From: Candidatus Falkowbacteria bacterium CG10_big_fil_rev_8_21_14_0_10_39_11
GTDB taxonomy: Bacteria; Patescibacteriota; Patescibacteriia; UBA11705
Assembly (NCBI GenBank): GCA_002773615.1
Contig: PFAP01000007.1
Coordinates: forward strand, 1,821 to 46,298
Direction of reading: 5' to 3'
DNA length: 44,478 nt
Shown here: positions 1-44,478 of the stretch, in pieces
Numbering within the stretch: position 1 is the first letter of the stretch
Layout: every line of letters starts with the position of its first letter
Made by a program: the position numbers and the translations under genes
Notes under the pieces: generated by a model
Told to the model about the DNA's origin: nothing
Database searches by the model: none
The model's input: only the letters and a program-made list of their open reading frames with translations

Positions 1-1422
1 GCTGATCAAGATGGTCTTCAAGGCGGTCGAATATTTTATTATGATGAAACCAAAAATTGGTGGAGCCGAGCGGGTGTAACATTAAACATGCCCATTGGCG
101 AGCCAGGAGGTCCGGATTCAGAGGTTTTCTGGGATTTTGGTGCTGATAAACAAATTCATGAAAAGTCCAAGTTCAAAGATGAAATATGTCATGTCAACTG
201 TGATTGCGGCCGGTTCATTGAGATTGGCAATAATGTTTTCATGCAATATATTAAAACTGAAGATGGTTTTGAACAGTTGCCACAGAAAAATGTTGATTTT
301 GGTGGTGGACTAGAAAGAATGGCCATGGCCGTGATAGACTCTCCGGATATTTTTCACATTGATTTGTTTCAAGGGGCAATCAAAAAATTGGAGGAGCTTA
401 GTGGCAAAAAATATAATGACAGTGTAGATGATGACAAAGCGTTTAGAATTATTGCTGACCATTTGAAGGCCGCTACTTTGCTTATTTTTGACGGAGCTGT
501 GCCGTCAAATGTGGATCAAGGTTATTTCACTCGTCGCATGATTCGCCGCTCAGTGCGTTATGCCAACCAGCTTGGAATCAAAGAAAGTTTCGCGGCGGAA
601 ATTGTTGCAGCCTATATAAATTATTATTCTGAAATTTATAAAATTGCGGACAAGAAAGATCAGATTCTAATCGAAGTAAAAAAAGAAGAAGAAAAATTTG
701 AAAAAACATTAGAAAATGGTTTGCGGGAACTAGAAAAAATGTTTTCAGTCGGGAAAATTGAAAAAATTAGAGTGGGACAAAAATTGCCGACACTTAACAG
801 AGTAGATGCTAAAAAAGCTTTTGAACTGTATCAGTCTTATGGTTTCCCTTTGGAATTGATTCAAGAAGAATTGGCTAAACGTGCGTTAATGGTTGAGGAA
901 GATGAATTTAAGAAAGAATTCGCAGCTCACCAGGAATTGTCTCGCCAAGGCGCGGAGAAAAAGTTCAAAGGTGGCTTGGCTGAGCATACAGAAGAAACCA
1001 AAAAGCTTCATACAGCCACTCATTTGTTGCAAGCAGCTTTGCGCCAAGTTTTGGGTAAGCATGTGGAACAGCGCGGTAGTAATATTACGGCTGATCGTTT
1101 GAGGTTTGATTTTACTCATTCAGATAAAATGACACCAGAGCAGATCAAAGAGGTTGAGGATCTTGTTAATCAATGGATTCAGGCTGATTACAAGGTGGTT
1201 TGTGAAGAACTGCCATATGACGAGGCCAGAAAGCGGGATGTGATGGGTTTGTTTGAAGATAAATATGGTGATATAGTAAAAGTGTATACCGTGGGTGATG
1301 TTTCAGCTGAGCTTTGTGGCGGTCCTCATGTGGATCATGTCGGTGAACTTGGCCACTTCAAGATCAAAAAAGAAGAATCCAGTTCAGCTGGTATTCGAAG
1401 AATAAAAGCAATATTAAATTAA
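1..1422 (+). CDS. alaS: Alanine--tRNA ligase, C-terminal part (5' end outside window; frame open from base 1)
   Basis: Reads ADQDGLQGGRIFYYDETKNWWSRAGVTLNMPIGEPGGPDSEVFWDFG in frame 1; editing-domain motifs HTATH and CGGPHVDH; ends after SSSAGIRRIKA with no C-Ala/DHHA1 domain. Confidence 0.95.
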   Translation, partial: ADQDGLQGGRIFYYDETKNWWSRAGVTLNMPIGEPGGPDSEVFWDFGADKQIHEKSKFKDEICHVNCDCGRFIEIGNNVFMQYIKTEDGFEQLPQKNVDFGGGLERMAMAVIDSPDIFHIDLFQGAIKKLEELSGKKYNDSVDDDKAFRIIADHLKAATLLIFDGAVPSNVDQGYFTRRMIRRSVRYANQLGIKESFAAEIVAAYINYYSEIYKIADKKDQILIEVKKEEEKFEKTLENGLRELEKMFSVGKIEKIRVGQKLPTLNRVDAKKAFELYQSYGFPLELIQEELAKRALMVEEDEFKKEFAAHQELSRQGAEKKFKGGLAEHTEETKKLHTATHLLQAALRQVLGKHVEQRGSNITADRLRFDFTHSDKMTPEQIKEVEDLVNQWIQADYKVVCEELPYDEARKRDVMGLFEDKYGDIVKVYTVGDVSAELCGGPHVDHVGELGHFKIKKEESSSAGIRRIKAILN

Positions 1423-1429
1423 AAAAAAT

Positions 1430-1669
1430 ATGACGCCACAAACTAATCCATTTGAGGACGGGAGTAATGTACATGAGTATGAGATTGCCGGTCACAAGGA
1501 TCGGGGACCAGCTTGGATAAATAAGGCGGATTTTGAATTTCTTGAATCGGTTCATCAACGAGCCGGTACTGACAAGCTTGAACCGGGGGAGTTGGATCGG
1601 GCTTTGGCTTTGATAAAAAGATTAAAAGAATCTTTGTCCGCTGGTGGAGGTATTAGTCCTAAATCATAA
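1430..1669 (+). CDS. Hypothetical small protein
   Basis: 79-aa ORF immediately downstream of alaS, same strand. Confidence 0.55.
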   Translation: MTPQTNPFEDGSNVHEYEIAGHKDRGPAWINKADFEFLESVHQRAGTDKLEPGELDRALALIKRLKESLSAGGGISPKS

Positions 1670-1680
1670 ATAATTATAAT

Positions 1681-1902
1681 ATGAAATTTGGATTTGAAGG
1701 ACCAAGATCAGGCTTTAATAAAGATGATGTGTCGGATAGTGAGCGGATTAGTCGAGGAATTTTGGGTGATGATGAATTTGAACGACAAAGAGATATGGCC
1801 AGAGACGTTGAAGGTGGAACTGAAAGACAAGAAGAAAAGATAACTCGAAAAATGGAACGGCCGTCAAAAAATGATGTGGCCGATGATTCGGAAGAAGAGT
1901 AA
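1681..1902 (+). CDS. Hypothetical small charged protein
   Basis: 73-aa ORF, acidic C-terminus, same strand as neighbours. Confidence 0.5.
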   Translation: MKFGFEGPRSGFNKDDVSDSERISRGILGDDEFERQRDMARDVEGGTERQEEKITRKMERPSKNDVADDSEEE

Positions 1903-2046
1903 AGATCAGAATCGGCAATTTTGTCCGATGAAGTAGGACAACATCTTTGGAGTGAGGTCTGAACCATCAGTTTACAAATCGATGATAATTTTTAATAGAA
2001 TTAAAGGTTTTAAGAAAAAAAGAGTTTAATAAATTAATATAGACGT

Positions 2047-2331
2047 ATGGCAAAGAAATGCGAAAAGTGCGGGGCGCCGATCGAAGGCTTCCTGTCCAAG
2101 ATTTCCGGTTTTATGGGGGTAAAGAAGTCGGAAACAGATCCAAATAAATGTACAAAGTGTGTTACCGGTGATACTCATGAACATTTAGAAGAAACAAAAG
2201 TTGAACATACCGAGGCACCAAAAGTTGAAATGAATGGAACCGAAGATGTCGCTGATGAGATTCAAGAGGAAAAAGAAATGGAACCAACGGAGGAAAAATC
2301 TGAAACTCAAGAAAATCAACCCCAAATGTAA
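2047..2331 (+). CDS. Hypothetical protein with Cys pairs (zinc-ribbon-like) and acidic tail
   Basis: CEKCGAP...CTKC pairs followed by a Glu-rich tail; followed by a hairpin terminator. Confidence 0.6.
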   Translation: MAKKCEKCGAPIEGFLSKISGFMGVKKSETDPNKCTKCVTGDTHEHLEETKVEHTEAPKVEMNGTEDVADEIQEEKEMEPTEEKSETQENQPQM

Positions 2332-2338
2332 CGCTAAA

Positions 2339-2369
2339 AAAAGTACTCATGTCATGAGTGCTTTTTTGT
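2339..2369 (+). terminator. Rho-independent terminator
   Basis: agtactcat-gtc-atgagtgct followed by tttttt. Confidence 0.75.
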
Positions 2370-2450
2370 TGCCGTCGTAATAAATTTATGTAATAAATTG
2401 TATAAATCGTCAATATAGGCGAGAGAGTATTTTTTTGATAAAATATAGTT

Positions 2451-2477
2451 TAGTAATGAGTAAAGAGTAAAGAGTAA
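2451..2477. repeat. Left arm of imperfect inverted repeat flanking the four-helix-bundle gene
   Basis: tagtaatgagtaaagagtaaagagtaa; approximate reverse complement at 2851-2880. Confidence 0.6.
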
Positions 2478-2480
2478 TTT

Positions 2481-2816
2481 ATGAAGATTAATGAATTTTA
2501 TGATTTAATTGCTTGGAAAAAGGCTTATTCTTTGGTTCTAAATATTTACAAAATAACAAAGGGACTACCGAAAGAAGAGGTTTACGGCTTGATATCTCAA
2601 ATGAGACGAGCTGCTATTTCAATTACAGCAAATATTGCTGAAGGTTTTTCAAGGTACCATTTTAAAGACAAGGTTCGTTTTTACTATCAATCAAGGGGTT
2701 CATTGTCAGAGGTTTTGAATTTTGTTTTAGTAATAAGAGATTTGTCATATATAAATGAGTTTGAATCTGGAAGGTTAATTGAAGATTGCATAGAAATTAA
2801 GAAACGGATTGATTAG
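2481..2816 (+). CDS. Four-helix-bundle protein (S23/IVP, avd-like family)
   Basis: DLIAWKKAYSLVLNIYKITKGLPKEEVYGLISQMRRAAISITANIAEGFSR is the family signature. Confidence 0.9.
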   Translation: MKINEFYDLIAWKKAYSLVLNIYKITKGLPKEEVYGLISQMRRAAISITANIAEGFSRYHFKDKVRFYYQSRGSLSEVLNFVLVIRDLSYINEFESGRLIEDCIEIKKRID

Positions 2817-2850
2817 ATCGATTGAGAAACAAAGCTAGCCAAGTTACATT

Positions 2851-2880
2851 TTACGTTTTACTCTTTACTTTTTATTACTA
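2851..2880. repeat. Right arm of imperfect inverted repeat flanking the four-helix-bundle gene
   Basis: ttacgttttactctttactttttattacta; reverse complement resembles 2451-2477. Confidence 0.6.
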
Positions 2881-2883
2881 CAT

Positions 2884-5433
2884 ATGGCTGAGCTAACCCC
2901 AATGTTTAAACAATTTTATGAAATAAAGGAAAAGTATCCCAATGATATTTTGTTTTTTCGTATGGGGGATTTTTATGAAATGTTTGGTGAGGATGCCCGG
3001 GTGGCTTCAAAAATTTTGAATATTACATTGACCAGTCGAGCCAAAGGAACTGAAAATGAAACGCCAATGTGTGGAATCCCGCATCATGCAGCGGAAGGCT
3101 ATATGGCTAAATTGACTCGGGCTGGTAAACGAGTGGCTGTTTGTGATCAGATTAGTGATCCTGCTTTGCCAGGAATAGTGAAGCGAGATGTAGTTCGAGT
3201 TGTTACTCCAGGTACAACTATGGATGAAAATGTACTGGATAATAACAATAATAATTATTTACTCAGCTTGTATTTGCAAAAAGATGTTTGGGGATTGGCG
3301 ATTTGTGATTTAACCACAGGTGAATTTCAAGCGAGTGAATTTGGTGATGTTGATATTATCAAAACAGAAGTCAATCGTTTGGATCCGAATGAAGTGATTG
3401 TGGCTCCGGAGCTATATAATGATTCACGGTATAGTGAATATGTTCAATCTTTGAATAACGTACAGGTTTATACTTTACCGGCGTATGAAAAAGCGGAAAA
3501 AAGTTTGTCTCAACAATTTAAGGTCAAAAACTTGTCCAGTTTTGGTTTGAATGAAATCCCAAATGCGATTGAAGCAGCCGGGCAGTTGCTTGGTTATTTA
3601 AAAGAAACTCAAAAGACTTCATTGGAACATTTGTTGACAATAAAAAGGTATGCGGCTGAAAATTTTATGGTGTTGGACCAGTCAACGATTAGAAATTTGG
3701 AATTGTTTCAAAATAATTGGGATTTTTCACGTCGAGGCAGTTTGATTGGTGTGCTTGATCGAACGTTAACCGCCATGGGTGCTCGGCTACTCAGAAAAAA
3801 TATTGCGTTACCATATATTAGTGTCAATCAGATTAATGCCAGACATGAGGCGGTGGAAGAATTGATCGGAGCACCAATTATTTGTGATGATTTTATTACT
3901 AATTTGAAGCAAATGGTTGATTTTGAGCGTTTAGTCGGAAAAATTGGTTGTGCTAGAGCTAATGCGCGTGATTTGGTGGCGCTCAAAAATAGTTTGGTGT
4001 TGATTGCTCCAATTGTGATGGCCATGGAGAATGTGAAAGCTGATTTATTGATAAAAATTAAGAATAATCTGCCTGAAAATACAGAACTGATTGAATTAAT
4101 TGAGAAAACTTTGGTGGATGAGCCGCCAGCTATGTTGACTGATGGCGGAATGATCAGAGAAGGAAATCATCAAGAGTTGGATGATTTACGACAGGTTTCT
4201 CGAGGTGGCAAAGAATGGCTGATGGATTATCAAACTAAGCAGATTGAAGTGACTGGTATTTCTACTTTAAAAGTAAAATTTAATAAAGTTTTTGGTTATT
4301 ATATCGAGATGAGCAAGGCTAACGCATTGTCAGCACCGGCCAATTATATTCGTAAACAAACTTTGGTTAATGCAGAACGATTTATCACACCTGAGTTAAA
4401 AGAGTATGAAGATAAAGTGTTGGGAGCAGAAGATAAAATCGGTCAAATTGAATATCAGCTGTTTAATGAACTCAGGGAAAAAGTGGTGAAATATTTTGCT
4501 GATATACAGCTCACCGCTTTGTTGATAGCAGAATTGGATGTTTTGCTTGGTTTTTCAATTATTGCAAAAGAAAATAATTATTGTCGGCCACACATGAATG
4601 ATAATGATGAAATTTTGATCAAAGAAGGTCGACACCCAGTGATTGAAACGATTGAAGATCGGTACGTCCCCAATGACGCTACTTTGGATCACAAAACTAA
4701 TGAGATGATTATATTGACCGGACCAAATATGAGTGGTAAGTCCAGTTTCTTGCGTCAGGTGGCTTTGATTACTTTGATGGCGCAGATAGGATGTTTTGTT
4801 CCAGCCAAAGAGGCAAATTTGGCGGTTGTAGATCGGATTTTTACTCGAGTCGGTGCCAGTGATAATTTGAGTCAAGGTGTGTCTACTTTTATGAATGAAA
4901 TGCAGGAAGCGGCTAATATTTTACACAACGCAACAAAACGTTCGTTGATAATTTTGGATGAAGTCGGACGAGGAACGTCAACTTTTGATGGTGTTAGTAT
5001 CGCTTGGGCGATTGTGGAATATATTCATAATGAGTTACGGGCGAAAACTTTGTTTGCTACGCATTATCATGAGTTGACAGAAATAGTTACCAAACTTGAT
5101 CGAGTTGAAAATTACTGCGTAGCGGTATCCGAAAAAGAAGGTAAGGTAGTTTTTTTGCATCAAATAGTCAAGGGAGCGACCAGTGACAGTTATGGAATAG
5201 AGGTGGCTAAATTGGCGGGATTGCCGAGTTCAATTATTGAGCGCGCCGAAGAAGTGCTTCGAGAGCTGGAAGAAAAATCAAACATGGTGATTGATAAACC
5301 AATTCAAACCAGCTTACAATTATCGCCAAAAGAAGAAAGGTTGACCAAAGCTATTGCCAAAGTTGATCCCAATACTATTACACCGCTTGAAGCGTTGCAA
5401 AAAATAGAAGAATGGCGCAAAGAATTGGAATAG
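2884..5433 (+). CDS. mutS: DNA mismatch repair protein MutS
   Basis: FFRMGDFYEMF mismatch-binding motif; Walker A TGPNMSGKSSFLRQ; LDEVGRGTSTFDG; FATHYHELTE. Confidence 0.98.
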   Translation: MAELTPMFKQFYEIKEKYPNDILFFRMGDFYEMFGEDARVASKILNITLTSRAKGTENETPMCGIPHHAAEGYMAKLTRAGKRVAVCDQISDPALPGIVKRDVVRVVTPGTTMDENVLDNNNNNYLLSLYLQKDVWGLAICDLTTGEFQASEFGDVDIIKTEVNRLDPNEVIVAPELYNDSRYSEYVQSLNNVQVYTLPAYEKAEKSLSQQFKVKNLSSFGLNEIPNAIEAAGQLLGYLKETQKTSLEHLLTIKRYAAENFMVLDQSTIRNLELFQNNWDFSRRGSLIGVLDRTLTAMGARLLRKNIALPYISVNQINARHEAVEELIGAPIICDDFITNLKQMVDFERLVGKIGCARANARDLVALKNSLVLIAPIVMAMENVKADLLIKIKNNLPENTELIELIEKTLVDEPPAMLTDGGMIREGNHQELDDLRQVSRGGKEWLMDYQTKQIEVTGISTLKVKFNKVFGYYIEMSKANALSAPANYIRKQTLVNAERFITPELKEYEDKVLGAEDKIGQIEYQLFNELREKVVKYFADIQLTALLIAELDVLLGFSIIAKENNYCRPHMNDNDEILIKEGRHPVIETIEDRYVPNDATLDHKTNEMIILTGPNMSGKSSFLRQVALITLMAQIGCFVPAKEANLAVVDRIFTRVGASDNLSQGVSTFMNEMQEAANILHNATKRSLIILDEVGRGTSTFDGVSIAWAIVEYIHNELRAKTLFATHYHELTEIVTKLDRVENYCVAVSEKEGKVVFLHQIVKGATSDSYGIEVAKLAGLPSSIIERAEEVLRELEEKSNMVIDKPIQTSLQLSPKEERLTKAIAKVDPNTITPLEALQKIEEWRKELE

Positions 5434-5440
5434 TTTTTTT

Positions 5441-5632
5441 CTCGCTATGTTGCAGTCCTCTACGAGAGACTACAACATAGCGGAAATCTTGTTTTGTGCC
5501 TCACTGCGATTACTGTTATGTTAGAGTCTCTCGTAGAGGACTCTGACACAACGAGATGTTTCGCTGTGAGAGACTACAACATAGCGGAAATCTTGTTTTT
5601 GTTTTGTGCCTCACTGTAATTTTTGTTCCTGT
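5441..5632. repeat. Cluster of palindromic repeats after mutS
   Basis: cgctatgttg...caacatagcg arms around cctctacgagagact; inverse form agagtctctcgtagaggactct; gagagactacaacatagcggaaatcttgttttgtgcctcactg present twice. Confidence 0.8.
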
Positions 5633-5635
5633 TAT

Positions 5636-5701
5636 GTCAATGCAATAACGCCGATGGAGGCGTTGCAGCAGATCGAGAAGTGGAAACGGGAAGTAGAATA
5701 A
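5636..5701 (+). pseudogene. Stranded second copy of the mutS 3' end
   Basis: Translates VNAITPMEALQQIEKWKREVE*, matching the mutS tail NTITPLEALQKIEEWRKELE*. Confidence 0.85.
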
Positions 5702-5799
5702 TTTTGGCTGAGGTTGACAAATGTTACAAAATCATCTTAACTATAATGTTAAGGTTTTTGTTATTTTACAATCACATTACAAACAACAGGAGGTAAATC

Positions 5800-6588
5800 A
5801 TGATTTGGCAAGTTGTGTTTATCGTGTTGATTATCGGTTCTATTTTGGTTGGTTTGGGCTTGGTCTTGTCTTCTTTTATCGAAAAAGAGGATGATAGTAA
5901 GGTAGATTTGGTTTACAAGATCAGTCGAGATGTTCATAAAACTTTCGAAGGTGTGTTGCATGCGGGTCGTAAACAATATGAAACATCCAGTGTTGGTCGA
6001 AAAAATATTATCGCAGATATGGCTATTATGGCGGTGTGGGACATGGTTATAAAAAATTTATCTCACTTGGATCCAGCCACAAAAGTTCGTCAAGAAATTG
6101 AAAAGTTGGTTCAAGAAACTTTGGTCGTGGTAGATCGAGCGCGAGTCAATGCTGAGAATCATGGTTCTGTTGATGCAGAGCAATACGTTGAAAACTGTAT
6201 GGAAGAGTTGCATGATATAGCCAACTCCATTTCTGACTCAAAATCATTTGGAGAGATTAAAAAGAAAATTCTTCAAATCAAGCGTGACATGAAAATAGTT
6301 GCTGAAGCTGATAGCTTTGACGATGATGGTGATCAATCTGATTCAAAACAAACATCACAAACCAAGACATCAGATTATTATGGGATACTTGGGGTGAAAG
6401 CCACTGCGACTAAAAGTGAAATTCGAACAGCATATTTGAAATTGGCTAGTGAGTATCATCCTGACAAGTATTCTCACCTAGCAACTGAAATGCAGAAGAT
6501 TGCAAAAGAAAGGTTTCTAAAGATCAATGAAGCTTATGAAGTTCTTTCAAGCGCTCAAAAACGAAAACAATATGATCAAACACTTTGA
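5800..6588 (+). CDS. N-terminally membrane-anchored protein with C-terminal J domain
   Basis: N-terminal hydrophobic helix; DYYGILGVKATATKSEIRTAYLKLASEYHPDKYSH with HPD motif. Confidence 0.88.
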   Translation: MIWQVVFIVLIIGSILVGLGLVLSSFIEKEDDSKVDLVYKISRDVHKTFEGVLHAGRKQYETSSVGRKNIIADMAIMAVWDMVIKNLSHLDPATKVRQEIEKLVQETLVVVDRARVNAENHGSVDAEQYVENCMEELHDIANSISDSKSFGEIKKKILQIKRDMKIVAEADSFDDDGDQSDSKQTSQTKTSDYYGILGVKATATKSEIRTAYLKLASEYHPDKYSHLATEMQKIAKERFLKINEAYEVLSSAQKRKQYDQTL

Positions 6589-6602
6589 ACTGGGAGGTGA
6601 AT

Positions 6603-7415
6603 ATGAGTAGTGATATTGAAAAAAGAGAAAAATCAGGTGCAATGACTTCTGGTGGAACGGTGAGTATCTCGGCTATAAAGCGTAGACGGGAATCGGAGAA
6701 GTCTGTAAGTGATTTGGTTCGAGTGGTAAAAATGAATCCCAAGTTGCAGTTGATTCTTATGTTTGATATTACAGCCAGTATGTTTGGATATTTTGAAGAA
6801 GTGAGAAAGCATTTGGCTATGATTGTTGCGGCGGTTAGAGAAAGAGTACCACGCTCAGAATTTGCAATCTTTGCTTTTCGTAATCATGGTGATAAAGACC
6901 GTTATGATCAGATTTTTTATACCTCTCCATTGACTTCAGATTTGTCAGTCGTGAATCGAGCGATTGAGAAAATCAGAAGAGGTGGTGGGGGACCAGATGC
7001 TCTCACATGTATGGAAGAATGTCTGCGAGCAGCCAATGGATTGAGTTGGAAGGAATCAGCTCAAAAAGCCATTGTGGTTATCGGTGATATGCCGCCACAT
7101 GGAGTTCTGGATTCAGTAACAAAATGCTACGCTGGGATTGATTATCGACAGGAAGTAATTGGTTTCAAGAAAAAGCAAATTAAGGTGTATTCAGTATTTT
7201 GTGGAACTAGTCAACGAGTTCGAGATTTTTACCAGAAGATGGCCACTGATACAAATGGTCGATTTATGGATTTTGACAGTATTGAAATGATTGTTGAGCT
7301 AATTGTTGGGGTTAGCATGAAAGAAACGGGCAATTTAGATAAGTTTTTGGCTGATTTAAGGTCAAGAAAGCAGCTTAGTCCAGCCAAAGAAAGGGTCTTG
7401 AAGCTTTTGGAATAA
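6603..7415 (+). CDS. von Willebrand factor A-domain protein
   Basis: LILMFDITASMFGYFEEVRKHL has a DxTxS MIDAS motif (usual form DxSxS); RBS gggaggtg before ATG at 6603. The listed ORF start at 6585 is a TTG. Confidence 0.82.
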   Translation: MSSDIEKREKSGAMTSGGTVSISAIKRRRESEKSVSDLVRVVKMNPKLQLILMFDITASMFGYFEEVRKHLAMIVAAVRERVPRSEFAIFAFRNHGDKDRYDQIFYTSPLTSDLSVVNRAIEKIRRGGGGPDALTCMEECLRAANGLSWKESAQKAIVVIGDMPPHGVLDSVTKCYAGIDYRQEVIGFKKKQIKVYSVFCGTSQRVRDFYQKMATDTNGRFMDFDSIEMIVELIVGVSMKETGNLDKFLADLRSRKQLSPAKERVLKLLE

Positions 7416-7420
7416 TAATT

Positions 7421-7443
7421 GAGGGATAAAATCTCTCTTTTTT
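7421..7443 (+). terminator. Rho-independent terminator
   Basis: gagggat-aaa-atctctc followed by tttttt. Confidence 0.65.
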
Positions 7444-7453
7444 GTTCTTTATT

Positions 7454-7574
7454 TGTCATGCTGAACTAGTTTCAGCATCTCCATCTAGTTGACTACTGAA
7501 TGGAGACCCTGAAATAATACCGGATCAAGCCTGCCTACCGGCAGGCAGGTCCGGCACAAGATTCAGGGTGACAA
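7454..7574. repeat. Dispersed REP-like palindromic repeat (copy R1)
   Basis: tgtcatgctgaactagtttcagcatctcc...ccctgaa...attcagggtgacaa, with nested cctgcctaccggcaggcagg at 7530-7549. Confidence 0.85.
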
Positions 7575-7664
7575 CGAGAGAGGAAATAAAAAAAGTGAAA
7601 TAATTATCAAACACTAGATTTTGTTTATAATTAGTCAAATTTTTGTAGTTGTTGTTATGATCTA

Positions 7665-7693
7665 TTGACAAATCAAAAAATGTATGCTATAAT
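7665..7693 (+). promoter_or_regulatory. Consensus sigma70-type promoter driving the structured RNA
   Basis: TTGACA (7665-7670), 17-nt spacer, TATAAT (7688-7693). Confidence 0.85.
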
Positions 7694-7699
7694 GGAATA

Positions 7700-8540
7700 T
7701 TAACAATCAAGATTGGTTTTAATGAATTGATGCAGATGGGGGGGATTTTACAACCCCTGGCTTTTTCCACGTGGAGGCAATTGCCAAAGCGTGCCTGTCT
7801 GCATCAGCTCTTTTGAAACTAAGTTTGGGTGCCGTAAAGGCTCATTTGGGTTCCTTTGGGAGTCTGGGTGTGTGAAACGGCGTCCCACTTTTAAATTAAT
7901 CGTTGGGGTGTTTGCCGAGGAGGTTTCTGACGGCGCGTTGAGCCGACGGTGGGTCCACAGGTGCTTTGAGTGGAACCCGTCAGGGCAACGTCTGAGACTG
8001 AATCGGCCACCCCACTTTGAAAAATACGAGCGGCCCTCAGATTGGATGGTCGGTGGAACGCAAGGGATCTATCTTAGTCGCGACGGGCTGCCAGTCAGTC
8101 TCGTGTAGCGCCCTAGGAAGGTACTCTTGCAATCGGGGTTTGGCTCCCCAAGAGACGTCTATATAGACGTCAAAGGATAACCGACAGAGGGTATTTTGTC
8201 GGGGAAAATCCGGTTGGGGGCCAATACCCACCGGAGTGGATTGCTGCAAGGTAGTCCATCCAAGTCACGCATCCTGAAGTTTGCGGGAAGAAGGATGTGA
8301 ATCGTTAGCCTTGTAGGACCTCAAACGTGCCCGAACAAGTGTTTTGGGGGAGCGACCTACTATGGCAAGGGATCGGCTCTAGACGGTTTTCGCTAGCCGT
8401 CAAAAGTCAATTCCAATTGAATTGGCATTAAACCCGGTTTGACTGTGGTTGTAGAGAGATACCCTGATCTCTTCTGCGGTCTCCGGGAATTTTAACCTTA
8501 ATACCGTCGATGGCAACTGCTGTTGACGGTTTTCTCTTTT
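7700..8540 (+). ncRNA. Putative large structured non-coding RNA of unidentified class
   Basis: Promoter at 7665-7693, terminator at 8504-8540, no credible ORF, G-rich composition, many stems: 7728-7736/7798-7806, 7928-7933/7977-7982, 7992-7996/8036-8040, 8154-8160/8165-8171, 8181-8186/8197-8202, 8382-8386/8397-8401, 8455-8460/8467-8472. Confidence 0.75.
8504..8540 (+). terminator. Rho-independent terminator of the structured RNA
   Basis: ccgtcgatggc-aact-gctgttgacgg followed by ttttctctttt. Confidence 0.85.
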
Positions 8541-8673
8541 AAATAATTAGAAATAATTATTTATTCTTTAGAAGTTGGTTTCTTATGAATGTTTGGAAAA
8601 ACTGTCGCAGGACTTGAATCATGTTGAGTTGGACAGGATTAAGAATGTGTTGGTTGCAGGTAAGGTGCTTGTT

Positions 8674-8699
8674 TGAGAGATATTATCTCTCTTTTTTAT
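8674..8699 (+). terminator. Hairpin terminator
   Basis: gagagat-att-atctctc followed by ttttttatttt. Confidence 0.65.
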
Positions 8700-8802
8700 T
8701 TTAAAATTCATCCACATTGCCTAATTAGGTGATTATTTGTAAGATAATGATACTAGTATGGAGATAGATTTCTCCTCATTTTATTCGTCGAAAGTATAAA
8801 AT

Positions 8803-10623
8803 ATGGAAAACAACAATAAGATACGAATATTACCTCAGGATCTCATCAATCAGATTGCCGCCGGAGAGGTGGTTGAGAGACCGGCTTCCGTGGTTAAAGA
8901 GTTGGTAGAAAATAGTGTGGATGCTGGAGCGCTAAATATTACCATCGAGATTGAAAATGGCGGAATCAATTTGATCCGAATCATTGATGATGGATCAGGT
9001 ATGTCTCCGGATGATGCTCGACTTTCAATTGCTCAGCATGCGACTAGCAAGATCAAAAGTCTTGATGATTTATTTGCGGTTGGAACAATGGGGTTTCGGG
9101 GCGAAGCTTTGGCCAGTATCTCATCGGTCAGTGAGTTTAGTTTGATTACTAAAAGAAAGGGTCAAGTATCGGGGGCTCAAGTTAAGGTTGTTGACAATAA
9201 AGAAGAAGTGACTGAAATTGGAGCACCGGAAGGTACCAGAATTGAAGTACGAAATCTTTTTTATAACGTTCCAGCACGCAAGAAATATTTGAAAACCGCG
9301 GTGACAGAATATAATCACATTGTGGATTTGTTTTTGCATTATTCATTGGTGTTCAAAGAAATTAATTGGAAATTGATCCACAATAGTAAGACAGTTTACA
9401 ATTTTTCTGCTACCAATGAGCATAAAAATAGAATTTTTTATGTATTGGGGCGAGAAATCTCAGAAAACTTATTGACCGTTGATTACAATGGAGTTGAATT
9501 CAAGATTAAGGGCTTTATTGGTCGGCCTCAGATTGCGAGAAACAATCGCAAGTTGCAATATCTTTTTGTGAATAATCGACCGGTGTCAGAATATGTGATT
9601 GCCAAGCAAATCAAAAATGCTTTTTCTACTTTGATTCCAAATAATTTATATCCCATTTATATATTGTCTCTCGATATTGATCCTCAAGCGGTTGATGTCA
9701 ATGTTCACCCACGAAAAATGGAAGTTAGATTTTCTGATCCGGCTAAAATTTACAAGATGGTGTATCGGATAATTTCAGAAACGTTGGATAAAAATGAATT
9801 GACCAAACAGATTCATGACTTTGAATCAACATCAGAGGTAATTTTTCGACAGCGTGACAAATTTCAGCCGTCTAATCAGACCAACGCTTCGTGGAGCAAT
9901 CAACCTTTTTTTTCCAGCCCAAGTAAACCACAGGGAACAAATCAGTTGGATTATGTGAAGAGGGGCGGACATGAAAGCATTAAAACACAAGAACATGAAA
10001 ATAATGGCGAGTTGGGTGAAGTGCAAGATCGCAATTATCATATCATTGGGCAGGTCAAGAAATCTTACATAATTGTGGAAACTGGTGGTGGACTTAAAAT
10101 ATATGATCAACATGCATCCAGCGAAAGAGTCCAATTTGAGAAATTAAAACAAGAATGGCAAGCCGGCAAAGTGATACAACAGACGTTATTGTTGCCAGAA
10201 CAAATGGAATTTCCGCCACAAGAAGTTCAAGTTTTGAATGATAATTTGGATTTTTTGCAGACAGTTGGATTTAGTCTAGAACCATTTGGCGGTCATTCAT
10301 TTGTGATGAATGCAGTGCCGCAATTATTAATAAATAAAAATGTCAAAGAGGCTTTGAATGAAATCTTGGGAATGCTAATTGAATCTCCAAATTCTGTGGG
10401 CAGTGAAAAAGATGAAATGCCAGACTCTGTGCGTCGCATTATCAATATGATGAGCTGTCGCAGCGCCGTCAAATTTGGCGACGAGTTAACTATCGATGAA
10501 ATGTATGCTCTTCTCGATAACTTGGACGCCAACGCCAGCCAATATACCTGTGTTCATGGCCGACCATGTGTGTTAGAATACAAGTATGAAGAGTTGGAAA
10601 AACTGTTTAAACGGAGGAATTAA
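8803..10623 (+). CDS. mutL: DNA mismatch repair protein MutL with endonuclease motif
   Basis: IAAGEVVERPASVVKELVENSVDAGA; GFRGEALASI; C-terminal DQHASSERVQFE matches DQHA(X)2E(X)4E; CVHGRP. Confidence 0.97.
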   Translation: MENNNKIRILPQDLINQIAAGEVVERPASVVKELVENSVDAGALNITIEIENGGINLIRIIDDGSGMSPDDARLSIAQHATSKIKSLDDLFAVGTMGFRGEALASISSVSEFSLITKRKGQVSGAQVKVVDNKEEVTEIGAPEGTRIEVRNLFYNVPARKKYLKTAVTEYNHIVDLFLHYSLVFKEINWKLIHNSKTVYNFSATNEHKNRIFYVLGREISENLLTVDYNGVEFKIKGFIGRPQIARNNRKLQYLFVNNRPVSEYVIAKQIKNAFSTLIPNNLYPIYILSLDIDPQAVDVNVHPRKMEVRFSDPAKIYKMVYRIISETLDKNELTKQIHDFESTSEVIFRQRDKFQPSNQTNASWSNQPFFSSPSKPQGTNQLDYVKRGGHESIKTQEHENNGELGEVQDRNYHIIGQVKKSYIIVETGGGLKIYDQHASSERVQFEKLKQEWQAGKVIQQTLLLPEQMEFPPQEVQVLNDNLDFLQTVGFSLEPFGGHSFVMNAVPQLLINKNVKEALNEILGMLIESPNSVGSEKDEMPDSVRRIINMMSCRSAVKFGDELTIDEMYALLDNLDANASQYTCVHGRPCVLEYKYEELEKLFKRRN

Positions 10624-10646
10624 TAATTGTTAAAGATTTTGTTTTT

Positions 10647-10831
10647 TGTCACCCTGAGGCACTCGAAGGGTGGCGCCATGCTTCGAGAGCCTCAGCATCA
10701 CAAGGGGTATATAACGTTCTTGTCAGTCTGAATTTATTTCAGACTATAAGTATCTGGTTGTTTATACCCTGAAACAAGTTCAGGGTGACAAGGTGAGGAT
10801 GTTTTGGTGGATGAGGCTCAGGGTGACAAGG
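10647..10831. repeat. Dispersed REP-like repeat cluster (copy R2)
   Basis: tgtcaccctgaggc...cttcgagagcctcagcatcacaagg...tgtcagtctgaatttatttcagactataag...ccctgaaacaagttcagggtgacaagg. Confidence 0.85.
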
Positions 10832-10850
10832 TGGTAAAAATAAAAAAAAT

Positions 10851-11546
10851 ATGAAGGAAAAACCAACACAACCAAATATAAAAGAGGCGCTGATGAAGTT
10901 GCCATCTTTTGAAAAAATGTTTCAGCAATTGGAATATTTTGTTGAGTTATATAAAGAGGCAGAAAACAAGACAAAAATTTTGGAGCGAATGGTCAAGTTT
11001 TTGCCTGACTTTGAATCAGTGTTGGAAAAAATGGTTGTGACGGATGAATATTCCAAAGATACTTTTGTGGACGATTTGATAAAAAATGATTTGCTGGAGT
11101 CACTCCGAAAAGAATTGGCTGGAGCAGAAGATGAACGAGACTTTTCGGTTGGTATACTTAATATTGATTACAATCCAGCTGAAAGACGATATGTTTTTCA
11201 TGTGCCGCCATATGTAGGCGATGATTTCAAGTCTGACTTTAAAAAATCATTACATTTGTTGGCCCAGAGGATGAGTGATGATGAAAATGTTGAATTGATG
11301 GAAGGTTATTCTTGGATCTTTAATGTTCCATTTATAAATGAATTGTTTAAGAATGCTAAATTTGAGGACGCTGGTGATACTGAAAAGAATATGAATCAGC
11401 GAGATGAATTTTCCGGATCACAGCGGTCAGCTTTACTTTATAATAAAAGATCACTTAAAGAGTATTTGAAAGAAGGCACGTTGCCAGAGACAACTGGGCG
11501 AATTTATGAGCGGGAGGCGTTTTTGAGAGATTATTTGAATAATTAA
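10851..11546 (+). CDS. Hypothetical protein
   Basis: 231-aa ORF, coding-like, flanked by REP-like clusters. Confidence 0.75.
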   Translation: MKEKPTQPNIKEALMKLPSFEKMFQQLEYFVELYKEAENKTKILERMVKFLPDFESVLEKMVVTDEYSKDTFVDDLIKNDLLESLRKELAGAEDERDFSVGILNIDYNPAERRYVFHVPPYVGDDFKSDFKKSLHLLAQRMSDDENVELMEGYSWIFNVPFINELFKNAKFEDAGDTEKNMNQRDEFSGSQRSALLYNKRSLKEYLKEGTLPETTGRIYEREAFLRDYLNN

Positions 11547-11548
11547 TT

Positions 11549-11669
11549 GTTGTCAGTCTGAACTTGTTTCAGACTATAAGAATCTGCTTGTTTATACCTT
11601 GAAATGAATTCAAGGTGACAAGTTGGGGGAGGTTGTCAGCTATGCTTCGAGAGCCTCAGCATGACAAGG
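11549..11669. repeat. Dispersed REP-like repeat cluster (copy R3)
   Basis: ttgtcagtctgaacttgtttcagactataagaatctgcttgtttataccttgaaatgaattcaaggtgacaag...cttcgagagcctcagcatgacaagg, near-duplicate of part of R2. Confidence 0.85.
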
Positions 11670-11845
11670 CATTTGAGTGTGTGGATAAAAAAACGCCTTA
11701 AATTTGACAAAATTTTAATATTTAGCTATTATATGGGTACTTATTTAGTCTATTGAGACAAATAACAAAATTTTGCTAATTTACGCTAATTAATAGTAAT
11801 TTAAATCTTGAATAAACACAGATTTGATGATAACACCATAAAGTG

Positions 11846-11873
11846 TTGACAATATTTTATTTTACTGTATAAT
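11846..11873 (+). promoter_or_regulatory. Promoter of the infA/ribosomal protein cluster
   Basis: TTGACA, 16-nt spacer, TATAAT. Confidence 0.7.
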
Positions 11874-11890
11874 TAAGCTAGCTTTAACGC

Positions 11891-12109
11891 ATGGGAAACA
11901 AAAAAGACGTGATTGAACTGACTGGAGTAGTTGAAGAATTACTACCGGCCACAATGTTTCGCATTACTCTTGACAATGGTCATGAAATAACTGGTCTTCT
12001 TTCTGGAAAAATGAGAATGAACAAAATTCGTATTTTGCCAGGAGACAAGGTCAAAGTGGAGATGACTCCATATGATTTGACCAAGGGGCGGATCGTGTAC
12101 CGGTATTAA
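11891..12109 (+). CDS. infA: Translation initiation factor IF-1
   Basis: [66 protein letters not shown]. Confidence 0.97.
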
Positions 12110-12180
12110 TTTTGAGCGCTAATGTCGCAAATAGCGATCGAAGTCGCTTGTAATTTTTATGTCTAAAAAATATTTGAAAT

Positions 12181-12294
12181 ATGAAGGTTCGAGCATCAGT
12201 AAAAAAAATGTGTAAAGACTGTAAAATTGTCAAACGCAAAGGCCGAGTAACGGTCATCTGTAAAAATCCTAAGCATAAGCAACGTCAGGGTTAA
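12181..12294 (+). CDS. rpmJ: 50S ribosomal protein L36 (absent from the supplied ORF track)
   Basis: Translates [37 protein letters not shown]. Confidence 0.95.
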
Positions 12295-12354
12295 TTTGTA
12301 ATACGAATTACAAATAACCGAATTTCCGAATTATTTAAACTATAATTATAAAAT

Positions 12355-12744
12355 ATGTTACGTATTGCCGGTGTTACACTTCCAAATGATAAAAGAGTTG
12401 TAATTTCATTGACTTATATCTATGGTATTGGTTTGGCACACAGCCAAAATGTATTGGCTCAAGCTAAGATTGATGAAAGTACCAGAGTTAAAGATTTGAC
12501 TGAGGAAGAAGGTAACCGAATTAGACAAGTGATTGAAAGTACCTATAAAATCGAAGGAGAACTTCGACGTGAAGTTTTGAATAATATCAAAAGATTAAAG
12601 GAAATCAAAAGTTATCGAGGTAGTCGTCACGCAAAGGGTTTGCCGTCACGTGGTCAAAGAACCAAGACAAACTCACGATCTGTTCGTGGTAATACACGTC
12701 GTACTGCTGGAAGTGGAAGAAAAGATTCAGCTCAAAAGACATAG
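12355..12744 (+). CDS. rpsM: 30S ribosomal protein S13
   Basis: [27 protein letters not shown]-terminal [14 protein letters not shown]. Confidence 0.97.
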
Positions 12745-12816
12745 GTTTTTCAAAATTATAAAAGGTTATAAATTTTTACAAAAATTAGGTAATCCAATAT
12801 TCAACTTATATTAAAT

Positions 12817-13329
12817 ATGGCAGAAGAAAAAAAGACAACTGAAGACAAGCTAGTCAGCACTGAATCTATCGATGCAACAGCGGTGGAATCTATTGATACA
12901 ACTGTTAAGGGTAAGGCAACTAAAAAGCCAGTAGCTGCAAAAAAAATCAAAACAGCTAAAGGCAAGAAAAAGGTTCTAAGACAAGTTTCTCTTGGACGAG
13001 CTTATATTAAAGCAACTTATAATAACACTTTGATCTCTTTTACAGACCAAAATGGTAATGTATTGGCAACATCAAGTGCAGGAGAAAATGGTTTTAGTGG
13101 TCCTCGAAAGGCGACTCCATATGCTGCTTCTGTGATTGTAAAAAAAGCATCTGAAAAAGTTGTTCAGTATGGATTGAAAGAAGTTAATGTGTTTGTAAAA
13201 GGCGTTGGTATGGGACGTGAGAGTGCTATTCGTTCTATAAATGCCAATGGAATCAATATTTTATCAATTAAGGACGTTACGCCTATCCCACACAACGGAT
13301 GTCGTCGACGTAAGCCCCGAAGAGTTTAA
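12817..13329 (+). CDS. rpsK: 30S ribosomal protein S11 with N-terminal extension
   Basis: NNTLISFTDQNGNVLATSSAG...DVTPIPHNGCRRRKPRRV. Confidence 0.97.
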   Translation: MAEEKKTTEDKLVSTESIDATAVESIDTTVKGKATKKPVAAKKIKTAKGKKKVLRQVSLGRAYIKATYNNTLISFTDQNGNVLATSSAGENGFSGPRKATPYAASVIVKKASEKVVQYGLKEVNVFVKGVGMGRESAIRSINANGINILSIKDVTPIPHNGCRRRKPRRV

Positions 13330-13334
13330 TAGAT

Positions 13335-13976
13335 ATGTCAGAATCAACAACAAAAACATCAAAATGTAGTAATTGCCGCCGTTGTGGTCGTAAGCTTTTT
13401 TTGAAAGGTGAGCGTTGTAATACCGCAAATTGTGCTTTGGTTAAACGAAAATATGCACCGGGTGTTCACGGTCAAAAAAGAGCAACAGCCAGAGTGACCG
13501 ATTATGGACGTCAATTGATGGAAAAGCAATCTGCAAGAAATTTATATAATTTGAGAGAAAAACAATTTAGAGCTTATTTTGATAAAGCGGTATCCCATGA
13601 GGGAGAAACTGGTCAAAATTTCTACCAGACATTGGAATTGCGGCTTGATAATGTGATTCGTCGTCTTGGATGGGGACATTCTATTAAGCATGCCAGACAG
13701 TTGGTGAATCATGGACATTTTGTGGTCAATGGCAGTAAAGTTTCTATCCCTTCCTATCAACTACGAGTTAATGATATAATTACAATTAGAGATGCTAGTA
13801 TTAAAAATCGTAAGGTATTTCTAGATTTGGCTGAGAGATTGAAAGGTAAAGATGTCGCCGAGTGGTTGTTTTATGATGAAAAAGATATGAGTGCCAAGGT
13901 TTTGGGTTTACCAAACGCAAGTAAGGTGGCTTTGGACTTTGATATGAAATCTATTATTGAGTTTTATTCTCGTTAA
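13335..13976 (+). CDS. rpsD: 30S ribosomal protein S4
   Basis: CRRCGRKLFLKGERC; LRLDNVIRRLGWGHSIKHARQLVNHGHFVVNG. Confidence 0.97.
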   Translation: MSESTTKTSKCSNCRRCGRKLFLKGERCNTANCALVKRKYAPGVHGQKRATARVTDYGRQLMEKQSARNLYNLREKQFRAYFDKAVSHEGETGQNFYQTLELRLDNVIRRLGWGHSIKHARQLVNHGHFVVNGSKVSIPSYQLRVNDIITIRDASIKNRKVFLDLAERLKGKDVAEWLFYDEKDMSAKVLGLPNASKVALDFDMKSIIEFYSR

Positions 13977-14055
13977 TAAATAAAACCAGCGAGCTGTATA
14001 CTTTGGTATATTTGTATCCATTAGGGGGGTTGAATAGCCAGGGCAGTTTGTCAAA

Positions 14056-14823
14056 ATGTGTATGGAGTTATTTCTCCTCCCATCAAAAATCGAATATAAA
14101 AAAGGTGAGAAGCCGCACGAAGCAATTTTAAATGTTGAGCCATTATACTTTGGTTATGGAACCACAATGGCCAATACTTTGCGAAGAGTGTTGTTGTCTT
14201 CATTACCGGGTGCAGCTGTTACTGCTGTAAAAATAAAGGGTGTTGATCAAGAATTTTCAGCAATTGATAATGTAAAAGAAGATGCCTTAAATATTATTCT
14301 AAATTTGAAAAATTTAGCTATCAAGGTCCATAGTGATGAACCGGTTAAGCTAAAATTGAAAGCTAAGGGAATAAAAACTGTAACTGCTGGTGATATTGAA
14401 AAAAATAGTGATGTTGATATTATCAATACTGATTTAGAGATTTTAACTTTGACTGATAAAAAGGCTGAGGTTGAAATGGAGATTACAGTTGAAAAGGGCC
14501 GAGGATATATTCCGGTAGAAGAAAGAGACAAAGAAGATTTGGAGATTGGTACTATGATGGTTGATGCAGTATTTTCTCCAGTTCGAAGCGTTGGTTATAA
14601 AGTTGAAAATATTCGAGTTGGTGATATTACTGATTATGATCAATTGGCTATGACGATTGAAACTGATGGTACTATTACTCCGCAGGAAGCAGTATCCCAA
14701 GCAACTAAAATATTAATTGATCACTTCTCATTGTTGCAAGGTGAAAAAAAAGAGGTTTCAAAAGATAAAGAAGAAGAAAAAGAAGAAGTGATTGAAGAAG
14801 AAGTAATCGAAGACGAAAAATAA
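14056..14823 (+). CDS. rpoA: RNA polymerase alpha subunit, lacking the C-terminal domain
   Basis: PLYFGYGTTMANTLRRVLLSSLPGAAVTAVKIKG...; ends in acidic tail EEVIEEEVIEDEK. Confidence 0.96.
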   Translation: MCMELFLLPSKIEYKKGEKPHEAILNVEPLYFGYGTTMANTLRRVLLSSLPGAAVTAVKIKGVDQEFSAIDNVKEDALNIILNLKNLAIKVHSDEPVKLKLKAKGIKTVTAGDIEKNSDVDIINTDLEILTLTDKKAEVEMEITVEKGRGYIPVEERDKEDLEIGTMMVDAVFSPVRSVGYKVENIRVGDITDYDQLAMTIETDGTITPQEAVSQATKILIDHFSLLQGEKKEVSKDKEEEKEEVIEEEVIEDEK

Positions 14824-14830
14824 TTGAAGT

Positions 14831-15184
14831 ATGCGACATAAAAAACAAGGGAAAAAATTAGGTAGGAAGCGAGATCCTCGTAAGGCTTTACTTAGAAGCT
14901 TGGCGACTAATTTTGTATTGGCTGGCGGTAGCATGAAGACAACCATTTCAAAAGCTAAGGCAGTTAAACCAATTATCGAAAAGTATATCACTATAAGTAA
15001 AGAAAAGAATTTGATTACAAAGAGACGATTGGAACAGTATTTTTATCAAGATAAAGCAGTTAGTAAGCTTTTGGAAGAAATCGGACCAAAATATAAAGAA
15101 AGAAAAGGTGGCTATACCAGAATTATTCAACTGGGTACTCGAAAGGGTGATAATGCAGAAGAAGTGATTTTAGAATTAGTATAA
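14831..15184 (+). CDS. rplQ: 50S ribosomal protein L17
   Basis: MRHKKQGKKLGRKRDPRKALLRSLATNFVLAGG. Confidence 0.96.
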   Translation: MRHKKQGKKLGRKRDPRKALLRSLATNFVLAGGSMKTTISKAKAVKPIIEKYITISKEKNLITKRRLEQYFYQDKAVSKLLEEIGPKYKERKGGYTRIIQLGTRKGDNAEEVILELV

Positions 15185-15195
15185 TATATTAGAAT

Positions 15196-15546
15196 ATGGC
15201 ACGACAAACTCATACAATTGATGCAACTGATAAAGTCCTTGGTCGTTTAGCGTCTAAGATTGCTACTATTTTGCGTGGCAAGAACAAGGTTTCATTCCAA
15301 CCTCATATTGATGATGGTGATTTTGTGAATATAAAAAATGTGGCTAAAATTAAACTTACCGGAAAGAAATTGGAACAAAAAGTTTATTATCGCCATACTG
15401 GTTATCCTGGTGGATTGAGAGAAAAAAAAGCCAGTGATTTGATGGTTTCAAAGCCAGAAGAAGTTTTGCGAACTGCGGTAGTGAAAATGTTACCAAAAAC
15501 TAGACTTCGATCAGGGATGATTAAAAGATTGAAATTTTTAAAATAA
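15196..15546 (+). CDS. rplM: 50S ribosomal protein L13
   Basis: HTIDATDKVLGRLASKIATILRGK; YRHTGYPGGLRE. Confidence 0.96.
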   Translation: MARQTHTIDATDKVLGRLASKIATILRGKNKVSFQPHIDDGDFVNIKNVAKIKLTGKKLEQKVYYRHTGYPGGLREKKASDLMVSKPEEVLRTAVVKMLPKTRLRSGMIKRLKFLK

Positions 15547-15561
15547 TAGTTTACTTATAGT

Positions 15562-16044
15562 ATGGTACAAAAAACTACAACCGAAAAGTCTGCCAAAGCT
15601 TCAGCTAAGGTGGAAGAAAAAGAAGTACTAAATGAAGCTGATCTAAAGAAAAAATCAGAGTATTTATACGCAGTTGGAAAGCGAAAGACCTCAATTGCAC
15701 AAGTTCGAGTCTACAAAAAAGGCGAGGGCGGTATTGTGATTAATGAGAAAGATTTGAAAGATTATTTTCCAACATCAGCTCGTCAGGAGACGGTAAAAGC
15801 TCCATTGACTTTGATTGGTCAAGGAGATAAGTTAAATGTAACAGTAAAAGTACTTGGTGGTGGTTTTGTTAGTCAATCAGAAGCGATTCGTCATGGTGTT
15901 TCTTTGGCTTTGGTTCAGTTGAACCCAAATTTCAGAAAGCCATTGAAGAAAGCGGGCTTTATTACACGAGACGCTCGCAAGAAAGAGCGTAAGAAACCTG
16001 GTTTGAAAGGTGCTCGTCGTGCACCACAATGGAAGAAACGTTAA
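15562..16044 (+). CDS. rpsI: 30S ribosomal protein S9
   Basis: YAVGKRKTSIAQVRVYKKGEGG...; C-terminal KKPGLKGARRAPQWKKR. Confidence 0.97.
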   Translation: MVQKTTTEKSAKASAKVEEKEVLNEADLKKKSEYLYAVGKRKTSIAQVRVYKKGEGGIVINEKDLKDYFPTSARQETVKAPLTLIGQGDKLNVTVKVLGGGFVSQSEAIRHGVSLALVQLNPNFRKPLKKAGFITRDARKKERKKPGLKGARRAPQWKKR

Positions 16045-16098
16045 GATCACTGATTGTGAATTCGCTGTGAATATACGAATATTACAATTTATATATAA

Positions 16099-16125
16099 AA
16101 GCTCACCGATTGGTGAGTTTTTTGT
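16099..16125 (+). terminator. Rho-independent terminator after rpsI
   Basis: ctcacc-gatt-ggtgag followed by tttttt. Confidence 0.8.
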
Positions 16126-16178
16126 TTATTGAATTGATAATTGTCAAAATTTTGAATATCACGTATAATCTAAATATT

Positions 16179-17624
16179 ATGGAGCAAAAAACTGTCGCTC
16201 AAAATACGACGTACCTAACGTTTTCTTATGTTATGCAAAAGATATTGTCTTTTGTATATTTTGTTGTTGTGGCGCGGTTTCTGGGCGTTGAGGACCTTGG
16301 TAAGTATACGTTTGCTTTATCATTTACCACCATGTTTGCGGTGTTTATTGATTTGGGGTTAACTCAGGCTTTGATTCGTGAAGTTGCAAAATATACAGAT
16401 AAGGCCAAGGATTATATTTCTGCGATTATTGGTGTCAAATTGATTCTGGGTGTGATAACTTTTTTGGTTGTTGTCTTGGGTATCAATTTGATGGGGTATC
16501 CGCCTTTGACTAAAAATTTGGTTTATTTGTCCGCCATTGTGATGGTGATTGATTCGTTTACATTGTCCATGTGGGGAATTTTCCGAGGAAGACAAAATCT
16601 GAAATTGGAATCTTTGAGTATTATGATCAATCAGTCACTGATTGTATTGGTTGGGTTTACCGTATTGTATTTGGCGCTGCCATTGCCTTATTTGATGGCT
16701 CCGTTTATTGTAGGTAGTTCGTTTAGCTTGATATTTTCATTAATCATGATTCGATTGCGACTTGGGATGTGGCCGAAAATTCAATTGAATAACAAGTTAT
16801 TGAAGCCGTTGTTTTTGATTGCTTGGCCATTTGCTATGATTGCTATTTTTAGTCGAATTTATGGGAATGCAGATTCTGTCTTGTTGTCATATTTACTTGG
16901 ATCTGAAGGCGATAAAGCGGTTGGATGGTATCAGGCGGCGATGAAGATACCATTTGCGATGCAATTTATTCCGTCGGCTTTTGCGGCCGCTATATTTCCG
17001 GCTTTTAGTCATTATTATCACTCAGATCGCAAACAACTGACTAATATTTTTGACAAATCAATGCTGTTGTTAACTATCGTGGTGGTGCCGATAGCTTTTG
17101 GCTTGTTTAGCATTGCACCGGAAGCAATTGTGACGTTATTTGGCGTTGAATTTGCTCCGTCTATATTGACATTACAAATTATGTCTTTTGGGTTGGTTTT
17201 TGTGTTTTTGAACTTTCCTTTGGGCGCTTTACTTAATGGGTGCGATAAGCAAGTTATGAATACCAAGTTGGTTGGAATTGTTTTGTTGTTGAATGTTGTC
17301 TTGAATTTGATTTTTATTCCAAAATATCAGTATATTGGAGCCGCGTATATATTTTTATTCTCACATGGTTTGTTGTTTTTGATGAGTTTATTTGTTGCAA
17401 AGAAGATTATTCCATATAGTAAAAAGAAATTAATATTAGTGTTTCTTCGAACGATTGTGAGTGCTGTGGTTATGGCGGTGATTGTTTTTGTGTTAAAAAA
17501 TTATATATCAGTTTTTGCCGCGATTATTCCGGCGGCCATTGTGTATATTGTGATGTTGTATTTGTTAAAGGGGTTTACTAAGGATGATGTGATTTATATT
17601 CGTAAGGCAATTATTAAGCGATAA
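16179..17624 (+). CDS. Polysaccharide flippase, Wzx/MVF superfamily
   Basis: Multi-pass membrane protein; NTTYLTFSYVMQKILSFVYFVVVARFLGVEDLGKYTFALSF. Start chosen at MEQKTV. Confidence 0.88.
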   Translation: MEQKTVAQNTTYLTFSYVMQKILSFVYFVVVARFLGVEDLGKYTFALSFTTMFAVFIDLGLTQALIREVAKYTDKAKDYISAIIGVKLILGVITFLVVVLGINLMGYPPLTKNLVYLSAIVMVIDSFTLSMWGIFRGRQNLKLESLSIMINQSLIVLVGFTVLYLALPLPYLMAPFIVGSSFSLIFSLIMIRLRLGMWPKIQLNNKLLKPLFLIAWPFAMIAIFSRIYGNADSVLLSYLLGSEGDKAVGWYQAAMKIPFAMQFIPSAFAAAIFPAFSHYYHSDRKQLTNIFDKSMLLLTIVVVPIAFGLFSIAPEAIVTLFGVEFAPSILTLQIMSFGLVFVFLNFPLGALLNGCDKQVMNTKLVGIVLLLNVVLNLIFIPKYQYIGAAYIFLFSHGLLFLMSLFVAKKIIPYSKKKLILVFLRTIVSAVVMAVIVFVLKNYISVFAAIIPAAIVYIVMLYLLKGFTKDDVIYIRKAIIKR

Positions 17625-17626
17625 TT

Positions 17627-18346
17627 ATGATTAGATATTTTAAGGCGTGGCCAGGTCTTCAGGCGGCTATTTCTGAAAAAAGAGACGGAAATTTGTCTTT
17701 CAAGTGGACTGGTGGTGATGTTGTCAAAAATAGGCAATATTTTTTTTCTTCTCTTAATATCAATTTGGAGCAGATGGTCGCAGTAGATCAAATACATGGC
17801 AATCATGTGGTTGTGGTCGGATCGGGAGATATGGGGGCTGGTGCCTGGGAAAAAGATTGGTTAAGGGGTTATGATGGTTTGGTAACCAAGGAGACTGGGG
17901 TGGCTTTAGTGGTAGAGTCAGCTGATTGTGTGCCAATAATGTTCTATGACCCTAGGGTTGGCATTGTAGGAGCAGCTCACGCTGGTTGGCGTGGTGTGGT
18001 TAGTAATATTTCAGAGAAAATGGTTGAACACATGAATGAGCTCGGGAGTGACAAGGCAAAAATTTTGGTGGAAATAGGGCCACATATCGGTAGTTGTTGT
18101 TTTGAGATCAGGGAGGATATTTTAAATCAATTTGAAGCATATCCTGACTGTGTTCAGATGAATAGCAGTCTTATTCGAGTAGATTTGACTAAAATTATAA
18201 AAAAACAATTAATCGGAGCTGGAATTGAAGTGAGTAATGTTGGAGGGCAAAAGCATTGTACTCGTTGTGAACACAATTTTTATTCATATCGTCAAAGCAA
18301 CACAAATCTTGACGGCGCTATGCTCAGTGTTATTATGAGAGTATGA
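17627..18346 (+). CDS. pgeF: YfiH/PgeF-family multicopper-oxidase-like protein
   Basis: VVESADCVPIMFYDPRVGIVGAAHAGWRGVV; IGPHIGSCCFEI; CTRCEHNFYSYR. Confidence 0.92.
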   Translation: MIRYFKAWPGLQAAISEKRDGNLSFKWTGGDVVKNRQYFFSSLNINLEQMVAVDQIHGNHVVVVGSGDMGAGAWEKDWLRGYDGLVTKETGVALVVESADCVPIMFYDPRVGIVGAAHAGWRGVVSNISEKMVEHMNELGSDKAKILVEIGPHIGSCCFEIREDILNQFEAYPDCVQMNSSLIRVDLTKIIKKQLIGAGIEVSNVGGQKHCTRCEHNFYSYRQSNTNLDGAMLSVIMRV

Positions 18347-19485
18347 AGAAAACACTATTAATAACTTTGGATTTCCCACCTCAGAATGGCGGAGTAGCCA
18401 ATTATTGGGCTAATTTGCTTAAGCATTTGCCAGAGGAACGGTTGGTGGTATTGGCTCCGGAGTATGACAACTCTTTGGATTTTGATATTGAACAAAAGTA
18501 CTTGATTTATCGAAAACGGCTGATTTCTCATGATCGATGGGTATGGCCCAAGTGGCTGCCTTTTTTGTGGCAATCATTCAAAGTTTGTCGAATGGAGAAG
18601 CCCGATCAATTAATTGTTGGCCAGGTTTTGCCAGGTGGTACCGTTGCTTGGCTGTTGAAAAAATTTTTGAACACTCCTTACATTTTGTCTTTCCATGGTT
18701 TGGATATAGCAATGGCTCAAAAAACTTCCAAAAAACGAAAATTGTTCAAAATGTTGGTCAATTCGGCTGAGAAAATAATTGTTAATAGTAATTTTACCAA
18801 GAATAAATTGCTTGAGGTCTCGGGTAGATCAAACTTGGATATTGAGGTTGTTTATCCTGGAGCTTCTATTATTCCAATTGAAAATTATAATCAAACCATG
18901 TTGGAAGATATTAAAGAGCGATATAATATAAAAAATAAACAAGTTTTGTTATCAGTTGGACGGTTGGTGGAACGCAAGGGATTTGATCAAGCAATTCGAG
19001 CTATGGTTGAGGTTAAAAAGCGTTTGCCATTTGTTCATTACTTGATCGTTGGGCGAGGTTCAGACAAGAATCGTCTGGAATCAATTATTCATCATCATAA
19101 TTTGCATAAATATGTAACGATTTTAACAGATATTTCTAACGAAGAATTGCCATATTTGTACCAGTTGGCTGATTTATTTGTGATGCCATCTCGCGAATTA
19201 GCTGATGGTGACGTTGAGGGTTTTGGTATTGTCTACTTGGAAGCGAACTTGTTCAAGATTCCTGTCTTGGCAGGAAACAGTGGTGGTGTACCTGAGGCGG
19301 TAGAAGATGGTGTGAGTGGTGTTTTGGTTGATCCCCATAATATTAGTGATATTCAGCAGAAAATGTATGCGCTGCTGGATAATAAAGAACAATTGCGACA
19401 TATGGGAGAGTTGGCTGAGGAACGAGTCAAAACTAAATTTGATTGGCAAATTCAAGCCGAAAAACTGGAAGTTTTCCTCTCTTGA
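18343..19485 (+). CDS. Glycosyltransferase family 4 protein
   Basis: LDFPPQNGGVANYW; LLSVGRLVERKGFDQAIRAM; EGFGIVYLEANLFKIPVLAGNSGGVPEAV. Confidence 0.92.
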   Translation: MKKTLLITLDFPPQNGGVANYWANLLKHLPEERLVVLAPEYDNSLDFDIEQKYLIYRKRLISHDRWVWPKWLPFLWQSFKVCRMEKPDQLIVGQVLPGGTVAWLLKKFLNTPYILSFHGLDIAMAQKTSKKRKLFKMLVNSAEKIIVNSNFTKNKLLEVSGRSNLDIEVVYPGASIIPIENYNQTMLEDIKERYNIKNKQVLLSVGRLVERKGFDQAIRAMVEVKKRLPFVHYLIVGRGSDKNRLESIIHHHNLHKYVTILTDISNEELPYLYQLADLFVMPSRELADGDVEGFGIVYLEANLFKIPVLAGNSGGVPEAVEDGVSGVLVDPHNISDIQQKMYALLDNKEQLRHMGELAEERVKTKFDWQIQAEKLEVFLS

Positions 19486-19540
19486 TATTTGCCTAGAAAT
19501 GGGTGTTTTTTATTATTTTTGAAGTATTGGGACTGAGTAC

Positions 19541-19569
19541 TTGACTAAAACGCTTGCTTTTGATAGTAT
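19541..19569 (+). promoter_or_regulatory. Promoter for the rplJ-rplL operon
   Basis: TTGACT, 17-nt spacer, TAGTAT. Confidence 0.6.
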
Positions 19570-19583
19570 ATAAGTACAATTAA

Positions 19584-19702
19584 ATTCCGTAGACTGCAAG
19601 AGTCGAAAGACTTAAATTTCTTGCATAGGGACATTATTAGCTTTTAGCTTGGAGCTGTTAGCTTTTATAAGTTTGAGTCTGCGGGAAACCGGGGATTTTT
19701 TT
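19584..19702 (+). ncRNA. Ribosomal protein L10 leader (cis-regulatory RNA)
   Basis: attccgtagactgcaagagtcgaaagacttaaatttcttgcataggga resembles the L10 leader core; CCGTAGACT (19587-19595) pairs with AGTCTGCGG (19676-19684), followed by a T7 run. Confidence 0.8.
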
Positions 19703-19826
19703 AATCACGAATCATAAAACATTCCCAATACTGCCAAAACTCAAATAATGATTGTGAGTAATAATCTATAATTTTACAAAAGTTAGGTGGTAAATTACTT
19801 TTTACTAATTACTAATAAATTGAAAT

Positions 19827-20348
19827 ATGCCTAAAACCAAACAACAAAAAGAGGATTTGATCTCTTTGTTGACGGATAAGCTCGGTGAAGCCAAAAGCGT
19901 TGTGATGGTTAGCTACACAGGCTTGAATGTTCCTAGTACTGAGGAACTTCGAAATAAATGTAAAGACGAACAAGTCGAATTTTTAGCCGTCAAAAAGACG
20001 TTGCTAAAAAAAGTGCTTAACGAGCTGAAATTTGATGATTCGGAACTTGATTATGAGGGAAGTTTGGCTGTCGCTTTTGGCCGAGAAGATGAAGTGGCTC
20101 CAGCCAAGATCTTGAATGATTTTTCAAAGGATCATAACGAGATTATTTTTAGAGGAGGTATTTTTGAATCAAAAGTTATTGGTGTTGAAAAAGTGAAGAT
20201 GCTGGCAGCATTGCCAAGTAAACCAGAGCTATATGCCAAGATTGTTGGTTCACTCAACGCGCCTATTAGTGGCTTTGTAAATGTAATGGCTGGTAATTTG
20301 CGTGGATTGGTAACTGTTCTTAATGCAATTAAAGATAATAAACAATAA
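19827..20348 (+). CDS. rplJ: 50S ribosomal protein L10
   Basis: KSVVMVSYTGLNVPSTEELRNKCKDEQVEFLAVKKTLLKKVLNE. Confidence 0.96.
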   Translation: MPKTKQQKEDLISLLTDKLGEAKSVVMVSYTGLNVPSTEELRNKCKDEQVEFLAVKKTLLKKVLNELKFDDSELDYEGSLAVAFGREDEVAPAKILNDFSKDHNEIIFRGGIFESKVIGVEKVKMLAALPSKPELYAKIVGSLNAPISGFVNVMAGNLRGLVTVLNAIKDNKQ

Positions 20349-20417
20349 AATTAGTTAATTGGTAAATTAGTGAATTATAATAATTGCTAACTTATCAGTA
20401 AACAGCAGAAAAATATT

Positions 20418-20858
20418 ATGACAGATGAACAAAAGCCAGTTGAAGAAACAACTGTAGCTGAAGAAAAAAAAGAGGTTGAGGTTCCAGCGAAATTCAAGTC
20501 TTTGGTAGAAGAAATTGAAAAGATGTCTGTATTGGATTTGGCTGAATTGGTCAAAATTCTAGAAGACAAGTTTGGTGTTAGTGCTGCTGCTCCAATGATG
20601 GCTATGGCTGCCGGTCCAGCTGCCGCTGCCGCTGAAGTTGAAGAAAAATCAGAATTTGATATTGAGCTAGTGGCTGCTGGTGAAACCAAAATTGCTGTGA
20701 TCAAGGTAGTAAAAGCGGTTACCGGTCTAGGTTTGAAAGAAGCCAAAGACATGGTTGATGGAGCGCCTACAGTGATTAAGCAAGCGGTTAAGAAAGAAGA
20801 AGCTGAAGATATCAAGAATCAGATTATTGAAGCTGGTGGGCAGGTAAATTTGAAATAA
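20418..20858 (+). CDS. rplL: 50S ribosomal protein L7/L12
   Basis: [46 protein letters not shown]. Confidence 0.97.
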
Positions 20859-20878
20859 TTTAATTTCAAATATATAAA

Positions 20879-20902
20879 AACTCTCCTTCGGGAGAGTTTT
20901 TT
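20879..20902 (+). terminator. Rho-independent terminator
   Basis: actctcc-ttcg-ggagagt followed by tttttt. Confidence 0.9.
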
Positions 20903-20964
20903 TGATATTGACAATCGTGAATATTTGTGTTAAGGTGTAGCGTTCATCACAAAAGGAGGACGTT

Positions 20965-21621
20965 ATGCATATAGTTTTAATTACATTGATGGTATTGATT
21001 ACTTTGTTGGTTGTGTTTGGTATTTGTGGTATGGCGAAGGGCAATGATACTTTGATTGAGGTTACCGGTGTAACTTTTATGGTGGTTTTGTGTTTGCTGT
21101 TGATAAGTCCGTGGTTTGTTGAATATGCTGATACTCTGGGTGATGATGATTCTCACAATTTATCCTCACAACATGTGGTGCTTTTTGATGGTGATAATGT
21201 AGATGGTTATTGTAAGCACGTATGTTGGTGTTTGTCTGAATGTGCAAATTTGGCATTTGTTCAAGCTGTGGGGTTTGAAAGCAAGTCAATGAATGCAAAA
21301 CATAATCTGCTTAAATTGAAAATTGAAATTGAGGTAGTAAGTCTGAGTCGTTTTTTTGGCACGATTGGATTGGGTCCGGGTGATGGAAGAATGGGTATTC
21401 CTACGATCGAAGAAAATGGCGTAGAAATTGACAAGGTTGTTCGTTATCAGCTGAGTGAATTCAATGAACAATTTGCATCAGCATTTTTGAGTGAATTGTA
21501 TAACCCGTATGATGAAAAACAATTCAAATCAATGGAAAATAAGTTGAAAACTTATTTGTTGGAACATTTGTCTAAGTATGGTCTCAATATGGTTCGGTTG
21601 GTGTCGTTTGAGGTAATATAA
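20965..21621 (+). CDS. Hypothetical membrane-anchored protein
   Basis: Two N-terminal hydrophobic helices, RBS aggagg at 20955-20960, downstream terminator. Confidence 0.8.
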   Translation: MHIVLITLMVLITLLVVFGICGMAKGNDTLIEVTGVTFMVVLCLLLISPWFVEYADTLGDDDSHNLSSQHVVLFDGDNVDGYCKHVCWCLSECANLAFVQAVGFESKSMNAKHNLLKLKIEIEVVSLSRFFGTIGLGPGDGRMGIPTIEENGVEIDKVVRYQLSEFNEQFASAFLSELYNPYDEKQFKSMENKLKTYLLEHLSKYGLNMVRLVSFEVI

Positions 21622-21622
21622 A

Positions 21623-21651
21623 AGAGTTGTAAAAACAACTCTATTTTTTTG
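21623..21651 (+). terminator. Rho-independent terminator
   Basis: agagttgt-aaaa-acaactct followed by attttttt. Confidence 0.85.
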
Positions 21652-21677
21652 ACCTTTAATGGAAATAGGGGTCGTCT

Positions 21678-23828
21678 TTATAGACTGAATTTATATAAAT
21701 TGTGATCAGCGATGACGTAGCCGATTTGGCCATCTGTTGAAATGGTGATTGCTTGGATTTGATTGAGGTTGTCAAATTGTAGTTGTTTGACGGTAGAGCC
21801 TTGTTTGTCGACGACAATTATTCGTTTGTTGGCTGGATCAGAAATGTATAGATTGTTTAATTCAGGAGTCGTGAAAATTTCTTCGGCATTGTTGGTTTCA
21901 GGGTCGAAGATTGGAGAATTTATTGCTTCGGCGTCACCGGCATAGTATTTGAGTAGTTTGCCGTCTTTGGTCAAGACATAAATGCTGCCATCAATGGTCA
22001 AGTCACTGGCTTGGCTTAAGTCTTCGGTGGTAGTTAGCCAATTGGATTCTGAGCCGGCACCATTGTCGTTTGATTTGGTGATTTGTCCGTCTAGTAGGGT
22101 GTAAAGTCGACCATTGTAGATCTGGATATTATTTGGTTGGCTGTCAAGAGTTTTTATTTTGGTGAAGTTACTGTTTTGAAGGGATAATAGTGAGTTGTCT
22201 TTGCTGACTAGGCGAATATTGCCATTCTCGTCACTGGTACCCATCGTGATGTCAGTGTCATAATTGATGATTGACTCTAGGCTTTTGTTGGTGGGATCAA
22301 TAACAGCGATGGTTTTGCTATTGCCTAGTGCGTATATCTTGTTATTAATAATTAAAATTTGATTGGCGTTTATTTGTTGGCCATTTATTTCTAAGGTGAC
22401 GATTTGTTCTAGGGAAATTTTTTCAATATTAAAAAGCTTGTGCTTGAGGTCTTTAATTTGTGATTGAAGTTCTTGGTGGTTGATTTGTTGATTTTCGGTT
22501 GCTTGTGGTAAGTACGATAGCTCGGTAATGGCATTTTTTAAGTATTCCAGACTTTTATTTTGGTCTTTGTATATATAGCTGGATTCAGCGTCGGCGATTA
22601 AATCTTTGACGGAGTTTATTTGATTTTCGTAGGCAACGTTCGATTCATTTTTTTTGGTTTGATTTTTTGACCACATGATGCCACCAGTCAATAACAGGCT
22701 AAAGACAATGATTGAAGTGATGATGATTGTTGTGGTCTTTTTTGAAGCCAATGATTGGAATATTCTTTTTGGTGAAAATGATATATGGTTGGAAACCTTT
22801 TCTGTTGGCGTTGAGCTTTTTGTTTCAGGTCGATGAAATAATTGTTCAAGACTAAATCTGATACGGGTGATAATTTGAGAAAAAGAATATTTGGGTCCAT
22901 GTTGAGGCTTGGTTGGATCGATTGAGAATACTTTTGAGATGAGCGTTAGCGCTTTTTTAAAGTGTTTGGTGATGTTGATCGCAAAGCTGGGGGTCAGTAG
23001 TTTTTCCGTTGTTTCAGTTGTATTGATCAGGTTGGCAATAGATTTTTCAGAATCAGATTTTTGACTATGATTGATGGCTGGTTCATGCTTGAGGAATAAG
23101 GTGCAGTGATCTTGATAGTTTTTATTTTTTAACTGTCTTATCTGAACTTTGAAGTAGTCAATAGCTTCGTTGATGCTATTGTTGCTGAGAATATAAAGAA
23201 TTTTTGCCGGCGATATAAGGTTATGAAATATTTCAGTCATGATAATGATGGTGTCGTGGAGAAATAGCTGTCCAGAGGTAATGACGGAAAATATTTTTAT
23301 TTTATCATTGCTGTTTGTCGGATTGTTCTGAGTGTCTTTGTCAATGATTGATATTAATTTGAAATCATTCTTTTTGGTTTTGTGTATGACGTAAACGTGG
23401 ATTTGGCCTTTGCAGGTGAAATATAGTTGACTGTTGGTGTTGTCGTCGTTTGGTTTGATGATTCCGATGAAATAATTTAGGTTCTCAATAATAAGGTTGA
23501 TCTGTCCAATTTGGATCAGCTCAATAATTTTTTGATTGGTTTTATTGAGAGCAAATTCAAAGATGGTTTCAAGGTTGCATTTTGTTGGGTCTGGCGAGTT
23601 TAGAATTTGTTGGTAGTAGCTTTCTTTGAGTGTATTTAATATGGTGGTGTATATTTTTTCCGATTGGGCAATATTGGTAGCTCGAAGTTCTATGATTCCA
23701 AAAAGAAATCCACCATGCTTTTCTTTGTTTTCCGGGAAAATCTTAAAATTTTGACAGAAGTAATCTGACTTTTTTTTGGGGTTTTTTATGGTTAGATCCT
23801 TGATTGACAATAAGTTATTTTCTGGCAT
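21678..23828 (-). CDS. Large membrane-spanning protein: PP2C-like N-terminal region (tentative), central TM, extracytoplasmic propeller-like region
   Basis: 716 aa; TM helix TTTIIITSIIVFSLLLTGGIMW; repeated propeller-like segments in the C-terminal half. Confidence 0.8.
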   Translation of the reverse strand: MPENNLLSIKDLTIKNPKKKSDYFCQNFKIFPENKEKHGGFLFGIIELRATNIAQSEKIYTTILNTLKESYYQQILNSPDPTKCNLETIFEFALNKTNQKIIELIQIGQINLIIENLNYFIGIIKPNDDNTNSQLYFTCKGQIHVYVIHKTKKNDFKLISIIDKDTQNNPTNSNDKIKIFSVITSGQLFLHDTIIIMTEIFHNLISPAKILYILSNNSINEAIDYFKVQIRQLKNKNYQDHCTLFLKHEPAINHSQKSDSEKSIANLINTTETTEKLLTPSFAINITKHFKKALTLISKVFSIDPTKPQHGPKYSFSQIITRIRFSLEQLFHRPETKSSTPTEKVSNHISFSPKRIFQSLASKKTTTIIITSIIVFSLLLTGGIMWSKNQTKKNESNVAYENQINSVKDLIADAESSYIYKDQNKSLEYLKNAITELSYLPQATENQQINHQELQSQIKDLKHKLFNIEKISLEQIVTLEINGQQINANQILIINNKIYALGNSKTIAVIDPTNKSLESIINYDTDITMGTSDENGNIRLVSKDNSLLSLQNSNFTKIKTLDSQPNNIQIYNGRLYTLLDGQITKSNDNGAGSESNWLTTTEDLSQASDLTIDGSIYVLTKDGKLLKYYAGDAEAINSPIFDPETNNAEEIFTTPELNNLYISDPANKRIIVVDKQGSTVKQLQFDNLNQIQAITISTDGQIGYVIADHNLYKFSL

Positions 23829-23920
23829 ATTATGATAAAATCAAAGGTGGCTGGTTGACGATTCAATTTCTTCTGTATTATACTATAACTAACGTTCAAT
23901 GTAAATATTCTTTTGATTTT

Positions 23921-24556
23921 ATGCTTGATCAATTATTTGGTTCAAAAACAAGAGTAAAAATGATCAAACTGTTCCTCAGTCATCCTGAGCGGAAGTTTTT
24001 TGTTCGAGAATTGACTAGATTAACAGATTCTTTAATTAACTCTATTAGAAGAGAACTAAATAATCTGATTGATATTGGATTGATTGAAATAGATATATCT
24101 GAACAGGAAAATGATTCAAGTGCAAATCCCGGTTTGGTTGGAGCCACCAGAGGTGTTAATGCAAAAAAGTATTATCGGTTAAATAAACGGAATTTATTTA
24201 AGGATGAATTGGATGCGTTATTTAATAAGAATAAGATGATGATTGAAAAACGATTTGCTGAAAAAATCAAAGGAGTAGGGCAAGTTAATTATTTGGCTTT
24301 GAGTGGTGTTTTTGTTGATAATAAAAAAGCTCCAACAGATTTGGTGGTGATTGGGTCTTTTTCCAAGAAAGATATGATTCGGGCGATCAATAAATTTGAA
24401 ACTGAGATAGGGAAAAAGATAAAATTTACAATTATGGATTTAAAAGAATATAGGCTTCGACATGATATTGCTGATCGTTTTTTGCTTGATATTTTAGAGC
24501 AAAGAGATCTCGACATGATTATTGTGGATCAATTGTCAGAAATTGACAATTTGTAG
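23921..24556 (+). CDS. Winged-helix transcriptional regulator-like protein
   Basis: MLDQLFGSKTRVKMIKLFLSHPERKFFVRELTRLTDSLINSIRRELNNLIDIGLIE. The longer listed start (23804) would overlap the opposite-strand gene. Confidence 0.8.
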   Translation: MLDQLFGSKTRVKMIKLFLSHPERKFFVRELTRLTDSLINSIRRELNNLIDIGLIEIDISEQENDSSANPGLVGATRGVNAKKYYRLNKRNLFKDELDALFNKNKMMIEKRFAEKIKGVGQVNYLALSGVFVDNKKAPTDLVVIGSFSKKDMIRAINKFETEIGKKIKFTIMDLKEYRLRHDIADRFLLDILEQRDLDMIIVDQLSEIDNL

Positions 24557-24592
24557 TATAATTATAGTACAAAGAAATAATCATTCATTTTT

Positions 24593-25996
24593 ATGAACAA
24601 ATATCTTGTCGTAGTTTTTTTTATAGTTGTAGCTGGTTGTTTTTATAGCTTCCCTGTTGTCGCTAACGATGGAGTGGCTTTTGACGAATTGAAAGTTTAT
24701 TCCAATAATTTGCAGTTAATAAATAGTACTTCACTATTTAATGGTGATTTTTCCGGTTATTTGGATTTTGACTTGATAGATGTTGGTGGTGATGGGGTTG
24801 ATGAGGTTTTGCTCGGAGTTGGTTATCAAGAAAAGCCATTGATTCGATTGTTGAGAGGTGATGGTAGTGAGATTAATTCCTGGCAACCATATTCTGTCGG
24901 ATATGAGGGGCGGGTCAATGTTGCTTCGTTTGATTTTGATGGCGACGGTAAAGAAGAGATTATCACTGTACCCGGAGAAGGTGGCGGTCCACAAGTGCGC
25001 ATTTTTGATGGTTATGGGCAATCTAAATTTACCCCAGGGTTTTTTGCCTATGATGCTTCATATAGAAATGGTATGGAGTTGGCGGTCGGGGACGTAAATG
25101 GCGATGGGACAAAAGAAATTATAGTCAGTTTGTTTGATGAAGGAAAAAATATTGTCAGTTTTTTTGATCGGTTTGGTAATAAGGTGCTCGGTGATTTTAC
25201 GGTCGAGCTTGATAATGCCTTTGAACCAATGAAGATTGCGGCGTTAGATATCAATCAAGATGGTAAGGATGATGTGATTATGGGCTCTGGGGTCGGTATG
25301 AAGTCGGCGGTATGGGTGTATAATATGTCTGGAGATAAGCTTTTAGAGTTTGATGCTTATGGTTCTGGCTTTCGGGGTGGAGTTGATGTGTCTGTCTCAT
25401 ATTTTAATAATATTCCATATATTACAACTGCAGCTGGATTCAGTGGTGGTCCGCATGTACGTTTTTTTGATCTAGCTGGTCAGCCCAAGATTAATCCCAC
25501 CTTTTTTGTTTATGATGAAGGTTTCAAGGGGGGTGTTAATGTATCTTTTGGTAATTTGAAGGGTAAGAATGAGGTGGTGGTAATGCCGCAAACATTACAG
25601 GTTGATGGCGATTTGTCTAGCAATTTTAAGGTTATTAAGGTTGATTTGTCTGAACAAAGATTGTATGCGTATGTCCGTGGACGATTGGATAAAACATTTT
25701 TAATTTCTTCCGGCAAGTGGGGGTTTGATACTCCGGTTGGAACGTTTAAAATTTTTAAGAAGAGACCCTTGGTGCGGATGAGTTGGGTTTATGGACCCAA
25801 TAACCCAAATAATTATGATTTACCCAATGTACCTGATGTTTTATCTTTCAGCGGTGTTTTTACTATTCATGGGGCATATTGGCATAATAACTTTGGACAT
25901 CGAATGAGTCATGGTTGTGTTAATGTGGATTTGAAGAATTCAAAATGGATATATGATTGGGCTCCAATGGGAATTCCAGTCATTGTTCAACCATAG
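24593..25996 (+). CDS. Secreted FG-GAP/VCBS-like propeller plus L,D-transpeptidase (YkuD) protein
   Basis: Signal peptide; FDFDGDGKEEI, GDVNGDGTKEI, DINQDGKDDV calcium-type repeats; catalytic HGAYWHNNFGHRMSHGCVNV. Confidence 0.9.
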   Translation: MNKYLVVVFFIVVAGCFYSFPVVANDGVAFDELKVYSNNLQLINSTSLFNGDFSGYLDFDLIDVGGDGVDEVLLGVGYQEKPLIRLLRGDGSEINSWQPYSVGYEGRVNVASFDFDGDGKEEIITVPGEGGGPQVRIFDGYGQSKFTPGFFAYDASYRNGMELAVGDVNGDGTKEIIVSLFDEGKNIVSFFDRFGNKVLGDFTVELDNAFEPMKIAALDINQDGKDDVIMGSGVGMKSAVWVYNMSGDKLLEFDAYGSGFRGGVDVSVSYFNNIPYITTAAGFSGGPHVRFFDLAGQPKINPTFFVYDEGFKGGVNVSFGNLKGKNEVVVMPQTLQVDGDLSSNFKVIKVDLSEQRLYAYVRGRLDKTFLISSGKWGFDTPVGTFKIFKKRPLVRMSWVYGPNNPNNYDLPNVPDVLSFSGVFTIHGAYWHNNFGHRMSHGCVNVDLKNSKWIYDWAPMGIPVIVQP

Positions 25997-26049
25997 AATA
26001 AATATAAATAATTAATAAATTACAAAAAATTTAAGCTAAAAATTTGTTT

Positions 26050-26469
26050 ATGAATTTGGTGATTGCAACTGAAAATAATAAGTATTTTGCGGTAGGTCTT
26101 GGAGGCCGGAAGCTTCAAAGTTTTGAAATACTGGAAGAAAGGTATCAGCAGTCAGAGCGGTTGTTGGATGAGATTGAAAAAATAATCAAAAAGGATAAGA
26201 ATGAATTAAGTGATCTAGGGCGGATAATTGTTGTTATTGGCCCAGGTGATTTTTCAGCCCTTCGAATTGGGGTGGCGACGGCTAATGCTTTAGCTTATTC
26301 GCTTGGAATTGAAGTTGTAGGCGTTAGATTGAATACCTGGTGGCTATATTTGTCATATGAACAAAGATTAAAGAAGGTTTGGAAGGTTGGCCTTCGACAA
26401 GCTCAGGCTGACACAAGTAAGGTAAAGTGGGTGGAACCGGAGTATGGACGAGAGCCGAATATTGGATAA
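26050..26469 (+). CDS. tsaB: TsaB-like tRNA threonylcarbamoyladenosine biosynthesis protein
   Basis: IIVVIGPGDFSALRIGVATANALAYSLGIEVVGV; C-terminal VEPEYGREPNIG. Confidence 0.8.
   Translation: MNLVIATENNKYFAVGLGGRKLQSFEILEERYQQSERLLDEIEKIIKKDKNELSDLGRIIVVIGPGDFSALRIGVATANALAYSLGIEVVGVRLNTWWLYLSYEQRLKKVWKVGLRQAQADTSKVKWVEPEYGREPNIG
26391..26413. repeat. REP-like element inside the TsaB-like CDS
   Basis: ccttcgacaagctcaggctgaca, encoding LRQAQAD in frame; resembles the REP-like family elsewhere in the window. Confidence 0.7.
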
Positions 26470-26560
26470 CTTTAACAACAAAAACTTAGCAGCTGATGAT
26501 GAATTACAAATTACGTGTTAGGCATTAATTACTTATTATGAATTACAAATTATAATAAAA

Positions 26561-26821
26561 ATGACTGAACAAATTAAAATATACATAGATTTTGATATTG
26601 CTGGTCATGAAGGTCAGTATGTTTTTAGTTTAGATGGTATTAGTGAGGTGCCCTTTGAGTTGTGTCACAAATTTGGTGATCAGCTTGGTTTTGGTTGGAC
26701 TGTTGAGCATAAGGGAACAAGTTTGGAGATTTTTCATGAAAAACAAGGGTATCGAGATGACAATTTTATTTATAATTGTTTGTCGAAAGTAATTGGTGAA
26801 GATTTTGTGTTGGCCGGTTAA
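26561..26821 (+). CDS. Hypothetical protein
   Basis: 86-aa ORF followed by a terminator hairpin. Confidence 0.65.
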   Translation: MTEQIKIYIDFDIAGHEGQYVFSLDGISEVPFELCHKFGDQLGFGWTVEHKGTSLEIFHEKQGYRDDNFIYNCLSKVIGEDFVLAG

Positions 26822-26845
26822 TTGAGTTTTAAAAAAAAGAAAAAG

Positions 26846-26870
26846 ACCTTTGTTAGGGTCTGTTTTTTAT
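26846..26870. terminator. Terminator between convergent genes
   Basis: agacc-tttgtta-gggtct followed by gttttttattttttt. Confidence 0.7.
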
Positions 26871-26875
26871 TTTTT

Positions 26876-27214
26876 TTATACCTGGCAAAACATGGGGAGA
26901 AATTCTTTGTAAATGATATTTTGTTCTTCTTTATTGAGATTTTCGTTTACAGTTAGTCTGTAAACATAGGACCCGTTTGGTTTGGCGTCGGTTGGTTCAA
27001 TGATAGTTAGGCGGATTTCAAAGCGTGGTGTTGTGAGGCAACCAAGGCGAAGAGTTTTGGATTCAATGGTTACACCTTCTTTGTCGAGGTTCATAAAACT
27101 ATTCACCTGAACTGGGAGGCGGTCGGCAAAGAAACCAATGACCATTAATCGCAGCATTGTTTGTTGAAGAGCTAATTCTGTTTCAAATGGATGGCCAATG
27201 TTTGATTGCAGCAT
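26876..27214 (-). CDS. Hypothetical protein
   Basis: 112-aa ORF on the minus strand, convergent with 26561-26821. Confidence 0.65.
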   Translation of the reverse strand: MLQSNIGHPFETELALQQTMLRLMVIGFFADRLPVQVNSFMNLDKEGVTIESKTLRLGCLTTPRFEIRLTIIEPTDAKPNGSYVYRLTVNENLNKEEQNIIYKEFLPMFCQV

Positions 27215-27326
27215 TTGCTACTCTTATTGAGTGGTGGGTGATGGATTAAATAATATAGCAAATTGATATGTTTATCTCAAGAGTTATTTGTCCTAATTTA
27301 CATTAAAATTCTTGGGGATAAAATGG

Positions 27327-27389
27327 TTGACGGTGTATTGTTTGCGGTATATAATGGGGATGTAAGGATTTCTGTGGGGAATTGTGGGG
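27327..27389 (+). promoter_or_regulatory. Promoter plus MraZ-box operator upstream of mraZ
   Basis: TTGACG, 17 nt, TATAAT (27350-27355); TGGGG at 27355, 27375 and 27385 with degenerate AGGAT at 27365 (10-bp period). Confidence 0.8.
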
Positions 27390-27463
27390 AATGATCTAAC
27401 CTGGCGTTAGGTGATTGCCCCGCTTTTATTACAGCGAGTAATGTTTAATAAATTTACTTAGCT

Positions 27464-27895
27464 ATGTTCATCGGAGAATACAAACATTCAATAGATGAAA
27501 AAGGCCGATTGGCTATTCCGGTTAAATTCCGGGCCAAATTGGTAAAAGGGGCAGTTGTCACACGCGGTTTAGACAACTGTTTATTTTTGTATAGTAAAGA
27601 TGAATGGAATAAGTTGGCTGAAAAATTGGTTCAATTGCCAATCAGTCAAGCCAATACGCGTGCGTTTTCACGTCTAATGCTCGCTGGAGCTATGGATGTG
27701 GTTTTGGACAAGCAGGGAAGGGTAACTTTGCCTGATTATCTAAGAAAGTTTGGTTCATTAAAGAAAAAGGTCGTTGTAGCCGGATTATATAATCGTCTTG
27801 AGCTTTGGGATGAAAAAGCTTGGGAACATTATAATGAGACTACACAAAAAGACGCAAATAACATCGCCGAAAAACTCGGCGAGTTGGGAGTTTAA
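27464..27895 (+). CDS. mraZ: Transcriptional regulator MraZ
   Basis: MFIGEYKHSIDEKGRLAIPVKFRAKL; DKQGRVTLPDYLRKF. Confidence 0.97.
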   Translation: MFIGEYKHSIDEKGRLAIPVKFRAKLVKGAVVTRGLDNCLFLYSKDEWNKLAEKLVQLPISQANTRAFSRLMLAGAMDVVLDKQGRVTLPDYLRKFGSLKKKVVVAGLYNRLELWDEKAWEHYNETTQKDANNIAEKLGELGV

Positions 27896-27899
27896 GTTT

Positions 27900-28871
27900 A
27901 TGACAGTACATGATTCAGTATTATTAAATGAAGTACTTGAAAGCTTAAATCCTGATGCAAATCAGGATTTTATTGACGGTACACTCGGAGGGGGCGGACA
28001 TGCAGAAGAAATCTTAAAGCGCATTTTGCCTAATGGTCGTTTGCTCGGCTTGGATTGGGATAAAGATGCGGTTGAAAGAGTTCAAGTACGATTGAAAAAA
28101 TATGATAATAATGTTGTTTTAATTAACGACAGTTATATTAGAATAAAAAAACACGTTTATGAAAATGGATTTAGTTCATTTGACGGCATTCTCCTTGATT
28201 TGGGCTTATCACTGGATCAGCTCAAAGCATCAGGGCGAGGATTTACTTTTCAACAGGATGAGCCGTTAGACATGAGGTATTCGGTTGATAATGAGTTGAC
28301 CGCAGCGGAAATTGTGAATTCATATTCACAAACATCGCTAGAAACACTATTTCGGGAATATGGAGAAGAGGGGCAAGCTGGAGCAATTGCAAAGGCGATT
28401 GTAACCAAGCGTAAAGAAGAGACAATTGATAGAACGGTACAGTTGGTAGATTTGATTAAAGAAGTGAAGGGTATGAATCCTTGGACTCGAACAAATCCAG
28501 CAACAAAAGTATTTCAGGCTTTGCGAATTGCGGTTAATCAAGAGTTTGACAATATTCAATCCGTGATCACCGATGCGATTGAGTTACTTAATCCAGGTGG
28601 GCGGTTGGCCATTATTACTTTTCATTCTTTGGAAGATCGAATTGTAAAAGAATATTTTAAGATGGAAAGCACGAGCTGTATTTGTCCCAAGGAATTGCCA
28701 CAATGTGTATGTCTTCATAAAGCTCGGGTAAAGTTGGTCAACAGAAAGCCAATCACACCATCTGACAAAGAGTTGCAAGACAATCGTCGATCCAGATCTG
28801 CGAAGTTGCGAGTGGTTGAAAAATTAGACGTTATGAAATTGCAAAATGTTACAAACAATTACAAAAAATAG
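27900..28871 (+). CDS. rsmH: 16S rRNA m4C1402 methyltransferase RsmH
   Basis: HDSVLLNEVLESLNPDANQDFIDGTLGGGGHAEEIL; LAIITFHSLEDRIVKEYF; RSRSAKLRVVEK. Start corrected from 27798. Confidence 0.97.
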   Translation: MTVHDSVLLNEVLESLNPDANQDFIDGTLGGGGHAEEILKRILPNGRLLGLDWDKDAVERVQVRLKKYDNNVVLINDSYIRIKKHVYENGFSSFDGILLDLGLSLDQLKASGRGFTFQQDEPLDMRYSVDNELTAAEIVNSYSQTSLETLFREYGEEGQAGAIAKAIVTKRKEETIDRTVQLVDLIKEVKGMNPWTRTNPATKVFQALRIAVNQEFDNIQSVITDAIELLNPGGRLAIITFHSLEDRIVKEYFKMESTSCICPKELPQCVCLHKARVKLVNRKPITPSDKELQDNRRSRSAKLRVVEKLDVMKLQNVTNNYKK

Positions 28872-28924
28872 ACAATTTGATTTGATATAACAAAAATAAA
28901 AAGCATTAAATATTAAACAAGCAT

Positions 28925-29068
28925 ATGCCAGCAACAAAAATACAAAGGCAAAAATGTGAAGTTTATACTCGGGTTGTTGGTTACTTAAGTCCGGTTCACA
29001 GATGGAACAAGGGCAAGAAACAAGAGTTCAAGGATAGACGTACTTTTGAGCTGCGACAAGTCAGTTAA
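28925..29068 (+). CDS. 47-aa protein resembling the C-terminal end of anaerobic ribonucleotide reductase NrdD
   Basis: MPATKIQRQKCEVYTRVVGYLSPVHRWNKGKKQEFKDRRTFELRQVS*; too short for the supplied ORF track. Confidence 0.8.
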   Translation: MPATKIQRQKCEVYTRVVGYLSPVHRWNKGKKQEFKDRRTFELRQVS

Positions 29069-29129
29069 TCGTTTAGTGACTTGGTAAACAAAAATTCTTT
29101 TGTAGTTAAAAAAAATAAAAATTAAAAAC

Positions 29130-29489
29130 ATGATTCGCTATTCAACAACTATAAAGTCTGGTACTAGAAGGAATCAAGAAAACAAAAAATCATCAAAACT
29201 AAGAAGTAATAAATCAAAATTGATTAGTGCATTAATTGTGATGGTAGTTTTGGTTTCATCTTTCTTGTATTTGTTTGAAATCAATAATATGGCGGTCAAG
29301 GGTTATCAAATTAGAGACCTGGAAAAGAAAATCGCAGAACTTAAGGTAGATAATGAGAGTCTTGGATTAGAAGTGGTCGAGTTGCAATCAATGCGAAATT
29401 TGCGAGCAAAAGTCGCGAAATATAATTTTGTTGAAGCGGATCGGATTGATTATGTTAGCTGGCATGATACATCGTTTGCTCAGAGATAA
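29130..29489 (+). CDS. FtsL/DivIC-like septum protein
   Basis: Single TM followed by coiled coil (IRDLEKKIAELKVDNESLGLEVVELQS), located after rsmH. Confidence 0.75.
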   Translation: MIRYSTTIKSGTRRNQENKKSSKLRSNKSKLISALIVMVVLVSSFLYLFEINNMAVKGYQIRDLEKKIAELKVDNESLGLEVVELQSMRNLRAKVAKYNFVEADRIDYVSWHDTSFAQR

Positions 29490-29669
29490 GTGAAGGCGAA
29501 TTTACGAATTAATAGTGAATGCTAGGAATGAATATATTGTCAGTAAGTATTTGAAGATAGTGTTTGTCTTTAAAAGCGGACTGATAATGAACGAAATCGT
29601 TTGTTCTTTCTATTTTACGAAAGAGCCATTGCTCATTAGCAGTGGTTTTTTCGTTGGTTAATAAAAAAA

Positions 29670-29692
29670 AACTATACATGGTTATGTATAGT
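29670..29692 (-). terminator. Terminator for the minus-strand gene pair
   Basis: actatacat-ggtt-atgtatagt preceded by an A-run on + (T-run on -). Confidence 0.75.
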
Positions 29693-30546
29693 CACGGTTC
29701 GATCTCTTCCAGCGGTAGACTACGATAAAGCTTTAGTTTCAGGAAGGTGTCCAAGTCAGTAATCCTGAGTAGGACTTCGAATTCTTTAAAACTAATGTTG
29801 TCAGCAGCTAGGACTCGATTTACCTGGCTGACATTTTTGGATTTGTACTGGTCGTAGGCAATCAGCATGGCTAACGTTCGAGCTTGGTCTTGATTTAGCA
29901 TCCTGCATTTAAGGTTGGCGTTGTACAAGTTTTGAAGCTGGCTCATGGATGAAACAACATTGTTGGTCTGGACGGCGGTTTCAAATAATTTATGAAAGTC
30001 TTTTTTCATTTCCGGATATTTCAGGTTGTTTTCGATTGCATATCTAATGGCTGTTATGAGCTGATTGTTGGCTCGAAGATAGTCAATATTGAGTCTTTGT
30101 GTTCTTAGTTTTAGTTTGTCGTATTCGGGCCAAAGTTTGCTCTGGTCATGACCAAGGATATCGTTGACTGTTGTTAGATCATTGATTTGCAAGAAATATT
30201 CGAGGCAAGGAAGGGCGATCTTTGTGATTAGAGGTCTGTAGATGATTGTCTCTTCATACACTTTGATGTTATTCCAGAAGTCACAAATTTCTTTGGGATC
30301 GGATTGGCTAGATAGTCTCGTGGTGATGATTATGTCAAGCCAGCGTTTGGCGACATCGAAATCTTTTTTATAGTGATGATACGCAAATCGAAGTTGAGCG
30401 GAGGTATTAGGATCATTGAAGCCGGTTGCATATGACGTGATCATACTGTCCAAGTCAATGTCATTCCGGTCGGCAATTTGATAGTAATATTCAAGATTTC
30501 CGATAAATTGAAAATCAGTTTGGATATCAATAATGCAGTCGTTCAA
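29692..30546 (-). CDS. Hypothetical alpha-helical (TPR/HEAT-like) protein
   Basis: 284 aa, helix-rich, minus strand, followed by terminator. Confidence 0.75.
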   Translation of the reverse strand: MNDCIIDIQTDFQFIGNLEYYYQIADRNDIDLDSMITSYATGFNDPNTSAQLRFAYHHYKKDFDVAKRWLDIIITTRLSSQSDPKEICDFWNNIKVYEETIIYRPLITKIALPCLEYFLQINDLTTVNDILGHDQSKLWPEYDKLKLRTQRLNIDYLRANNQLITAIRYAIENNLKYPEMKKDFHKLFETAVQTNNVVSSMSQLQNLYNANLKCRMLNQDQARTLAMLIAYDQYKSKNVSQVNRVLAADNISFKEFEVLLRITDLDTFLKLKLYRSLPLEEIEP

Positions 30547-30579
30547 AGAAGTAATTAGTTGATCTTCATTCCATGGAAA

Positions 30580-30750
30580 TTAATCTTCTGCTGCATACAG
30601 ACATTCACAAGTAGACTGTTTTGATTTTATACAGACTCGTAAGGCTTTTCTTTTTGCAGAATACATTATAAATAAGAATACACATGAGAAGGCAGATATT
30701 AAGAAGATGGTGATAAAAAAGATAAACAGAAATTTACGCCATTTTGACAT
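30580..30750 (-). CDS. 56-aa single-pass membrane protein (absent from the ORF track)
   Basis: Minus strand reads MSKWRKFLFIFFITIFLISAFSCVFLFIMYSAKRKALRVCIKSKQSTCECLYAAED*, preceded by ggagatt RBS. Confidence 0.65.
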   Translation of the reverse strand: MSKWRKFLFIFFITIFLISAFSCVFLFIMYSAKRKALRVCIKSKQSTCECLYAAED

Positions 30751-30886
30751 TTGTAATCTCCAGGTTTGTAGGTTTGAACTGAAAACTATACTATATCAAG
30801 CAAGAATTGTCAAGTTTTGGTTTGTTTTACGGAGAAATTGATTTGTTTGGTGTTTCGTGGTAGAATTTTTGTATAAATTAGAATAT

Positions 30887-31537
30887 ATGCAACATTTTCC
30901 ATTAAAAGAAAAATTACATACTGATGTATTAGAAGGCAAATATGGGCCGATTGAAGCTCAGGTTTTGCGGCATGATAAGCGGGTTAGAATGGTTCATTTG
31001 ATTGATAAGAAGGGTGTATCTAGAACATTTGCTTTAACTTTTTTTCCTGAGAAGTTTGCAAGTAAAGAAATTGAATTGATCAATTTGACCATTAGGAACG
31101 GACAACCAATTGGTAAAGCTTTTCGTGAATACGGATATATTGTTCGTAAAAATGTTTATGAGGTGTATGTGATTGAATTGCCTGACTGGTTGAAGAAAGC
31201 TTTTAAAACAAAATCTAATTATGCGAAAGCTAGAATCTCTGAGTTTTATGCCAAGAAAAAAGGTGGAAAGCCAACTATATATGGTACAGTGGTTGAGATA
31301 TACTCCCCAGATTTTAGAGCTCCAATGGTTAATAAGCATGATATTGCGCAATTCAGTGCTTCAACCAAATCTTTCAAGAAGTTTGGAGTCGGAATGTTTG
31401 AGATATGGCGCATGATTGGTCAGGAGAATAATTATCAGGGTTTAGGTAAAAAGTATGATGAAGCTAGGAATGATACTATAAAGTTGGTGTTTGAATTTAA
31501 AAAACGAATTCAAAGATATTTGAAAAGTCAAAAATAA
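30887..31537 (+). CDS. Hypothetical protein
   Basis: Coding-like ORF; start at MQHFPLKEKL preferred over 30857. Confidence 0.75.
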   Translation: MQHFPLKEKLHTDVLEGKYGPIEAQVLRHDKRVRMVHLIDKKGVSRTFALTFFPEKFASKEIELINLTIRNGQPIGKAFREYGYIVRKNVYEVYVIELPDWLKKAFKTKSNYAKARISEFYAKKKGGKPTIYGTVVEIYSPDFRAPMVNKHDIAQFSASTKSFKKFGVGMFEIWRMIGQENNYQGLGKKYDEARNDTIKLVFEFKKRIQRYLKSQK

Positions 31538-31615
31538 TATATAATAAACTGTATTTTTAATATAATTGATTGATTTTTGTTCATGTGGAACGGTTTCAGT
31601 CTGGAAAAGGAAAAT

Positions 31616-32656
31616 ATGAGTAGAAATAAAATTAGAGTCGCGATGGTGGCTCCGCCATTTGGTGACACCGGTGGTCCGGAGATTGTGGTCCAAAATCTGG
31701 TGAATGAGCTTTTGAGTTTGGATGTCGATGTAACGCTTTTTGCCCCAGCTGATTGGAAGACACAAGCCAAATTGATCCCGACTTTGGAACAAAGTATTTG
31801 GAATATGTCAAAGCTGAAGTCCATCAATCCGATAATCATGAGAAATTTGGTAGTTGCCAGTCAAATTGAAGTTCTCAAGTATCAAGATAAGTTTGACATT
31901 GTTCATGTGCATTCTCAAGGCAATGCTTATTTTGTGGGAAAGAATTTAACTATACCATGTGTTTTGTCTCTTCATAATCGATTCTTAGAAGTTGTGTTGG
32001 AGCAACTGCGTACGGTTGGGATTTATATAGTTGCCTTGTCAGAGACACAAAAGGGTACATCTGAAGTTTTAGCTGTGATATATAATGGCGTGCCCACAGC
32101 TGAGATAAGGCCTTCTTTCAAGAAAGGGAAATATTTAATGTTTGTCGGGCGTTTGGCTGATCAAAAAGGAGCTGATATTGCCATTAGAATTGCTTTGAAA
32201 GCAGAAAAGAAATTGTTGATATTTGGTAGAGTGGGAAAAACCGATGAACGGAAAGATTATTATCAAGAAAAGTTGAAGCCTTACCTGAATGATGAAAATA
32301 TTATTCACATGGGAGATGTCAGCCATGAGGAAATTTATGACTATTTACGAGAGGCCGAAGCGTTGTTGTTCCCAATAAGACGACCGGAGGTGTGTCCGTT
32401 GGTGGTGGAGGAGGCATTGGCATGTGGAACTCCAGTGATCGGTTCTAGGGTTAATCCACTCCCGGAAATGTTGCCGAATGCACGCACGGCTTTTTTGTCT
32501 AATGATTTTGATGCTATGGTTGAAGCTGCTAAGAATATTGATCAATTTGACCGTGCAGAATGTCGGCAATACGCCGAGGAAAATTTTGATAGCTCGGTAA
32601 TGGCTAAAAAATATGTGGAATTGTATAAAAAAATTATTAGAGAAAATAAAAAATAA
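31616..32656 (+). CDS. Glycosyltransferase family 4 protein
   Basis: MVAPPFGDTGGPEIVVQNLVNEL; LMFVGRLADQKGADIAIRIA; PEVCPLVVEEALACGTPVIGSRVNPLPEM. Confidence 0.9.
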   Translation: MSRNKIRVAMVAPPFGDTGGPEIVVQNLVNELLSLDVDVTLFAPADWKTQAKLIPTLEQSIWNMSKLKSINPIIMRNLVVASQIEVLKYQDKFDIVHVHSQGNAYFVGKNLTIPCVLSLHNRFLEVVLEQLRTVGIYIVALSETQKGTSEVLAVIYNGVPTAEIRPSFKKGKYLMFVGRLADQKGADIAIRIALKAEKKLLIFGRVGKTDERKDYYQEKLKPYLNDENIIHMGDVSHEEIYDYLREAEALLFPIRRPEVCPLVVEEALACGTPVIGSRVNPLPEMLPNARTAFLSNDFDAMVEAAKNIDQFDRAECRQYAEENFDSSVMAKKYVELYKKIIRENKK

Positions 32657-33783
32657 TGTCCTATAAATTACTTAAACAATCTAAAAAGAGTAAGGCTCGG
32701 CGAGGGCAGGTAAAAACTCGTAGAGGAATTCTTGAGACACCTTTTTTTATGCCGATTGCGACCAAAGCATCAGTTAAGTCACTAACGTTTGAAGATTTGA
32801 AGGAGCTGGAAGCTCAAATTGTTCTAAGTAACACTTATCATTTGATGTTAAAACCGGGGAATAAGATTATAAAGAGGGCGGGTGACCTGCATGAGTTTAT
32901 GCAGTGGGATAGGCCAATCTTAACTGATAGCGGTGGATTTCAGGTTTTTTCCTTGTCAAAGATTAGAAAGATTACTGAAGACGGAGTTCAGTTTCGATCT
33001 CATATCGATGGCAGTAAACAATTTATGCGGCCAGAGGATTCAATTCAAATTCAGCTTGATTTGGGTTCAGATATTATCATGGTTCTGGATGAATGTGTGG
33101 AATTGCCGGCCAAGCGTGAATATTTGGAAAAATCGGTAGATATGACGACCAGGTGGGCTGCCAGATGTAAGGATTATTTTGGCAAGTCAACCATTCGAGA
33201 GCTTCAGGGTGACAAAGCTATGTTGTTTGGGATTGTTCAGGGCGGGCTTGATAAAGACTTGCGCAAAAAAAGTGCTCAAGGATTGACTGCAATTGGTTTT
33301 GATGGTTATGCAATTGGCGGCTTGTCGGTTGGTGAGAGTGAAAAAGACATGTATGAGGTTTTGGATTATATTACCGATGAATTACCTAAAGACAAACCTC
33401 GATATCTGATGGGCGTTGGCCGGCCGGAAAATATCATAAATGCGGTAAAAAGAGGCGTAGATATGTTTGATTGCGTGATTCCAACTCGAGAAGCCAGACA
33501 TGGCCGATTGTATCTGTGGCAGCCGGCTGCGGAGAAGGCTAATTATGATGTTTTGGCTAATCAAAATCGTTGTTATAGACAGATAAATATCAAGGCTGAA
33601 AAGTTTGCGCAAAAATTTGAACCAATAAATGCCAATTCTCGCTTCCCTGTACTAAAAAAGTATTCAAAGGCATATTTGCGACATTTGTTCTCAGTGAATG
33701 AGCCACTGGCGATTCGATTGGCTACATTGAATAATTTAGAATTTTATTTAAATTTAATGAAGAAAATTAGGCAGGCAATATAG
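32656..33783 (+). CDS. tgt: Queuine tRNA-ribosyltransferase (TGT) with altered zinc site
   Basis: RRGILETPFFMPIATKASVKSL; LTDSGGFQVFSL; LFGIVQGG; MFDCVIPTREARHGRLYL; zinc motif replaced by SRFPVL. Confidence 0.95.
   Translation: MSYKLLKQSKKSKARRGQVKTRRGILETPFFMPIATKASVKSLTFEDLKELEAQIVLSNTYHLMLKPGNKIIKRAGDLHEFMQWDRPILTDSGGFQVFSLSKIRKITEDGVQFRSHIDGSKQFMRPEDSIQIQLDLGSDIIMVLDECVELPAKREYLEKSVDMTTRWAARCKDYFGKSTIRELQGDKAMLFGIVQGGLDKDLRKKSAQGLTAIGFDGYAIGGLSVGESEKDMYEVLDYITDELPKDKPRYLMGVGRPENIINAVKRGVDMFDCVIPTREARHGRLYLWQPAAEKANYDVLANQNRCYRQINIKAEKFAQKFEPINANSRFPVLKKYSKAYLRHLFSVNEPLAIRLATLNNLEFYLNLMKKIRQAI
33193..33216. repeat. REP-like sequence inside tgt
   Basis: attcgagagcttcagggtgacaaa vs R3 cttcgagagcctcagcatgacaag; encodes TIRELQGDK in frame. 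Confidence 0.5.
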
Positions 33784-33874
33784 GAGATACAAATGTTACA
33801 AATAAAAGGGAAGTAGTCTGATTTGTGTTATTAGTAACAGATTGATAATTTGTGTCCAAAGATTAGCAATTAAC

Positions 33875-34579
33875 ATGAGTGTAATTAAAGTAAAAAATGA
33901 ATTAAAAGCTTTGAAAAATCCGGAGAAGATCGCGGTTTTTGATAATTTTTTTAAAACTGGCAAAGGACAGTATGGCGAAGGAGATGAATTTTACGGTTTG
34001 ACGGCTCAGGAGATCAAGGATGTGGCTAAGAAGTATCAAGATATTGATTTGACCGAAGTTTTGACTTTACTCAAAGACAAAGTGCATGAAGTGCGGATGG
34101 CAGCGCTAAGAATCTTGGTTCATAAATATAAAAAAGGGGATGACAAGCAGAAAAAACAGGTTTTTGATATATACTTAAAAAATACCAAGTATATAAATAA
34201 TTGGGACTTGATTGACGTGACCACACCCGATATTGTGGGAGATTATTTGCTCAAGCGAGATCGGGCTGTTTTATACAAATTGGCCAGGTCAAAAAGTTTG
34301 TGGGAGAAGAGAATTTCAATGCTGGCTACTTATACTTTTATTAGAAATAAAGAATTTGAAGATACATTGAAAATTGCGGAAATTCTCCTTGCGGATGATC
34401 ATGATTTGATTCACAAGGCGGTCGGTTGGATGCTCCGTGAAGTGGGTAATCGAGATCGGGAAGTAGAAGAACTTTTTTTACGAAAATATTATCAAAAAAT
34501 GCCTAGAACTATGCTCAGATATGCAATAGAGAAATTTCCCGAGTCACTCCGGCAGAAATATTTAAAAGGTGAGATGTAA
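33875..34579 (+). CDS. DNA alkylation repair (AlkD-like HEAT-repeat) protein
   Basis: VHEVRMAALRILVHKYKKGD; NNWDLIDVTTPDIVGDYL; DLIHKAVGWMLREVGNRD. Confidence 0.9.
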   Translation: MSVIKVKNELKALKNPEKIAVFDNFFKTGKGQYGEGDEFYGLTAQEIKDVAKKYQDIDLTEVLTLLKDKVHEVRMAALRILVHKYKKGDDKQKKQVFDIYLKNTKYINNWDLIDVTTPDIVGDYLLKRDRAVLYKLARSKSLWEKRISMLATYTFIRNKEFEDTLKIAEILLADDHDLIHKAVGWMLREVGNRDREVEELFLRKYYQKMPRTMLRYAIEKFPESLRQKYLKGEM

Positions 34580-34599
34580 AGAAATAAAATTTTTAATAA

Positions 34600-34632
34600 A
34601 AAAGCAGACGTTTGTTAGCGTCTGGTTTTGCA
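34600..34632. terminator. Bidirectional terminator hairpin
   Basis: aaaaaagcagacg-tttgttag-cgtctggtttt. Confidence 0.7.
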
Positions 34633-34643
34633 TTATTTTGAGT

Positions 34644-34979
34644 TTATTCGTGTTCGATAGGTTCATTTGGTTCTGGTGCCCAAAAACTGGGATTGAAATT
34701 GACAATTTTTTTCAAATGGAATTCGAGAAGCGTGCTTGGCATCCATGACCCTTTTTTTTCGTTTTTTCTATCATTTGTCAGAACTTCACCCAAATTGTCG
34801 GGGGAAAGTTCACCGAAGCCGCCATATTCAGCATTGTTGCCTTCGCCTGACATTTCAAATCCGGTGTGAATCAGTCGGGCCATGAAATCAGCAAGTTGTT
34901 CTGGTGACATTTTTGAGACTTGTTCTTTGATTTGTTCTGCGTGAGCTGTGATCATTTTGGTAAATTGAGTGTTGCTCAT
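34644..34979 (-). CDS. Hypothetical protein
   Basis: 111-aa minus-strand ORF, coding-like composition. Confidence 0.7.
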   Translation of the reverse strand: MSNTQFTKMITAHAEQIKEQVSKMSPEQLADFMARLIHTGFEMSGEGNNAEYGGFGELSPDNLGEVLTNDRKNEKKGSWMPSTLLEFHLKKIVNFNPSFWAPEPNEPIEHE

Positions 34980-35024
34980 GTTTTCCCTGCATTCGGTTGG
35001 TTGTTCGTTAATGATGGTTTGCTT

Positions 35025-35269
35025 CTAAAGGTTGTGTTTTCGGGCATAAAAGAGCATGGAAATGTATATGATGATAGAGCTTAGAATATACATACTTAGC
35101 CAGATAAGTTGTAGAAAAATGATAATATTGAATACAAAATAGGCCAACAAGCCAATGCTGGCACCAAGAACCAAGATTATGAGAGCTGGAAGCCAGTGAA
35201 AAAAATCATAATTCCAGCGCCAGTAAAGGCAACTATAATGTTGAGGCAAAGTCGAATTGATTTATCCAT
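35025..35269 (-). CDS. Small membrane protein, apparently split by a frameshift at a T7 run
   Basis: Frame A from ATG 35269: MDKSIRLCLNIIVAFTGAGIMIFF...; frame B continues HWLPALIILVLGASIGLLAYFVFN... to 35025; junction at 35199-35205. Confidence 0.6.
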
Positions 35270-35528
35270 GGTCGTCTCCTTCAGCCTTGGTTTGTCGGCT
35301 TTCGATCAAAGGTTGATATTTTTTGAATTTCTTGTAAAATACCAAATACGTGAAGCCCAGAATCAAACTGAATGAGCCAAAAGCCCAAGCAAGAGGATGA
35401 ATATTGAGTTTAAAAGTTCGGTTGACGATGGAGAGCCAGATGAGGTCCCCAAACAGCCAAGCAACGGCATACTGCCAGCTAGAGATGAAATTGAAAGTCA
35501 GATGGAAGATTTGCTTACGGTATGACAT
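35262..35528 (-). CDS. Small multi-pass membrane protein
   Basis: 88 aa, hydrophobic helices; stop overlaps the next gene's start (ATGGATAA). Confidence 0.75.
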   Translation of the reverse strand: MSYRKQIFHLTFNFISSWQYAVAWLFGDLIWLSIVNRTFKLNIHPLAWAFGSFSLILGFTYLVFYKKFKKYQPLIESRQTKAEGDDHG

Positions 35529-35602
35529 GTTGTTCCCTCCGGTTTGTTAACGTAATATATTATCATAATTTATTAATTTTGTCAATCAATAGAGGAGGTC
35601 TT

Positions 35603-36037
35603 ATGAAAATCGTGATTTGTGCCAGTTTGGCTTTTAAAAATGAAATTTTGTCAACGGCTGATCAATTGAGGCAGATGGGGTTTGAAGTTCAGACGCCCTT
35701 TACCGTTGGCCAGGCAGTCAATGAGCATATTGAAGATATAAAAGATTGGCTGGCAAATATGTCAGAAGCTGAATTCTTGGATTTGAAAGAAGATCGGATG
35801 AGACTGCATTTTGACAAGATTGACCAGGCAGATGCGATTTTGGTTTTGAATTATGACAAAAATGGTCAAGTCAATTATATTGGTGGTAATGTTTTGATCG
35901 AAATGGGTTATGCTTTTTCTCAGTACAAGATTATTTTTATGCTTCGTGGGTGTCCTGACGTGAATTATACTGAAGAAATCAAAGGTATGAAACCGATTGT
36001 GATTGACGGTGATCTGGACAAGATTAAATATAAATAA
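35603..36037 (+). CDS. Nucleoside 2-deoxyribosyltransferase-like protein
   Basis: MKIVICASLAFKNEILSTADQLRQMGFEVQTP; DAILVLNYDKNGQVNYIGGNVLIEMGYAFSQYKIIFML; RBS gaggaggt. Confidence 0.75.
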   Translation: MKIVICASLAFKNEILSTADQLRQMGFEVQTPFTVGQAVNEHIEDIKDWLANMSEAEFLDLKEDRMRLHFDKIDQADAILVLNYDKNGQVNYIGGNVLIEMGYAFSQYKIIFMLRGCPDVNYTEEIKGMKPIVIDGDLDKIKYK

Positions 36038-36095
36038 ATTTTGGATCTTTGACAAGATAAACAACAACGACCAATCGCCCGAAAGCGAGGACCAG

Positions 36096-37202
36096 ATGGT
36101 GGTAAATTTTGTTCGCCAAGCTCTGTTGGATAAAAGAACTATCCAGGATTTGAAATTGCAAGTTAAAGTTCAGGGTGAGGTAAGAGTTTTTAATTTGAAT
36201 GGATTGACTCAAGTGTTGAATTTTATGTTGAATGATTTGGCCGCCGTCGGTGAACTTTCACGGAAAATGCTGCCGGTTTTATCTTTTGATAATCTGGGAG
36301 TTCATTTGGTTGCGTTGTCCAATGACGATGTGACTGATGTCAATGTGAAGATTGAGGAAGTCAGGACTTTCCCCTTGTCGGAATATGATGATGGTTTGAT
36401 CTTGGGTTTGAAGGATGATTCAGCGATCGATTATATGGTTGAATTTTTGCGAGAAGTCCGGCAAATCTCAAAGGTAGATTTGAGTCGTGTTGCAGTATCC
36501 CTACCGGCACAATGGGTTTTTGTAAAGGTGATTGAGTATAGGGAGTGTGAAGATCATTTGTTCCAAGAATATATTGAAGATCAATTGCCCAGTTTGTTCT
36601 CAGTAGCTCCGGAAATGCTGCTTTGTGCTTGGCGAAAGATGGAGGTGGTGGCTGGCAAGGCTAGAATTTTGATCCTGGGAGTGCTGAGAGATATTTACGC
36701 GTCATATCTTGAGGTGTTTGAAAAAGCTGGGATTGAGCCGGTGGTGATTACCGGGCCAGTAGAGGCTTACCCCATGTTGCTCAAAGAGACAAGCTTTCTT
36801 CGGGAAGATGGGTGTATCTCTGCGGTGTTAGATGTGCGAAAAAATACAGCTTTGTTTAATGTTTTTTATAATGATCATTTGATGTACAATCACGATATCG
36901 TTCGAGGGGATAGTCAAGAAAGATTCGTGGTTGAGGTTTGCCGGGTGATTGATTTTTATCATGCCCTTAGTTTGGAGAGAATTTCGAATTTTTTGGTTAC
37001 AGGATCGGTGGATGATTTGGAAGAATTTCAGTCAGCTTTTGATAAACGTGACGGTAAGGATTTTGTCCAGTGGCAACTGTTGGACTTGTTTAATACAGCT
37101 GGCACCAGAATTTATCAGATGAATGATGAATTGAGGGAGGCTTTGAAAACTGGGAAAGGTAAGTTCGCTGTGCCGCTTGGTTTGGCATTCATGAATGTTT
37201 AA
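36096..37202 (+). CDS. Hypothetical protein, possibly PilM/actin-fold-like
   Basis: Long coding-like ORF; fold assignment is weak. Start uncertain. Confidence 0.7.
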   Translation: MVVNFVRQALLDKRTIQDLKLQVKVQGEVRVFNLNGLTQVLNFMLNDLAAVGELSRKMLPVLSFDNLGVHLVALSNDDVTDVNVKIEEVRTFPLSEYDDGLILGLKDDSAIDYMVEFLREVRQISKVDLSRVAVSLPAQWVFVKVIEYRECEDHLFQEYIEDQLPSLFSVAPEMLLCAWRKMEVVAGKARILILGVLRDIYASYLEVFEKAGIEPVVITGPVEAYPMLLKETSFLREDGCISAVLDVRKNTALFNVFYNDHLMYNHDIVRGDSQERFVVEVCRVIDFYHALSLERISNFLVTGSVDDLEEFQSAFDKRDGKDFVQWQLLDLFNTAGTRIYQMNDELREALKTGKGKFAVPLGLAFMNV

Positions 37203-37225
37203 GGACGTATAAATTACGTTCTTTT
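37202..37225 (+). terminator. Rho-independent terminator
   Basis: ggacgt-ataaatt-acgttc followed by ttttta. Confidence 0.6.
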
Positions 37226-37233
37226 TATTTTTT

Positions 37234-37329
37234 TATCATGCTGAACCTGCCTGCCGGCAGGCAGGTTCAGCATCTCCATTGGGGGGGGGCAAGTTAGAAG
37301 GAGGCCCTGAAATAAATTCAGGGTGACAA
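37234..37329. repeat. Dispersed REP-like palindromic repeat (copy R5)
   Basis: Perfect 32-nt palindrome gctgaacctgcctgccggcaggcaggttcagc at 37240-37271, then catctccatt, G9, ...gccctgaaataaattcagggtgaca. Confidence 0.9.
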
Positions 37330-37352
37330 AGTGGTTTGCTTTTTGTTATGTG

Positions 37353-37622
37353 CTACGTGTTTCGTGTTGTGATTGGTTGAAAATAAAAAAGACCTTGGTT
37401 AAGGTTTAACTGTCTTGGGCGGAAGCAATTTCTGTTTCGGGTTTGTCTTGGTGCCAAAATATTTTTGATTGAAATACCGTGTTTTGCTCCGCGTTTCTTG
37501 ATGAGATGAAAAACTGCTTGAGGCTGACCGAGTTCGGTATAGATAGCATTTAGTTCATCACCTTCATAATAAGCCTTGATCTGGTTGCTTGAAGTAAAGC
37601 GTTTAATGATGATGGCGGTCAT
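37353..37622 (-). CDS. Hypothetical protein, 3' end possibly frameshifted
   Basis: N-terminal part MTAIIIKRFTSSNQIKAYYEGDELNAIYTELGQPQAVFHLIKKRGAKHGISIK is coding-like; reading runs through a terminator-like hairpin (about 37386-37408). Confidence 0.6.
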   Translation of the reverse strand: MTAIIIKRFTSSNQIKAYYEGDELNAIYTELGQPQAVFHLIKKRGAKHGISIKNILAPRQTRNRNCFRPRQLNLNQGLFYFQPITTRNT

Positions 37623-37639
37623 GGTGTCTCCTTTTGCGG

Positions 37640-37873
37640 TTAGCGAAAGGGATCGTTTTTGGTCAGAGGGCCTTTAAGATGAGTTTGAGTTTGGGCGTGA
37701 TCACGATCAAAGTCGATTGCCGTGTCAAAAATTGCGGGATTTTCACGAATAAGACGGCCCACGGAGGCATCGGCACTAATACTGGATTTGGCTTGGATTT
37801 TAGGTTGGTTCTCCAAGAAAGCGGTGAACCAGATGGCATCTTTGCGGATGAGGATTTTGATTGGTGATGGCAT
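37640..37873 (-). CDS. Hypothetical protein
   Basis: 77-aa minus-strand ORF preceded by ggagaaa; opposite-strand ORFs less plausible. Confidence 0.55.
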   Translation of the reverse strand: MPSPIKILIRKDAIWFTAFLENQPKIQAKSSISADASVGRLIRENPAIFDTAIDFDRDHAQTQTHLKGPLTKNDPFR

Positions 37874-37966
37874 TTTTTTTCTCCAGGGTAATGACCAAAT
37901 ACAATATCATATTATATTTAATTTGTCAACTTTACGGATTGGTTAGAAATTCGCTATAATACATAT

Positions 37967-38287
37967 ATGTTAGATGAAAAATGGACACAAATTCTCGAAG
38001 GGATAAAGACGGCCTTCGAGGTAGAAGAAGAATATGACGGTCAAGTGGAAAATATTCCCGGAGCCACGTTTGAGGGTATAGTTTTTTTTATGCCAGATGG
38101 CAAACACAAACTGGTTCGAACTAAGCGACCAAAAGTGTTGAATAAAAAAACGCAGTTTTCTAATCGAATCGGCAGTGATGTACAAGTTGATTATGAATAC
38201 TCAGAAGATGAGTTTGTTGACGATATGGGATTTTTTATCTGGAATGAACTCGAGCAGGATTGGCGGGAAAAAGAATTTAATTTTTAA
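37967..38287 (+). CDS. Hypothetical protein
   Basis: 106-aa acidic ORF, coding-like. Confidence 0.7.
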   Translation: MLDEKWTQILEGIKTAFEVEEEYDGQVENIPGATFEGIVFFMPDGKHKLVRTKRPKVLNKKTQFSNRIGSDVQVDYEYSEDEFVDDMGFFIWNELEQDWREKEFNF

Positions 38288-38436
38288 ATTATCTTTAAAA
38301 TACAAAATAGATTAATTTAAATAACCTAGTCGTATAGATTTTATAAAATTTAACTGTGTAACTGTTGTAAAAATAATGGAGGTGATGATGAGTGATAATT
38401 TTGTTCGTAAATAAAATAATAAAGTGAATAAAAACT

Positions 38437-39477
38437 ATGAAAAAGTATTTCAAATTGGGAGGGGTTCTGTTTCTGGTACTAACATTGTCAATATTTTTGA
38501 CCGGATGCACGAAATCACCTGAATCGGTGGTCAAGAAAATGATCAAGAAAATGGTAACGGTTGATACATTCCAGTTTGATGCCACGGTTGGATTGAAAGG
38601 CGCTATGGCAGGGTTGAGCCAGGAGTTGCAGCTTGGGGCTTCAGAATCAAGTGAAACCAAAATTGCGGTTAGTGGTCAAGCTGATACCAGTAATGATGAC
38701 GATGTGAAGTATTTGGCTAATTTGGGGATTGATTTTCAATCTGAGGGTAGTGATTTGAATTTAAATCTTGATTTGCTCACCACCAATGAAGCTACTTTTG
38801 TCAAAGTCAACAATGCACCACAAATTGAGTTGGTAGATTTTTCTCAATTGAAAGATACTTGGTATAAGTTCCAGGCAGAGGTGTCTGATGCCTCTGAAAC
38901 GGAAGAAGATTCTTTGTCCGCTTCTGAAGTGAGAAAAATTCGAAAGTTGTTTCAAAAAGTTGATTTTTTGAAGGTGGTAGAAGACTATGGTCAGGAAGAT
39001 TTGAATGGCGTGCGGACCTATCATTATCGAGTGGCGTTGAATGGAGAGGAATTGAAACGATTTTTTGTTGAATTGAAAACAATTGTTGACGGACAAGAGC
39101 CCAGTTTGGATGAATTCAAGGAAATAAAAGCAAATTTGGATAAATGGAATGATGTCTCAGGTGATGTTTGGATTGGCGTCAAGGATTATTATCTATACAA
39201 GGTGAATGTTGGTACAAATATTGATGATGTCCAGAGTGATTTGGAACGCTTTGATTTGTCGTTAACACTTACAAATTATGGTCAACCGGTTGATATCCAA
39301 GTGCCAGAAAATGCTAAAGTTTTTGATTGGAATGAAGTGATGGCGATACCAAATGTAACAGTTCCAGAATTTTCAGTTGATGATTTGGAGAAACAATTGG
39401 AAACTTTGAATTTGTCAGATCGGGAGTTGAAAGAGTTGCAAAAACAAATGGAGGAGTTTGAATCTCTGGGTCAATAG
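38437..39477 (+). CDS. Lipoprotein, hypothetical
   Basis: Signal peptide and lipobox LTGC: MKKYFKLGGVLFLVLTLSIFLTGCTKSPESV. Confidence 0.88.
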   Translation: MKKYFKLGGVLFLVLTLSIFLTGCTKSPESVVKKMIKKMVTVDTFQFDATVGLKGAMAGLSQELQLGASESSETKIAVSGQADTSNDDDVKYLANLGIDFQSEGSDLNLNLDLLTTNEATFVKVNNAPQIELVDFSQLKDTWYKFQAEVSDASETEEDSLSASEVRKIRKLFQKVDFLKVVEDYGQEDLNGVRTYHYRVALNGEELKRFFVELKTIVDGQEPSLDEFKEIKANLDKWNDVSGDVWIGVKDYYLYKVNVGTNIDDVQSDLERFDLSLTLTNYGQPVDIQVPENAKVFDWNEVMAIPNVTVPEFSVDDLEKQLETLNLSDRELKELQKQMEEFESLGQ

Positions 39478-39652
39478 TGATGAAGAGGTGGGGGGCGGTG
39501 CTAAGATGCGTGAAGGAAGATTTTGGCGTTTGGATGTGGGAATGGAGAATCTGTTTACGCATATAAGGTTACGACTGACACAGCAATACAAGGACGTGGG
39601 AGTTGTAATTAATTATTCGTGATTATTGTATTATTATTAATATAAAATACGT

Positions 39653-40399
39653 ATGGCTTATTTAGTCGGATTTATCGTGTTTTTGATTTTTATCAGTTTG
39701 AGACAAATTAATGAATACGAGCGTGGTGTGATGTTTATGATGGGAAAATATACTGGTACAAAAAAAGCCGGTTGGAGAATTGTGTTCCCAGTATTTCAAC
39801 AAATGAAGAAAATTGATCTGCGAGTCAAAGCTGTTGATGTGCCTGACCAAAAGGCGATTACGCGGGATAATATTTCGGTGACTGTAAATGCGGTAATTTA
39901 TTATAAAGTGGCGATGGCTGAAAAAGTTGTACTCGAAGTGGAAAATTATTTTCATGCGATGAGTCAATTGGCTCAAACCACCATGAGAAATATTGTGGGT
40001 GAGGTTGAATTGGATGAATTGTTGAGTGAGCGAGAAAAGGTCTCAGAACGAATTCGATCGATTATTGATAAAGCTTCTGATGAATGGGGCATCAAGGTTG
40101 ACAATGTAGAGCTCAAGGATGTGTCTTTGCCAGAAGATATGGAAAGAACTATTGCCAAGCAGGCTGAGGCTGAACGGGAAAAAAGAGCGGTGATTATCAA
40201 AGCTGAAGGGGAAGTAATCTCGGCCGACAACATGGCCAAGGCAGCACAAATCTTGTCGTCTGCACCTGGGGCTATGCATCTTCGAACCCTACAATCATTA
40301 AATGATTTGAGTTCAGATCAGTCAAATACCGTAGTGTTTGCTGTGCCATTAGAAATTTTGCGCGCTTTTGAAGGTATGACTGGTGGTAGTAGTAATTAG
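39653..40399 (+). CDS. SPFH/band-7 slipin family protein
   Basis: QINEYERGVMFMMGKYTGTKKAGWRIVFPVFQQMKKIDLRVKAVDVPDQKAITRDNISVTVNAVIYYKV. Confidence 0.95.
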   Translation: MAYLVGFIVFLIFISLRQINEYERGVMFMMGKYTGTKKAGWRIVFPVFQQMKKIDLRVKAVDVPDQKAITRDNISVTVNAVIYYKVAMAEKVVLEVENYFHAMSQLAQTTMRNIVGEVELDELLSEREKVSERIRSIIDKASDEWGIKVDNVELKDVSLPEDMERTIAKQAEAEREKRAVIIKAEGEVISADNMAKAAQILSSAPGAMHLRTLQSLNDLSSDQSNTVVFAVPLEILRAFEGMTGGSSN

Positions 40400-40495
40400 A
40401 ATTTGAAATGTGTAGAGTTTAGCCTGTACCGAAGAATAAAGAAGAAAGTTATAATAGAATTGAAATAAATAAGATTGGGGAAAATAGAAGCGATA

Positions 40496-40527
40496 AAAAA
40501 GAGGCTCTGATTAGGGCTTCTTTTTAA
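40496..40527 (+). terminator. Terminator-like hairpin
   Basis: gaggctc-tgatta-gggcttc followed by ttttt. Confidence 0.5.
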
Positions 40528-40592
40528 TTGACAAATTTATATTTTTGTGATAGGCTGATTTGAAACAACCAGGGCCGAAGAGGAGGGGTGTA

Positions 40593-41075
40593 ATGGGATA
40601 CGTGAAGGCTGTCATTAGCGATGGTGTGAATCTCTGGACCGGAATCCCATATTTACTTGATGGTTTACAGGTTCTGGAAGTGTTTGAACGAGGAGAAAAT
40701 TTGCATTTGAAAATGAAGGTTAATGACGTGCGTTATGGATTTGACTTTTTTTTGGAGCTGGTGATTGTTCATCATAAAAGTAAGTGTCCAGTAGTTGATG
40801 TTTTTTGTGATGCTCGAGAATATTTGACATTTCATATCCGAGGCGCTTCGGCGGCAAAAAATGTTTTTTTCCTTTCTTTGCCTGTCACCTTGTGGCTTTC
40901 CCCGGCACTTTTGGTGGTGCGGTCAACTTATGCTGTAGCTAATAGATTCCGAGGGTACAATCAGTATCAGGCGGAGATGTTGAGACGAATTAAAGGTCAA
41001 GTAAATGATCAGGTTTATGATGTGGTAAAAAGTGCATTCAAGAGCTATTACCGAGACGGTCCGGTGGTGGCCTAA
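40593..41075 (+). CDS. Hypothetical protein
   Basis: RBS gaggagggg before ATG at 40593; one hydrophobic segment. Confidence 0.7.
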   Translation: MGYVKAVISDGVNLWTGIPYLLDGLQVLEVFERGENLHLKMKVNDVRYGFDFFLELVIVHHKSKCPVVDVFCDAREYLTFHIRGASAAKNVFFLSLPVTLWLSPALLVVRSTYAVANRFRGYNQYQAEMLRRIKGQVNDQVYDVVKSAFKSYYRDGPVVA

Positions 41076-41088
41076 GGGGAGGAGCTGG

Positions 41089-41187
41089 ATGATGCAGAGG
41101 CAAACAGATATCGATGAGCGAATTGTGACGGAAATTATCTTTTGGGGATTTGATTCGTTAATGGGCAACAAAGATTATGCAAGGTGA
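41089..41187 (+). CDS. Possible 32-aa small protein
   Basis: MMQRQTDIDERIVTEIIFWGFDSLMGNKDYAR* with RBS ggggaggag. Confidence 0.45.
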   Translation: MMQRQTDIDERIVTEIIFWGFDSLMGNKDYAR

Positions 41188-41523
41188 GGATTAAGAGTAT
41201 TTGTGTCAGCTGGGTAGTCTTCAGAATGGTCCTCGTCTAGTGGTTTTTCTTTTTAGGCGTGATGATTTGAAGTCTTCGCCAGGTGCTACTATGAGAGCGG
41301 TCAAAACAGGTGTTTCTGGTGCTAGGGCGCATTCTCCTACCAGTAGAGCTTGTGGGAGTAATGCTTTGTTTATGTTTCATGATCCATCGCAAAGATATCC
41401 GTACTAAAAATAGTATATAAGAGTCTAATGAAGGCTCTTTTTTGTTATCTACAAATAGTGTGTCTGTGCATAAACATTTTCTTCAAAATATGGTAAAATA
41501 TAAGAGAATGAAGGAGAAGCTTT

Positions 41524-43452
41524 ATGTCTTTTTTAGTTAAAAAAACTAAAACCCGAAAAGTTAAAAAATATAGCTATTCATTTGCTCAAAAGAAGCGAGT
41601 GGTAGTGGAGCCATCAAATCGTCGAATTAAAATTTTGATGGTCTTTTTCTTGTTTATTTCTACGGCGATTGTTTTGCGTTTAATCAGGTTGCAAATATTT
41701 GATGGGGCCTATTATTATGCATTGGCTAGCGATCAACATGAGATTTTTCAACAATTGTACCCAGAGCGCGGCACGATTTTTGTCAAGGAAAAAGATTACA
41801 ATGGGGTTGAAAAACTTTATCCGATTGCTACCAATCGGGAGTTGACTTTTGTGTATGCAGTGCCGTCATCAATAGACGATCCGGAAGAATTGTTGAATTC
41901 TTTGTTGGAAGTTTTGGATTTTTCTGATGAAATAAAAAAATATCAGGAAGAAGTAACTGTTCCGATGTCGGAAGAGTTGACGGCTGAACAAGTGGTTAAA
42001 GAAAAAAGACGGTTGGAATTGATGGCGGAAGAAGAAGCAACTGATTTGTTCAAAGCAAAAATGTTGGAGCGATTGAGAAAAAAAGATGACCCATACGAGC
42101 CAATAAAACATCGAGTATCCGATGAAAAAATTGAAAAGTTAAAAAACTATAATTTGTCCGGTCTTCGATTTGTGGCTGAAGATGCACGATATTATCCGGA
42201 GGGCAACATGGGTAGTAATTTGCTCGGATTTGTTGGGCATACCAGTGAGAACAATTTACTTAAGGGATATTACGGTGTTGAAGGTAATTATAACGATTAT
42301 TTGGCCGGTGAGGCTGGTTTTATTCGATCAGAATCAGATGTGGCTGGACGATGGATTGCTATGGCTGGTAAGGAGTTTAAAGAAGCTAAAGATGGATCAG
42401 ATTTGGTTTTGACCATTGACAAAGCGATTCAGTATTATGTTTGTGAACAGTTGTTGTATGGGATTGAAAACTTTGCGGCTGACAGTGGATCAATTATCGT
42501 TATGGATCCTAAAACCGGTGCTATTTTAGCTATGTGTTCATACCCTGATTATGATCCAGATGAATACAATAAAGTTGAGGATATTTCGGTCTTCAATAAT
42601 CCGGCCTTGCTGGCCACTTATGAGCCTGGGTCTATTTTCAAGCCAATGACTATGGCAGCGGCAATTGATAAGGGGAAGATCACTCCATTTACGACTTATG
42701 TAGACAAGGGGGTTGAGCATATTGCTGGCTATGATATTCGAAATTCTGATTTAAAGGCTCATGGTTTGCAAACAATGACTCAAGTTTTGGAATCATCACT
42801 TAATACCGGTACTATTTTTGCCTCGCGACAGATTGGAATTGATGTTTTTGCTGATTATATGAAATTGTTTGGTTTTGGACGGATTACTGATATTGACTTA
42901 TCACCTGAAGCTGAGGGAAATTTTTCCAGTTTAGATAAAAAACATGAATTGTATATGGCGACCGCTTCTTTTGGTCAGGGTATTACGGTCTCACCTATAC
43001 AAATGGTTCGAGCTTATGGCGCTCTTGCTAACGAAGGGAAATTGATGAAACCGTATGTTGTTGATCGGATTATTACTGAAGATAAAGTGATTGTAACTGA
43101 GCCAAAGGTCATGAGTCAGGTGGTGTCGGCTAGAACAGCTCAGCAGGTCGGTAGTATGATGGTTTCTGTAGTGGAAAATGGCCATGCTGATTTGGCGCGG
43201 GTTCCAGGTTATTTGGTGGCCGGGAAGACCGGCACGGCCCAAGAGCCAGATTGGAAAAATGGAGGGTATAGTGATCAGACTATTCATTCTTTTATTGGCT
43301 ATGCACCATATGACGATCCGGCTTTTGTGATGTTGGTCAAATTGGATCATGTAAAGAATGTTCAGTATTCAGCGTCATCGGCGGCGCCAGTTTTCGGTAA
43401 AATAGCCAAGTTTATTTTGGATTATTATGAGATTCCACCGAGTGTCCGATGA
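41524..43452 (+). CDS. Penicillin-binding protein, FtsI/PBP2-like transpeptidase
   Basis: Single N-terminal TM; PGSIFKPM (SxxK), SSLNTG (SxN), VAGKTGTAQ (KTG). Confidence 0.95.
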   Translation: MSFLVKKTKTRKVKKYSYSFAQKKRVVVEPSNRRIKILMVFFLFISTAIVLRLIRLQIFDGAYYYALASDQHEIFQQLYPERGTIFVKEKDYNGVEKLYPIATNRELTFVYAVPSSIDDPEELLNSLLEVLDFSDEIKKYQEEVTVPMSEELTAEQVVKEKRRLELMAEEEATDLFKAKMLERLRKKDDPYEPIKHRVSDEKIEKLKNYNLSGLRFVAEDARYYPEGNMGSNLLGFVGHTSENNLLKGYYGVEGNYNDYLAGEAGFIRSESDVAGRWIAMAGKEFKEAKDGSDLVLTIDKAIQYYVCEQLLYGIENFAADSGSIIVMDPKTGAILAMCSYPDYDPDEYNKVEDISVFNNPALLATYEPGSIFKPMTMAAAIDKGKITPFTTYVDKGVEHIAGYDIRNSDLKAHGLQTMTQVLESSLNTGTIFASRQIGIDVFADYMKLFGFGRITDIDLSPEAEGNFSSLDKKHELYMATASFGQGITVSPIQMVRAYGALANEGKLMKPYVVDRIITEDKVIVTEPKVMSQVVSARTAQQVGSMMVSVVENGHADLARVPGYLVAGKTGTAQEPDWKNGGYSDQTIHSFIGYAPYDDPAFVMLVKLDHVKNVQYSASSAAPVFGKIAKFILDYYEIPPSVR

Positions 43453-43504
43453 GAAAATTGAAAGATAGAGATTTGATTTTTATGTTTAAGATGAAATTAA
43501 ATTT

Positions 43505-44317
43505 ATGACAGTTGAAATATTAAATTTAGAAAAACAGGTTGATGCGGTGTCTAAATTTCAGTTCCAAGATGCAAGCCGACAAGAAAGGCATAATAAATTG
43601 TCGATTGAGTTGATGTCGATTGTTGAAAATAATACAATTGCAGCAATTTGGGATAATGCAGTGTTGATTGTAAGGGTTACTCAATTATTGGAGGCGATTA
43701 TGGATTTGATTGAGGCGGAGAGGATTGAAACGGTTTGGGACAGAGAAAGGTGTATTGAGTGGGCCGAAGAGGCTGGAATTGAAAATGCGGAGAGCTATGT
43801 CGATAATAAATTTGAAATATTTGATGATCATATTGAGATTGAGGGAGATTTGCTTCTTATAGATAGTAAAACACGAGAACTTCCAGTTGGACTAACTACA
43901 GTTGGTGGGGATTTGGATCTTTACAATAGTGAAGTGCGAGAACTGCCAGCTGGACTAACTACAGTTGGCGGAACTTTGGATCTTTATAATAGTCAGATAA
44001 AGGTGTTGCCAGCCGGGTTGACGAGTATTGGTGGTCGTTTGTATCTTGGAAAGAGTCAAGTACAAGAGTTGCCAGCCGGGTTGACGAGTATTGGTGGTGA
44101 TGTGAATCTCAAGGATAGCCAAGTGCGAGAACTGCCAGCTGGACTGACAACGATAGGTGGAAATTTGTGGCTTAGAGGAAGTCAAATTACAGATATCCCT
44201 GATAACTTGGTGATTCAATTTGATGTTTGGGCCAAAGGTTGTCCGCAAAGTTTAATTGATAAATTAAGTAAGATGAAAGAAAAAGGAAATATAAAAGGTA
44301 GAGTTATAACTACCTAA
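43505..44317 (+). CDS. 21-aa-repeat (LRR-like solenoid) protein
   Basis: Five units of LPAGLTTVGGxLxLxxSxVRE at 43880-44194, plus a degenerate preceding unit. Confidence 0.85.
   Translation: MTVEILNLEKQVDAVSKFQFQDASRQERHNKLSIELMSIVENNTIAAIWDNAVLIVRVTQLLEAIMDLIEAERIETVWDRERCIEWAEEAGIENAESYVDNKFEIFDDHIEIEGDLLLIDSKTRELPVGLTTVGGDLDLYNSEVRELPAGLTTVGGTLDLYNSQIKVLPAGLTSIGGRLYLGKSQVQELPAGLTSIGGDVNLKDSQVRELPAGLTTIGGNLWLRGSQITDIPDNLVIQFDVWAKGCPQSLIDKLSKMKEKGNIKGRVITT
43880..44194 (+). repeat. Five tandem 63-bp coding repeats
   Basis: ttgccagccgggttgacgagtattggtggt occurs identically twice; cgagaactgccagctggact occurs repeatedly. Confidence 0.9.
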
Positions 44318-44323
44318 ATAATT

Positions 44324-44478
44324 ATGCCAATAGAAAAACAAGACATACAACAAATGGTGGCTGCTGCGTCCGGGTATCAATTCGAGGACGTAGAGCGCCA
44401 AAAACAGTATGAAAGATTACTGACTGGTTTAAATTTGATTATAGAAAAGAATACTTTTGACCAGATTTGGGATGACAT
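44324..44478 (+). CDS. Partial paralogue of the preceding repeat protein (N-terminus only)
   Basis: ASGYQFEDVERQKQYERLLTGLNLIIEKNTFDQIWDD aligns with VSKFQFQDASRQERHNKLSIELMSIVENNTIAAIWDN of 43505-44317; runs off the window. Confidence 0.75.
   Translation, partial: MPIEKQDIQQMVAAASGYQFEDVERQKQYERLLTGLNLIIEKNTFDQIWDD

Follow-up and report, generated by a model that had tools for sequence, protein, structure and literature searches.

Genes and features of the locus

The window (the whole stretch of DNA analysed in this study, 44,478 bases) comes from the Falkowbacteria, bacteria that are tiny and have not been cultivated. It contains, between a gene for a vWA-like protein and mutL, a GC-rich tract which we consider very probably to be a gene for a large non-coding RNA, in the absence of any expression data. 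The features recognized in this region are listed below.

7665..7693, + strand: sigma-70-type promoter, TTGACA-N17-TATAAT, with a TG extended -10
7700..8540, + strand: very probable gene for a large structured non-coding RNA, ~835-840 nt (G+C content, fold z-score, syntenic homologue)
7703..7714, + strand: 5′-end motif ACAATCAAGATT, found de novo
7713..7822, + strand: 5′ domain (P1, P2 and joining CTCTTTTGA), helices kept in the homologue from genome G001
8135..8149, + strand: h1 hairpin GGGG-TTTGGCT-CCCC, loop recurring in relatives
8154..8213, + strand: conserved core (covariance model R1)
8210..8269, + strand: h4/h5 and conserved CCATCCAAGTCACG, inside the local alignment of the window with G001
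8503..8540, + strand: intrinsic terminator, 12-pair stem followed by TTTCTCTTTT
8803..10623, + strand: mutL, with Pfam MutL domains; it follows the RNA in 6 of 6 loci

The vWA-like gene, for whose protein neither NCBIfam nor PADLOC gave a match, overlaps a gene encoding a J-domain protein (5800-7415), and this pair also adjoins the RNA in G001. Of the order's 11 genomes, only 3 carry the vWA gene. MutL was detected at E ≤ 1e-60 in only 13 of 155 genomes of the class, and mismatch repair has seemingly been largely lost outside the order.

Several other observations concern the window itself. A dispersed intergenic palindromic repeat, TCATGCTGAAC...TTCAGCATC and ...TTCAGGGTGAC, occurs at 7454-7574, 10640-10830, 37236-37328 and elsewhere; TTCAGGGTGAC alone (with no more than 1 mismatch) is present in 8 copies, versus 0.45 expected. 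This repeat gives the strongest local fold z-score of the window (-9.6 at 7401), and one copy is located just upstream of the RNA promoter, from which it is separate. The region between mutS and the J-domain gene (5440-5620) contains repeated units, ACTACAACATAGCGGAAATCTTGTTT...TGTGCCTCACTG, together with inverted copies (fold z -8.8). An alanyl-tRNA synthetase-like protein of 444 aa is encoded at 88-1422; it matches the AlaS models only from position 157/167, and may represent a split gene or one truncated by the chosen start codon.

Transcription signals and non-coding character

A sequence-only reading of this tract had predicted a structured RNA of unrecognised class, equipped with a dedicated promoter and terminator, and the signals were confirmed. 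TTGACA-N17-TATAAT at 7665-7693 matches the consensus at 12 of 12 positions, and is the sole exact copy in the window when both strands are scanned. The hairpin and T-rich tract claimed for the 3′ end are also present; the stem (8503-8530) is composed of 12 pairs, of which 6 are G-C, with TTTCTCTTTT downstream. The 5′ start of the RNA was inferred from the -10 element and its 3′ end from the terminator.

The G+C content of 7700-8540 is 50.8%, compared with 37.6% for the whole window, and the intergenic DNA flanking the tract contains 36% and 29% G+C on its two sides. When the entire 44 kb is ranked by G+C content in 200-nt windows, the top five are all placed within the tract, and the value of 50% G+C previously reported for 8281-8340 held exactly. 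The full 841 nt fold with an energy of -336.8 kcal/mol, which corresponds to z = -5.8 against dinucleotide shuffles (controls: antisense strand, -3.0; vWA coding sequence, -1.2; mutL, -0.75). When 200-nt windows were considered, most of this excess was found to originate from both ends and from the core near 8101-8300; those across the middle (7801-8100) are individually not much below chance folding.

The longest forward-strand ORF (7791-8108; 105 aa, GTG start) has no match in Pfam. Conservation of a protein reading frame, which had been named in advance as an observation that would refute the claim, was sought in the homologous RNA of G001: no frame is conserved, and the best peptide in any frame (19 bits) is noise, versus 321 bits for the vWA protein, the positive control of this comparison with the sister species. 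The non-coding character of the tract therefore held.

A homologue in a second species

G001 represents a second species of the genus (Candidatus Falkowbacteria UBA11705). Its gene order is the same as in the window (J-domain gene, vWA gene, RNA, mutL), and its RNA, of ~967 nt, is located at 2209-3175 of locus L005. A promoter, TTGACA-N17-TGTAAT, lies in the same place as that of the window. A terminator-like hairpin was read from the sequence, and is not reported by the terminator scan.

Local alignment of the two RNAs scored 78.5, whereas shuffled sequences averaged 27 (P ~1e-10). In P1, P2, h2, h3 and the helix closing the core, 35 of 35 pairs are kept, with 9 compensatory and 5 one-sided changes. 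A lack of covariation, the second observation that had been expected to refute the claim, was thus not borne out. However, only these two sequences align over their length, so a covariation test of the R-scape type is impossible; a column-shuffle control on two rows is uninformative. A global STRAL-type alignment that yielded 62 compensatory pairs was set aside because it had no control. The criteria for a large structured non-coding RNA as a kind (long, GC-rich, non-coding, stably folded, with compensatory change) are met, on the basis of these two alignable sequences and one remote copy.

Over its whole length the large RNA is barely more similar between the two species than shuffled sequence, whereas their tmRNAs are 84% and their RNase P RNAs 80% identical; we conclude that it evolves fast outside its core. 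The proteins of the species compared are 61-71% identical. The RNA is present in single copy, and a whole-length BLAST search of 57 genomes matched solely the promoter and 5′ end of the G001 locus.

Helices and conserved motifs

The RNA begins with a short conserved motif: ACAATCAAGATT is located at RNA position 4 in the window, 7 in G001 and 4 in G010, a genome of another family, with 0, 0 and 1 mismatches, respectively. It leads into the 5′ domain, which is formed by P1, TTGGTTTT (7713-7720) pairing with GAAACTAA (7815-7822), and P2, TGATGCAGA (7728) pairing with TCTGCATCA (7798). All 8 pairs of P1 are kept in G001 with 2 one-sided changes, and all 9 pairs of P2 with 7 compensatory changes.

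The conserved core consists of hairpin h2 (8154-8171), AAAGGATAA (8172-8180) and h3 (8181-8188/8195-8202), and is closed by the helix GGAT (8175-8178)/ATCC (8208-8211). The covariance model R1 of this core, built from the window and G001 only, has 18 of 18 pairs kept in both. Across the order, the pattern AAAGGATAA...GACAG was matched only in the species of the window and in G001. Hairpin h2 is the 18-nt palindrome gacgtctatatagacgtc, whose self-complementary loop UAUAUA is replaced by a GAAA loop in G001; since this loop is not kept, the palindrome gives no support for dimerisation. Two further proposals for the core were discarded. The pairing GGGTATT/AATACCC, between the h3 loop and h4, exists in the window only and is not kept in G001, and the name UAA/GAN motif was dropped, as the opposite strand has 5-6 nt.

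Among the stems listed by the sequence-only reading, TGATGCAGA/TCTGCATCA (7728/7798), gacgtctatatagacgtc (8154-8171) and CCGACA/TGTCGG (8181/8197) were found where it had placed them. TGACGG/CCGTCA (7928/7977), described as part of a three-way junction, and CTGAG/CTCAG (7992/8036) are present as sequence; neither the junction nor CTGAG/CTCAG has any comparative support, and this part of the claim holds as sequence only.

Related tracts upstream of mutL in other genomes

With MutL as a landmark, the corresponding site was located in the order's 11 genomes, and the DNA preceding the gene was read. In G010, mutL is preceded by TTGACA-N17-TATAAT and a structured tract of 781 nt (z -6.0), with ACAGTCAAGATT at its 5′ end, at the same distance from the -10 element as ACAATCAAGATT in the window. 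The combined pattern of the promoter and TCAAGATT has 4 matches in 384 genomes of the class, three of which (G000, G001 and G010) are the RNA loci; the fourth, in G210, was rejected, being located inside the coding end of an apparent smpB. With filters off, the best match of R1 in L034 is at the predicted place of the core in G010 (19.5 bits, E ~0.001 for 14 kb). There, GGAU/AUCC of the core is changed to AGAU/AUCU, a compensatory change that was read by eye. The score is lower than chance matches of 22-24 bits elsewhere in the 384 genomes, and the G010 match therefore counts only at its expected locus. In the R1 search of all 384 genomes, G000 and G001 alone were clear, and two matches of 22-24 bits, which rest mainly on the h2 palindrome, were rejected. 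We conclude that G010 carries a third copy upstream of mutL, backed by the 5′ motif, the core motif and the covariance model.

GC-rich structured tracts running from promoter to terminator were also found directly before mutL in G003 (401 nt, z -5.9), G004 (436 nt, z -7.2) and G007 (468 nt, z -6.8), none of which has a credible Rfam match. G003 is a candidate with some sequence support: its similarity to the G001 RNA has P 6e-5, and CTCTTGAAAAC follows a perfect stem in the same place as in the 5′ domain. G004 and G007 were placed mainly by position and structure; the sequence support for G004 is the TTTGGCT hairpin, and G007 rests on position and structure only. A TTTGGCT-type loop also occurs in G001 (AGGGTTTTGGCTACCT), and this hairpin is the top de novo 12-mer motif over the six RNAs (6.4, versus 5.8 for the highest shuffle).

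The similarity between the G001 and G004 tracts (P 0.003) was not accepted as independent evidence, as antisense controls were equally high. The promoter combined with TYTTGARA was found in 40 of 384 genomes; of the loci read, only those of G000, G001 and G003 are the RNA, and the remainder proved to be ordinary genes or promoters of no relation to it. We also rejected a Ro60/Y-RNA-like connection to the vWA gene: the protein shows nothing beyond a weak vWA domain, and the RNA or a candidate for it occurs without the vWA gene in G003, G004, G007 and G010.

The remaining 5 of the 11 genomes (G002, G005, G006, G008 and G009) lack a tract of this kind before mutL, the only locus considered. As the RNA is absent from this site in 5 of 11 genomes, and is far more divergent than tmRNA or RNase P RNA, it is not a universal housekeeping RNA. 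The earlier suggestion of a housekeeping function is therefore unsupported, and that of an abundant RNA is only inferred, from the promoter.

Comparison with known RNA families

No Rfam family matched the RNA tract at the gathering score, and at E ≤ 10 the only matches within 7600-8620 were to two models of human lncRNAs, with scores that fell far short of the cut-offs. The description of the RNA as belonging to an unrecognised class has thus held after the Rfam scan. Models of group I and group II introns and of ribozymes gave no match even at E = 10. The only Rfam match in the window at the gathering score is an L10 ribosomal protein leader at 19569-19712.

Identity with RNase P RNA or tmRNA was rejected, as both are located elsewhere in the genome. 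RNase P RNA was found on contig C22 (E 3e-17; 57 bits, below the curated cut-off), and in 8 of 8 relatives tested it is also placed elsewhere; tmRNA is on C40 (144 bits), and ARAGORN detected no tRNA or tmRNA in the window. The large RNA resembles these two in being a long structured RNA with its own transcription unit, and differs from them in its divergence between the two species (80-84% identity for RNase P RNA and tmRNA, barely above shuffled for the large RNA).

Three families of large bacterial RNAs offer further likenesses. OLE RNA (~600 nt) is large, ornate, non-coding and encoded by a single gene (PMC9723947, PMC12286853); it differs in phylum and in gene neighbours, and the large RNA has no Rfam match to it and no OLE-associated protein seen adjacent. 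GOLLD RNA (~800 nt or more) has one well conserved and one poorly conserved part (PMC12286853), but is carried by phages or prophages near tRNA islands, whereas there is no tRNA in the window and no phage or Rfam match. ROOL is a large structured RNA whose partner protein is not known (PMC12286853); its context is a phage or prophage, and again there is no Rfam match. No phage or plasmid match and no IMG/VR match were obtained for the RNA studied here. The kind (large structured bacterial RNA) is known, and the family appears to be new. In the open-access literature searched, which leaves out most subscription journals, we found no large structured RNA described from the Candidate Phyla Radiation.

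Proposed function and alternative explanations

The promoter, terminator, non-coding character, structure and homologues are established by sequence; transcription, abundance, action in trans and a scaffold role are inferred, without expression data. On balance we favour an independent, trans-acting large structured RNA gene of a family not in Rfam, perhaps serving as a scaffold. Transcription of the RNA would start at a consensus sigma-70 promoter of its own and stop at the intrinsic terminator before mutL, which is apparently driven by a separate promoter. Because of the consensus promoter, the terminator and the promoter-like block before mutL, an independent transcript is likely, again without expression data. 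It is predicted to fold into a 5′ domain (P1, P2 and the CTTTTGA joint) and a central core (TTTGGCT hairpin, h2, AAAGGATAA/h3 and h4-h5) with variable arms between them, an arrangement that would fit a folded trans-acting RNA. It may act as an abundant scaffold in trans, within an RNP or as an RNA homo-oligomer, as in OLE, ROOL and GOLLD (PMC12286853, PMC9723947). Among roles in trans a scaffold is our first choice, though at slightly less than even odds; it is a guess by analogy with these RNAs, since nothing points to a partner protein.

The strongest rival, because all six loci adjoin mutL, is a very long cis-acting mutL leader, in which the terminator would be an attenuator and the RNA would sense a signal and admit transcription into mutL. 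In its favour, the RNA is directly upstream of mutL in 6 of 6 loci, even where the J-domain and vWA genes intervene between mutS and the RNA. Against it, a conserved block resembling a mutL promoter (TCCACATTGC...) is placed between the terminator and mutL in both the window and G001 (without expression data), mutL occurs without the RNA at its locus in 5 of 11 genomes, and it is the 5′ end and the centre, rather than the terminator, that carry the conserved motifs. Usual attenuators are, moreover, far shorter than 400-970 nt. We regard this explanation as unlikely.

It is also improbable that the RNA is catalytic rather than a scaffold, whether as a ribozyme of a new type or as an intron-like RNA that has diverged strongly. 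Its size, its core of several helices and the conservation of a purine-rich internal loop in two families would suit such a role, and for most large ornate RNAs the function is still open; however, there is no match to any intron or ribozyme model at E = 10, and the RNA is single copy with its own promoter and terminator. A trans-acting regulatory RNA, which would act by base-pairing or by sequestering a protein, and whose arms would diverge as only short sites matter, is similarly doubtful: rapid divergence around short conserved loops (TTTGGCT, CTTTTGA and TCAAGATT) is consistent with it, but usual base-pairing sRNAs are far smaller and less structured. The possibility of a non-functional tract (a chance GC-rich island or decayed gene), to which the near-chance folding of the middle (7801-8100) and the absence from part of the order might point, is very unlikely, given that species whose proteins are 61-71% identical share the promoter, the 5′ motif and the core at one locus, with compensatory changes, and that the same kind of tract is at the mutL locus in six genomes.

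Beyond the favoured reading of an independent trans-acting RNA, it is possible that the gene represents a new class of large RNA machine (a ribozyme or RNP core), special to this branch of the Candidate Phyla Radiation, kept at the mutS-mutL locus and changing so fast that homologues in different genera escape ordinary similarity search.

Few large structured RNAs are known from bacteria, and the functions of most of them are still open. The strong promoter gives a direct prediction for existing metatranscriptomes, and the position beside a marker gene, mutL, can expose homologous RNAs that sequence search has missed. For an organism with a genome of ~1.1-1.3 Mb, keeping a separate gene of ~840 nt for one RNA is costly.
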